From Gracilinema caldarium (GTDB lineage: Bacteria > Spirochaetota > Spirochaetia > Treponematales > Breznakiellaceae), in contig NZ_JAJUHW010000025.1 of NCBI RefSeq assembly GCF_029265695.1, positions 1 to 42,544 of the forward strand: 42,544 nt of DNA, read 5' to 3'. Positions within the stretch are counted from its first letter, which is position 1. Every line of letters starts with the position of its first letter. Both the position numbers and the translations under genes were made by a program. The notes below the pieces were generated by a model that did no database searches, had not been told where the DNA came from, and saw only the letters and a list, made by a program, of their open reading frames with translations. Shown in pieces: positions 1 through 42,544 of the stretch.

Positions 1-217
1 CACCGATGAAGAACTGGAAGCTGAGATGCAGTCCATGGCGGAGGGTATGAATACCTCAATAGAAGAAGTAAAGAAATACTACGAAAATGAACAGATGAAG
101 GAATATCTGCGGGAAGACATTAAGGAACGCAAACTCTTTGATACCCTCATTGCAGAAGCAAAGATTAAGAAGGGAAAGAAACAGAAATATCTGGACCTGA
201 TAGGAAATAATAGGTAA
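1..217 (+). CDS. tig: Trigger factor, C-terminal fragment (cut by window edge)
   Basis: Only the last 71 codons are present; the reading frame is open from base 2 and the gene starts outside the window. The fragment is strongly helical and charged, ending in a segment of the type seen at the end of the trigger factor chaperone arms (KERKLFDTLIAEAKI followed by a basic tail). Trigger factor is the ribosome-bound chaperone and peptidyl-prolyl isomerase that meets nascent chains. The call rests on this C-terminal style and on the classic tig-clpP-clpX order: clpP follows after nine bases. The PPIase and ribosome-binding domains cannot be seen. Confidence 0.85.
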   Translation, partial: TDEELEAEMQSMAEGMNTSIEEVKKYYENEQMKEYLREDIKERKLFDTLIAEAKIKKGKKQKYLDLIGNNR

Positions 218-226
218 ATTATACCC

Positions 227-841
227 ATGAATGAACAGATGAATAACCTGGTACCAATAGTGGTCGAACAGACCGGTATTGGTGAACGTTCCTATGATAT
301 TTATTCCCGGCTTCTCAAGGACCGAATTATTTTCCTTGACGGCGAGATCAATGACATTACTGCGGATCTCGTAGTCGCCCAAATGTTGTTTCTTGAAGGC
401 CAGGATCCCGAAAAGGATATAAGCCTGTATATTAACTCTCCCGGCGGATCGGTAACTGCAGGTTTGGCCATTTATGACACCATGCAGTACATTAAATGCG
501 CCGTACAAACCATCTGTCTTGGTCAGGCTGCCAGCATGGCTGCCCTGATACTTGCAGCAGGCACTGCAGGGAAGCGCTTTGCCCTCCCCTCTTCGCGTAT
601 TTTGATTCACCAACCCTGGGGAGGCGCTCAAGGACAGGCTAAGGATATCGGTATACAGGCTAAAGAAATCAGCAGGCTTAAAAAATTAACTATCGAGTAT
701 TTTGCGAAACACACGGGCAAAACCGAAGCCCAAATAGCCCAAGATATGGAACGGGACTTCTTTATGTCCGCCCAGGATGCAGTATCCTATGGGGTAGCAG
801 ACAAGATTTTAATGAGGGAGAAACATGGCACGTCTTCGTAA
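227..841 (+). CDS. clpP: ATP-dependent Clp protease proteolytic subunit ClpP
   Basis: ClpP is the serine peptidase that forms the double-heptamer degradation chamber served by ClpX. The 204-residue product has the usual family length. The catalytic triad is visible as Ser103 in GQAASMAAL, His128 in ILIHQPWGG and Asp177 in MERDFF; the oxyanion-region SPGGSV lies at 71-76. The ribosome site upstream is poor, and a second in-frame ATG lies four codons later, so the exact start is open. The 3' end overlaps clpX by 17 bases, which suggests coupled translation with its ATPase partner. Nothing looks degenerate. Confidence 0.97.
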
Positions 842-2078
842 TGGAACCGGAATGCACGAGAGAGCCTGTTCTTTCTGCGGCAAAAGCGCCGATATGGCCC
901 GCCGACTCATCGCTGGACCGAACGATATATATATTTGCGACGAATGTGTGGAAGTCTGCCAGAAAATTCTGGCCGAGGAAGATCATGATCTTTCCACCCA
1001 GTTTACCGGCGATATACCTACGCCCAGGGAAATAAAGGACTATCTTGACCAGTTCATTATCGGCCAGGACGCTGCAAAAAAAGCGCTCTCGGTAGCGGTG
1101 TATAACCATTACAAACGAATTGCCAATCCTGCAAAAACAGCCGATGATGTTGAAATTGAAAAATCCAATGTACTTCTCATTGGTCCAACGGGTACGGGGA
1201 AAACCCTTCTTGCGAAAACCCTTGCTCGAAAGCTAAAAGTTCCCTTTGCAATCGCCGATGCAACAACCCTGACCGAGGCCGGTTATGTCGGCGAAGACGT
1301 AGAAAACATTCTCCTTAAGCTAATCCAAAATGCGGGGGGAAATATTGCCGCCGCCGAACGGGGTATTGTTTATATTGACGAAATAGACAAAATTGCTCGG
1401 AAGGGTGAAAACGTATCGATAACCCGGGACGTATCCGGCGAGGGTGTCCAGCAGGCATTGCTTAAGATTATTGAAGGCACTATTGCCTCCGTTCCTCCCC
1501 AGGGGGGCCGCAAGCATCCCAACCAGGAAATGATCCGTATCGACACGACCAATATTCTCTTTATTTGCGGCGGTGCCTTTGTGGGACTAGATAAATTCAT
1601 TGAACAGCGGATTTCCCAGCATCCCTTAGGCTTTGGGGCCGATGTTAAAGAACGGAAGGATAAAAATCTCCAAGAGTTATACAAGAATCTCCATCCGGAT
1701 GACCTTATCCGTTTTGGCATGATCCCCGAATTTATCGGACGGCTTCCTATAACGGTAACGTTGGATGATCTCAAAAAAGAGGATCTCAAACGGATTATCA
1801 CTGAACCGCGGAACGCAATCCTTAAACAATACAGAGCATCCCTTGCTATCGACGACGTAGAACTTGAGTTTACCGAAGAAGCTATAGACGCCATAGCCGA
1901 TACGGCTATTAAACAAAAAACTGGAGCCCGGGGCCTCAGGGCCATCGTGGAACGGATGATGACCGATATCATGTTTGAAATCCCCTCTATAGAAGGAAAA
2001 AAACGGGTTGTGGTGACCAAAGATGTGGTTCTGAAATCAGAACGGCCGGAAATAATACCGCTCCAGAAAAGCGCATGA
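825..2078 (+). CDS. clpX: ATP-dependent Clp protease ATPase subunit ClpX
   Basis: ClpX is the AAA+ unfoldase that threads tagged substrates into ClpP. The 417-residue protein carries the N-terminal zinc-binding domain with Cys15, Cys18, Cys38 and Cys41, a Walker A GPTGTGKT near residue 119, a Walker B ending [10 protein letters not shown], and the sensor-2 arginine in TGARGLRA. Start 825 is chosen because GGGAG stands seven bases upstream; a later ATG (codon 10) would still keep the zinc domain. It overlaps clpP by 17 bases and lon by four (ATGA), so all three protease genes probably form one message. Confidence 0.97.
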
Positions 2079-4441
2079 GTATACTTTCTGCATTCAAAGG
2101 CAGGAATACTAAGGACGAACTCCCTCTCTTACCTTTGAGGGAGTTCGTTGTTTTTCCCCATACCATGATCCCCCTTTTTATTACCTATACAGCAGGCATT
2201 CGGGCCATTGAAGAGGCCTTGAAACGGGATCAGCGAGTTTTTGCTGCCTGCCGCAGGGATACAAATAAAGACGAAGAAACCTACCCAATTGGCACCGTAG
2301 CCCATATTGTGCAGCAGCTCAAACTGCCCGATGGTTCCTACCGGGTAGTTCTGCATGGTGAATACCGGGGACACATCGCAAGCACTGCGACACAGGATCA
2401 AACCTTGTTTGTGACGGTCCAGCCGGTTCAATCCACAGTTACCAACGGGCCAGAAAATGCAGAAATCGAAGCCCTCATGCGGGCCGTGCAGCGGTCCTTT
2501 ACCCAATATGCGGAACTTTCTAAGAAAATAACCACCGAAGTGTTATCGGCGATTGAACGGGCGGAAAATGCGGAAAAACTCTGCAATATCGCGGCAAACG
2601 CGCTGCCCCTCAAAATAGAAAAAAAGATTGAGCTTCTTGAGCTTGACGAAGTCCAGAAACGGCTCCAGACCCTGCTCGAAAATTTAGAGCTTGAAAACGA
2701 AATCATATCACTGCAGCGCAAGATTACCGGAAAAGTGAAAAGCCGCATGGAAAAAACCCAGCGGGAATACATTCTGAATGAACAGCTTAAAGAAATTAAC
2801 AAAGAACTTGGAAAGGATTCGGGGGATGATGAATTTACCGAAATGGAAAAGGCCCTGCAGGCTAAAAATCCGCCGGAAGAGGTTCTTGCCAAGGCTCTCA
2901 AAGAGCTCAATAGGCTAAAAAAACTCCAGAGTCTTTCGCCGGAAGCGGGAGTATTGCGGGCCTATCTAGAATGGATCATCGATCTGCCCTGGAATGAAGC
3001 AACCACCGACGCCAATGATTTAGCCCTGGCAGAAGAAATTCTAAACCGGGATCACTATAACATGAAAAAACCCAAGGAGCGGATTATTGAATACCTTGCA
3101 GTCCGGCAGCTCACAAGCCAGATCAAGGGTCCAATCCTCTGTTTTGTCGGTCCCCCTGGTACGGGTAAGACAAGCCTTGGAAAATCGGTAGCCCGGGCAT
3201 TAGGTAGAAATTTTGTCCGTATCTCCCTCGGCGGGGTCCGTGATGAGGCGGAGATACGGGGACACCGGAAAACCTATGTGGGAGCCTTACCGGGGAAAAT
3301 CATACAGTCCATGCGAAAGGCAAAATCAATCAATCCTGTGTTTCTTCTTGATGAGATTGATAAGCTCTCCAGCGATTTCCGCGGAGATCCGGCTTCTGCA
3401 CTGCTTGAGGTGCTTGATCCGGAACAAAATTCCACTTTTACAGACCATTACCTCGAGGTGCCCTACGATCTATCCAAAGTGCTGTTTATTGCCACCGCCA
3501 ACTCGCTCCATACTATTCCCCACCCGCTCCTTGACCGCATGGAAGTAATAGAGATACCTGGCTATGGCGAAGAGGAAAAACTCCAAATCGCAAAAAGATA
3601 TCTGATTCCCAAACAGCTGGAAGAAAACGGCCTTGCAAAGGCGTCCATTAAATTTCAGGATGAGGCTATCCGGGATATTATTCGATATAGAACCATGGAA
3701 TCGGGTGTTCGGGGACTAGAACGGGAAATAGCCCGCTGTATCCGGCGCCTAGCCAAACATGCAGTCCAGAGCGGGTACGGCAGTTCTAAAGACATTGGAG
3801 ACTATAAAAAGACAATAAAACTCTCATCTCTCGATAGTCTTCTTGGGAACCGCAAATTCAAACATGACGTGGTCTATAAGGAACCCCGTATTGGGGTGAG
3901 CTATGGCCTTGCCTGGACTGAAACCGGCGGGACCATTCTTCCCGTAGAGACTGTCACCTTCGAGGGTTCTGGAGAACTTATAATGACAGGGAACCTCGGG
4001 GATGTTATGAAAGAGAGCGCCCGGACCGCCCTGTCTTATCTTCGCAGCATAGCCTCACGGCTCAGACTGAGCAACGAGGATATTGGCAAAACAGATTTTC
4101 ATATCCATGTACCGGAAGGAGCGATCCCCAAAGACGGTCCTTCCGCCGGTATTACCCTCGCCATTTCCATCCTTTCTACCCTGAGCCAGCAAGCCGTAAA
4201 AAGCGGTTTTGCCATGACCGGGGAGCTTACCCTGACGGGAAGGATTTTACCCATCGGGGGCTTAAAGGAAAAGCTTTTAGCTGCTATCCGAAATGGCATG
4301 ACCGATGTCATTATTCCCCGGGGGAACCTGGAAGATCTCGAAGAATTGGATGCGGATATCCGAGGTGCCTTAAAAATCCATGGTGTTGATCAGGCTGATG
4401 AAGCCTTTGCAATCCTATTTGAGCCTTCAATTATAAAATAG
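2075..4441 (+). CDS. lon: ATP-dependent protease Lon (La)
   Basis: Lon degrades misfolded and regulatory proteins in the cytosol. The 788-residue length is normal for bacterial LonA. The order is N-terminal substrate domain (from [19 protein letters not shown]), coiled-coil region, AAA+ module with Walker [10 protein letters not shown] near residue 358 and Walker [10 protein letters not shown], and the C-terminal peptidase with the Ser690-Lys733 dyad ([10 protein letters not shown] and GGLKEKLL). The 43-residue Ser-to-Lys spacing matches E. coli Lon. The ATG overlaps the clpX stop. It converges on the glycosyltransferase gene with only three bases between stop codons and no visible terminator. 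Confidence 0.97.
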
Positions 4442-4444
4442 CCC

Positions 4445-5581
4445 CTAAGCCCGCCCCGCGGTCTCCATGATAACCTTAAAAGTCCGTTCCGCACAGCGTT
4501 CCCAAGAAAAGAGCTGGGCCCGTTCCAATCCCCGCTGGCGGCATTCTTTGTACACCTCACGATTGGTAGCCAAGGTAACCATTCTGTCTGCCATATCCTC
4601 CGCAGAATCGGGGTCAAAATACAAGGCCGCATGTTCTGCAGTCTCAGGAAGAGAAGCCGCACGGGCACAGGCCACCGGAACACCGCAGGCCATGGCTTCC
4701 AGAACTCCCATTCCAAAACCCTCATATCGGGACGGAAACACCACCATTTCAGAACCTGCATAGAGTTCGGGCAAGTTTTTAAGCGGGAAATGGCCGGTAA
4801 AGAAAATATCGTTCCGATATTGGGAACGGGCAGCAACCTTTTTAACCCGATCTGCATTTTTAGAGTCCGCACCGGCCAATACTAAGCGGTGGGGGTATTT
4901 GGTTCGTTCTTTAAATATCGAAAACGCCTCGATGAGCGTGACATGATTTTTAACCGGATGGTCTATCCGTGACACATACAGAATATAGGGACGGCGAAAA
5001 CTAAATGGTTGAATAAGGATCACACTTTCCTCGTTTCGCGGACGGGGGTAAAATGCTTCTAGATCGATACCGTTAGGGATTACTTCTATCCGGGCTTCTT
5101 TTACCCTGGCAACTTCTACCAGTTCCTGTTTAACCCATTCGCTCACCGCTATAATGCGATCTAAATTCCTTAATGAATCAGGAAATACTAGACGCAATAC
5201 CGCGCCAAGATGCTCCCGGCTCCGCCATGGCCCCCGATAAGCAGCCATATCATGAACCGTACCAACCGTCGGACAGGGGGAATGGAGCGGAAGCCCTCGG
5301 TGTGCGGCGGGAAAAAAACAGACTCCATAGCCTCTCGTTTTGGCAAATTCTGGATATCGAAAGATATGCCATAAAGAGTTGGCAGTGCGGCTTGTTTTAA
5401 AGGATTGAGAAATAAAGTCCAAGTCACCTGCCACATCGGTATAAGAATATTTATCAAACTCCCATCCAAATAGTTCCAGTGGAGCTTCAGAGCGGGGCAT
5501 ACGTTTTAAAAGCTGGGTTAAATAAACCCCTACGCCCGATTTGCCCCCATCACAGGCAAAAGTATCGATTCCAATCTTCAT
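4445..5581 (-). CDS. Glycosyltransferase family 4 (group 1) protein
   Basis: A 378-residue GT-B fold glycosyltransferase that would move a sugar from a nucleotide-sugar donor to a lipid, glycan or protein acceptor. Seen: the N-terminal opening MKIGIDTFACDGGKSGVGVY with its glycine-rich loop, the mid-protein segment YILYVSRIDHPVKNH that starts the donor domain, and the donor-binding EX7E motif in EGFGMGVLEAMACGVPV. AAGGAG lies a few bases upstream of the ATG. It stands alone on the minus strand between lon and the nrd operon, so neighbours say nothing about the acceptor. No signal peptide or membrane segment is evident. Confidence 0.88.
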   Translation of the reverse strand: MKIGIDTFACDGGKSGVGVYLTQLLKRMPRSEAPLELFGWEFDKYSYTDVAGDLDFISQSFKTSRTANSLWHIFRYPEFAKTRGYGVCFFPAAHRGLPLHSPCPTVGTVHDMAAYRGPWRSREHLGAVLRLVFPDSLRNLDRIIAVSEWVKQELVEVARVKEARIEVIPNGIDLEAFYPRPRNEESVILIQPFSFRRPYILYVSRIDHPVKNHVTLIEAFSIFKERTKYPHRLVLAGADSKNADRVKKVAARSQYRNDIFFTGHFPLKNLPELYAGSEMVVFPSRYEGFGMGVLEAMACGVPVACARAASLPETAEHAALYFDPDSAEDMADRMVTLATNREVYKECRQRGLERAQLFSWERCAERTFKVIMETAGRA

Positions 5582-5660
5582 GAGCCTTCTCCTTAGTTCA
5601 GGTCAGCACATTCTACAACTACAGTATGTCAAAAAATCAACAAAAAAGAGCCTGTTCATC

Positions 5661-5689
5661 TTGTCACGCAATAGATAGCGTGATAAAAT
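5661..5689 (+). promoter_or_regulatory. Near-consensus promoter of the nrd operon
   Basis: TTGTCA (5661-5666) and TAAAAT (5684-5689) are separated by 17 bases, close to the housekeeping sigma-70 consensus. The start of transcription would fall near 5696, leaving a leader of about 85 bases before nrdR. Both NrdR-like operators touch or flank this promoter. Confidence 0.75.
5666..5681 (+). promoter_or_regulatory. NrdR box 1 (operator candidate)
   Basis: ACGCAATAGATAGCGT matches 13 of 16 positions of the NrdR box as remembered (acaCwAtATaTwGtgt) and is a near-dyad (CACGC...GCGTG over 5665-5682). It occupies the space between the -35 and -10 hexamers, where a bound repressor would block RNA polymerase. 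Confidence 0.72.
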
Positions 5690-5707
5690 GATATCTGTTC
5701 ATAAAAA

Positions 5708-5723
5708 ACACTACATATAGCGC
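5708..5723 (+). promoter_or_regulatory. NrdR box 2 (operator candidate)
   Basis: ACACTACATATAGCGC also matches 13 of 16 positions of the NrdR box. Its centre is 42 bases from that of box 1, four helical turns, so both sites face the same side of the DNA. It lies just downstream of the predicted start of transcription. Confidence 0.7.
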
Positions 5724-5781
5724 CTTATTAAAGTGCTTTAATGACATTTAATGAGACTAAAGTAACCGGGAGTAGTATAGC

Positions 5782-6243
5782 ATGAGATGCCCCCATTGTG
5801 GCAACTTCGATGACAAAGTAATTGAATCCCGCACCCTCGCCAATGGTGAGGCGATACGGCGGCGCCGGGAATGCAACGGATGCGGCTACCGTTTTACCAG
5901 CTATGAACGGATAGAAGACAAACAGTTTATGGTCATCAAACGGGATGGCCGGCGGGAACCCTTTGACCGTTCAAAGATTGAACGGGGAGTTCAGCGGGCA
6001 CTGGAAAAACGGCCAGTCTCACAGATGACCATAGAAAATATCGTCAACGAGATTGAAGATGCGGTGGTCATCGCAGGTAAGGCAAACCATGAGATATCCA
6101 GCAGAGAAATCGGAGAACTGGTGCTCGAAAAGTTGGGTGCCATCGACAAGGTTGCCTATATACGGTTTGCGTCGGTATATCGTCATTTCAAAGATTTGGA
6201 AGAATTTGTCCAGGAGATACAAAAGTTGGGGGGTAATGCTTAA
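5782..6243 (+). CDS. nrdR: Transcriptional repressor NrdR
   Basis: NrdR senses ATP/dATP and represses ribonucleotide reductase genes. The 153-residue protein has the family length, an N-terminal zinc ribbon with Cys3, Cys6, Cys31 and Cys34, the basic RRRREC segment and FTSYERIE, then the ATP-cone domain starting MVIKRDGRREPFDRSKI. The gene is first in its operon and ends directly at the nrdD start codon (TAA then ATG). With two NrdR-like boxes at its own promoter, negative autoregulation of the whole nrd operon is the natural reading. Confidence 0.97.
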   Translation: MRCPHCGNFDDKVIESRTLANGEAIRRRRECNGCGYRFTSYERIEDKQFMVIKRDGRREPFDRSKIERGVQRALEKRPVSQMTIENIVNEIEDAVVIAGKANHEISSREIGELVLEKLGAIDKVAYIRFASVYRHFKDLEEFVQEIQKLGGNA

Positions 6244-8301
6244 ATGAAACAGGTGGTTAAACGCTCTGGTAAAATCGAAGCCTATGACCGGCTGAAGATT
6301 GAGGCTGCTGTCGGCAAGGCTTTCAAAGCTGTCGGAGTTTCCGAATTAGGCGAAAACGGAAAAAACAAGGTGCAGCTCATTGTGGATCGGGTTGAAGAAC
6401 TGCTGAAACTCATGATGAAGCAGCGCCACCCCAATTCTATCCCTGCCATAGAAGAAATACAGGACCTGGTGGAAACGGCCCTCATAGAGTTCCGGGAAAT
6501 CGCCGTAGCCAAGGCGTATATACTCTATCGTTCACGGCACGAGGCTATTAGGGACACCAAAAAACTTCTGGTTGATATTGATGCCACCATGGATGGCTAC
6601 CTGAACCAGTCTGACTGGCGTGTCAATGAAAACGCCAATGTAAATTACTCCCTTGGGGGACTTATTCTTCACAATTCAGGGACAATTACTGCCAATTACT
6701 GGCTTAAAAATATCTATTCAGAAGCGGTAGCTGAGGCTCACCGGAATGCGGATTTTCATATCCACGACCTCTCCATGTTTTCTGGCTATTGTGCCGGCTG
6801 GTCCCTTAGGCAGCTTATTCAGGAAGGACTCGGGGGCGTACCGGATAAAATTAGCTCCAAGCCGGCCCGTCACCTGAATACCCTTATGCAGCAGGCGGTG
6901 AACTTTCTGGGCTGCCTCCAGAATGAATGGGCAGGGGCCCAAGCCTTTAGTTCCTTTGATACCTATATTGCCCCCTTTGTAAAAATAGATAAGCTCACCG
7001 ATAAGGAAATTAAGCAATGCCTGCAAAGCTTTATCTTTGGAGTTAATACCCCCAGCCGCTGGGGAAGTCAGGCGCCATTTACCAATATTACCTTGGATTG
7101 GACCGTACCCCAGGATCTCCGGAACAAACCGGCAATTGTAGGCGGTAAGGAGATGGACTTTACCTATGGGGATTGCCAGCCAGAAATGGACCGTATTAAC
7201 AAAATTTTTATTGAACTCATGCTCGAAGGGGATGCGGCAGGCAGGGGCTTTCAGTACCCTATCCCAACCTATAACATCACCGCCGATTTCAACTGGGACA
7301 GCGATAACGCTCGGCTCCTTTTTGAAATGACCGCCCGATATGGTACTCCTTATTTCCAAAATTTTGTTAACTCTGATCTTGATCCAAGCGATGTCCGATC
7401 CATGTGCTGCAGGCTCCAGCTGGATAAACGGGAACTACGTAAACGGGGCGGCGGACTATTCGGTTCCGACGAACTCACTGGCTCTATTGGGGTGGTGACC
7501 ATCAACCTTCCCCGCATAGGATACTTGGCAAAAGACGAGGATGATTTCTTTCGCAGACTGAGTCGGCTCATGGATCTGGCCAAGGAAAGTCTTGCGACCA
7601 AACGGAAGGTAGTGAACAGACTACTTGAGGCTGGACTATTTCCCTATACAAAACGATACCTCAAATCGCTGGATAACCATTTCAATACCATCGGGCTTGT
7701 TGGCATGAATGAATGTCTTTTAAATTTCTTCGGCCCAGACTGCACCATCGCCACTACACAAGGCCAGACCTTTGCGCTTAAGACCTTGCAGTTCATGAGA
7801 AACAGACTTGCGGATTATCAGGAAGAGACCGGAGAGCTGTTTAATCTTGAAGCAACCCCTGCCGAATCAACATCCTATCGACTCGCAAAACATGATAAAA
7901 AACGGTTCCCCGATATTATCACCGCCGGAACTGATGAGCCCTATTATACCAATTCAACCCAACTTCCGGTGATGCTGACCGATGATATTTTTGATGCCCT
8001 GGATCTACAAGAAAGCCTCCAAGCATCTTATACGGGCGGTACGGTTTTTCATACTTTTTTAGGGGAAGCTATTGATGATTGGCGGACTTGCCGAAACCTG
8101 GTGAAATCTATTGCCCACAATTACCGGATTCCTTACTTTACCATCTCTCCAACCTTTTCTGTGTGTCCCGTTCACGGCTATCTGGCCGGCGAACACTTTA
8201 CCTGTCCTCTCTGCAAAGAAGAGCAGGTATCAGCAATACAAAAACGTATCGCCGCTTTGGAACAGGAGCGGGAAACATTATTACAAGGAGTTACAAAATG
8301 A
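6244..8301 (+). CDS. nrdD: Anaerobic (class III) ribonucleotide reductase, catalytic barrel lacking the glycyl radical segment
   Basis: NrdD reduces ribonucleoside triphosphates to deoxy forms without oxygen. Seen in 685 residues: an N-terminal ATP cone (VVKRSGKIEAYDRLKIEAAV), the barrel with FLGCLQNEWAGAQAFSSFD, a cysteine pair in RSMCCRLQL, and GSIGVVTINLPRIGYL, and a C-terminal metal-site region with CPVH near 641 and CPLC near 655. The chain then ends in a short charged helix. The glycyl radical motif (R-V/I-x-G-Y), expected 30-60 residues beyond the metal site in ordinary NrdD, is absent here and is found in the overlapping next gene. The stop codon TGA is part of an ATGA junction with that gene. 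Confidence 0.95.
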   Translation: MKQVVKRSGKIEAYDRLKIEAAVGKAFKAVGVSELGENGKNKVQLIVDRVEELLKLMMKQRHPNSIPAIEEIQDLVETALIEFREIAVAKAYILYRSRHEAIRDTKKLLVDIDATMDGYLNQSDWRVNENANVNYSLGGLILHNSGTITANYWLKNIYSEAVAEAHRNADFHIHDLSMFSGYCAGWSLRQLIQEGLGGVPDKISSKPARHLNTLMQQAVNFLGCLQNEWAGAQAFSSFDTYIAPFVKIDKLTDKEIKQCLQSFIFGVNTPSRWGSQAPFTNITLDWTVPQDLRNKPAIVGGKEMDFTYGDCQPEMDRINKIFIELMLEGDAAGRGFQYPIPTYNITADFNWDSDNARLLFEMTARYGTPYFQNFVNSDLDPSDVRSMCCRLQLDKRELRKRGGGLFGSDELTGSIGVVTINLPRIGYLAKDEDDFFRRLSRLMDLAKESLATKRKVVNRLLEAGLFPYTKRYLKSLDNHFNTIGLVGMNECLLNFFGPDCTIATTQGQTFALKTLQFMRNRLADYQEETGELFNLEATPAESTSYRLAKHDKKRFPDIITAGTDEPYYTNSTQLPVMLTDDIFDALDLQESLQASYTGGTVFHTFLGEAIDDWRTCRNLVKSIAHNYRIPYFTISPTFSVCPVHGYLAGEHFTCPLCKEEQVSAIQKRIAALEQERETLLQGVTK

Positions 8302-8786
8302 GGACCCTGGAACAAATTGAGCAGGAATTACAAGAAGCTCGAAAAGCCCTAGAACATGTTCAAGGAAGGAGTACCGAAGTATACAGCCGTATCGTGGGCT
8401 ACTACCGTTCGGTCAAAAATTGGAACAAGGGTAAACGAGAAGAATATGAAGAGCGAAAGCTGTTCCGGGTGCCTTCGGAAAAAGAAGGCAGTGCCAAACA
8501 ATTAGATAAAGCGGAACGAGCCCAGCCGAGACTCATTCTATTTGTACGTTCAGCCTGTCCAGCCTGTCCCCCTGCAAAAGATGCGGCGACAAAACTGGGT
8601 ATTCCTGTTGAATTGGTCGATGCGGATACCGCACAGGGACTCTCAGAAGCAGCTCGGCTGAATGTACATGCAACGCCGACCGCCATATTCCTTGACACCC
8701 ATGGGAATGAACTGGGAAGAGCCAGGGATGCACGATCCATTCTGGCCTTTGCAAAGACCCAAAACCGCATCGAGACTGCAGTATAG
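8298..8786 (+). CDS. Stand-alone NrdD glycyl radical domain fused to a thioredoxin-like domain
   Basis: A 162-residue protein. Residues 1-24 are a charged helix. Residues 25-56 are the NrdD C-terminal glycyl radical segment, with TEVYSRIVGYYRSVKNWN and GKREEYEERKLF; Gly34 is the expected radical site. After a linker (57-76) comes a redoxin fold from LILFVRSACPACPPAKDAA (CPAC, Cys87 and Cys90) through ATPTAIF with the cis-proline Pro127. AAGGAG at 8285-8290 lies seven bases before the ATG, which overlaps the nrdD stop. Inferred role: supply the radical loop to the NrdD barrel and perhaps re-reduce it. A longer in-frame extension upstream overlaps nrdD fully and is unlikely. Confidence 0.9.
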   Translation: MRTLEQIEQELQEARKALEHVQGRSTEVYSRIVGYYRSVKNWNKGKREEYEERKLFRVPSEKEGSAKQLDKAERAQPRLILFVRSACPACPPAKDAATKLGIPVELVDADTAQGLSEAARLNVHATPTAIFLDTHGNELGRARDARSILAFAKTQNRIETAV

Positions 8787-8797
8787 CTTAAAACACT

Positions 8798-9520
8798 ATG
8801 CTTAAGGTGGGTTTACAAAAGACGAGCCTTATCGACTATCCAGGGATAGTGGCGGCAGTGGTATTTTTGCCCCTATGCAATTTCCGTTGTCCCTGGTGTC
8901 ATAATAGTCCCTTGGTAAATAGGGCCGAAAGTGAAACGGCAGACCTTATTCCCCTGGATACGGTCAATACGCTGCTTTTAAAGCGGCGATCAGTTCTTGA
9001 GGGAATCGTTATTTCCGGGGGAGAGCCTACCCTCACCAAAGAACTACCCGACCTTATCAGCCTGTACAAAAATATGGGTTTTAAGGTAAAGCTGGATACC
9101 AATGGCAGTAGGAGCGATATTTTAGAGAAACTACTGTCGCACAAAACATATAGGCCCGATTATATTGCCATTGATCTTAAGCTGCCTCCAAACCGGTATG
9201 TAGAAGTGGGCGGGGATGGCAATGAACTTCTTAAAAGCATAGAAATGATAAAACAAAGCTCTGTTGCCCATGAATTGAGGACTATCGTACTCCCCGGCAC
9301 CAATGGAACTACCTCAGATATACAGGAGATGGCGTTACTGATAGACGACACCACACCATGGTATTTCAGCCCCTTTAGGCCCGGAAGCTGTCTTGATCCA
9401 TCCTGGAATTTGTTGCCTCCCACCAGTGAATCGGAGGTGGCCAGGGCAGCGGATTATGCCCGCAGCCTCGGAAAAAGGGCTTATGTCCGGGGGATAAACC
9501 AAAACCTTAGCAAACACTAA
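8798..9520 (+). CDS. nrdG: Anaerobic ribonucleotide reductase activating enzyme, radical SAM
   Basis: The activase uses a [4Fe-4S] cluster and S-adenosylmethionine to place the radical on the reductase glycine. The 240-residue protein shows the radical SAM cysteines Cys27, Cys31 and Cys34 in CNFRCPWCHNS and the SAM-contacting GGEPTL. It is longer than E. coli NrdG (about 155 residues) and fits the longer NrdG2-type activases. It follows the glycyl-radical/redoxin gene by 11 bases, so its substrate here would be a glycine on a small separate protein. The ribosome site is weak. A terminator hairpin overlaps its last codons. Confidence 0.92.
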   Translation: MLKVGLQKTSLIDYPGIVAAVVFLPLCNFRCPWCHNSPLVNRAESETADLIPLDTVNTLLLKRRSVLEGIVISGGEPTLTKELPDLISLYKNMGFKVKLDTNGSRSDILEKLLSHKTYRPDYIAIDLKLPPNRYVEVGGDGNELLKSIEMIKQSSVAHELRTIVLPGTNGTTSDIQEMALLIDDTTPWYFSPFRPGSCLDPSWNLLPPTSESEVARAADYARSLGKRAYVRGINQNLSKH

Positions 9521-9530
9521 GGTTTTATAA
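9501..9530 (+). terminator. Intrinsic terminator of the nrd operon
   Basis: AAAACCTTAG (9501-9510) pairs with CTAAGGTTTT (9517-9526) around a six-base loop, followed by an A/T-rich tail. The 5' arm and loop include the last nrdG codons and stop codon. Confidence 0.65.
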
Positions 9531-9568
9531 ATAAAAAAACCTGCCAGGAACAATCCATGACAGGTTTT
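9531..9568 (-). terminator. Intrinsic terminator of tRNA-Met
   Basis: On the minus strand AAAACCTG (9568-9561) pairs with CAGGTTTT (9543-9536), with further partial pairing inside, and a run of seven T follows. It lies 9 bases beyond the tRNA 3' end and back to back with the nrd terminator. Confidence 0.7.
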
Positions 9569-9576
9569 AGGAGGTC

Positions 9577-9649
9577 TAGCGGCAATAGGACTTGAACCTA
9601 TGACCAAACGGATATGAGCCGTTTGCTCTACCGACTGAGCTATGCCGCC
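9577..9649 (-). tRNA. tRNA-Met(CAT), elongator type
   Basis: A 73-base cloverleaf on the minus strand. The acceptor GGCGGCA pairs with TGCCGCT (last pair G-T), the D arm reads AGCTCAGTCGGTAGAGC, the anticodon stem AAACGG/CCGTTT encloses loop CTCATAT with anticodon CAT, and the T arm contains GGTTCAAGTCC. It lacks the initiator features (mismatched first pair and GGG/CCC anticodon stem). CCA is not encoded. Ile2 cannot be fully excluded, since tRNA-Ile2 also has a CAT anticodon before modification. Confidence 0.93.
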
Positions 9650-9662
9650 GTAGGATGGGCAC

Positions 9663-9691
9663 ACCATATCAAATTGTTTAAATTGTGTCAA
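9663..9691 (-). promoter_or_regulatory. Promoter of tRNA-Met
   Basis: Minus-strand TTGACA (9691-9686), 17-base spacer, TATGGT (9668-9663). Transcription would start about seven bases before the tRNA. Confidence 0.75.
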
Positions 9692-9708
9692 TTACTTTGA
9701 GGGGCTTA

Positions 9709-12390
9709 TTATATCAAATTATGCAATTTGGCCGCACTGCTTAAAAGCCCGTTCCAGTAGTTTGCAGTAAGATAATGACGCCTGAGCTCCGCATCTTCGA
9801 TACGGCTCGCCCGTTTCTGGAGGCGCTTGAATGCACCGCTCAGAGCGGTTGCCCTGTCTATTTCGGATGTACCAATACGCTGCGTAACCAAATAATAACA
9901 GTTATAATAAAACACATCATAGGGGTCATATAACCCGGGTTTTAGTTCATCAAGAATAGAATCTAAAAGATTTATACTGCCTGAAGCAGCGCTTTGGAGC
10001 TTGCTTTGAGCAAGGGCCTTATAACAAATTGCCTGCCTATACTCAAAATCATAGTGGGGGAATAAAAGGCCCTCTATCTGTGAATAACCACTGGTCCAAT
10101 CGGCTTGTTCGGTAACTAATGCGTGAAAGGGCTTCTCTTGTCCCAGAAACTCATCGCACAATGTAATACATTCATCATAGTTTTCTAAGAAATACATGAG
10201 TTCTATATGCAAGAGAGGATCATAAACAGAAGATGAAACAAAAGTCTGGTTAAGTTGCTCTATAACAGCCCTATTTCCCAATACGCTATAAAGGCTCGAA
10301 CGTATAAACCAAACTGCTGCTATAGGATTGTTTGACATTTCGTTAAATAGGTCAGAAGCCTGAGCATAATTGCCCATAACAAACTGAATCCGGCCAAGCA
10401 AGAACCGAGTCTTGCCTGTCCAAGATTCATTGTTGATGTCCATAAAAGTCTGCATTGCCTGGTTTGCAAAAAAAATGGCCCGAGGTACATTGCCAAGCAA
10501 GAAATAAGAGACAGCAGTAAAGAATTCTGCCAAAGCTTTTTCTCGTATATTGCCTGCCCTGTGTGCAGCTTCCAGCGAAAATGAAAGATATTCAATCGCG
10601 TCTTCGATACGGTGATGGGCTAATTCAATCAATCCAAAGATTCGGTAAAGCTTGTCCATTCCCTTTTTATTTTTATAATCCTGAAGCAATAGCAGTGCTT
10701 GTTTTATTTCTTTTGCAGCTGATTCCAAGTCACCTGTACTCAGCCTGAGAATAGCCGCGTTCATATGGCAATATGCATTAATTCTTGGATGTGCTACCGA
10801 AGATGGAATTTCACTCTGCTGAGCTGTTTTCATATCCTGGTAAGAGCCAGAGACAAGAACATGATCGGTCATCATAATGTATTGTATTGGATACAACAAA
10901 TCGTTACCGACCAAAGAGACCAGCCTTTTCGATTGGGATGCTTGATTGAGGTCGGGAAAATAACCTTCCGACAAATCTTGCAAAATAGAGTCAAGAATTA
11001 AATCTGGATCGGCGGTCCCTCCTACCCTTTTATAGGATTCCAAAAAACCCAAGCCAGGATTTAATTCATGCTGGGAAACACTGGCTAACAAGAGTTCTTG
11101 AACAAGCGCAAATATGTGCTCCCTATCAGAAGTAGACAAGCGCTTTTGAATATTTTTTTCAGTTTCCGCATCAATAGAGTAGTCCGGCAGGAATGCGGGA
11201 AGTATACATGTCGTATCACAAGCCATTAGCATCCATTCAATTGCAAAGGATGAAAATCCTGATTGCCTGAGCTTAGCAGGAATTTCTGATTTTGAATAAA
11301 CGTACGATAACAGGTGGCAAAGATAGGCTGCGGTGAGAATAGGCTGCATTCCTATAAAACGTGTATCAGATGATTCGGGAATAATGCGCCATAACCTGTT
11401 AGAAAACTGAGAAATAACATACTGCCGTTCTACACCATCAAGCCATTCTAATTTGTCTTTTTGCTGCGCGGTAATAAAAACCATGTGAAACGGACTTTTT
11501 AAAAACTTTACAAGAAACTGTTTGATTAAATCCTGCAAAGCTATATTGATAGCATCAAGCCGGGAAATGTGCAGCACAACCTGCTTTTCTTCAAAGGCTT
11601 CAAGCCACGTTTCAAGCATTTCATAAAGTAAAACCCTGGTCGGTTCGTTTAATACTTCATGCAGCCTTGATACTTTGAGCAGAGAGATCTTTTCATCAAA
11701 TTCTGTAAAAGACTCTTTCTGGATTTTTATACTGTTTGCAAAGAGTTCTATAAAACCATTTAAGGCTGCAGTACCGGGATTAAATCCAAAGTAAAACTGA
11801 ATGGCCTTATCATATTTTTTTTCTGCATAAGTTTTGCCTAAAAAGTATAATAGATCCGTATCATTGCCTATTAAAATTTTACATTGAGCCTGAGATACAT
11901 CCAGTTCTGCAGAAAACCGTCCATAAAGCTCTTCTAATACCGATTGCTTCGTTTCAGGAACTTGCTTTATCTCCTTGAGCTGCGTTATATCGAGATTTGG
12001 TAATTGCTCATATAAAAAATAATCGCTAAATAGGGTGGCCACATGGGTAAAAAAATAAATACCGGTGCCTTTTTTGATATGAAAGAGTGATTTAAGAATC
12101 CTATCATTCCCTGAATCAGTATCTTTTTGAAAAATAATATAGAATCCCAGCAATTTTTTACGTATATCATCACAGAAAGGAACCAGTTGCCGTATAAAGC
12201 TAAAAAATTGAATAGAAAAGGCAAATTTTTCTTCCGAGAACTCGGCAAGCAGCTCTCTGCCAAGGCGTGTAACCTTACCCCCGGATTGCTGTATCATGGT
12301 ATTTAACGTTTGCTGCACATCGCTCAGCAATTCAGGGCGGGTCCGGTGAAATTGCGAATAAAACCGAATGTTAAAGGACATTTCTATCAT
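9709..12390 (-). CDS. Large unrecognised protein, degenerate cyclase/STAND-ATPase/TPR-like layout
   Basis: No family recognised with confidence. The frame is open up to 12492, but that end overlaps the argF operator; the internal ATG at 12390 gives 893 residues, and no start has a good ribosome site. Early residues GGKVTRLGRELLAEF echo the GG-x-GD-x-LAxF pattern of class III cyclases without the metal aspartate. Near residue 173, KILIGNDTDLLYFLGKTY sits where a STAND P-loop would be but lacks GxxGxGKT. Near 273, KQVVLHISRLDAIN resembles a Walker B, and FHMVFITAQQ follows. Residues about 530-690 are helical repeats of TPR type. Inferred: an inactive regulatory scaffold descended from a cyclase-ATPase-TPR protein. 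It lies alone, divergent from argF. Confidence 0.6.
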   Translation of the reverse strand: MIEMSFNIRFYSQFHRTRPELLSDVQQTLNTMIQQSGGKVTRLGRELLAEFSEEKFAFSIQFFSFIRQLVPFCDDIRKKLLGFYIIFQKDTDSGNDRILKSLFHIKKGTGIYFFTHVATLFSDYFLYEQLPNLDITQLKEIKQVPETKQSVLEELYGRFSAELDVSQAQCKILIGNDTDLLYFLGKTYAEKKYDKAIQFYFGFNPGTAALNGFIELFANSIKIQKESFTEFDEKISLLKVSRLHEVLNEPTRVLLYEMLETWLEAFEEKQVVLHISRLDAINIALQDLIKQFLVKFLKSPFHMVFITAQQKDKLEWLDGVERQYVISQFSNRLWRIIPESSDTRFIGMQPILTAAYLCHLLSYVYSKSEIPAKLRQSGFSSFAIEWMLMACDTTCILPAFLPDYSIDAETEKNIQKRLSTSDREHIFALVQELLLASVSQHELNPGLGFLESYKRVGGTADPDLILDSILQDLSEGYFPDLNQASQSKRLVSLVGNDLLYPIQYIMMTDHVLVSGSYQDMKTAQQSEIPSSVAHPRINAYCHMNAAILRLSTGDLESAAKEIKQALLLLQDYKNKKGMDKLYRIFGLIELAHHRIEDAIEYLSFSLEAAHRAGNIREKALAEFFTAVSYFLLGNVPRAIFFANQAMQTFMDINNESWTGKTRFLLGRIQFVMGNYAQASDLFNEMSNNPIAAVWFIRSSLYSVLGNRAVIEQLNQTFVSSSVYDPLLHIELMYFLENYDECITLCDEFLGQEKPFHALVTEQADWTSGYSQIEGLLFPHYDFEYRQAICYKALAQSKLQSAASGSINLLDSILDELKPGLYDPYDVFYYNCYYLVTQRIGTSEIDRATALSGAFKRLQKRASRIEDAELRRHYLTANYWNGLLSSAAKLHNLI

Positions 12391-12442
12391 ATTGTTATTA
12401 TCATCGTACAAATACCTTATGAAATAAAGTGACAAAACCCTA

Positions 12443-12472
12443 TTGCATAAAAATACATAAATATTGTATATA
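12443..12472 (+). promoter_or_regulatory. Promoter of argF
   Basis: TTGCAT (12443-12448) and TATATA (12467-12472), spacer 18 bases. Transcription would start near 12480, leaving a very short leader that still holds GGAGG (12484-12488). Two ARG-box-like sites overlap it. Confidence 0.55.
12444..12457 (+). promoter_or_regulatory. ARG box 1 (ArgR operator candidate)
   Basis: TGCATAAAAATACA matches 12 of 14 core positions of the E. coli ARG box (TGAATwwwwATTCA). It overlaps the -35 hexamer of argF. Confidence 0.55.
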
Positions 12473-12478
12473 TATCCA
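12465..12478 (+). promoter_or_regulatory. ARG box 2 (ArgR operator candidate)
   Basis: TGTATATATATCCA also matches 12 of 14 core positions. Its centre is 21 bases from that of box 1, the spacing of paired ARG boxes in E. coli. It overlaps the -10 hexamer. The A/T-rich setting raises the chance of an accidental match. Confidence 0.52.
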
Positions 12479-12493
12479 TACATTGGAGGCAAT

Positions 12494-13435
12494 ATGAATC
12501 CTGAACAGCTTAAAGGAAGGTCTCTTCTTACCTGGAAGGATTACTCGGCGGAAGAAATCCGGTATTTGTTGGATCTCTCAAAAGAAGTTAAGAAACAGAA
12601 AAAACAGGGTGAATTGCACCAGCGTTTTATAGGAAAAACCCTGGCTCTTATCTTTGAAAAACGTTCAACCCGGACCCGCTGCGCCTTTGAGACCGCATTT
12701 GGCGAAGAGGGGGGACATCCAGTATTTCTTTCTACCCAGGATATACAATTAGGAGCAAAGGAATCGGTGGAAGATACGGCCCGGGTATTAGGCCGCATGT
12801 TTGATGCTATCGAATTCCGGGGCTTTAAGCAGGAGACGGTGGAAAAGCTTGCTGCATATTCAGGCGTCCCTGTCTATAACGGACTTACCGATGTGTTTCA
12901 TCCAACCCAGGCTATTGCGGATATTATGACCTTGGAAGAAGCCTTTGGTACCAGTAGGGGAAAAAAACTCTGTTTTGTCGGCGACGGCCGCAACAATGTG
13001 GCCCGTTCTCTTATGGTCATCTGTTCCAAACTGGGGGTCAACTTTACCGTTGTTACGCCCCACGCCCTCGAGCCTGATCGGTCCCTTGTGGAACAATGCC
13101 ACATGTATGCGGCTGAAAGTGGTTCCTCTATAGAAATTACGGATAACACCGATGCGGTCAGCGGAGCGGATGCTATCTATACCGATGTATGGGTTTCGAT
13201 GGGCGAGGAATCCCAGCGGGAATCGCGCATACAGCTATTACGGCCATATCAGGTCAACCAGGGTTTAATGAACAAGACCGGAAAAAAGGAAACCATTTTT
13301 CTCCATTGTCTTCCTGCAGTTAAAGGCGAAGAAGTCAGCCCTGATGTCATTGACGGAAATCAGAGCAGAGCTTGGGATCAGGCCGAAAACCGCAAGCATA
13401 CGGTCAAGGCAATCATGCTGGCGACAATAAAGTAA
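12494..13435 (+). CDS. argF: Ornithine carbamoyltransferase
   Basis: Transfers the carbamoyl group of carbamoyl phosphate to ornithine to make citrulline, in arginine synthesis or, run backwards, arginine breakdown. The 313-residue protein has the carbamoyl phosphate loop STRTR (58-62), HPTQ (136-139) and the HCLP signature (271-274), all intact. The start is the ATG six bases after GGAGG at 12484-12488; an upstream in-frame ATG at 12464 lies inside the promoter. It stands as a single gene. Paired ARG-box-like sites argue for arginine repression and so for the biosynthetic role. No arcA or arcC neighbour is present. Confidence 0.96.
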   Translation: MNPEQLKGRSLLTWKDYSAEEIRYLLDLSKEVKKQKKQGELHQRFIGKTLALIFEKRSTRTRCAFETAFGEEGGHPVFLSTQDIQLGAKESVEDTARVLGRMFDAIEFRGFKQETVEKLAAYSGVPVYNGLTDVFHPTQAIADIMTLEEAFGTSRGKKLCFVGDGRNNVARSLMVICSKLGVNFTVVTPHALEPDRSLVEQCHMYAAESGSSIEITDNTDAVSGADAIYTDVWVSMGEESQRESRIQLLRPYQVNQGLMNKTGKKETIFLHCLPAVKGEEVSPDVIDGNQSRAWDQAENRKHTVKAIMLATIK

Positions 13436-13450
13436 ATTTTCTTCTTGCGC

Positions 13451-13479
13451 TTGCACAGCACCGCCATGGGTATTATACT
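13451..13479 (+). promoter_or_regulatory. Promoter of the 13508-16101 operon
   Basis: TTGCAC (13451-13456), 17-base spacer, TATACT (13474-13479). Transcription would start near 13486, just ahead of AAGGAA and the first gene. Confidence 0.65.
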
Positions 13480-13507
13480 GTTTCTGTACTAGCAAAAGGA
13501 AATTTCC

Positions 13508-13963
13508 ATGGAAGGGAGGCTCCCGTTGAAAACTCGAACCATACTGCTTGTTGCTGTATTGATGTTGGTCAGCATATTGCCGGGGATAGCTCAGGATGCG
13601 CGGATCCCGGCTGATACCAACCCTGACAATTGGGCAAATTTGTTCTATGTCAACGTGCCAGTTGAAAAAATCTATCCCCATACGCTGGGATTCCTCGTAC
13701 TGTACCGGAAATCTAACAATGAGCTTGGCCGGCTCTACTTGCCCGATGCTTGGTTTGCCGCATCGGGCGGCAAGGGAGACTTAATAAAAATGGATGCCAG
13801 CCCTACCTGGCCCTATCTTGTCATTTTCTATAAAGATGGTAAATTCAGTCATGTCAGGTTGTATATAAAACGGGACAAATCACACCCCTCCTGGGGTATC
13901 TTGCCGCCCGATGCGAATATAGCCGACAAATTTAACGTAGAGGAAGTAAAGATCGAATTTTAA
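13508..13963 (+). CDS. Small exported protein of unknown function
   Basis: Not recognised. The 151-residue product begins with a short basic stretch (LKTRT) and a hydrophobic core (ILLVAVLMLVSILPGIA) ending at a likely signal peptidase I site before QDARIP, so the mature protein of about 120 residues should be periplasmic or surface-exposed. The rest is rich in aromatic residues and beta-prone, with no cysteine. Two starts are credible: ATG 13508 with AAGGAA six bases upstream, or TTG 13526 with GGGAGG six bases upstream, which gives a tidier signal peptide. The last base of the stop is the A of the next ATG, so it is coupled to the M24 peptidase. Confidence 0.75.
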   Translation: MEGRLPLKTRTILLVAVLMLVSILPGIAQDARIPADTNPDNWANLFYVNVPVEKIYPHTLGFLVLYRKSNNELGRLYLPDAWFAASGGKGDLIKMDASPTWPYLVIFYKDGKFSHVRLYIKRDKSHPSWGILPPDANIADKFNVEEVKIEF

Positions 13964-15129
13964 TGAGCCAATTTACATTAGAAAAACTTCAGGAAGCCAT
14001 CCGTGAAGAACATATAGACGGGTGGCTTTTTTATAATTTTCATCACCGAGACAGTCTTGCGGATGAACTCTTAGACATAGATTCTGGTGTTACTAATTCT
14101 CGGCCATGGGTGTATGTGGTTCCCGCAACTGGTTTACCAATAAAAATAGTTCACGCCATAGAACTTAACATCCTCGATAAGCTGCCGGGAACCAAACAAC
14201 CCTATGCGGGCAAAGAGGCCTTTCATGCAGCACTTCGCCAGTTCTCGGGTAAGCGCCTCGCAGCCCATATGGATGCGGATCTGCCTGTTGTTTCTTTCCT
14301 TGATGCGGGAACCCAGTTAAATCTGGAAAAAGCAGGCATAAGGCTCATAAGTGCTGCAAGCCTTATTCAGCGAATTAAGGGGCTCCTTTCCGAGTCGGAT
14401 CTAGCAAGCCACAAACGGGCTGCGATGGCGCTCTACGAAATTGTTGAAGAAACCTGGGCTTTTGCTTCGCAGCACTTCCATACTAAAACACTTTTGTATG
14501 AAGAGGATCTGCAATATTTTATACTGGAAGCATTTAAAAAGCGGGATTTAATCACCGACCATCCCCCGATTATTGCAGCAGGACCTCATGCGGGTGATCC
14601 GCATTATGAGCTCACAGGTAGAGGAAGTATCATTCAAAGAGGGGATGTAATTCAGATCGATCTATGGGCAAAAGAAAGAGGAGATCGTTCCATCTATGCA
14701 GACATTTCCTGGGTAGGGTATTATGAGAAAGAGATCCCTCCGCATATATCTAGTATCTTTCAGGATTTGATAGACAGCCGCGAACGGGCAATTGAGTTTA
14801 TTACAGAAAAGCTAAATCAAGGCATACGGCCTACGGGAGCGGCTGTTGATAAAGAGGTTAGAAAACTCCTCGTATCCAGGGGTTATGCAAAGGCTATAAA
14901 ACATCGGACTGGACATGGAATCGATACTGAATGCCATGGTTCAGGAGTAAATATTGATTCAGTCGAATTTCCCGATGAGCGGAAATTGCTTGACGGAGCC
15001 TGTTTCTCTATTGAACCGGGACTCTATTTTCAGGATTATGGTTTTCGTACAGAAATTGATGTATATATATATCAAAATCAGGCAAATATATCGGGAAAAA
15101 CGCGACAATTTGTCCTGTTAACTCCATAG
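13963..15129 (+). CDS. M24 family metallopeptidase (Xaa-Pro aminopeptidase-like)
   Basis: A pita-bread fold metalloenzyme of the methionine aminopeptidase/prolidase/creatinase clan; it probably releases N-terminal residues before proline in the cytosol. The 388-residue protein has an N-terminal creatinase-like domain (about 1-140) and the catalytic domain. All five metal ligands are visible: Asp233 (IQIDLWAK), Asp247 (YADISW), His318 (RTGHGI), Glu351 (SIEPGLY) and Glu364 (RTEIDVY). No signal peptide is seen. The exact substrate cannot be told from sequence. It sits between the small exported protein and nrnA. Confidence 0.87.
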   Translation: MSQFTLEKLQEAIREEHIDGWLFYNFHHRDSLADELLDIDSGVTNSRPWVYVVPATGLPIKIVHAIELNILDKLPGTKQPYAGKEAFHAALRQFSGKRLAAHMDADLPVVSFLDAGTQLNLEKAGIRLISAASLIQRIKGLLSESDLASHKRAAMALYEIVEETWAFASQHFHTKTLLYEEDLQYFILEAFKKRDLITDHPPIIAAGPHAGDPHYELTGRGSIIQRGDVIQIDLWAKERGDRSIYADISWVGYYEKEIPPHISSIFQDLIDSRERAIEFITEKLNQGIRPTGAAVDKEVRKLLVSRGYAKAIKHRTGHGIDTECHGSGVNIDSVEFPDERKLLDGACFSIEPGLYFQDYGFRTEIDVYIYQNQANISGKTRQFVLLTP

Positions 15130-15138
15130 AGAGGTTCT

Positions 15139-16101
15139 ATGTCTATCGATCACATACCCGAAAAACTGCTCACCTTTATATATGAGGGATCTTCTTTTAT
15201 AGTTGCGGGCCACAAGGAACCCGATGGGGACTGTGTGGGAAGTCAGTTAGCCCTCTGCTCAGCCTTAAAGCGTCTGGGAAAGAAGGCTGTCCCCTGTTCC
15301 GCAGGCCCCTTTAAGCGGCCTGAAATTGCCGGCTATGCAGAGCTCTTTTCTGCACAACCAACGGTCGGACCGGAGGATCGGGCTATTGTGATGGATTGCT
15401 CCAGTCTCGAAAGGACCGGCGACCTCGAACAATATCTAACCCATCTCCCCCTTGCAGTTATTGATCACCATGCTTCGGCAAATCCCAAAGGAGATGCGGT
15501 ATATTTACAGCCCTCTGCCCCATCGGTTACGGTCATGACCTTAGCCCTCATTGAGGCCCTTGGACTTGAACCTACAAAAGAGGAAGCGGAACTCCTTTTT
15601 TTTGGACTTTGTACGGATACGGGCTTTTTTAGACATATTGATTACAGCGGAGATTACGCCTTTGACGCCGCGAGCCGACTCATCCGATATGGAGCAAGTC
15701 CTAAAAGAACTTTTCAAAAAATTAACGGCGGTAAAAGTCTAGAATCCCGCATACTCCTGGGACTTATACTTTCTCGTACCGAGGCATATTTTGGGGGGAG
15801 ACTACTTCTCTCTTATGAAAACTTAGAAGACACCGAACGTTTCGGACTCCAGGGAAGGGATTCGGACATGCTCTACCAGCTTTTGCTTTCGGTATCCGAT
15901 GTAGAAGCGGTGGCGGTTATCCGGCAGGAAAGTCCCACAACCTGCACCGTCGGGCTGCGGTCCCTGGACGCGGTGGATGTTTCGCGGATCGCAGCACAAT
16001 TCGGCGGCGGTGGTCACAAACAGGCCTCCGGTTTTACCGCTGAAAATACGATTAAAAATCTTAAAGAAGAGCTTATCAGGGCATTTTCGGCAATCATGTA
16101 G
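15139..16101 (+). CDS. nrnA: DHH-DHHA1 phosphoesterase, NrnA type (nanoRNase/pAp phosphatase)
   Basis: Degrades short oligoribonucleotides (including pGpG from c-di-GMP turnover) and may dephosphorylate 3'-phosphoadenosine 5'-phosphate. The 320-residue length fits. The DHH metal motifs are present: HKEPDGDCVGS (Asp29, Asp31), VMDCSS (Asp86), DHHAS (109-111), and the DHHA1 substrate loop GGGGHKQASGF near the C-terminus. It lies nine bases after the M24 gene, last in this operon. A pGpG-clearing enzyme suits a genome with the PilZ protein downstream, but no cyclase gene is adjacent. Confidence 0.88.
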   Translation: MSIDHIPEKLLTFIYEGSSFIVAGHKEPDGDCVGSQLALCSALKRLGKKAVPCSAGPFKRPEIAGYAELFSAQPTVGPEDRAIVMDCSSLERTGDLEQYLTHLPLAVIDHHASANPKGDAVYLQPSAPSVTVMTLALIEALGLEPTKEEAELLFFGLCTDTGFFRHIDYSGDYAFDAASRLIRYGASPKRTFQKINGGKSLESRILLGLILSRTEAYFGGRLLLSYENLEDTERFGLQGRDSDMLYQLLLSVSDVEAVAVIRQESPTTCTVGLRSLDAVDVSRIAAQFGGGGHKQASGFTAENTIKNLKEELIRAFSAIM

Positions 16102-16114
16102 AGCAAAGCTATAA

Positions 16115-16130
16115 TTGTAACAAATTGTAA
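16115..16130 (+). repeat. Upstream 16-bp repeat, copy 1
   Basis: TTGTAACAAATTGTAA, identical to the copy at 16188-16203. It holds two TTGTAA half-sites ten bases apart and the overlapping dyads TTGT-a-ACAA and ACAA-a-TTGT. It lies about 190-205 bases before the predicted sigma54 start point, a place typical of activator sites. Confidence 0.6.
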
Positions 16131-16144
16131 CTAATTTTGCCCTT

Positions 16145-16167
16145 TGAGGCTCTTTTCCTCATTTTTT
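16145..16167 (+). terminator. Weak intrinsic terminator candidate after nrnA
   Basis: TGAGG (16145-16149) pairs with CCTCA (16157-16161), seven-base loop, followed by six T. The stem is only five pairs, so the call is tentative. Confidence 0.35.
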
Positions 16168-16187
16168 CTCCTTTTGTCCCTGTTCAT

Positions 16188-16203
16188 TTGTAACAAATTG
16201 TAA
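16188..16203 (+). repeat. Upstream 16-bp repeat, copy 2
   Basis: Exact second copy of TTGTAACAAATTGTAA, 73 bases (about seven helical turns) after copy 1 and some 116-131 bases before the predicted start of transcription. Confidence 0.6.
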
Positions 16204-16292
16204 ATACCCCTATTATCACCATCTCATTTAAATATTCTTATTATATATATCATAAAGACTTATCATATTAATGCGATACTATCATCCTTAGT

Positions 16293-16308
16293 TGGCATAA
16301 TTGCTGCA
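16293..16308 (+). promoter_or_regulatory. Sigma54-like -24/-12 promoter
   Basis: TGGCATAATTGCTGCA has GG and GC exactly 12 bases apart, as in the sigma54 consensus TGGCAC-N5-TTGCA. Transcription would start near 16319, leaving 18 bases that contain GGAGG (16325-16329) before the ATG at 16337. Treponemes are known to carry RpoN; whether this organism does is not visible here. Confidence 0.5.
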
Positions 16309-16336
16309 ATCTTAAAAAGCAAGACGGAGGCAGCAA

Positions 16337-17191
16337 ATGGAAGTAAATCCCCCCATGGAACAGCTATTAACCGGGCTCAAGAATGGCTCATTAAGCCAAA
16401 CTGATTTTGAAAAAAGAGCGCTCTCTCATCTATTACACAATCCGCATCGGTTTAGTCTTAAAGAATTGGCCCCCCATGACCGCATGGACTTTATATGCTT
16501 TTATTTCCCTCGATTTAGAAAAGCGGTAGAAACATATAAAGACACGGGCCACAGTTTTGATGCCTATATTCATCGAAGTATCCAGTATGCTCTGCGGGAC
16601 TATAGGGCAGAAGAACAGTTAAAGCATAAGGAAGAAACACAGATCTGGTACCAAGCAGAAGAATGTTCTCGAGAAATTCAGGAGGGGGCGACCGTACAGG
16701 AGATACAAGAACCGTATGATTATGAGGCACCTCCTCTTAAAATACGGAACCCTAAACAAGTCTTGCTCCTGACGCTCAAAGCATACCGCTATATTTCTCC
16801 GGATTTTTCCCGTAGAATTGCTCTATCCTTAGGGATCGAGCCGGAAAAACTTGAACATTGGATCAATGAAATCAGAATAAGACGGACTCAAATGGATACC
16901 CAGATCGATGCAGTCCAAGCAGCGCTTCAACGGTGCTATATACAAAAGCTTCGATTGGATCGACAAATACAATCCCATGAACTAGATCCGTTTATAAAAA
17001 CAAAACTGGAATGGCGGGCTGCAAAAAATTTAAGACGATTAGAAAACCTAACGGAACGGCTCAATACTATGAAAAAATCTGCCAGCAACCAAATGGTGGC
17101 GGATGTGCTTAAAATTCCCAAAGGAACGGTGGATGCGAATCTACACGCATTAAAACATAAATGGAAAAACCACGATGACCTGTACAACTAG
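16337..17191 (+). CDS. Unknown protein with sigma-factor-like N-terminal and C-terminal helix-turn-helix regions
   Basis: Not recognised as a named family. The 284-residue protein has no signal peptide or membrane segment. Residues about 45-95 (FICFYFPRFRKAVETYKDTG then FDAYIHRSIQYALRDYRAEE) resemble region 2 of sigma-70 family factors. The C-terminus (NQMVADVLKIPKGTVDANLH at about 251-270, then ALKHKWKN) reads as a region-4-type helix-turn-helix. The middle (residues 180-245) is charged and helical, perhaps coiled coil. It could be a divergent sigma factor or a DNA-binding regulator. GGAGG sits eight bases before the ATG. A sigma54-like promoter and duplicated upstream sites precede it. Confidence 0.6.
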   Translation: MEVNPPMEQLLTGLKNGSLSQTDFEKRALSHLLHNPHRFSLKELAPHDRMDFICFYFPRFRKAVETYKDTGHSFDAYIHRSIQYALRDYRAEEQLKHKEETQIWYQAEECSREIQEGATVQEIQEPYDYEAPPLKIRNPKQVLLLTLKAYRYISPDFSRRIALSLGIEPEKLEHWINEIRIRRTQMDTQIDAVQAALQRCYIQKLRLDRQIQSHELDPFIKTKLEWRAAKNLRRLENLTERLNTMKKSASNQMVADVLKIPKGTVDANLHALKHKWKNHDDLYN

Positions 17192-17230
17192 TGCTTGAGC
17201 AGTCATCGAGTCCCGTAGTAGGATGCATTT

Positions 17231-18067
17231 ATGCTGGGATACCGTCACGCCTTTCATGCTGGAAATCACGGTGATATCTTAAAACATTTTATCCTGTTTC
17301 ATAGTCTTGAATATTTAAGGCAGAAAGATGTACCTCTGCTCTATGTAGATACCCATGCGGGAGCAGGTTCATATCAACTTGAATCTGGATATGCGGCTCA
17401 AAACAAAGAATGGCTTGATGGATTCCAACGACTACGTCAAACTTTGAGCCCTCTGCCAGAAAGTTTAATACAGTTCAGAGACTTTCTAGAATCCTGGATT
17501 GCTCATACAGGTTCTTATCCGGGATCTCCTGCTATTGCGGATCATCTACTGCGGGAAACGGATCGCCGTATTTTTTTTGAAATGCATCCATCGGATTTTT
17601 TATTCTTAAAAGAAGCTTTTGAACATAAAAAACAAGTTTCAGTTTTAAATACTGATGGTTTTTCTGGACTAAAGGCATTCCTTCCGCCCCCATCGCGCAG
17701 GGCCTGTATTTTTATAGATCCTTCATATGAACTTGCAAGTGATTATGAAAAACTTTTGGAGATGATAAAAGATGCTTTACGGCGATTTGCAACTGGGACA
17801 TATCTCATTTGGTATCCCCTTTTATCACGGCCAGAGGCGAAAGAATTGCCAGAAAAATTGCTTTCCCTTTACTCCGGGAATCGCTGCAGTATCGAAATAC
17901 AGGTGACGGAAGCGCATGAACGGGGCATGTTCGGGAGTGGTGTGGTCATCTTTAATCCTCCATGGGTGCTGCACCGAATCATTCCAGAGGCAATACCTAT
18001 ACTTGCTGATATATTGAGTGTCAAAAGAGACAAACCAGAACCCAATTTTCGTTTTCAATTTTTTTAA
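17231..18067 (+). CDS. rlmJ: 23S rRNA (adenine-N6)-methyltransferase RlmJ
   Basis: RlmJ methylates the N6 of A2030 (E. coli numbering) of 23S rRNA. The 278-residue length matches. The family opening is clear: LGYRHAFHAGNHGDILKH, then LLYVDTHAGAGSYQL, which is the SAM-binding motif I region. The catalytic motif, DPPY in many N6-methyltransferases, appears as FIDPSYE near residue 161-167; a serine in the third place should be tolerated, as NPPY/DPPY variants are known. AGGA upstream serves as ribosome site. It follows the sigma-like gene by 39 bases. Confidence 0.93.
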   Translation: MLGYRHAFHAGNHGDILKHFILFHSLEYLRQKDVPLLYVDTHAGAGSYQLESGYAAQNKEWLDGFQRLRQTLSPLPESLIQFRDFLESWIAHTGSYPGSPAIADHLLRETDRRIFFEMHPSDFLFLKEAFEHKKQVSVLNTDGFSGLKAFLPPPSRRACIFIDPSYELASDYEKLLEMIKDALRRFATGTYLIWYPLLSRPEAKELPEKLLSLYSGNRCSIEIQVTEAHERGMFGSGVVIFNPPWVLHRIIPEAIPILADILSVKRDKPEPNFRFQFF

Positions 18068-18102
18068 TGAAACCTTTTGAGGCTTGGCTTGTCTAAAAGG
18101 CC

Positions 18103-18789
18103 ATGAGCAACAACCCCATCATGAAAATCAGGAGAATTCCTGAACCACTTCCCTTCCAAACACCGGGTGAAGAAATCGCCAATGCTATTCTTCACGGTCT
18201 TGGTGTACTGCTTTCTATTGCAGGTCTTGTACTCCTCGTGCTAAGGGCCAATGGGCTGCTGGGCGGCAGAGCGGGAGGAGCACTGGCAATCACTACATTT
18301 ACTATTTATACGGCAGCCCTGATCATCATGTTTCTTGCGTCTACCCTGTACCATGCGATACAGCATGATGGTGCGAAACGGGTTTTCCGTGTGCTGGATC
18401 ATGGATCAATTTATCTTCTGATAGCGGGGACCTATACGCCCTTTTGTCTTGTTCTTATTGGCGGATTCTGGGGATGGTTTCTCTTTGGGCTCGAATGGGC
18501 CCTGGCCATCACCGGCATTGTTCTCCATGCGGTAGGAAACAAAAAGCTTAAAAAAATAGAAGTAGGTATCTATATTGCCATGGGCTGGGCTGTTGTCTTG
18601 CGCTGGCAGCAGGTGCTTTCCCATATTCCGTCTCAGAGCCTCTTCTGGCTTGTCGCAGGAGGCATCGCCTATACTGCGGGGGTCTATTGGTACGGACAGA
18701 AAATAAAGCGCGGGACCCATGTAACTTGGCATGTTTTTGTCCTTGCCGGTGCGGTATGTCACTGGTGGGCCATCTGGTTTATCAGTTAA
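18103..18789 (+). CDS. Hemolysin III / PAQR family membrane protein
   Basis: A 228-residue inner-membrane protein with about seven hydrophobic segments. The family histidines and acids are present: STLYHAIQHD in the second segment, LDHGSIYLLIAGTYTPF, and the C-terminal HVTWHVFVLAGAVCHW. These form the metal site of the HlyIII/PAQR fold. Bacterial members have been tied to membrane homeostasis (TrhA) and, by name only, to hemolysis; no toxin role should be assumed. AAAGG precedes the ATG; a second ATG lies six codons in. It sits between rlmJ and ettA. Confidence 0.93.
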   Translation: MSNNPIMKIRRIPEPLPFQTPGEEIANAILHGLGVLLSIAGLVLLVLRANGLLGGRAGGALAITTFTIYTAALIIMFLASTLYHAIQHDGAKRVFRVLDHGSIYLLIAGTYTPFCLVLIGGFWGWFLFGLEWALAITGIVLHAVGNKKLKKIEVGIYIAMGWAVVLRWQQVLSHIPSQSLFWLVAGGIAYTAGVYWYGQKIKRGTHVTWHVFVLAGAVCHWWAIWFIS

Positions 18790-18797
18790 AAAATCTG

Positions 18798-18803
18798 TAT
18801 AAT
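18798..18803 (+). promoter_or_regulatory. Possible -10 element directly before ettA
   Basis: A perfect TATAAT preceded by TG, seven bases before the ettA ATG. No convincing -35 lies upstream. If used, transcription would start at or beside the ATG and the message would be leaderless. Confidence 0.35.
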
Positions 18804-18810
18804 ACTGCCC

Positions 18811-20490
18811 ATGCCAACAGTGGACGACAAAAAAATTATCTATTCCATGTACCGGCTCTCAAAAAAGCATGGAACAAAACAGGTACTTAAGGACATAAGT
18901 CTTTCTTATTTTTACGGTGCTAAAATCGGAGTTATCGGCCTCAACGGTTCCGGAAAATCCACACTGCTCAGGATCATGGCGGGGGTGGATACAGAGTATT
19001 CCGGTGAGGTTTCCCTGAGCCCCGGATATACCATCGGGTACTTGGAACAGGAACCCTATCTGGCACCAGGAAAAACGGTAAAAGAAGTTGTTTCAGAAGG
19101 GGTTCAGAATATCGTGGACCTTATCCAAGAATTTGAAAAGGTCAGCGAAGCCTTTGGCGACCCCGACGCGGATTATGAAAAATTGGCAAACCGTCAAGCT
19201 GAACTCCAAGAAAAAATTGAAGCCCTGGACGGCTGGAACCTCGATAGCCGACTGGATCTCGCTATGGACGCCCTCCGATGTCCTCCGGCAGATCAGGTAG
19301 TTGATGTTCTTTCGGGTGGTGAAAAGCGTCGAGTTGCCCTATGCAGGCTTCTTTTAAAAAAGCCGGATATTTTGCTGCTTGATGAACCAACAAACCACTT
19401 GGATGCGGAAACCGTAGCCTGGCTTGAACGGCACCTCCAGCAATATGAAGGAACCATTATTGCGGTAACCCATGATCGTTATTTTCTGGACAATGTGGCC
19501 GGCTGGATACTTGAGCTTGACCGGGGAGAAGGAATCCCCTGGAAGGGCAACTATTCTAGCTGGCTTGAACAAAAAGAGGCCCGGCTTGCACTAGAAGAAA
19601 AAAGCGAAAGCGAACGGCGAAAAACTTTGCAGCGGGAACTTGAATGGATACGGATGAGCCCTAAGGGCCGGCATGCTAAGGCAAAGGCCCGTATCAACCA
19701 ATATGAAAAACTTTTGCAGGACAACGAACGGGAAAAAATACGAGAAAATAAAATAACCATCCCCACAGGGCCCCGGCTCGGCCAGGTTGTTATCGAAGCT
19801 AAAAAGCTCACCAAGGCATATGGAGACAAAGTGCTCTTCCAGGATCTAGATTTTGTTGTCCCCCCCGGAGCCTGTGTTGGCATCATTGGCCCTAATGGTG
19901 CGGGTAAAACAACACTCTTTAAGTTAATTACGGGGCTTGAAAAGCCCGATAGCGGAGAAATTCGGCTTGGAGAAACGGTAAAGCTTGCCTACGCAGACCA
20001 GATGCGGGACCGGCTTGATCCAAACAAAACCGTATGGGAACAGCTTTCCGATGGGCTCGATATAATTAAGCTAGGGGGTACTAAGGAAGTAAATTCCCGG
20101 GCCTATTGTTCTTGGTACAATTTTTCCGGTGGGGATCAGCAGAAAAAAGTAGGAGTATTATCCGGAGGTGAGCGAAACCGGCTTAATCTTGCTCTCATGC
20201 TCAAAGAGGGAGCCAATGTGCTGCTCCTGGACGAACCTACCAATGATCTGGATGTGAATACTATGCGGGCTCTGGAAGAGGCAATTGACAGTTTTGCCGG
20301 GGTAGTACTCGTCATCAGCCATGATCGTTGGTTCTTAGACAGGGTTGCAACACATATTCTTGCCTTTGAAGACGGAGAGGTAATCTGGTTTGACGGCAAC
20401 TGGTCCGAATTTGCAGAATGGCGGAGACAAACCATTGGAGCCGCTGCAGATAGGCCCCATCGGTATGTGTATCGCAAATTGGAACGTTAA
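18811..20490 (+). CDS. ettA: ABC-F ATPase EttA (energy-dependent translational throttle)
   Basis: EttA binds the ribosomal E site and gates the first steps of elongation according to the ATP/ADP ratio. The 559-residue protein has two ABC domains without membrane segments: Walker A GLNGSGKST then GPNGAGKTT, and signature motifs VLSGGEKRR and VLSGGERNR. Walker B motifs ILLLDEPTNHLD and VLLLDEPTNDLD keep both catalytic glutamates. The N-terminal form (YSMYRLSKKHGTKQVLKDIS) matches EttA rather than other ABC-F members. The interdomain linker with the charged P-site region is present (about 245-310). No Shine-Dalgarno stands before the ATG. Confidence 0.96.
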   Translation: MPTVDDKKIIYSMYRLSKKHGTKQVLKDISLSYFYGAKIGVIGLNGSGKSTLLRIMAGVDTEYSGEVSLSPGYTIGYLEQEPYLAPGKTVKEVVSEGVQNIVDLIQEFEKVSEAFGDPDADYEKLANRQAELQEKIEALDGWNLDSRLDLAMDALRCPPADQVVDVLSGGEKRRVALCRLLLKKPDILLLDEPTNHLDAETVAWLERHLQQYEGTIIAVTHDRYFLDNVAGWILELDRGEGIPWKGNYSSWLEQKEARLALEEKSESERRKTLQRELEWIRMSPKGRHAKAKARINQYEKLLQDNEREKIRENKITIPTGPRLGQVVIEAKKLTKAYGDKVLFQDLDFVVPPGACVGIIGPNGAGKTTLFKLITGLEKPDSGEIRLGETVKLAYADQMRDRLDPNKTVWEQLSDGLDIIKLGGTKEVNSRAYCSWYNFSGGDQQKKVGVLSGGERNRLNLALMLKEGANVLLLDEPTNDLDVNTMRALEEAIDSFAGVVLVISHDRWFLDRVATHILAFEDGEVIWFDGNWSEFAEWRRQTIGAAADRPHRYVYRKLER

Positions 20491-20508
20491 AGCGGATTTT
20501 TCTTTTGC

Positions 20509-20537
20509 TTGACGACTTATAGCTTCAATGGTACACT
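20509..20537 (+). promoter_or_regulatory. Promoter of the partner-switching operon
   Basis: TTGACG (20509-20514), 17-base spacer, TACACT (20532-20537). The leader to the ATG at 20602 would be about 58 bases, very A/T-rich. Confidence 0.65.
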
Positions 20538-20601
20538 TAAATAAGGTGTATTTTGGAGATTTTTAATAATATTTTTTTATTTTGAACTAATCAGGGTATT
20601 A

Positions 20602-22530
20602 ATGATGCTTTCAGAGGTTTTTCATCAGCTACTTTCTACAGCCTTGCCAGCCAAGTTATTTCTAGAAATATCCCTGGTTATCTTATTACGATATATAGCC
20701 CACCATGATACGGATAACATTGTAAACTGGGCTTTTTGGGGTACTATATTTTTAATCATCCGGGGCAGCATTGGGGGCCTCGTTGGTGTCCATGAACTGT
20801 TTCTTGCAACCGATATTATCATACCCGCTTTTATAGCACTTGTATTTTTGGGCAATTCTCATCGGAAATTAGTTTTTGTCTATGGACTTATCACTATTAC
20901 CGTGGCTATTACCCTTGGGGTGCTTCACTTTCTTGCAATTATACCCTCAACTGTTCCTGTTCTGTCCCTTGCTGCAATTGCTTCGGCCGGAGCTGGATTA
21001 TATCTGGTAAACAATAAGACAGAACAAAACAAGAAAATGCAGCGATTTTACCAGATCCGGTCCGTGCTTATTTCCGTATTGCTCATACTTTCTCCTGCGG
21101 TATCTCTGGTAGGTCCCTTTGTATATCCAATACTGCATATCGCTGTATATCCACTCCAGTATCTTGGTTTTATATGGCTGCTTTTGCAGTACAGCAACCA
21201 AGAGGTCGAACTGCTGATCCAGGACCGGGACGGGCTGTCTGACAATGTAGATACGCTGTATAATTTTGTGCTCAACTCTTCCGATGCCCTTAGATCCGGC
21301 GGTGATTTGCCTAAACTCATGCAATATGTGGCTAAAACCATTGCGCAGGGAACCGAATCGGATGGGGTCCTTACGCTTTTGGTTGACGATTTTGAAGATC
21401 AGGTTACCGCCTATGCGATACACGGCGTATTTCCGCCAATCATGGAAATCCCAGAATCTATCCCGAGAAACGAAGATGGCTTTAGAAACTGGTTGTCCCA
21501 TCTTAAAATACCGCTGGGACAGGGACTTATCGGAGAAATTGCTAAAACTGGTAAAGCTCAATTTATTACAGATCCCGACAAAGACTCTCGAATTGTCATT
21601 CACCCCTCTTTTCCTATTGGGAGTCTTATTGGAGTTCCCTTTCTCATTGAAGAACGTATTATTGGTGTTGCCATCCTGACACGCAAGAAGTCTTCGCCTG
21701 TCTTTACAGATAAGGATTTCGACAAGGCTACACTTCTGGCCGGTTTCGCTTCGGTTATTATCAATACCATTTATTCTTTCCAGGATGTATCTGAACGATC
21801 AGACATTGATACGGCTGCAAGCATCGCTGAGGACATTCAGAAAGCCCTCCGGCCCAAAAAGCTGCCTAAATTACCCAATCTGACCTTTGGAACCTTTTCT
21901 GAAAGCGCTTGGGGGGTATACAGCGATTATTACGATGTAATTCCGGTTAGCAAGGAACGTATCTATATAGTTATTGGAGATGTGGCAGGAAAAGGTATTC
22001 AAGCAAGCCTTATTATGGTCATGATCAGGGCTATTCTGCACCTCATCACTAACACCAACAAAAATACTGCCACGATTCTATCTTGGATAAACCGGGGAAT
22101 TACTGGAAAAATAGATATTGATCATTTTGCCACACTGCAAATTCTGTGTGTAAATCTCCTCACAGGAGCCTGCGAATATGCAAACGCGGGACATCGCCCA
22201 TTACTCATTTGGCGCAATAACTTAGGGCTCGTAGATGCAATAGATGTAGAAAGTGTGCCCATCGGTGTAGAGAAAAACACCGAATTCAAAAGCACCCACT
22301 TTACTATTGCACCGGAGGATGTTTTAATCTTCTATACCGACGGTGTCATTGAAGCTATAAATGGAAAGGGGAAGCAGTATGGTATAAAAAGCTTGACAGC
22401 CCTGCTGCATAAATTCCATGATCTTTCTGCGGTAGAAATAGCGCAGAAAATTAAGGCGGATATTAAATCCTTTATGGGTGATACTAAACAACATGATGAT
22501 CAGACAGTTTTGGTGGTGAAAACCAAATAA
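20602..22530 (+). CDS. Membrane-anchored GAF-SpoIIE (PP2C) serine phosphatase, RsbU-like
   Basis: Predicted to dephosphorylate an anti-sigma antagonist. The 642-residue protein has about six hydrophobic segments in residues 1-200, a signalling linker, a GAF-like sensor (about 230-400, with LGQGLIGEIAKTGKAQFI and IGVPFLIEERIIGVAIL), and a PP2C/SpoIIE phosphatase from about 425. Metal-site motifs are visible: SDYYDVIPV, VIGDVAGKGIQASL, FYTDGVIEA and HDDQTVLV. It is followed after 23 bases by a STAS gene, its likely substrate, and then by a HATPase kinase-type gene. The signal sensed by the GAF or membrane part is unknown. Confidence 0.92.
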   Translation: MMLSEVFHQLLSTALPAKLFLEISLVILLRYIAHHDTDNIVNWAFWGTIFLIIRGSIGGLVGVHELFLATDIIIPAFIALVFLGNSHRKLVFVYGLITITVAITLGVLHFLAIIPSTVPVLSLAAIASAGAGLYLVNNKTEQNKKMQRFYQIRSVLISVLLILSPAVSLVGPFVYPILHIAVYPLQYLGFIWLLLQYSNQEVELLIQDRDGLSDNVDTLYNFVLNSSDALRSGGDLPKLMQYVAKTIAQGTESDGVLTLLVDDFEDQVTAYAIHGVFPPIMEIPESIPRNEDGFRNWLSHLKIPLGQGLIGEIAKTGKAQFITDPDKDSRIVIHPSFPIGSLIGVPFLIEERIIGVAILTRKKSSPVFTDKDFDKATLLAGFASVIINTIYSFQDVSERSDIDTAASIAEDIQKALRPKKLPKLPNLTFGTFSESAWGVYSDYYDVIPVSKERIYIVIGDVAGKGIQASLIMVMIRAILHLITNTNKNTATILSWINRGITGKIDIDHFATLQILCVNLLTGACEYANAGHRPLLIWRNNLGLVDAIDVESVPIGVEKNTEFKSTHFTIAPEDVLIFYTDGVIEAINGKGKQYGIKSLTALLHKFHDLSAVEIAQKIKADIKSFMGDTKQHDDQTVLVVKTK

Positions 22531-22553
22531 TAACTTCGAGGGAGTAGGTATTT

Positions 22554-22892
22554 ATGGAACTTAAAATCAGAAAGAACGATGAAACGTATATCATCGATGT
22601 ACAGGGAGAAATGGACCTGTACAATTCATATAAGCTCAAAGAGCTTGTCATGAAGATGCTTGAAAAAAAGGTAGCCAAATTCATCATCAATCTGGAAGGG
22701 GTCGATTATATCGATTCAAGCGGAATAGGAGCTCTCATCTATATTTGTTCTACCATTAAAAAAATGAACCTTAAGCTGACAATTACAAATATTCACGGTT
22801 CGGTAAAAAAGGTTATTGAGCTTACTAAACTGATGGGCTATTTCCCAATTAGTTCAAATCTTGAAGAAGCTTTGAAACAGATGGAAGGCTAA
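22554..22892 (+). CDS. STAS-domain anti-sigma factor antagonist
   Basis: A 112-residue single-domain protein of the SpoIIAA/RsbV type. The phospho-site motif is VDYIDSSGIGALI with Ser56 in the position of the phosphoserine of SpoIIAA; Asp54 also is conserved. GAGG precedes the ATG by a short distance. Lying between the phosphatase and the HATPase protein, it should be the switch whose phosphorylation state decides whether the kinase-like partner is sequestered. Confidence 0.94.
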   Translation: MELKIRKNDETYIIDVQGEMDLYNSYKLKELVMKMLEKKVAKFIINLEGVDYIDSSGIGALIYICSTIKKMNLKLTITNIHGSVKKVIELTKLMGYFPISSNLEEALKQMEG

Positions 22893-22915
22893 AAACACGC
22901 TTAAAGGACAGATAT

Positions 22916-23464
22916 ATGGAACAAATTAAGGAACTTAAGGCTGACGGTTCATCCCCTCTTTTTGATAAAACAAACATGTTATATAAGGAATTTCCTTCCG
23001 ATTTCAGACAAATAAGGTATTTTACCCTTTTGATTGTCCAATCGGCACCGCCAGAAATCAAGGAATTAAACCTTCTTGAGCAACAGATTTCAGAAATTAT
23101 AAAAAATGCCGTTAAACACGGAAACCACAGCGATATAAGCAAAAAGGTTCGTGTCTGGTATTATTTTAGCCCCGAAGAAGCTCGTCTGATTGTTGAAGAT
23201 GAAGGCGAAGGTTTTAAGGATTTGGAAAAATGGAACGAATTCAATCGTAAGCGAATTGAATTACTCCATGCCCAGAATTTTGAAGAACTGGGGAACTATG
23301 TTTCCTTCAGAACTGAGAAAAGCGATGATTTAGACGGCGGCAATGCCCTCTTTGCAGCCCTTGAGTATTGGAATGGCGGTTTTATTTATAACGATAAACG
23401 AAACGGGGTCGCCATGAAAAAGACATTCCCCAAACGACGCCACGGTATTTCGCTCGAAGAATAG
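22916..23464 (+). CDS. HATPase (RsbW/SpoIIAB-like) anti-sigma or serine kinase
   Basis: A 182-residue GHKL ATPase. The N box reads EIIKNAVKHGN (Glu60, Asn64), the G1 box VEDEGEGF (Asp95), and a late glycine pair follows (EYWNGGFI). Such proteins phosphorylate a STAS partner or bind a sigma factor or other target. It is somewhat longer than RsbW, with an extra segment of about 30 residues after G1 (KDLEKWNEFNRKRIELLHAQ). No sigma factor gene is adjacent, so the output is unknown; the unknown sigma-like protein at 16337 is one possible candidate. A strong terminator follows. Confidence 0.9.
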   Translation: MEQIKELKADGSSPLFDKTNMLYKEFPSDFRQIRYFTLLIVQSAPPEIKELNLLEQQISEIIKNAVKHGNHSDISKKVRVWYYFSPEEARLIVEDEGEGFKDLEKWNEFNRKRIELLHAQNFEELGNYVSFRTEKSDDLDGGNALFAALEYWNGGFIYNDKRNGVAMKKTFPKRRHGISLEE

Positions 23465-23485
23465 AACACTATTACAGCTATTATT

Positions 23486-23524
23486 AAGGGGATGTCCAAT
23501 AAGTTTTGGACATCCCCTTTTTTT
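23486..23524 (+). terminator. Intrinsic terminator of the partner-switching operon
   Basis: AAGGGGATGTCCA (23486-23498) pairs with TGGACATCCCCTT (23507-23519) around an eight-base loop, then a T run. The T run enters the stop of the opposing PilZ gene. Confidence 0.92.
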
Positions 23525-24755
23525 ATACCTTTCCAGCTATAAATGATGCATCCTGATCGGTAAAAGGCCTGCCATAAATGAATTCAAAAAGAAATCGCAA
23601 ATCTTCTGGTTCTATAAGGGTAAACCTGCATCCAAAATATCCCATCGAAGCATCATTATAACGTCGAACAATTTTAGCACTGGTTTTTATAGTACGCTTT
23701 GGAGTTATAAGATCTACATCCAGCTCGGAGTCTACCAGCAAGGCCGATGAGAGGGATGAATGGGGATAGGCAAAGAGCATGCCTGAGGCGCTGATATCCA
23801 CAACCTTTCCTTGGAAGGATTCTTTTTTAACTTTACCTCTTTCAAAATACCCATGTTCTTTGAGTGAAAAGGCAAGAACCTTTGTAAACTGATACAGCGT
23901 ATCAAGGATGCTAAAATCGAAAGGAGGCTTATTTTCTGCTTCTATCCAAAGATGTATGTATCCAATCACATATTCTTGAAACAGAATAGGAACCCATGCA
24001 TCGGAATATATACCCCCGTCGCGTTTAGATTTAATAAATCGGGCGAGCGCATCTTCCACATAAACTTTATCTACTCCTGAACTCTCAAGGTACCGTTTAA
24101 ATATATCTTCTGTAATGATTTTCTTTTTAGGATACGGATCTATTTTAGGAAGATCAGTTTGAGTTGAAGGAATGAAAAGGGCTTTGCCCGTTTCGGCTAT
24201 TATTTTTTCTTCTAAAGTATTTGGTTTATTTTCCTTAAACATGACAAGCTTGTAACCAGAGGAATTCTCTTGTGCCCATGATGCAAGCTGGTTTACAAGC
24301 TGTTTTATATCCTTTGGATCAAATTCATCCATTAAAACATTTATATCATCCTGCTCATATTCCTGGATCTTTGGGAAATTAAGGTTATACCGATCTCCAT
24401 GGAAAGTAAGGTGGACCACCAAATCTGATGGGGTTGGAACCCGGGAATAGGAACGATCAAGGTTCTTATACAAGAACTCGGGTGCTTCCGTGGTGATTAC
24501 ATTCTCTTTTACAGATAAGACCTTTGCGGAAAAAGTAATAACCTGACCCCGGTAATCAAAAACTAATGAAAGTCTTTGTCCTATCTTTAAGCCAGGGATG
24601 GCTTTATTAGCCCTAAGCAATAGTTCCTGTTTGGGCGGCTTTTCAACAACCACGGTATATTCGTTTTTATTATAAAAGACCATAATCGGTATCTGTTCAT
24701 CAAATAAAACTTTAAGGAGAAAATCTTTTTCTATCCTTTTAATCGGTGTGGCCAT
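23523..24755 (-). CDS. PilZ-domain c-di-GMP-binding protein with long central insert
   Basis: A 410-residue cytosolic protein. Residues 1-95 form a YcgR-N-like beta domain (IGQRLSLVFDYRGQVITFSA). The two PilZ c-di-GMP motifs are both present, RxxxR as RSYSR (101-105) and DxSxxG as DISASG (320-325), but they stand some 215 residues apart instead of the usual 20-30. The insert includes a helical part and a GAF-like stretch (WVPILFQEYVIGYIHLW). The C-terminal PilZ barrel ends with GYFGCRFTLIEPEDLRFL. Related spirochaete proteins of the DUF1577 kind come to mind. It is probably co-transcribed with no other gene; the lipoprotein gene lies 20 bases upstream of it on the same strand. Confidence 0.85.
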   Translation of the reverse strand: MATPIKRIEKDFLLKVLFDEQIPIMVFYNKNEYTVVVEKPPKQELLLRANKAIPGLKIGQRLSLVFDYRGQVITFSAKVLSVKENVITTEAPEFLYKNLDRSYSRVPTPSDLVVHLTFHGDRYNLNFPKIQEYEQDDINVLMDEFDPKDIKQLVNQLASWAQENSSGYKLVMFKENKPNTLEEKIIAETGKALFIPSTQTDLPKIDPYPKKKIITEDIFKRYLESSGVDKVYVEDALARFIKSKRDGGIYSDAWVPILFQEYVIGYIHLWIEAENKPPFDFSILDTLYQFTKVLAFSLKEHGYFERGKVKKESFQGKVVDISASGMLFAYPHSSLSSALLVDSELDVDLITPKRTIKTSAKIVRRYNDASMGYFGCRFTLIEPEDLRFLFEFIYGRPFTDQDASFIAGKV

Positions 24756-24775
24756 GGGCTGCTCCTTATGTACTC

Positions 24776-25408
24776 CTAAAGGAAATATTTATATTGCAAA
24801 GGATCAAATGCGGTTTTGGTATCTATTTCCAATAATAAGTCATCGACAATCCATAGGGTGTCAACCAGATGAACATATACTGCCCCTGAAGCAGCTGTGT
24901 TTTGGCCGAGAATCCTTATTAAAAAAGAATAACGGCCCTCCCCTTCCAGCTTTCCCCCGCCAATACGATATTGGAGCGGATTTATTGTTTTAACCATTTC
25001 TGCAATTTTATCTTGTTCTTGAACAGGCAAAAAATTTAATAATTGCTTTGTATATTGCGAAGAGACAAGCCTATTACAGTAGTCCTGCGCTGCATCATAT
25101 ACCGGAAGGGGAACATTTCCCTGTCCAAGGTCACCTATTGAAAAGTCTTTGGGCAGACGCGGTATTTCATTTTTATTGGGGATTGTTAAATCGGCAGTTA
25201 TTGAGATTGATTTGTTCACCGGTTCAGCGGAGGCAAGGCTTTTCATTTCTACCGTGGGGACCGTAATAGGTTTTATTGCTGAGGTGTTATTATTTTCAGT
25301 AACGGTCTGAGATGTACTTTCCTTCTTAATATTCTTAATAGAACAGGAGATTGTTAGACCCAATAGCACGCATACTATACAATTTCGTAAAGCATTCATT
25401 TGTATCAT
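24776..25408 (-). CDS. Putative lipoprotein of unknown function
   Basis: Not recognised. From the ATG at 25408, chosen for AAGGAAA upstream, the product has 210 residues. It opens with a short basic/hydrophobic signal (LRNCIVCVLLGLTISC) whose Cys22 is the likely lipidation site; the box TIS-C is loose but acceptable for spirochaetes. A Ser/Thr/Asn-rich linker (residues 25-60) follows, then a compact domain ending in VHLVDTLWIVDDLLLEI. The gene probably shares a message with the PilZ gene 20 bases downstream, and is divergent from aconitase. Confidence 0.7.
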   Translation of the reverse strand: MIQMNALRNCIVCVLLGLTISCSIKNIKKESTSQTVTENNNTSAIKPITVPTVEMKSLASAEPVNKSISITADLTIPNKNEIPRLPKDFSIGDLGQGNVPLPVYDAAQDYCNRLVSSQYTKQLLNFLPVQEQDKIAEMVKTINPLQYRIGGGKLEGEGRYSFLIRILGQNTAASGAVYVHLVDTLWIVDDLLLEIDTKTAFDPLQYKYFL

Positions 25409-25462
25409 TTTACTATTTCCTTTGTATAACGTCAAAGGGAAACGCAAATTCTTATATAACTA

Positions 25463-25489
25463 TGGACAGAAGCGGTTCTGGTCTATAAT
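25463..25489 (+). promoter_or_regulatory. Possible aconitase promoter
   Basis: A perfect TATAAT (25484-25489) with TGGACA (25463-25468) only 15 bases away. The -10 is good, but the spacing is short, so another factor or an activator may be needed. Confidence 0.4.
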
Positions 25490-25511
25490 ATCAGGCTAGA
25501 GGAGTTATATT

Positions 25512-27461
25512 ATGGGCTTAACCGTTGCTGAAAAAATCATCAAGGCACATCTTGTTGATGGAAAAATGGAAAAAAACGCTGAAATTGCTATAAAAATAGA
25601 TCAAACATTGACCCAGGATGCAACAGGTACCATGGCATACCTTCAGTTCGAGTCAATGGGGCTGGATCGGGTTAAAACAGAAGTCTCTGTATCCTATGTG
25701 GACCATAATACCTTGCAGGAAGACTGGAAAAACATGGATGACCATCGATACCTCCAGAGTGTGGCAGCCCGTTATGGCATCTGGTTTTCCCGGCCAGGAA
25801 ACGGTATTTGCCACCAGGTCCATTTAGAACGTTTTGGGCTGCCAGGAAAAACCCTGTTGGGCTCTGATTCCCACACACCTACCGGCGGCGGCCTCGGCAT
25901 GCTTGCCATTGGAGCCGGGGGGCTAGATGTAGCAGTTGCAATGGGTGGAGGCGCCTTTCATTTAATCATGCCCAAAATCGTCGGTGTAAAACTGACTGGC
26001 CGTCTTAAGGGAGCTGCGTCCGCTAAGGATATTATCCTTGAACTGCTGCGCCGAGAAACGGTAAAAGGCGGAGTAGGTAATATTTATGAATATTTTGGCG
26101 AAGGGGTTGCATCATTACAGGTAACCCAGCGGGCTACCATCTGCAATATGGGCGCGGAACTTGGGGCAACCACATCACTTTTTCCTTCCGATGAAAAAAC
26201 AAAAGCTTTCCTTGAAATGAGAGGCCGGGGAAATCAATGGGTTTCTCTCCAAGCAGATCCAGATGCATCTTATGATAGGATCATAGAAATTAACCTTGAA
26301 GAACTTAAGCCCATGATTGCCCAACCCCACTCGCCGGACAATGTGGTCCCAGTAGCCCAGATTGCAGGTCTCCCGGTTGACCAGGTTGTGATTGGATCCT
26401 GTACCAATTCTTCTTTGGAAGACCTTGCCGCTGTGGCTTCTCTCGTTAAGGGAAAGGTCATCGATCCCCGTGTTTCAGCAGGTATTGCACCAGGAAGCAG
26501 GACAACCCTTTTAGCAGCTGAAAAGGCTGGTATTTTGGGAGAACTCATTAGAGCGGGCTTTCGTATTTTGGAAAGCGCCTGCGGCCCCTGTATCGGTATG
26601 GGTTTTGCGCCTAAATCAGGCGGCGTAAGTGTAAGAAGTTTTAACCGAAACTTCGAAGGCCGGTCCGGGACCGCAGACGCAAAGGTATACCTCAGTTCGC
26701 CGGAAACTGCCGCTGCGGCAGCTCTCACCGGCTGTATCACCGACCCCAATCAGTTTAAAATGGAGAAATCCAACCTTGACCGCTATTTAGCAGAAGGAAT
26801 AGCTATTGCGGGGGATGGGATGCTCATTCCGCCGCTTCCGCTTAAAGAAGCACAAGAGGTAGTTATAGAACGGGGTCCTAATATAAAACCATGCCCCCGC
26901 CCCGAACCAATTGCCAATTCAGTGCGGCTCCCGGTGCTTCTAAAAACGGGAGATAATATCAGCACCGATGACATCATGCCCGCAGGGGCAAAGGTATTAC
27001 CCCTTCGCTCCAATATTCCAGAAATATCCAAATATGTATTTACCCGGCTGGATCCGGAATTCTGGAAACGGGCACAGGAAGCAGGCAGCTGTGTCATCGT
27101 CGGAGGCAGCAATTACGGGCAGGGATCATCCCGGGAACATGCAGCATTGGCGCCCATGTATTTAGGGGTGAAGGCAGTGCTCGTAAAATCTTTTGCCCGT
27201 ATCCATAAAGCAAATCTTATTAATTATGGCATACTGCCTTTGGTATTCAGCAATCCAGAAGATTATGAACAGGTAGATCCAAAGGACGAATTAGAACTGA
27301 ATAACATCTATGCTTTTCTAGAATCGGGAGAAAGTGAGCTACTTATAAACAACAGGACAAAACAGAAAGTCATCAAAGTAAAGCTTGATGTAGATGAACG
27401 TTCCCGGCGCATCCTGAGAGCTGGCGGTCTTGTACCCTACACGAAGGCTGGAGGCAAATAA
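25512..27461 (+). CDS. Aconitate hydratase
   Basis: Isomerises citrate and isocitrate through a [4Fe-4S] cluster. The 649-residue protein is of the shorter aconitase/homoaconitase class rather than the 890-residue AcnA. The three cluster cysteines are Cys297 (VIGSCTNSS), Cys357 and Cys360 (ACGPCIGMG). DSHTPTGGGLGMLAIGAGG marks the early substrate region and GGSNYGQGSSREHAAL the swivel domain. GAGGAG stands ahead of the ATG. No citrate synthase or isocitrate dehydrogenase gene is adjacent; treponemes often have a partial TCA cycle, so the pathway role (glutamate synthesis being one) is inferred. A leuC-type or homoaconitase activity is less likely but not excluded. Confidence 0.92.
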   Translation: MGLTVAEKIIKAHLVDGKMEKNAEIAIKIDQTLTQDATGTMAYLQFESMGLDRVKTEVSVSYVDHNTLQEDWKNMDDHRYLQSVAARYGIWFSRPGNGICHQVHLERFGLPGKTLLGSDSHTPTGGGLGMLAIGAGGLDVAVAMGGGAFHLIMPKIVGVKLTGRLKGAASAKDIILELLRRETVKGGVGNIYEYFGEGVASLQVTQRATICNMGAELGATTSLFPSDEKTKAFLEMRGRGNQWVSLQADPDASYDRIIEINLEELKPMIAQPHSPDNVVPVAQIAGLPVDQVVIGSCTNSSLEDLAAVASLVKGKVIDPRVSAGIAPGSRTTLLAAEKAGILGELIRAGFRILESACGPCIGMGFAPKSGGVSVRSFNRNFEGRSGTADAKVYLSSPETAAAAALTGCITDPNQFKMEKSNLDRYLAEGIAIAGDGMLIPPLPLKEAQEVVIERGPNIKPCPRPEPIANSVRLPVLLKTGDNISTDDIMPAGAKVLPLRSNIPEISKYVFTRLDPEFWKRAQEAGSCVIVGGSNYGQGSSREHAALAPMYLGVKAVLVKSFARIHKANLINYGILPLVFSNPEDYEQVDPKDELELNNIYAFLESGESELLINNRTKQKVIKVKLDVDERSRRILRAGGLVPYTKAGGK

Positions 27462-27469
27462 CAAAAGAA

Positions 27470-28750
27470 ATGAAGCAGGGTGTAGCGGATATTCTCTTTA
27501 ATGGTTTCATTGAACCTTACCGGGATAATATTTGGGGGCATATATATGTGACACCGGCTATAGGAGAACTTTGCAGATCTGCTCCCTTTAATCGTCTGCA
27601 TCATATCCGGCAGTTGGGACCAACCTATTTGGTTTATCCCGGCGCAACCCACACGAGGGCAGCCCATTCCATCGGCGTCTACCACCTGGCAAAAAAGCTT
27701 ATCCTGCAGCTTATCGAACGGGGGGCTGATGAATGGGTGAGTCCACAAGGGATCCTTTCTTTTCTGTGTGCTGCCCTGCTTCATGATATTGGCCATTTTC
27801 CCTATACCCACAGCCTAAAAGATTTACCGCTTGAACAGCATGAAGTCCTTACGGGGCGCCTCATTTTGTCTCATGAATTAAAATCCCTTATCGGCAGAAC
27901 TGGGGCAGATCCCTATATGACCGCTGCTATTGTAGACCATTCCCTTCCCTCTCAAGATAATAAGGAAATACATTTTTATCGCAATTTACTTTCCGGCGTG
28001 CTCGATCCAGACAAGTTGGATTATTTAAACAGAGATGCCTACCATTGCGGTGTTCCTTATGGCAATCAGGACATTGATTTTACATTGAGCCGATTATATC
28101 CGCACAAAGATCGCGGTGTATCTATCGATATAAAAGGGATTCCCAGCATAGAAGCGCTCCTTTTTGCCAAGTATCTTATGTACAGATCGGTCTATTGGCA
28201 TCGGGAAGTCCGTTCTGCTACTGTGATGATTAAAAAAGCAATTCGGTATGGGCTTGCAAAAAGCATTATTCATCCAGAGGAGCTGTATAATTTGGATGAT
28301 AGCGGACTCTTTACTAAGTTTGCAGCCCTTGATTATGAACCTTTTAAGCTAATACAATTGGTCCAGTCAGGGCATTTATGGCAGCCAATACTTGAAATAC
28401 CTCTTCCTCTAGATGCAAGCAACAGACAAATGAGTTGGGAAGTGCGGGAAAGCGCTGAAGCGCTGCTTGCGGCATTTCTGTCCCGCAGCCTTAAAACAAC
28501 TGTTTCAGAGAGTCAAATCATTCTAGATATACCAGAACCAATCTCATTTGAAACAGATCTGCTCCTTTATGAATCAAATAAGCCCTTCTTAACCGGTACT
28601 ACGGTTTTTACCTCTGAAACAATCTCAGCATTTACAGAAAAGCTCAGAATGATACGCCTATTTGCCGCCCCTGAGCTATATGAAGCTGTTATGGAATCTA
28701 ACAACATACTAGAAAACTTGCGAAATACAGAGATTTGGCTACACTTATAA
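27470..28750 (+). CDS. HD-superfamily phosphohydrolase (YwfO-like)
   Basis: A 426-residue metal-dependent phosphohydrolase related to dNTP triphosphohydrolases and YwfO. The HD motif set is present: HTRAAHSIGVYHLA (His66), LLHDIGHFPYTHS (His105, Asp106, His109, His114), and LDPDKLDYLNRDAY with the fourth acidic ligand. The N-terminal IYVTPAIGELCRSAPFNRL is typical of this group. The substrate may be a nucleotide, but cannot be read from sequence. The ATG is 9 bases after the aconitase stop, and the gene leads into the ComFB-like gene after 14 bases. Confidence 0.88.
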   Translation: MKQGVADILFNGFIEPYRDNIWGHIYVTPAIGELCRSAPFNRLHHIRQLGPTYLVYPGATHTRAAHSIGVYHLAKKLILQLIERGADEWVSPQGILSFLCAALLHDIGHFPYTHSLKDLPLEQHEVLTGRLILSHELKSLIGRTGADPYMTAAIVDHSLPSQDNKEIHFYRNLLSGVLDPDKLDYLNRDAYHCGVPYGNQDIDFTLSRLYPHKDRGVSIDIKGIPSIEALLFAKYLMYRSVYWHREVRSATVMIKKAIRYGLAKSIIHPEELYNLDDSGLFTKFAALDYEPFKLIQLVQSGHLWQPILEIPLPLDASNRQMSWEVRESAEALLAAFLSRSLKTTVSESQIILDIPEPISFETDLLLYESNKPFLTGTTVFTSETISAFTEKLRMIRLFAAPELYEAVMESNNILENLRNTEIWLHL

Positions 28751-28764
28751 AGAAGGAGCACATA

Positions 28765-29487
28765 ATGGATATCCATAATACAACCGAAGATAGGGTTTTA
28801 AGCCTCATCCATGAAATATTTGACTCTATTGAAAAAGAAGCTAAACCCGATAGACCCTGTACCTGCTTTCAATGCAGACTCGACACAGCCTGCTATGTTT
28901 TGAATCGGTTGCCTCCCAAATATGTGGTATCAAGCAGAGGTGTTGCGAGGACTGAGAGTGAAACAATAGAAAAACAACAAGAAGATGCAGACATTGTATC
29001 GTTAATCTACGAGGGTCATCATAAGATTGCCAAATCTCTACGGCCCCATTTTGCCCATAATCCAGCGGACCGGGAATCACCGCTTAGCATTAAAGGACCG
29101 GTCTACAATCTTCCCACCATTATTGGTCGTGTTTTTAATGGCCTCAATTTTGAACCAGTGAATAATATCGATGTGGAACTGCTCGAAGATGGAAATCTTG
29201 CTCCCATGATCGATCCAAACTGGCAGAATCCCTACAGGCTTATTCCGAACACCGCCGGGACCTTTACATTTTGGCCCAAACCCAAAAGTGCAGAAAAGGC
29301 GGGGATGGAAAAAACTTTTTCCTTTTCCATCTCTATAAGGGCTGAAAATTTTGAGCCCCTGCAGCATTTCTTTACTATACACGTAACAAGCGAAGAACAG
29401 GTTCAAACAAGCTTCTCTATGCAGAGAACATTCAAAATTCCTGATTTGTATCTTTTCCCGCCTGGTAATGATAGTGAAGATAATTGA
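28765..29487 (+). CDS. ComFB-family protein with C-terminal beta-rich domain
   Basis: The 240-residue protein begins with a ComFB-type domain (about 1-75): helices, then CTCFQCRLDTACYVLNRLPP and KYVVSSRG, the CxxC-D-x-NxLPPxYVV pattern of late competence protein ComFB. ComFB domains have recently been reported as cyclic dinucleotide receptors in some bacteria. Residues about 105-225 are beta-rich (IIGRVFNGLNFEPVNNIDVE, then FTIHVTSEEQVQ), perhaps an Ig-like or regulatory barrel, without a recognised name. AAGGAG stands before the ATG at 28765; a longer frame from 28735 overlaps the HD gene. No signal peptide is visible. Confidence 0.8.
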   Translation: MDIHNTTEDRVLSLIHEIFDSIEKEAKPDRPCTCFQCRLDTACYVLNRLPPKYVVSSRGVARTESETIEKQQEDADIVSLIYEGHHKIAKSLRPHFAHNPADRESPLSIKGPVYNLPTIIGRVFNGLNFEPVNNIDVELLEDGNLAPMIDPNWQNPYRLIPNTAGTFTFWPKPKSAEKAGMEKTFSFSISIRAENFEPLQHFFTIHVTSEEQVQTSFSMQRTFKIPDLYLFPPGNDSEDN

Positions 29488-29512
29488 CCAAGCATGAAGA
29501 TTTTGATATATT
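29484..29512 (+). promoter_or_regulatory. Promoter of tRNA-Pro and ttcA-like gene
   Basis: TTGACC (29484-29489), 17-base spacer, TATATT (29507-29512). The -35 overlaps the stop codon of the ComFB-like gene. Transcription would start about eight bases before the tRNA. Confidence 0.75.
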
Positions 29513-29527
29513 CTCATCATATTACTC

Positions 29528-29600
29528 CGGGATGTAGCCTAGTGGCTAAGGCGCTTGCTTTGGGAGCAAGAGATCGGCGGTTCAAATCCGCCCATCCCGA
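29528..29600 (+). tRNA. tRNA-Pro(TGG)
   Basis: A 73-base cloverleaf. Acceptor CGGGATG pairs with CATCCCG, followed by discriminator A; D arm AGCCTAGTGGCTAAGGC; anticodon stem CTTGC/GCAAG with loop TTTGGGA, anticodon TGG (reads CCA, and by wobble other proline codons); T arm GGCGGTTCAAATCCGCC. CCA is not encoded. Only six bases separate it from the next start codon. Confidence 0.95.
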
Positions 29601-29606
29601 CAATCA

Positions 29607-30284
29607 ATGAATATTTTTAAATCCGTTGCAAAGGCCATTCAAGATTTCGATTTAATAAACAAGGATGATAAGATACTCATAGGAGCTTCAGGCGGAAAAG
29701 ACTCTTTGGCTCTGAGTTACATCCTTTCTAAGATGAGATATTGGAAAAATAGCGCCTTCTCCCTTGGGGCAATATACATCCAAAACAACGTTACGCCTTA
29801 TAATAAGGAACTTGAATCCCTCTATAGCTCATGGAATATTCCCCTTGCTATCCTCAGTCAGCCTCAGAAAACTGGTAATGTTACTTCTTTAGATTGCTAT
29901 ACCTGTGCAACTCAGCGAAGGGAGTCAATTATGCATTATGCAGTAGAACATGGGTATAATAAAATCGCCTTTGGGCACCACCTTGATGACGCGCTTACAA
30001 CACTGCTTATGAATTTGCTTTTACAGGGTAAAATTGATGTACTTGAGCCCAAAAGGTACTATGAATCTTTTCATGTTACCTTGATACGTCCTTTATTTTA
30101 TACTCCAGAAGAAAGCATTATTCGATTTGTATCTCAGCAAGCCTGGCACACGCAAACCTGTACCTGTCTACGCGGGACTAAGGGGGTCAGATCAGAATAT
30201 CGGAAACGTTTGGAATCACTAACCGGCGGTTCTCTCCAGGAAAAAATGCACTTGCTAACAGCGTTTAATTCACGCAAACATTAA
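29607..30284 (+). CDS. TtcA-like PP-loop ATPase (tRNA 2-thiocytidine synthesis family)
   Basis: TtcA thiolates C32 in some tRNAs, activating the base with ATP and using an Fe-S cluster. The 225-residue protein has the PP-loop SGGKDS (28-33), the central CYTC (Cys97, Cys100), FGHHLDDALTTLLMNLL, and C-terminal cysteines in TQTCTCLRG (Cys185, Cys187). It is shorter than E. coli TtcA (about 310) but keeps the cysteine set. It could act on another tRNA base. The ATG lies six bases after tRNA-Pro with no Shine-Dalgarno, so both probably come from one transcript. The neighbouring tRNA has T at position 32, so it is not an evident substrate. Confidence 0.85.
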   Translation: MNIFKSVAKAIQDFDLINKDDKILIGASGGKDSLALSYILSKMRYWKNSAFSLGAIYIQNNVTPYNKELESLYSSWNIPLAILSQPQKTGNVTSLDCYTCATQRRESIMHYAVEHGYNKIAFGHHLDDALTTLLMNLLLQGKIDVLEPKRYYESFHVTLIRPLFYTPEESIIRFVSQQAWHTQTCTCLRGTKGVRSEYRKRLESLTGGSLQEKMHLLTAFNSRKH

Positions 30285-30350
30285 ATTGCTTTTAATCCGT
30301 AAATAGACAAAGTAGGTGCAAAATAACCGCAGGCTATCGTGAAGTCAATT

Positions 30351-30389
30351 TAATAATAAAAAGACCGGACTTCAGTATAAGTCCGGTCT
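30351..30389 (-). terminator. Intrinsic terminator of tRNA-Leu
   Basis: On the minus strand AGACCGGAC (30389-30381) pairs with GTCCGGTCT (30370-30362), ten-base loop, followed by TTTTTATTATT. It lies ten bases beyond the tRNA 3' end. On the plus strand no T run follows. Confidence 0.85.
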
Positions 30390-30399
30390 CATAAGAAGT

Positions 30400-30481
30400 T
30401 GCGGCGAAGAGGACTTGAACCTCCATGCCTCTCGGCACCAGCACCTCAAGCTGGCGTGTCTACCAATTCCACCATCGCCGC
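30400..30481 (-). tRNA. tRNA-Leu(GAG)
   Basis: An 82-base class II tRNA with long variable arm. Acceptor GCGGCGA pairs with TCGCCGC, discriminator A; anticodon stem CCAGC/GCTGG with loop TTGAGGT, anticodon GAG (reads CTC/CTT); variable arm TGCCGAGAGGCA; T arm GGAGGTTCAAGTCCTC. CCA is not encoded. Confidence 0.95.
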
Positions 30482-30497
30482 GTGAAATTGTAGTTGC

Positions 30498-30526
30498 ATA
30501 CTACCGATTTCATCAAAAAATGTCAA
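30498..30526 (-). promoter_or_regulatory. Promoter of tRNA-Leu
   Basis: Minus-strand TTGACA (30526-30521), 17-base spacer, TAGTAT (30503-30498). The start of transcription would be about ten bases before the tRNA. In the rest of 30527-30690 only a weak, uncertain plus-strand promoter (TTGAAA at 30635, TTAATC at 30657) can be seen ahead of the ankyrin gene. Confidence 0.8.
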
Positions 30527-30690
30527 GACAATTTTTTACATTTTTTTCATCTTAAGAGGCCAAAAAGATACAAAGAACCCGTAAACTTAGCCTATTCCCA
30601 AAATCCAATCACTTCTGAAATTGACTCAAGGGATTTGAAATAGGGCTTTATTCAACTTAATCCTGCACCTTTTCTGCCGAGAATAGAAGC

Positions 30691-33495
30691 ATGGTATACT
30701 CAACATTTTTTGCCCGTACAAATAGATTGGGACTTTGTATAGCTGCCAGCCTCATACTTGCTGGACTCAACCTTCTAGGCTGTACCAGTGCCCCTCCGCC
30801 AGAGCCTGTTAAGGAAGACGATGTATGGACTTTGATTGACAAGGGTCAATCAGACAAAGTTCGCGATTATTTTAGAGGGAAAATGGATGTTAACACGACC
30901 GATTCTAAAGGACGCACTCCGCTGCAACGGGCTGTAGAAGCCAATGATGCGGAATTGACGGCCTTTTTTATTGCCCTTGGAGCTAATGTGGACACCCAGG
31001 ATCCCATAGGCAGAACTGCACTTGAAATTGCCTGTCAGAATGAAGCCTATGCTTGTATCGAAACATTAGCCAAGGCAAATGCCAACATTTTTATTTCAAG
31101 TAAAAGCGAAACTGCTCCCCTTACTGTTGCTATACAGAAAGGAGAGGCAATGCTGCAGGCATTGTTAAACGAGAAAACCGCTCTGCAAAAAAATGAACAG
31201 GGACAAAATGCCTTACATATTGCTTCCAGTATGGGAAATATTACTGCGGTTCGCAGGATATTAGATTTTTCTATTCCTCCTAATATACGGGACTCTCATG
31301 GCAATACAGCTCTGGATTTAGCATTCCAATACGCCGATTCTTTTAAGCATGCGCAGGTCGCTGAAAAACTTATTCAATCTGGGTATATTAACAGCAATGA
31401 AGTATTTTCATACTTTTCAATTGCAGTCCGCAGTTCAAATCCCAACATACGGTTTGCAGATGGTCTTTCTCCATTGCATTATGCAAGCCGTTATGGCCAT
31501 AGTGGCATCGTTCAGTTACTCTTAGAAAGAAAAGCGGACGTTAATATAAAAGATGGTTCAGGAACTACTGCGCTGCACGAGGCTGCCCGCAGCGGTTTTA
31601 TCAATATTATGCAAATGTTACTCGATTCAGGTGCGACGATCAACGCTCAGGATGCAAAGGGTAACACGGCGCTCCATATTGTTATGCCCTCTATGGTCCG
31701 TAAGGACGGTATAAGTCTTTTACTTAATAGGGGTGCAAATACCAATCTTAAGGATAATCATGGTGACGCACCGCTTCATATATGTATAGCCCTTGATATG
31801 GGAAAGGATATTGCCAGTTTGCTTATCTCCCAAGGGGCTGATGTAAATATCCGCAATGCTAAGGGGAAAACACCGTTGCATATCGCGGTAGAGATGGACC
31901 GGAAAGATTATATTTCCATCTTGCTAAACAAACAGGCTGACATCTTTGCTGACGATATAAATGGCAAAACTCCCTTTGATGTGGCACTGGCATTAAAAAA
32001 TAGCAGCTTAACCGAACTTATAACCCAGGATACAGTGCAAAAAAGCGATAATAAGGGAAATACCTTGCTCCACATCGCCACTTTGAGCGCTGCACCGGCG
32101 AGAATTATTGCCCATATTATTGACCAGAAGAATTTAGTGCAAAGCCGCAACAAGGCAGGCGACACGGCCTTGCATTTTGCGGTTGAACAGGATGAACGGG
32201 AAATTGGAGAACTCCTTATAACCCGGGGGGCTGATATTTTTGCGGTTAATGCAAAAGGCGAAAGCCCGCTTTATATTGCGCTTAAAAATCCTGATAAAAT
32301 CCGCCAATGGATGCTCAATTCATCAACCTATGACGCCCGTGATGGTCTTGGGAATGGCATACTTCATTATACTGCCCAGTGGCAAATGGACTCGATTATT
32401 CCAATTTTAGTACAGCGAGGTGTCTCCCTTGAAATGAAAAATGCTACCGGTGAGACACCTTTGTTTTTCGCTGTAAAAAACAATGCCCCTCAAACAATAA
32501 GATCTTTGCTCGCTGCAGGTTCTAACATTCAGTCCCGGGATAAGCTTGGAAATACGGCGCTTCATGCAGCAGTACGCTGGAATGCGATCGCATGCGTTCC
32601 TGTGCTTATACAAGCGGGATTAGATCCGAATATCCAAAATTTGTCGGGAGACACGGCGCTGCATCAGGCGGTTCGTCTGGGCATGGGAGCCATTGTGACA
32701 TCCTTGATTCAGGCTAAGGCAAATTTAGATCTCAGAAACAACCAAGGCAATACACCGCTTTTCGAAGCGATCACATCTGGTGTCCCTGCGAGTGTAGAAC
32801 TGCTGCTCGAAGCTGGCTCCGATCCTATGGCCCGCAACCTGAACGGCGATACACCATTGCATATAGCCGTTGCAAGTAATCAAAAAGAAATTTGCAATCT
32901 CCTGCTTACTCGAGGTTCAGCTATACACGCCCAGAATGCAGCAGGGAAAACCCCTTTCCAACTGGCCATGGCAGGTTCATCTGATATTGTAAATACCCTT
33001 TTGACGAAGGATAGGCTTTCCCTCTCTGACGATTATGGGAGGTCACCACTCCACATTGCTATCCTTGCAGGAGCGCCGGTTGGAATTATAAAAACAATAA
33101 TGGAACTAGGAGCCCGGCTCAATATTATTGATTCCCAAGGAAAAACACCACTGAGGTTAGCTGTTGAGGTTGAAGCCTGGGATACGGCCCGGTATTTAAT
33201 CGATTCAGGATCTGATATATTTATCAAGGCTTCGGACGGAGAATCTCCAGCAGATCTAGCCATTACAAAGGGCCCCACGGTTATAAAAGTGCTTTTAAAC
33301 TCAAAAAACATTAATAACCGGGATTCTATGGGCAACACGCTACTTCATTATGCGGCATCCAAAGGAAACAGTGAGGTAATCACAACTCTTCTTGAATTAG
33401 GGGCGATCAAAAATATAAAAAATAATGATGATGAGACTCCCTATGATACGGCGAAACGTTGGGGAAGAACTAATGCTATGAATCTTTTAAAGTAA
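30691..33495 (+). CDS. Ankyrin-repeat lipoprotein with about 26 repeats
   Basis: A 934-residue exported protein. The signal peptide (LGLCIAASLILAGLNLLGC) ends at lipobox LLGC with Cys31, so it should be membrane-anchored outside the cytoplasm. From residue 70 to the end there are about 26 ankyrin repeats, each marked by G-x-T-P/A-L-H-x-A at roughly 33-residue intervals. A higher-order pattern is visible: residues 455-565 and 783-893 align over five repeats at an offset of 328, with shared SD-x-x-G, ADIF/SDIF, GESP, LLN/MLNS and RDxxGN-x-LHY markers; a third trace is near 158-179. Ankyrin proteins bind other proteins; the partner is unknown. The ribosome site is weak. The gene converges on the ABC operon. 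Confidence 0.9.
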   Translation: MVYSTFFARTNRLGLCIAASLILAGLNLLGCTSAPPPEPVKEDDVWTLIDKGQSDKVRDYFRGKMDVNTTDSKGRTPLQRAVEANDAELTAFFIALGANVDTQDPIGRTALEIACQNEAYACIETLAKANANIFISSKSETAPLTVAIQKGEAMLQALLNEKTALQKNEQGQNALHIASSMGNITAVRRILDFSIPPNIRDSHGNTALDLAFQYADSFKHAQVAEKLIQSGYINSNEVFSYFSIAVRSSNPNIRFADGLSPLHYASRYGHSGIVQLLLERKADVNIKDGSGTTALHEAARSGFINIMQMLLDSGATINAQDAKGNTALHIVMPSMVRKDGISLLLNRGANTNLKDNHGDAPLHICIALDMGKDIASLLISQGADVNIRNAKGKTPLHIAVEMDRKDYISILLNKQADIFADDINGKTPFDVALALKNSSLTELITQDTVQKSDNKGNTLLHIATLSAAPARIIAHIIDQKNLVQSRNKAGDTALHFAVEQDEREIGELLITRGADIFAVNAKGESPLYIALKNPDKIRQWMLNSSTYDARDGLGNGILHYTAQWQMDSIIPILVQRGVSLEMKNATGETPLFFAVKNNAPQTIRSLLAAGSNIQSRDKLGNTALHAAVRWNAIACVPVLIQAGLDPNIQNLSGDTALHQAVRLGMGAIVTSLIQAKANLDLRNNQGNTPLFEAITSGVPASVELLLEAGSDPMARNLNGDTPLHIAVASNQKEICNLLLTRGSAIHAQNAAGKTPFQLAMAGSSDIVNTLLTKDRLSLSDDYGRSPLHIAILAGAPVGIIKTIMELGARLNIIDSQGKTPLRLAVEVEAWDTARYLIDSGSDIFIKASDGESPADLAITKGPTVIKVLLNSKNINNRDSMGNTLLHYAASKGNSEVITTLLELGAIKNIKNNDDETPYDTAKRWGRTNAMNLLK

Positions 33496-33497
33496 AG

Positions 33498-35615
33498 CTA
33501 AAATAAAGCAGTTTCATCATTTTCATATTGTAGCCTGTAGAGCATTGCATACAGGCTATTTTTTTTAAGTAATGTATCATGGGTTCCAGATTCTACTATT
33601 TCACCATGGGACAGGACTAATATTCTATCAGCATGTTTAATGGTAGAGAGTCGATGAGCAATAACGATAGAAGTTCGGCCGGTCAATATCTTCTGCAAAC
33701 CCTTCTGAATCAATAGTTCTGTCTCCGTATCAATAGAACTGGTGGCTTCATCAAGTACGATTACCCGCGGATTATGGGCAATAAGCCGGGCAAAACTTAT
33801 CAATTGCCGCTGACCTGAAGAAATATTTGTTGATCCCTCTGATAAACGGGTTTGGTATCCCTGGGGAAGCTTAGAAATAAATTCATGGGCATATACAGCC
33901 TTTGCAGCATCTTCTACTTCTTTATCGGAAATCGGTAATCCTAATCGTATATTGTCCGCAATGGTACCTGAAAATAAAAAAACATCCTGCAAAACCGGTA
34001 CGATTGCCTTCCGCAGGCTCGAGAGAGAATACTGTTCGATAGGAACATCGTCTAATAAGATTGTCCCTTCACCAATATCCCAAAGTCGGTTTAATACATT
34101 AGTTATGGTTGTTTTTCCTGCCCCTGTATAACCAACAATAGCGACCATCTCCCCTGGTTGCACGGTAAAGGAAATATGGCGAAGTACCGGTTCTCGGCCA
34201 TTATAGGAAAATGAAACGTTCTTAAATTCAATTTTACCTTTGCATTGGGCTGAAACAGTTAACTTACCCTTGTCAGTTATCATTTCATCTTTATCCATTA
34301 ATGCAAAGACCCGCTCAGATCCTGCCATGGCAGATTGTAGTATTGTATATTTTTCCGATATATCCTGAACGGGGAAATAGAACATCTGCACAAGATTGAT
34401 GAATGCAATTAAAGTGCCAAGGCTTAAATGAAGGCCAATTATATAGGCCCCGCCAAAAAAGAGAACCACTCCAATAGTAAGGCTCGTTAAAAAGTCAATA
34501 ATAGGCCGAAAGGTGGCATAGACATACATTTCTCCTAAATTAGCTTTGAGCAATTCAGTATTATGGGTTTTAAATTGATCTGAAACTGCCTTTTCCTTTA
34601 CAAAAAGCTGTACGATATGAACACCAGAAAGTCGCTCTGACAAAAAGGAATTGAGACGAGAGGATGCAAGACGTTGACGCCTGAATGCATCACGGGATTT
34701 ATATCGGTTAATAGCAGTTACAATTGCTACTGGAGGAAGGGTTAAAAAAGTAATCAGCGCTAGTTTGGGAGAAAGCCAAATCATAGTAATTAGAACCCCG
34801 GACATAACCGATATGTCCTTAAGGAAGGCGCTTAACACGGAAGTAAAAAACTCGTTAATTGTTTCCACATCGCCGGTAAGCCGAGTAACCATGCGACCTA
34901 CCGGGTTTCGACTTAAGAAAGCTGTAGACTGAAATATCGTTTTCTTGAATAGCTCAAGCCGGATATCCTTCATGATATTTTGAGCTATGATAGTGGTTAT
35001 AAAAGTTTGCACAAAGGTTGCAAGCAATATAAGTATAAGGATAATAAGAAAAAGGATTCCGGAGCGTATAAGAAAATTGAAATCCTGCCGTTTTACTTCA
35101 CGAATAAGTTCACTAGGATATGTTTTTAGAATTTTTTCCGGTATTGCAGAATAGGACCCGTTACTGATACTAACCTTTTGCAATTCAGCTTTTGGAGAAC
35201 CGTTAAAAACATACCAAGGTTCACTATCGATAATAGATAGTTCTCTAAGACGTTTTTCCAAAGCAGCTGGTATGACAATATCTTTCGATTTTAAAACAAA
35301 CTTTTTATTGCCAATAACAATGGTTTCCTTAAAGGATACGATATCTGAAAAAAGTTTTTTTTCCTCCTGTGAAAGTTGAGGACCTTGAGCAATAAAGAAA
35401 GTTTCATCGATTGCTATGTATTGGGAAATAATTGAGGTATCGATAATTTTTTGAACAATCACAGGAAGAGATAATTCTCCCAAGGTTGAAATGACCAGAG
35501 CAATGAAAGCAGCAAAAGCATGTAATTTGTAAGGTTTAAGATAGGAGAGGATTCTCCTTACCAGTTTGCTATCGTATTCTTTTACAATTTCTTCGGTTTC
35601 ATAATATTCAGCCAT
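33498..35615 (-). CDS. ABC exporter half-transporter, consensus-site subunit with large extracytoplasmic insert
   Basis: A 705-residue fusion of membrane and ATPase domains (type IV exporter). TM1 is about 33-56 and TM2 about 182-205; between them stands an insert of some 110 residues (65-178), where exporters normally have a short loop. The NBD begins near 465: Walker A GYTGAGKTT (~498), signature NISSGQRQ (~600, a departure from LSGGQ), Walker B VIVLDEATS with the catalytic Glu, and H-loop IAHRLST. It overlaps the upstream 589-residue half by eight bases. Together they form a heterodimeric exporter; the substrate (lipid, drug or peptide) is not evident. Confidence 0.92.
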   Translation of the reverse strand: MAEYYETEEIVKEYDSKLVRRILSYLKPYKLHAFAAFIALVISTLGELSLPVIVQKIIDTSIISQYIAIDETFFIAQGPQLSQEEKKLFSDIVSFKETIVIGNKKFVLKSKDIVIPAALEKRLRELSIIDSEPWYVFNGSPKAELQKVSISNGSYSAIPEKILKTYPSELIREVKRQDFNFLIRSGILFLIILILILLATFVQTFITTIIAQNIMKDIRLELFKKTIFQSTAFLSRNPVGRMVTRLTGDVETINEFFTSVLSAFLKDISVMSGVLITMIWLSPKLALITFLTLPPVAIVTAINRYKSRDAFRRQRLASSRLNSFLSERLSGVHIVQLFVKEKAVSDQFKTHNTELLKANLGEMYVYATFRPIIDFLTSLTIGVVLFFGGAYIIGLHLSLGTLIAFINLVQMFYFPVQDISEKYTILQSAMAGSERVFALMDKDEMITDKGKLTVSAQCKGKIEFKNVSFSYNGREPVLRHISFTVQPGEMVAIVGYTGAGKTTITNVLNRLWDIGEGTILLDDVPIEQYSLSSLRKAIVPVLQDVFLFSGTIADNIRLGLPISDKEVEDAAKAVYAHEFISKLPQGYQTRLSEGSTNISSGQRQLISFARLIAHNPRVIVLDEATSSIDTETELLIQKGLQKILTGRTSIVIAHRLSTIKHADRILVLSHGEIVESGTHDTLLKKNSLYAMLYRLQYENDETALF
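33531..33566 (+). terminator. Intrinsic terminator of the ankyrin gene, inside the opposing ABC gene
   Basis: TAGCCTGTA (33531-33539) pairs with TACAGGCTA (33550-33558), ten-base loop, then eight T. It serves plus-strand transcription, 36 bases beyond the ankyrin stop, yet lies wholly within the C-terminal codons of the minus-strand ABC gene. Confidence 0.85.
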
Positions 35616-37377
35616 GATGATGTTCTAACCTTTGCAGTTCAGCCATCTCCGCGAAATATCCTCCCGTTTTTATTAAATGGGAAGGAGTTCCTGCTTCGAG
35701 TATCTTTCCTTGATCGAGTATTACAATAAAGTCAGCTTTTTTAAGTGTAGAAACTCGGTGAGAAACGATTATCGTTGTTTTTCCCTTACGATTTTTTAGA
35801 ATTTCATTTAAAATGTGCTGTTCTGTCTCGGTATCTACCGCTGAGAATGCATCATCAAGAACTAAAATATCTGGATTTTTTATGATAGCCCGTGCAATAG
35901 ATAACCTTTGTTTTTGTCCGCCAGAAAGTGTAAGGCCTCTCTCTCCAACAATTGTATCCAATCCATCTTTAAAATCCCGCAGATCCCGGGTTAGTCCAGT
36001 TAATGCTACAGTTTCCATTATAAGGTTTTCAGAGGCATATTCATTGCTAAAAATAATGTTATTTTTTATTGAATCCGAAAATAGAAACGGGTCCTGCGGT
36101 ACCATTCCAAAACGCTGTCGTAAGGATACCAAGTCCCAATCTTTAACATCCACATTATCAAGAAACACAGTTCCATCATCAGGATCGATAAGCCGGCAAA
36201 GAGCTTTGCAAAGGGTTGATTTCCCAGAACCGGTCCTACCCATGATTCCCATAACAGATCTAGAAGGAATATCTAAAGTAATATTGTGAAGAGCTGATGT
36301 TCCATCGGGATATATAAATGAAAGGTTTTTTATCTTGATATAACCTGAGTTACCAGCAATAGGTCCTTTTGTTAATTCTCTTGACCTAATGGTTGGTGGA
36401 GCAGCAAAAATCTCATTGATTCTTCCAAGGCTTGCAGCACCCCGCTGTATCATATTTATTAAGAATCCCATGCCAAGCATCGGCCAGATAAGCATCTGGA
36501 GATAGCTGAACATAGCAACCAAGGTGCCTGCAGAAAGCTTTCCTTCAATAACCTTTCCGCCACCTATAACAAGCAATATAAGCGTGGTTAAGCCTGAAAG
36601 AAAAGAAATCATGGGGAAAAAAAAGCCATATACTTTTACAAGCGATACATTATCATTTTTATAATCATTATTATTTTTTGCAAAAAGGTTAACAAAATAT
36701 TCTTCTTTTACAAAGGATTTAATTACCCTCATACCAGCAAAGGTTTCTTGAACCGTTTCGCTCATGGATGAATATGATTCCTGAACCTTTTTAAAGCGCC
36801 CTCCTATCATATTGCCAAAACCCACAATAAGCAGCGTAATTACGGGAAGCGGAATAATGGCAAACAATGCGGTATCTCGATCTTGTATCAGCATAATGAT
36901 AATAATCGCAATAGCCATTACGGTACTATCAAAAAATGCAACAAAACCTATACCAAGAGCATTCCGAACCGCATTAAGATCATTGATGGCACGGGCTAAG
37001 AGGTCTCCAATTTTATTTTTCTGGTAAAAATCATAGGATAGTTCCATAAGATGGTTAAACAGACTTTGCCGTATTTCTGTCTCTATTCTACGGGAAGCAC
37101 CGTTAATAAAATATCTCCAGAGAAAGCGGCCCACACTAATAATTGCCGACAAAGCAAGCATCCCAAGACATAAAAGACCTAAGGACCTCAAAGTCGCTTG
37201 TTGATTAGAAAGCGAATCTATTGCAGATTTAATAAAAAGCGGTATGAGAATTTGGCCCAGGTCGACAATAATGAGACAGAATAAACCGGCTATATAGTTT
37301 GGAATAGAGGGGGCTAAATATGGCCAAAGAGTTTTAAATTCCCGTAAAGAATAGTTTTTTTGATTTTCATCAGCCAT
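35608..37377 (-). CDS. ABC exporter half-transporter, degenerate-site subunit
   Basis: A 589-residue exporter half with six membrane segments (first about 20-45) and an NBD from about 345. Walker A is GRTGSGKST (~386), signature LSGGQKQRL, but Walker B reads ILVLDDAFS, with Asp in place of the catalytic Glu; H-loop VSHRVST is kept. The pairing of this Asp with the SSGQ of the partner gives one degenerate and one consensus ATP site, as in TM287/288, TmrAB or LmrCD. The gene ends in three histidine codons that overlap the partner start. Three bases separate it from the upstream unknown gene. Confidence 0.92.
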   Translation of the reverse strand: MADENQKNYSLREFKTLWPYLAPSIPNYIAGLFCLIIVDLGQILIPLFIKSAIDSLSNQQATLRSLGLLCLGMLALSAIISVGRFLWRYFINGASRRIETEIRQSLFNHLMELSYDFYQKNKIGDLLARAINDLNAVRNALGIGFVAFFDSTVMAIAIIIIMLIQDRDTALFAIIPLPVITLLIVGFGNMIGGRFKKVQESYSSMSETVQETFAGMRVIKSFVKEEYFVNLFAKNNNDYKNDNVSLVKVYGFFFPMISFLSGLTTLILLVIGGGKVIEGKLSAGTLVAMFSYLQMLIWPMLGMGFLINMIQRGAASLGRINEIFAAPPTIRSRELTKGPIAGNSGYIKIKNLSFIYPDGTSALHNITLDIPSRSVMGIMGRTGSGKSTLCKALCRLIDPDDGTVFLDNVDVKDWDLVSLRQRFGMVPQDPFLFSDSIKNNIIFSNEYASENLIMETVALTGLTRDLRDFKDGLDTIVGERGLTLSGGQKQRLSIARAIIKNPDILVLDDAFSAVDTETEQHILNEILKNRKGKTTIIVSHRVSTLKKADFIVILDQGKILEAGTPSHLIKTGGYFAEMAELQRLEHHHG

Positions 37378-37380
37378 GAA

Positions 37381-38196
37381 TTACTTCTTTTGAGAAAATG
37401 GATCATCCTTTTTTTTCTGGTCCGCTTCAAGTTTTGCAGCCCAGATATCTTGTTTTTTCTTTACCGTCTCTGCATCATCCCGTTCACCAAGCAAGACATG
37501 GATTCGGCGTAAAGCCCCCAAAAAATTGATGGCCTGTTTAAAGTCATCGATCCGGTTGGTAGACAGTTCATATTTTTCCCGGTACCGATCTGCGGCCTGC
37601 ATTAATAGACGCTTTATAGTGCGCATATGGTACACGCTGACTTCATAATCAGGCGAACGGGGATCAAAGTTTGCAACCGCATTTTTCAAATCGAAAATAT
37701 TCTTTGCAACCGTTGCAAATCGGCCTTCAAGCTCTACAAAAGCCCATTTCCATTTAGTGTTATCGCCATATGCATCTTCCACCATTTGAATTGCAAGCCC
37801 CAATTTCCGTATCAGGGCATACCGTCGTTCTGCGTTAAGGCCTTCTAGATCTTTGAGTTTTTCTGCATAATCAGAATAGGGAACATCAATATAATTGCTG
37901 ACCACTTCTTCCAGATATATAATTACCTTATATAAGGCTTTTCGTGCTTCGTTGAGATGTTCTTCATTTTTAACTCCAAGTACAGCCTGTGAAATACCAT
38001 TCATAACAAGATAATAAGAGGCAAGATTGAGCATTTCATCGGCCAAAGTAAGCCTTTTATAAGCTGCCCCATTGGGGTCTTTCTGCATTAAAGAAAGAAT
38101 ACTTCGTTCTCTTGCTAATATAGCTTCAGTAGCTTCTTTATACGGTTTAATGCGCTCATAATACTGGTGTTTTTCTTCCTGGGAGATCTTTGCCAT
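37381..38196 (-). CDS. Conserved-looking helical protein of unknown function
   Basis: Not recognised. The 271-residue product has no signal peptide, membrane segment or cysteine and is almost wholly helical and charged, ending in a lysine-rich tail (EADQKKKDDPFSQKK). GGGGAGG lies five bases before the ATG, the strongest ribosome site in this operon, and the ATG shares one base with the recN stop. It sits between recN and the ABC pair. A structural or scaffold role is possible; no catalytic motif can be seen. Confidence 0.75.
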   Translation of the reverse strand: MAKISQEEKHQYYERIKPYKEATEAILARERSILSLMQKDPNGAAYKRLTLADEMLNLASYYLVMNGISQAVLGVKNEEHLNEARKALYKVIIYLEEVVSNYIDVPYSDYAEKLKDLEGLNAERRYALIRKLGLAIQMVEDAYGDNTKWKWAFVELEGRFATVAKNIFDLKNAVANFDPRSPDYEVSVYHMRTIKRLLMQAADRYREKYELSTNRIDDFKQAINFLGALRRIHVLLGERDDAETVKKKQDIWAAKLEADQKKKDDPFSQKK

Positions 38197-39911
38197 TAAT
38201 TCCTCCCCTGGCTATTGCTTGCCAGTTGACTATATTTCGCCAGTAACTCGTCCGCATGGGCCAGTGCGGCATTGGCTGCCGCATCTCCAGCCAACATACG
38301 GGCTATTTCTTCTCTTCTTTCTTCTTTGCTAAGGATTCTTAAGGTGGTGACAGTTCTTTCGCCTTCTACCTTTTTTTCAACCTTGAGATGGTTATGGGCT
38401 CGAACTGCTATAGTTGCAAGATGGGTAATACAAAATATTTGTTTATTCTTACCTACCTGCGATAGGTGTTCACCCACAGAAAGGGCTACTTCTCCGCCGA
38501 TTCCCGTATCAATTTCATCAAAAACAAGGGTTTCCACAGTATCAGTATTGGCTAAAACGGTTTTTATTGCAAGCATAACCCGTGAAAGTTCACCGCCGCT
38601 TGCAATTTTAGATAGTTCCTTTACCGGTTCCCCGAGATTAGCGGATATTAAAAATTCCACATCATCCGCCCCGTAGGGCCCAATAATTTTCGCGTTGCCA
38701 TTCATACCCTTCGGTTGAACCTGAATAACAAACTGTGCTTTTGGCATCCCGAGGGTACTTAAAATCTTTGTAATTCGTTCTGCAAGAATAGTTGCAGCCT
38801 TTTGGCGCTGCAGAGACAGGTCGGCTGCCTTTCGAGTAATTTCTTGCTCTAATGCCGTAATGGCCTCTTTAAGGGCTGCCCGATCTTCATCTAACTTTGA
38901 AAGCTTTTCAAGTTCATTAATTGCCTGCTCTTTATAAGAGAGCACATCAGCTTCTGTGGCCCCATATTTTTTCCTGAGCTTAAACATAAGCGCGAGCCGT
39001 TCTTCTATGCTTTCAAGTCGATTTTCATCAAACCTTAATGAATTCCTGTAATTGTCTAACTGGTCTGCGGTATCTTCTAGCTCGTAATAAAGGTCGGAAA
39101 ATCTTTGAGAAAGAGATGATAAGGAACTGTCTATAGCCGCAGCTGCCTCGAGTGAGGTTTTGGCCTTCCTTAAAAGCGGGATAGCAGATAGATCAGAATG
39201 GGACAATAAATCCGCGGCACCGTTAATATGGGAAGACAGTTTTTCATATTCTGCAAGCTTTTTTGCTTCCAATTCTAATTCTTCAGTTTCGCCCGGTTTT
39301 GGATTTACCTTAGAAATTTCTTCTATAGCAAAAGATAGAAGCTCCTGTTTTTCTTTTCGCTGTTTTTCTGTTTCTATAGACTTTTCAAGCTCCTTTCGTT
39401 TTTCGGACAATTCCATAAAAACGCCGGTAAAAGCCTGAACTTGGTCTTCGATGCCTGCAAAACGATCCAGATAACGACGGTGATTTTCTTTTTTTAATAA
39501 AGATTGATGTTCATGCTGCCCGTGTATATCAAAAAGAAAGGATGTAAATTCCTGTAAATCCGCCCTTGTAACCGGAACATCCTGGATATAGATAGATCCC
39601 CTACCATTTTTCTTAATATTTCTTCGTATAATAATGCGCCCTTCATCGGGGGTAATTTCTTTTTCTGTAAGCCAAGCAGCCACATCGTCATTTTTAGAAT
39701 TTATAGAAACGATTCCTGAAACACTAGCTTCCTCACAGCCTGTACGAATAACTTCTATATCTGCCTTATCGCCGAGGAGAAAACTAAGGGCCCCCACAAT
39801 AATTGACTTACCAGCGCCGGTCTCACCTGTGATGATGTTAAGACCATCGTCAAAATGTACAGAAAGCCTGTCAATTAACGCATAATCCTTGATCACTAGT
39901 TCATCAAGCAT
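38196..39911 (-). CDS. recN: DNA repair protein RecN
   Basis: RecN is an SMC-like ATPase that acts early in double-strand break repair. The 571-residue length is normal. Seen: N-terminal LVIDYALIDRL-type start (LVIKDYALIDRLSVHFDDGL) with Walker A GETGAGKSI (~31-38), the FDIHGQHEHQSLL motif, a long coiled coil (about 160-360), and the C-terminal ATPase half with signature LSKIASGGELSRVMLAI and Walker B TLVFDEIDTGIGG. It overlaps nadK by eight bases and the downstream unknown by one. No SOS box is apparent, as the gene lies inside an operon. Confidence 0.96.
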   Translation of the reverse strand: MLDELVIKDYALIDRLSVHFDDGLNIITGETGAGKSIIVGALSFLLGDKADIEVIRTGCEEASVSGIVSINSKNDDVAAWLTEKEITPDEGRIIIRRNIKKNGRGSIYIQDVPVTRADLQEFTSFLFDIHGQHEHQSLLKKENHRRYLDRFAGIEDQVQAFTGVFMELSEKRKELEKSIETEKQRKEKQELLSFAIEEISKVNPKPGETEELELEAKKLAEYEKLSSHINGAADLLSHSDLSAIPLLRKAKTSLEAAAAIDSSLSSLSQRFSDLYYELEDTADQLDNYRNSLRFDENRLESIEERLALMFKLRKKYGATEADVLSYKEQAINELEKLSKLDEDRAALKEAITALEQEITRKAADLSLQRQKAATILAERITKILSTLGMPKAQFVIQVQPKGMNGNAKIIGPYGADDVEFLISANLGEPVKELSKIASGGELSRVMLAIKTVLANTDTVETLVFDEIDTGIGGEVALSVGEHLSQVGKNKQIFCITHLATIAVRAHNHLKVEKKVEGERTVTTLRILSKEERREEIARMLAGDAAANAALAHADELLAKYSQLASNSQGRN

Positions 39912-40749
39912 CGGGGCCCCCTGACCAATTCAATTTTGTCCGTAAAACCTTATAAAAAACCTTTCTGTCGGAAGCAATTATTTTGGCTTGAAATGGAGCC
40001 TTTTGCAAGATCAGTCGGTCTCCTTCGGACAATTGTATTACTTCCTGTCCATCTACGGTAAGCAGAACGTTGCTTCGTTGTCCAGATTCTACATCAACAA
40101 CGATTCGTTCATGGGCAGGAATAACCATAGGGCGATTAGACAATGTAAAAGGGCAGATTGGATTGATTATGAATGCTTCCAATTCTGGATCGAGTATAGG
40201 GCCTCCTGCGGCCACAGAATAGGCAGTTGAGCCCGTTGGTGTTGCAATGATAAGACCGTCTGCACGGAAGGGGCCCAAGTCTGTGGTATCTGTACTAACA
40301 TCAAGCCGTATGATTTTTGCAATACCTGAAGCAGAAACGACCGCATCATTTAAGCAATATCTGGTATCCTGCAGCACTCCCCCGCGCCATAGTTCGACTT
40401 TTAGCATTAAGCGTCGGGAAACTGGTATAAGGCCATCCATCCACTGTTGGAAGACCTGTTCCCATTGCTCAGGATGCACAGCAGCAATAAAACCAAGGGT
40501 CCCAATATTAATAGGAAATACGGGTATAGAAAAAGGAGCCATACAGCGGCTTGCATAGAGAACGGTTCCATCACCACCAAGGGTAAAGGCAATGTCATAA
40601 GCACCCTGAGGAGATAGTTCTGGTTTACCTTCGAATGGGCAGAGGAATACCGTATGACCCTGAGATTCAAGGGTTGATTTTATAGAATGCATCAGAGCGG
40701 AAGCATTTTCTTTATGAAGGTTAACAATCAGTATTATACGTGCACCCAT
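39904..40749 (-). CDS. nadK: NAD kinase
   Basis: Phosphorylates NAD to NADP with ATP (or polyphosphate). From the ATG at 40749, chosen because AGGAAG precedes it, the protein has 281 residues; a TTG at 40782, directly after the upstream stop, would add 11 but lacks a ribosome site. The signature GGDGTVLYASR is present, as are the NE/D-type segment CLNDAVVSASG, and the conserved GSTAYSVAAGGPIL. It lies between the DegT-like gene and recN; the nadK-recN pair is common in bacteria. Confidence 0.95.
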   Translation of the reverse strand: MGARIILIVNLHKENASALMHSIKSTLESQGHTVFLCPFEGKPELSPQGAYDIAFTLGGDGTVLYASRCMAPFSIPVFPINIGTLGFIAAVHPEQWEQVFQQWMDGLIPVSRRLMLKVELWRGGVLQDTRYCLNDAVVSASGIAKIIRLDVSTDTTDLGPFRADGLIIATPTGSTAYSVAAGGPILDPELEAFIINPICPFTLSNRPMVIPAHERIVVDVESGQRSNVLLTVDGQEVIQLSEGDRLILQKAPFQAKIIASDRKVFYKVLRTKLNWSGGPDA

Positions 40750-40782
40750 AGCTTCCTGACCCTTATTTTCGCTATTATTCAA

Positions 40783-41814
40783 CTATGGCAAAGTTGCAAG
40801 AACCTTTGCAATTTTTTCAATCTGTTTGCCCGAAAGGCGTGGATAAAATGGGAATAGTACTGTTCGTAACGATAATGAATAGGCAATCGGAAACATATTT
40901 TGTATTTCTGTCATTTTAGTAATGATTGTATTAGTAAAAGCATTTTCTACTGCCACTTCTTTTTTATTTGCATAGGCCACCACATCCTTTAAGCCTGTTT
41001 GCAGAACAAGAGGGAACGCATAATTGTTATATTCAGCTATATCCATCTGAATAAATCGTTTATGCCTCGTCCGCAATGCGGACTGTAAAAATATTTGAGC
41101 TATTTCTTTTCTTTTTTCAAAGTTTTTTTCATGTTCCTTAAACTGGACAATTCCCATTGCAGCATTCATATCGGGGAGCTGGTATTCTGGTGGCAGTTCC
41201 ATACTCTGCCTAAGGACCGATGCCTCTCTTCTATTAACTGCATAAAGAATGGCTCCACCACCGGCGGTAAGAACGTCCCGGGATTCGAGGCCTAACAAAC
41301 AGAGGGTACCGAAAGTTCCTACCTTAAACTCTCCCACATTGGTTCCGTAACTGCGGGAAATGTCTTCTATAATAGGAATACCAAATTCAAGGAACTCTTC
41401 AGTATGAGGCACATATCCTAACGTATGATGGTTTATAATACAACGGACAGGAACCTCAGCTCTTTTTAAAGCTTCTGTAATGGTTTCCTTTGTCATATTA
41501 CCTGAATGCTCATCCACATCTGCAAAAATGGGAGTTAACGAAAGATCTTTGAGTACCTGTAGATAGTACAAAGGTGACAGGGCGGATATAAGAATACCAT
41601 CATTCACCGGTATATTAAGTGCTTTTAAGGCAAAAAAAAGAGCTAATGCAGGACTTCTGAAACTGATACCATAATCAAATTGAATATATTCTTTTGCAAC
41701 CGTAAGTAGTTTATCAGTAAAATCACCAGGGCCTAGCGCATCATCAACCAGGGCTGACAAAACGGCATCCATTTCTTTTCGGCGTATAGTAGGTGAGAAA
41801 ACTTCTATTTTCAT
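40783..41814 (-). CDS. DegT/DnrJ/EryC1-family protein lacking the PLP lysine
   Basis: A 343-residue fold-type I protein of the sugar aminotransferase family. Matching features: PLP phosphate/ring region with SFRSPALALFFALKAL (51-66), the ring-nitrogen aspartate in IIEDISRSYG (Asp151), and the loop ESRDVLTAGGGAIL where the family has TKN(x)TTGEGGA. By that alignment the Schiff-base lysine is replaced by Arg179, and no other lysine is near. It cannot be an ordinary transaminase; it may be a dehydratase-like variant, a PLP-independent protein or a regulator. GAGG precedes the ATG. It follows cheW by 21 bases. No sugar biosynthesis genes are near. Confidence 0.8.
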   Translation of the reverse strand: MKIEVFSPTIRRKEMDAVLSALVDDALGPGDFTDKLLTVAKEYIQFDYGISFRSPALALFFALKALNIPVNDGILISALSPLYYLQVLKDLSLTPIFADVDEHSGNMTKETITEALKRAEVPVRCIINHHTLGYVPHTEEFLEFGIPIIEDISRSYGTNVGEFKVGTFGTLCLLGLESRDVLTAGGGAILYAVNRREASVLRQSMELPPEYQLPDMNAAMGIVQFKEHEKNFEKRKEIAQIFLQSALRTRHKRFIQMDIAEYNNYAFPLVLQTGLKDVVAYANKKEVAVENAFTNTIITKMTEIQNMFPIAYSLSLRTVLFPFYPRLSGKQIEKIAKVLATLP

Positions 41815-41835
41815 CTGTAATCCTCGTTTTAGTAA

Positions 41836-42315
41836 TTAATGCCGTAATTCGTTAATTTTTTGTAATTCTTTCGGATTGAATAATCTCCGTATATCTAGAA
41901 TGATAAGATATCCTTCTTCGTTTTGAATTACACCCTGTATATATTCTGCACCTATACCGCTTAGCATTTGTGGAGGAGCCTGAATTTGTTCATTTTCTAT
42001 AGTTACAACCCGTGCTATTTTATCGATGACCACACCCAATTTCATTCCATCTAGGTCTATAATAATAAATCCTGATAATAACTCTTCATCTTCGCCAACC
42101 ACAGCCTTTTTAATATGGAATCGCTTATGTAAATTGATGATGGGAATTATCTCACCGCGTAAATTAATTATACCTTCTACATATGATGGCGCGTTAGGTA
42201 TAGGCCGAATATCTTGGACCCGAACAATTTCTTTAACATCCATTATGTCAATGCCATAGTGTTCTTCGCCGAGTTGAAATGTTACCAGTTGGTATTGATA
42301 TTCCCTTTCAGTCAT
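41836..42315 (-). CDS. cheW: Chemotaxis adaptor protein CheW
   Basis: CheW couples chemoreceptors to the kinase CheA. The 159-residue protein shows the standard fold: QLVTFQLGEEHYGIDIMDVK, PNAPSYVEGIINLRGEIIPI, ending VIQNEEGYLIILDIRRLF. The arginine of NLRG, needed for receptor contact, is kept. AAGGAAA stands ahead of the ATG. It is the first gene of a long operon otherwise unrelated to chemotaxis; the cheA and receptor genes are elsewhere. Confidence 0.96.
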   Translation of the reverse strand: MTEREYQYQLVTFQLGEEHYGIDIMDVKEIVRVQDIRPIPNAPSYVEGIINLRGEIIPIINLHKRFHIKKAVVGEDEELLSGFIIIDLDGMKLGVVIDKIARVVTIENEQIQAPPQMLSGIGAEYIQGVIQNEEGYLIILDIRRLFNPKELQKINELRH

Positions 42316-42357
42316 GTAAATTTCCTTTCAGGCCTCATCTTGCCTTTGTCTTATTCT

Positions 42358-42386
42358 ACTTTACTATTGAAATCGCATTTCTTCAA
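42358..42386 (-). promoter_or_regulatory. Promoter of the cheW-to-ABC operon
   Basis: Minus-strand TTGAAG (42386-42381), 17-base spacer, TAAAGT (42363-42358). The leader to cheW would be about 37 bases. A TAGAAT at 42358-42353 is a weaker alternative -10. Confidence 0.5.
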
Positions 42387-42417
42387 GAGTTATCTTTTTG
42401 AGAAGGGCAGCTGGAAT

Positions 42418-42426
42418 AAAAAAAAA

Positions 42427-42432
<6 letters not shown>
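42418..42432 (-). terminator. Terminator at the 3' end of the rRNA operon
   Basis: Nine T on the minus strand (42426-42418) follow directly after the closing helix of 5S rRNA (CCAGGC), which itself may act as the terminator stem. No separate hairpin is seen. Confidence 0.5.

Positions 42433-42544
<112 letters not shown>

Follow-up and report, generated by a model that had tools for sequence, protein, structure and literature searches.

In Gracilinema caldarium, the nrdD gene stops after the zinc site and the radical-glycine loop is located on the next gene, where it is fused to a thioredoxin fold. The locus very probably encodes a two-chain class III ribonucleotide reductase, the oxygen-sensitive type of enzyme that supplies precursors for DNA synthesis: two genes with distinct domain identities and matching helices in sequence were found, they are conserved, and they occur in an in-trans arrangement in some relatives. 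The window, that is, the whole stretch of DNA analysed, comprises 42,544 nucleotides. A preliminary description of it had claimed both the split and the redoxin fusion, and these proved to be real and conserved across many families of the phylum when spirochaete genomes were searched; the positions given there for the RIVGYY, CPAC and ATPT motifs were all confirmed on the sequence.

Organization of the locus and characteristics of the two predicted chains

The features of the locus are detailed in Table 1. The nrdD gene and the small gene overlap in an ATGA at 8298-8301, and their products cover one Pfam NRDD profile in a complementary manner, the barrel from position 1 to 539 of 562 and the small protein from 532 to 562 (E 1.4e-08). 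PF03477 was assigned to barrel residues 3-100, and the PRK08270 match of the barrel extended over model positions 2-661 of 684. An NRDD barrel with ATP cone, the finger-loop cysteine and the zinc site (MCCR, CPVH/CPLC), and an encoded NrdG activase (TIGR02495) are present, as expected for NrdD. The radical glycine is not at the C-terminus of the same chain, since the loop is on a separate gene, and the enzyme is therefore described as a two-chain variant and not as an ordinary NrdD. The order of zinc site and then cut is the same in relatives.

Table 1. Features of the split nrdD locus (positions in the window; residues are those of the respective chain).
Feature	Position	Strand	Basis
nrdR, repressor of ribonucleotide reductase genes, operon head	5782..6243	+	TIGR00244, E 7.9e-56
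nrdD barrel subunit, 685 aa, ATP cone and catalytic barrel, without radical loop	6244..8301	+	PF03477, PF13597, PRK08270
MCCR motif of the finger loop (residues 387-390), double-cysteine type; site of the radical cysteine	7402..7413	+	Sequence; aligned to SCCR of T. maritima NrdD
Glu536 in FNLEATPAES, candidate for the active-site glutamate seen in thioredoxin-using NrdDs	7849..7851	+	Aligned to E of FNIEQVPAE, T. maritima NrdD
Zinc site CPVH...CPLC, residues 641-657, last barrel element before the cut	8164..8214	+	Sequence
Barrel C-terminal heptad helix (KEEQVSAIQKRIAALEQERETLLQGVTK), proposed half of a coiled-coil clip	8215..8298	+	Hydrophobic periodicity
AAGGAG ribosome-binding site of the small gene	8285..8290	+	Sequence
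Small gene (162 aa) for a helix followed by glycyl-radical loop, linker and thioredoxin fold	8298..8786	+	Open frame, Pfam, AlphaFold2
Small-protein N-terminal heptad helix, other half of the proposed clip	8298..8366	+	Hydrophobic periodicity; AlphaFold2 helix 4-19
Glycyl-radical loop, residues 25-56, Gly34 codon 8397-8399	8370..8465	+	PF13597 532-562
Redoxin domain, residues 78-161; CPAC 8556-8567; cis-proline P127 8676-8678	8529..8780	+	Pfam, AlphaFold2, Foldseek
nrdG, radical SAM activase (NrdG2 type)	8798..9520	+	TIGR02495, E 2.3e-46, above cut-off

The profile search of the source genome detected one NrdD barrel and one separate loop, and no second NrdD-type loop was found in that genome, which rules out an ordinary NrdD with an overlooked C-terminus. 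A weak NRDD match (27.1 bits, C1:1426-1935) is not a second NrdD because it lies inside a member of the YjjI family of glycyl radical enzymes (TIGR04040, E 7.2e-205). An assembly error at 8298, with intact nrdD in all close relatives, would have refuted the split; this was checked and is not the case. Assembly error and chance are excluded because closed relatives have the same break. Genome G001, for example, belongs to the same genus, is a single contig of completeness 100 and holds one barrel along with one loop encoded separately. In 33 of 35 loci the split barrel has nrdR beside it, the exceptions being L049 and L071, a locus at the start of its contig, and a nrdG relative is present in 29 of the 35 loci holding a separate loop gene.

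Gly34 and its RIVGYY context were invariant in 29 of 29 small proteins, and 18 of the 20 invariant columns of this set were in or around the radical loop. Up to E 0.1, the small protein matched six Pfam families, with PF13597 among them but not Gly_radical (PF01228); HMMER filters can lose weak matches. CPAC corresponds to residues 87-90, and Pro127 is within the ATPT motif. The redoxin part reached 22.3 bits against Pfam glutaredoxin, just below the cut-off of 22.9; AlphaFold2 predicted a beta-alpha-beta-alpha-beta-beta-alpha fold (residues 81-150, pLDDT 95-98 in each block), and its Foldseek matches were thioredoxins and DsbD-gamma. Fold, CxxC and cis-proline, on which membership of the thioredoxin fold was judged, are thus all met. 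Among 114 distinct relatives, CxxCP was found in 109 and the cis-Pro motif in 110. Of 159 separate loop genes, 137 have a ribosome-binding site before an ATG, against 16.8 expected; the rows come partly from overlapping genome sets.

Both cut ends carry a heptad helix. In 114 distinct pairs, positions 8, 12, 15 and 22 of the barrel tail were occupied by a large hydrophobic residue in 99, 100, 98 and 72%, respectively; in the small chain the same applied to the positions 23, 20, 16, 9 and 6 residues before the loop (84, 97, 100, 96 and 80%), and to that at 13 residues in 33%. The shuffle test of the heptads gave 0.002 for the small-chain helix and a marginal 0.048 for the barrel tail alone. Neither helix is present in 19 of the 21 one-chain relatives read, because only four residues join their last CxxC to the loop motif; the one-chain relatives L215 and L216 have a long tail between both elements and no direct join. 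A coiled-coil clip formed by the two helices is probable, an inference from periodicity without a contact model.

Glu536, as the candidate active-site glutamate, would be the proton donor. Among redoxin-fused barrels, MCCR was conserved in 61 of 62 and the NLE motif in 60 of 62; among redoxin-split barrels, MCCR was found in 50 of 51, the exception being L035, where an intein-like insert falls at this place; NLEA[TS]PAE was found in all 51. The literature ties these motifs to redoxin use; according to PMC9669993, MCCR enzymes may be able to use formate as well, and the methionine is linked to formate use. The double cysteine without methionine of the thioredoxin-only class III subtype is not met, as MCCR keeps the methionine.

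Distribution and origin of the split

A matching loop was detected in 232 of 265 NrdD-bearing genomes of the phylum, as a separate gene in 169 (128 with the N-terminal helix and 41 tiny) and on one chain in 63. When 58 genomes were searched, the source included, 41 had an NRDD match and 36 of these the same break; three of the remaining five had one frame, one had the barrel at a contig end and one had a loop only. Tiny bare loop domains (about 46-65 aa) are present in other lineages of the phylum, in some cases as two or three copies, and several genomes hold extra loop copies. In the closed genomes G036 and G039, both helices are kept and the loop protein, devoid of a redoxin, adjoins nrdG; it lies 527 kb and 95 kb, respectively, from nrdD and so must act in trans. 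Since redoxin-free small proteins exist (G036, G039, L158 and L162), the redoxin is not indispensable. L087 was not counted among them, as its frame runs off the contig.

The order barrel and then loop-redoxin was observed in 123 of the 169 loop rows of the locus table, ruling out the redoxin as a chance neighbour. These rows are not independent, as many loci of the table stem from genome sets that overlap, and 122 rows reduced to the 114 distinct pairs. The other 46 rows comprised 24 lone loops whose locus contained no recognised barrel, 6 one-chain forms, 6 loop-redoxin genes with the barrel outside the locus or not recognised, and 10 split forms without a recognised redoxin, some of them cut or frameshifted (L115, L136) and one with a divergent redoxin (L166). 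A close barrel was demanded for this table and barrels of the tiny-loop type were mostly missed, so they were examined individually.

Single-chain barrel-loop-redoxin forms occur in several families and branch among and around the split forms. In the first tree (quick search, SH-aLRT only), the one-chain redoxin lineages f20 and f2 were nested within split ones, which could reflect either re-fusion or an error of the tree. The AU test, run with a quick tree on a reduced set of 68 rows, did not reject a single origin of the redoxin-type split (p 0.296), which is not proof. As one-chain redoxin forms stand among the split ones and a single origin is not rejected, the redoxin was probably attached before the cut. 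The tiny-loop type fell in a different region of the tree, alongside one-chain enzymes that lack a redoxin (support 90, not starred), and its split likely arose separately, although this is not proven.

Proposed mechanism and rival explanations

In the proposed enzyme, NrdG would generate the radical at Gly34 in the small chain, and this chain would dock its radical loop into the barrel, which lost its own, held in part by the putative clip between the barrel C-terminal and small-chain N-terminal helices. The radical would then be passed to the cysteine of the MCCR finger loop, and the tethered thioredoxin fold would re-reduce the active-site disulphide after each turnover. These steps are inferred. 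Docking was not shown by the predicted fold of the pair joined by read-through (mean pLDDT 68), because the radical loop and linker remained under 50. That the small protein brings the radical to the barrel, as previously suggested, is strongly supported by homology and by the finding of no other NrdD-type loop in the genome. The suggestion that it also carries the electron donor, an inference from sequence, is supported by the one-chain barrel-loop-redoxin relatives and the MCCR/Glu site, but is not universal, as some split lineages have no redoxin. Repair of oxygen damage by swapping the small part remains a hypothesis, which the extra and viral loops fit but do not show.

The split could exist only in the DNA, with the two frames yielding one protein by frameshifting, read-through or protein splicing. 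The ATGA overlap in the source genus would permit this, as would those relatives whose genes share a frame and are separated by just one stop, but elsewhere among relatives the gaps measure about 15-220 bases, several stops occur, and every one of the three relative frames is seen. Together with the ribosome-binding sites and the unlinked genes of G036 and G039, these rule out frameshifting and read-through, and the explanation as a whole has hardly any credibility left. Equally unlikely is a decaying barrel gene in an inactive pair, with another reductase serving the cell; the genome does encode a large chain of class II type (PF02867, frame of 1282 aa), but the catalytic motifs are retained across many families, nrdR and nrdG accompany the split genes, and the small proteins keep their invariant columns.

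It is improbable, if less so, that the small protein is a repair part only, used like GrcA/YfiD for barrels whose loop oxygen has destroyed. A stand-alone loop follows the same logic, extra copies exist in several genomes, and PMC8683613 allows that other glycyl radical enzymes may have spare parts too. Against this, the barrel has no loop of its own and no other NrdD-type loop was found in the genome, so the small chain should be needed at every turnover and not only after damage; exchange of a damaged part may come as an added benefit. A more substantial doubt, still on the unlikely side, concerns the redoxin, which might guard the radical, sense redox state, or reduce NrdG or the zinc-site cysteines, with formate as the reductant of the enzyme. 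The methionine kept in MCCR and the split lineages without redoxin are compatible with such roles. Electron donation by the redoxin is favoured instead by its fusion to the one-chain form of the same enzyme in several families, by the double cysteine and NLE motif, and by a Pyr_redox_2 protein, by our own reading similar to thioredoxin reductase, encoded after a one-chain relative on a faecal contig.

Viral loops and comparison with known systems

Of 79 viral records that hold a close stand-alone loop, 72 show no nrdD, which suggests that these loops are phage 'spare parts'. With the cut present in much of the phylum and viral loops occurring alone, the radical part looks like an exchangeable subunit. 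A wider view is tentative and somewhat less likely to hold than to fail: that in much of the anaerobic world the class III radical domain is a free, exchangeable cofactor, as an obligate, clipped and redoxin-loaded subunit in spirochaetes, as bare domains in other lineages of the phylum, and as bare phage domains, carried without the barrel, that would plug into oxygen-damaged host barrels and restart dNTP synthesis during infection. Three viral free loops had weak or no PHROGs matches; short free loops are easily missed by annotation. The search of phage records gave two matches, one in a one-chain enzyme (L204) and one in an annotated reductase, and that of plasmids a single weak match to an annotated nrdD. 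In Aeromonas phage phiAS4, nrdD is broken in three, and intron or intein cases are known in other phages (PMC3653736); the word 'glycyl' does not occur in that paper.

A two-chain NrdD or a loop-redoxin fusion was not found described in the open-access PMC literature, a scope that leaves out most subscription journals, nor in the accessible portions of PMC9669993, PMC11226230, PMC4390871, PMC2795772, PMC1524935, PMC8683613, PMC3322345, PMC4009431, PMC9531940, PMC3653736 and PMC5704485. New here are the probable clip helices, the probable redoxin-first order, the MCCR and NLE motifs in redoxin-fused barrels, and the nrdD-less viral loops. The natural two-chain form is the common one in the phylum sample, and one-chain, split-plus-redoxin, split-without-redoxin and tiny-loop forms are available side by side for comparison. 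Docking and in-trans activation of a radical domain, a class III reductase taking electrons from a tethered redoxin, and phages supplying radical spare parts for host dNTP synthesis become testable.

According to the accessible part of PMC8683613, glycyl radical enzymes have loop and barrel on one chain, with repair by YfiD or T4 Y06I as the named exception. GrcA/YfiD and T4 Y06I, the spare part of pyruvate formate-lyase, resemble the small protein in being a stand-alone glycyl-radical loop for a large barrel. The small protein differs in its NrdD-type loop (end of PF13597), its loop-less partner barrel and its fused redoxin, so that neither a Gly_radical type loop nor a partner with its own loop, both typical of GrcA/YfiD, is met. 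NrdJa/NrdJb, the split class II enzyme of Pseudomonas aeruginosa, is likewise encoded by two adjacent genes but belongs to another class. The NrdB of Facklamia ignava also has a redoxin, a glutaredoxin, in the radical-carrying subunit; as far as the portion of PMC6187632 available indicates, it is in contrast a class I, radical-generating subunit with an N-terminal fusion. The class III enzymes that use thioredoxin, such as those of N. bacilliformis and T. maritima (NrdD2 in the terms of the preliminary description), share the double-cysteine finger loop and active-site glutamate with the split barrel, but are one chain, use an external thioredoxin and have the motif without methionine (PMC9669993). 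Class III NrdD in general (PF13597, PRK08270 group; 4coi, 4u3e, 8p23) shares with the split pair the ATP cone, barrel, MCCR finger loop, zinc site, and NrdG and NrdR neighbours, whereas the split pair has its radical glycine on another gene product together with a redoxin, and extra helices at both ends.

The split nrdD locus and its occurrence in relatives

The class III ribonucleotide reductase of the window is encoded as a catalytic chain (barrel) and a separate small gene that carries the glycyl radical loop, located between nrdR and nrdG. The remainder of the small protein has a thioredoxin fold (redoxin) in which CPAC and the cis-proline are present; the coordinates and motifs assigned to both genes in the preliminary description were correct. 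A search of the own genome (G000; genomes carry G numbers and individual loci L numbers) retrieved one barrel and one loop of the NrdD type. A weak third NRDD match was rejected as a second NrdD, being instead a YjjI-family glycyl radical enzyme with a loop of its own. A class II type reductase large chain is encoded elsewhere in this genome.

Coordinates of the genes and loci described
Feature	Sequence	Position	Strand	Remarks
nrdR	Window	5782-6243	+	
nrdD (barrel)	Window	6244-8301	+	Pfam NRDD profile positions 1-539 of 562
Small gene	Window	8298-8786	+	162 residues; Pfam NRDD profile 532-562 (radical loop)
nrdG	Window	8798-9520	+	
YjjI-family glycyl radical enzyme	L305 (G000 contig C1)	982-2472		
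Class II type reductase large chain	G000 contig C34	135603-137750		1282-aa frame
Barrel with intein-like insert	L035	3514-6549		
Stop between loop and redoxin	L036 (G008)	7013-7546		
Two loop-redoxin genes on one contig	L127	1-5677		
One-chain NrdD-loop-redoxin	L204	2006-5350		About 800 aa
Viral stand-alone loop	L230	4001-4123		
Viral stand-alone loop	L226	4001-4132		

Among 58 genomes searched, own genome counted, an NRDD match was present in 41 and the small protein in 39. The barrel stopped short of the loop in 36 of these 41 genomes, the whole profile lay in a single frame in three (G035, G048 and G053), the barrel of G009 ended at the contig end, and G007 had only the loop. At the relatives' loci as read, the barrel stop lies ahead of the loop and is followed by a fresh start before it, the two genes overlapping in the genus of the window and being separated by gaps of about 15-220 bases in others. 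An assembly error, the outcome that would have overturned the split, was excluded by the same break in relatives, the closed genomes G001 and G030 among them. At L036, the additional stop may mean that the system is divided into three parts, or it may be a sequencing error.

In two genomes of one genus, G036 and G039, a loop protein of 95-98 aa without redoxin is encoded directly upstream of nrdG, at 527 kb and 95 kb from nrdR-nrdD, respectively. The loop must thus act in trans there, and neither gene linkage nor coupling nor a frameshift can be a requirement. Short loop frames (106-148 aa, stop to stop) were detected in six genomes of that genus (G036, G039, G149, G187, G191 and G312), the first two alone read at locus level, and a frame of 177 aa in a seventh, G333.

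Helices at the cut and predicted structure

Across 114 distinct split pairs, the zinc site of the barrel is followed by a charged helix about 20-30 residues long, in which positions 8, 12, 15 and 22 were occupied by a large hydrophobic residue in 99, 100, 98 and 72% of the pairs. In the small protein helix, the corresponding values were 84, 97, 100, 96 and 80% at 23, 20, 16, 9 and 6 residues upstream of the loop, and only 33% at 13 residues. Both helices show the 3-4 spacing of coiled coils, the periodicity against shuffled positions being clear for the small protein helix (0.002) and marginal for the barrel tail (0.048). Of 21 one-chain relatives, 19 have a spacing of exactly four residues between the last CxxC and the loop motif, so neither helix exists in them; in the remaining two, L215 and L216, the tail is long and of a different kind. 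By reading, neither helix occurs in pairs with a tiny loop (a short separate loop without N-terminal helix), and both are retained in G036 and G039. From these data, the pair of helices is inferred to keep the two chains joined.

The small protein modelled alone gave a confident redoxin and head helix. When the G030 barrel and small protein were joined by stop read-through, the fold was poor and the radical loop had a pLDDT below 50; two confident helices were predicted at the cut, and this joined model gave no evidence of loop docking.

Distribution, architectures and electron supply

In a phylum sample of 389 genomes (completeness at least 90%, drawn from a larger group), 265 had an NRDD match, and all 265 were searched with the loop profile. 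The 232 genomes that matched were sorted by hand on profile start and open frame: in 128 the loop gene is separate and has the N-terminal helix, in 41 it is separate and of the tiny type, and in 63 the loop sits in a frame of at least 403 aa, as part of a single chain, G390 being weak among the latter (E 4.7e-5). The loop profile found no matching loop in 33, and the five of them that were read (G053, G205, G262, G371 and G396) had ordinary, distant NrdD. Some genomes, e.g. G100, G117, G119, G121 and G192, have two or three loop genes; some extra copies lie near phage or mobile genes (YqaJ recombinase, L194; ArdC N-domain, L189; TrbI protein, L196), and another near leuS (L190). Contig L127 bears two loop-redoxin genes, which may represent a duplicated radical subunit, and G329, perhaps the same genome, gave three loop matches. 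Genomes G137, G141 and G168 (family f3) combine an ordinary one-chain NrdD with a split pair, with three NRDD matches and a separate loop.

Four architectures were distinguished: one chain without redoxin (e.g. L062, L176); one chain with redoxin (L051, L177, L179, L181, L205-L207, L217-L219, L224); barrel plus loop-redoxin, as in the window; and barrel plus loop alone, of long-helix type (L052-L055, L158, L162) or tiny type (46-65 aa). In a tree of 96 barrels (quick search, SH-aLRT support only), one starred group of 69 rows contained the redoxin-bearing enzymes in both their one-chain and split forms, together with six redoxin-free rows and the cut row L037; the tiny-loop type fell apart from it. 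A single origin of the redoxin-type split was not rejected (p 0.296). The simplest reading is that the redoxin joined first and the cut between barrel and loop came second; the tiny-loop cut was probably a separate event. In the one-chain L215 and L216 (family f42), the loop follows the long tail and the usual second CxxC is absent, looking like a re-fused tiny-loop pair.

Among the 90 barrels of the window's NrdD type in the tree set, MCCR was found in 89 and NLEA[TS]PAE in 88; neither pattern matched any of the six ordinary NrdDs. In L035, the one barrel without an MCCR match, the two cysteines of the motif are separated by an intein-like insert of about 300 aa that begins with C and ends with HN before C; the two barrels without NLEA[TS]PAE, L181 and L205, both belong to the one-chain enzymes with redoxin. 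Because redoxin-free barrels have these motifs too, they permit redoxin use without singling out redoxin-fused barrels. The fused redoxin has CxxCP in 109 of the 114 split pairs. In PMC9669993 (section 9), the double cysteine and glutamate are tied to thioredoxin use and Met to formate; on this sequence basis the fused redoxin would thus be the natural electron donor, formate use not being excluded. Directly after the one-chain enzyme of L204, a faecal contig labelled phage, lies a Pyr_redox_2 protein (pyridine nucleotide-disulphide oxidoreductase) resembling thioredoxin reductase, which fits a thioredoxin-type supply.

Viral loops and comparison with known systems

A scan of viral contigs with a tiny loop as query gave 376 stretches, 362 of them confirmed; the 80 loci kept (L225-L304) were the best by similarity to the tiny loop and are a biased sample. 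In 73 of these 80 (e.g. L230 and L226) the frame that holds the loop measures 46-263 aa from stop to stop and a barrel is absent from the surrounding 4 kb or so, in three a barrel is nearby, and in four the loop is part of one chain. Over whole records, which may be fragments, a barrel was present in seven of 79 and absent from 72. The frames flanking eight loci were phage-like, judged by eye only, and three viral loop proteins compared with PHROGs gave weak matches to reductase families or an unnamed family, or none. These data suggest that phages carry radical domains for host reductases.

In the literature, mainly open-access, no class III reductase with its radical domain as a separate gene and no fusion of this domain to a redoxin were found; the published accounts consulted place the radical loop at the NrdD C-terminus. 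The T4 proteins Y06I and vs.6 are presumably one and the same. The name vs.6 appears in PMC1524935, and, according to PMC8683613, Y06I serves pyruvate formate-lyase, a parallel to the viral loops of the NrdD type.

Follow-up and report, generated by a model that had tools for sequence, protein, structure and literature searches.

A probable sigma-54 promoter with conserved upstream direct repeats in front of a sigma-like gene in Gracilinema caldarium

Introduction

How is the gene of a 284-residue sigma-like protein switched on in Gracilinema caldarium, and could this gene be a step in a regulatory cascade? What is known of RpoN-to-sigma cascades in spirochaetes comes mainly from Borrelia. The Rrp2-RpoN-RpoS system of Borrelia burgdorferi is described as a cascade from sigma-54 to another sigma factor (PMC2940757, PMC3037356). 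It is a precedent for the present locus, for which a preliminary description had supposed a cascade of a kind not described before. By the same account, Borrelia rpoS has direct repeats by its promoter, TAAATTAAAT, which are bound by BosR, and enhancer-independent activation by Rrp2 has been reported in work cited there (PMC3037356).

Gracilinema caldarium (family Breznakiellaceae) is a cultured, free-living, treponeme-like species outside the Borrelia group. Its genome appears to contain a related arrangement in which three sigma or sigma-like genes are targets. One of the three belongs to a sigma-like family that has no name and that keeps its position beside nrnA in three families of the order. 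The locus offers a concrete sigma-like family with clear upstream control. The gene lies in the window, by which we mean the whole stretch of DNA that was analysed (42,544 nucleotides, a single contig); its genome is denoted G000, and features are listed in Table 1.

Promoter and upstream repeats

In the element TGGCATAATTGCTGCA GG and GC are separated by 12 bases within a TGGCAYR-N5-TGC context, and the -12 half is slightly off consensus (CTGC, not TTGC). A start predicted 12 bases downstream of the C of the -12 element, at 16319, would leave an 18-base leader with GGAGG (16326-16330) before the ATG at 16337. Further upstream are two exact copies of the 16-bp sequence TTGTAACAAATTGTAA (16115-16130 and 16188-16203, 73 bp apart), each of which contains TTGTAA twice with a 10-bp period. 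Their centres are about 196 and 123 bp from the predicted start, the range tested for activator sites being about 80-200 bp. All these elements, including the spacing of GG and GC, the leader and the paired half-sites, had been named in the preliminary description and were found as it gave them. It had missed a hairpin of intrinsic-terminator-like form (16145-16161) which, followed by a T run, is located between both repeats and probably ends the nrnA transcript.

Table 1. Features of the locus and related sigma genes of the same genome
Feature	Position	Strand	Basis
nrnA-type DHH/DHHA1 phosphoesterase, conserved upstream neighbour	15139..16101	+	Pfam DHH and DHHA1
Distal upstream site TTGTAACAAATTGTAAC, two TTGTAAC half-sites, 10-bp period	16115..16131	+	sequence match
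Intrinsic-terminator-like hairpin and T run, probable end of nrnA transcript	16145..16167	+	hairpin also in computed fold
Proximal upstream site TTGTAACAAATTGTAAA, 105 bp upstream of -24 box	16188..16204	+	distance compared in five genomes
Probable sigma-54 -24/-12 promoter TGGCATAATTGCTGCA	16293..16308	+	pattern match, genome-wide pattern counts, conservation including other families
Predicted start and 18-base leader	16319..16336	+	placed from -12 element
284-residue sigma-like protein	16337..17191	+	profile matches in homologues, predicted model
rlmJ-type rRNA methyltransferase, downstream neighbour	17231..18067	+	Pfam RsmJ, synteny
RpoD/RpoS-like sigma genes	L269:2076-2957 (G000:C34), L270:1656-2519 (G000:C75)		-24/-12 immediately upstream

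A search for further repeat sites covered the whole 3.04-Mb assembly (95% complete); with one mismatch allowed, it returned TTGTAACAAATTGTAA from no place but these two. When three positions were left free, the pattern gave 9 matches in G000 against 7 for the controls; such background counts mark the repeat as a local site rather than a regulon-wide one. With no other copy at up to one mismatch and no clear excess of the looser pattern over control, a regulon for the repeat is rejected. A third match to TTGTAAC-N3-TTGTAA was seen at 8281-8296 of the window on the minus strand, at the 3' end of an nrdD-like coding gene; it recurs in G002 and is probably a chance match in coding sequence.

The product and its gene neighbourhood

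The gene order pepP-like, nrnA, 284-residue gene, rlmJ and hlyIII-like is conserved in many family members. The nrnA gene adjoins the gene in most family loci and also precedes it in loci of the order.

A confident AlphaFold2 model from 43 sequences (pLDDT 86.5, pTM 0.51) predicts a helical N-domain with a region-2-like fold in about residues 1-100, a flexible linker disordered at 117-128, a long helical hairpin (184-244) and a C-terminal HTH (251-283). VIA alignments of this part of the model list the region-2 structures of sigma E, AlgU, SigK and SigI6 at Z of 7-8 over 81-99 residues, values that helical models often reach by chance, but here the same family recurs over the same residues. 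At E up to 0.1, Sigma70_r4_2 was detected in 27 of 43 homologues and Sigma70_r2 in 7 of 43; more distant homologues match sigma profiles even less. With 14.6 bits for Sigma70_r2, the window protein stays below the curated Pfam cut-off of 24, and this sub-threshold match is all that Pfam found in it of the RpoS-type regions 1.2, 2, 3 and 4. Searches with the C-terminal fold returned mostly coiled coils and listed no region-4 structure, a result compatible with the presence of one. Foldseek gave no match under 0.001 for either model, a profile comparison with one group-2 sigma no convincing match, and a PDB sequence search with the product nothing meaningful.

Because the window protein passes no curated cut-off, we speak of a sigma-like protein and refrain from classing it among the sigma factors. 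The sigma-like character proposed in the preliminary description is supported by the r4_2 and r2 matches in homologues, the predicted model and the region-2 alignments. The comparison with sigma regions 2 and 4 that it had suggested brought out the resemblance to region 2 at these Z values and no structure of region 4, and the idea of a working sigma factor finds no support at the curated cut-offs. Like the ECF (group 4) sigma factors sigma E, AlgU and SigK, the protein would combine a region-2 fold with a C-terminal HTH; unlike them, it lies below the cut-offs, has the predicted helical hairpin between these domains, and its gene has no adjoining anti-sigma gene.

Conservation of promoter and repeats

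How far is this arrangement kept among relatives? Within the family we compared 77 promoters of the gene, accepting the -24/-12 element at up to one mismatch and the repeat at up to two. The repeat accompanies all nine sigma-54-type promoters and 3 of the 68 others, where the three matches are weak, at two mismatches each (Fisher p 1.4e-9 for the association, which spans six genera, in a test that ignores relatedness). From the proximal repeat to the -24 box there are 105, 105, 105, 104 and 102 bp in G000, G002, G003, G001 and G025, which represent four species of the window's genus and one other genus. The DNA in between has 25-49% ungapped identity in all pairs except G000/G002 (79%). Extra repeat copies are found 73, 74, 62/63, 63 and 51 bp further up in the same five genomes, i.e. 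4.9-7.0 helical turns at 10.5 bp, and at 85 bp in G018; these are too few independent cases for firm phasing. Leader length varies from 18 to 49 bases across relatives, so that the geometry is fixed relative to the promoter rather than to the reading frame. The leaders of L005, L006 and L007 are 20-26 bases longer than that of the window and contain short hairpin-like inserts, for example GGCCTAGCAGGCC in G002.

Beyond the family, a -24/-12 element stands at the nrnA junction in each of eight relatives, which belong to two further families of the order. It is an exact TGGCAYR-N5-TGC in six of them (G056, G047, G052, G043, G049 and G046; five by strict scan), each expected in at most 0.6% of shuffles, and has one mismatch in G042 and G038. 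One of the two families has the motif GTAAC-N5-GTAAC in each of its three members, with two copies separated by 51 bp in G042. The genes behind these junctions are of the same kind, with a KGTVDS/KGSVDS-type C-terminus; that of G043 was not read through in one frame. Since the element stands at the nrnA junction in two other families, sigma-54 control of the gene is likely ancestral.

In most other genera of the family, the gene and rpoN are retained and both the -24/-12 element and the repeat are missing. The loss of these elements in orthologous regions, which the preliminary description had named as evidence against its proposal, is seen in these genera, whereas they are kept in the genus and partly in other families. 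In the other promoter type, ATGAC-N4-GTCAT precedes a CCGATA-like box by about 45 bp, and it appears that most other genera exchanged the sigma-54 promoter for this type. Its layout resembles that of CRP/FNR-type activation. It was seen upstream of the orthologue in L009, L012, L019, L020, L021, L127, L128 and others, and in G033 (L020) the palindrome is doubled. In six relatives the motif ATGACANNTGTCAT gave no clear genome-wide excess over control that would indicate a regulon. Loss of rpoN as the cause of the exchange is rejected, rpoN being present in nearly all relatives (57 of the 59 genomes in the set). G013 and G023 have the sigma-like gene and no Sigma54_DBD match; G013 is 98% complete and five sigma-54 activator genes remain in it. 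The family presents a natural example of promoter exchange in which the gene has remained in place together with its neighbours.

RpoN, activators and the binder of the repeats

The genome encodes rpoN (Sigma54_DBD E 4.7e-55), whose absence would have spoken against the preliminary proposal, and nine strong activators with the sigma-54 interaction domain. The promoter pattern TGGCAYRNNNNNTGCW, chosen from orthologous promoters of the sigma-like gene, has 29 matches in the genome versus 4 for the reversed control pattern; the corresponding ratios are 29:2, 27:3 and 25:6 in G001, G003 and G018. G025, despite the same layout, shows no excess (13 versus 13). Many matches precede plausible targets (amtB-like, glutamine-synthetase-like, hsp20-like, peroxiredoxin-like, rubrerythrin-like and lipoprotein-like genes, named by reading translations), and some, inside long open frames, are probably chance. 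Together with the conserved position and spacing, the rpoN gene and the activators favour the sigma-54 promoter claimed at the outset, and the conserved, roughly helically spaced repeats fit its proposed activator sites. The element TGGCATAATTGCTGCA is thus probably a promoter of sigma-54 type with an upstream activator region, for which RpoN dependence and the start site are predictions.

In a tree of 107 activators, groups L035, L036, L038 and L039 occur in both promoter classes and L040 in 4 of the 7 genomes with a sigma-54-type promoter. Groups L037, L042 and L043 are each present in 6 of these 7 genomes and in none of 8 others, and the gaps fall in the incomplete assemblies G135 and G167. 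Phylogeny narrows the activator candidates from nine to these three, without a choice among them. L037 and L042 have a Fis-type HTH, and L043 (L043:1117-2208, G000:C1) consists of receiver, AAA+ and lid only, with no C-terminal HTH. An activator of AtcR type (LytTR) is reportedly found in Treponema denticola; no LytTR domain was detected in L037, L042 and L043, the three of the nine activators that were scanned, and this lead is rejected.

Fis-type activators usually bind dyads. The sites described here read as direct repeats, and the protein that binds them may therefore differ from the activator itself. In the most probable of the alternatives, which we consider possible though clearly less probable than our own reading, the promoter is of sigma-54 type, a separate regulator (e.g. 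OmpR/PhoB-like or Fur-like) binds the repeats and helps or represses, and an activator without a DNA-binding domain opens the complex from solution, in the way reported for Rrp2 with BosR at Borrelia rpoS. Consistent with it, every lineage in which the site is present has it as a direct repeat of 10-bp period, the HTH-less L043 is distributed as the sigma-54-type promoter is, and Borrelia rpoS has its BosR-bound direct repeats beside the -24/-12 element (PMC3037356). However, L037 and L042, with their Fis-type HTH, share the distribution of L043, and the genes that adjoin L043 (ctpA-, rsmE- and wecG-like, again by reading translations) include no obvious repeat-binding protein.

Proposed mechanism

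Our own reading, to which we give a probability of about 0.7, is the following. RNA polymerase with RpoN would be held closed on TGGCATAATTGCTGCA. A DNA-bound regulator would occupy the two TTGTAAC-N3-TTGTAAC direct repeats, which lie about 123 and 196 bp upstream and face almost the same side of the helix. The complex would be opened by an AAA+ sigma-54 activator, probably via a DNA loop. The short-leader transcript would yield the 284-residue sigma-like protein, which may redirect further transcription in an RpoN-to-sigma-like cascade. This reading draws, at the level of sequence, on the promoter, the repeats, their conservation and spacing, rpoN, the activators and the sigma-like fold of the predicted model. 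The start site, RpoN dependence, looping, the identity of the binder and the sigma activity of the product are its presumed parts.

Could the product itself bind the repeats and control its own promoter, as a sigma-derived DNA-binding regulator and not as a sigma factor? An autoregulatory site should be confined to its own promoter, as the repeat is in this genome, but a single-target site suits any dedicated regulator; the product ends in an HTH and matches no curated sigma profile, yet in other genera the gene and its KGTVDS helix persist without the repeats. We regard autoregulation of this kind as unlikely. An ordinary sigma-70 promoter in this AT-rich stretch, with the -24/-12 match unused, is very improbable, as the two weak sigma-70-like matches in the region compare with 1.6 in shuffled sequence and one of them overlaps the proximal repeat, and the -24/-12 element is kept across three families, at a fixed distance from the repeat within the genus.

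A broader picture, which we offer as a rather doubtful extension, would be an order-wide ancestral RpoN switch driving an undescribed sigma-like family next to nrnA, in which two proteins share the enhancer function, one an activator that lacks a DNA-binding domain and the other a binder of the direct repeats, and in which the whole promoter was replaced by another type in most other genera of the family.

Relation to known cascades and other sigma genes

As in the Rrp2-RpoN-RpoS system, a spirochaete -24/-12 promoter would here drive a gene resembling the sigma-70 family, with direct repeats near the promoter. Unlike Borrelia rpoS, this gene has no Pfam match to region 1.2 or 3 and its product has a long predicted helical hairpin, and the sequence and distance of the repeats differ. 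In the EbpA-RpoN pathway of Leptospira interrogans, amtB and lipoprotein genes have sigma-54 promoters that work with an activator, and amtB-like and lipoprotein-like genes lie behind sigma-54 sites here too; a sigma-like target, unlike here, is absent from the portion of PMC12655853 that describes this system. The literature searched, of partial coverage, contained no description of the present gene and repeat, which is weak evidence of novelty.

A closer parallel to the Borrelia cascade is provided by the two RpoD/RpoS-like genes L269 and L270. The genome has nine strong Sigma70_r2 genes, of which these two, each with all four regions 1.2, 2, 3 and 4, have sigma-54 sites just upstream (C34:54529 and C75:121125). 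Orthologous-looking sigma genes with sigma-54 sites are present in G001 (both), G003 (one) and G025 (one). These sites strengthen the view that RpoN stands above other sigma factors in the clade. A sigma gene in G009 likewise lies behind a sigma-54 site.
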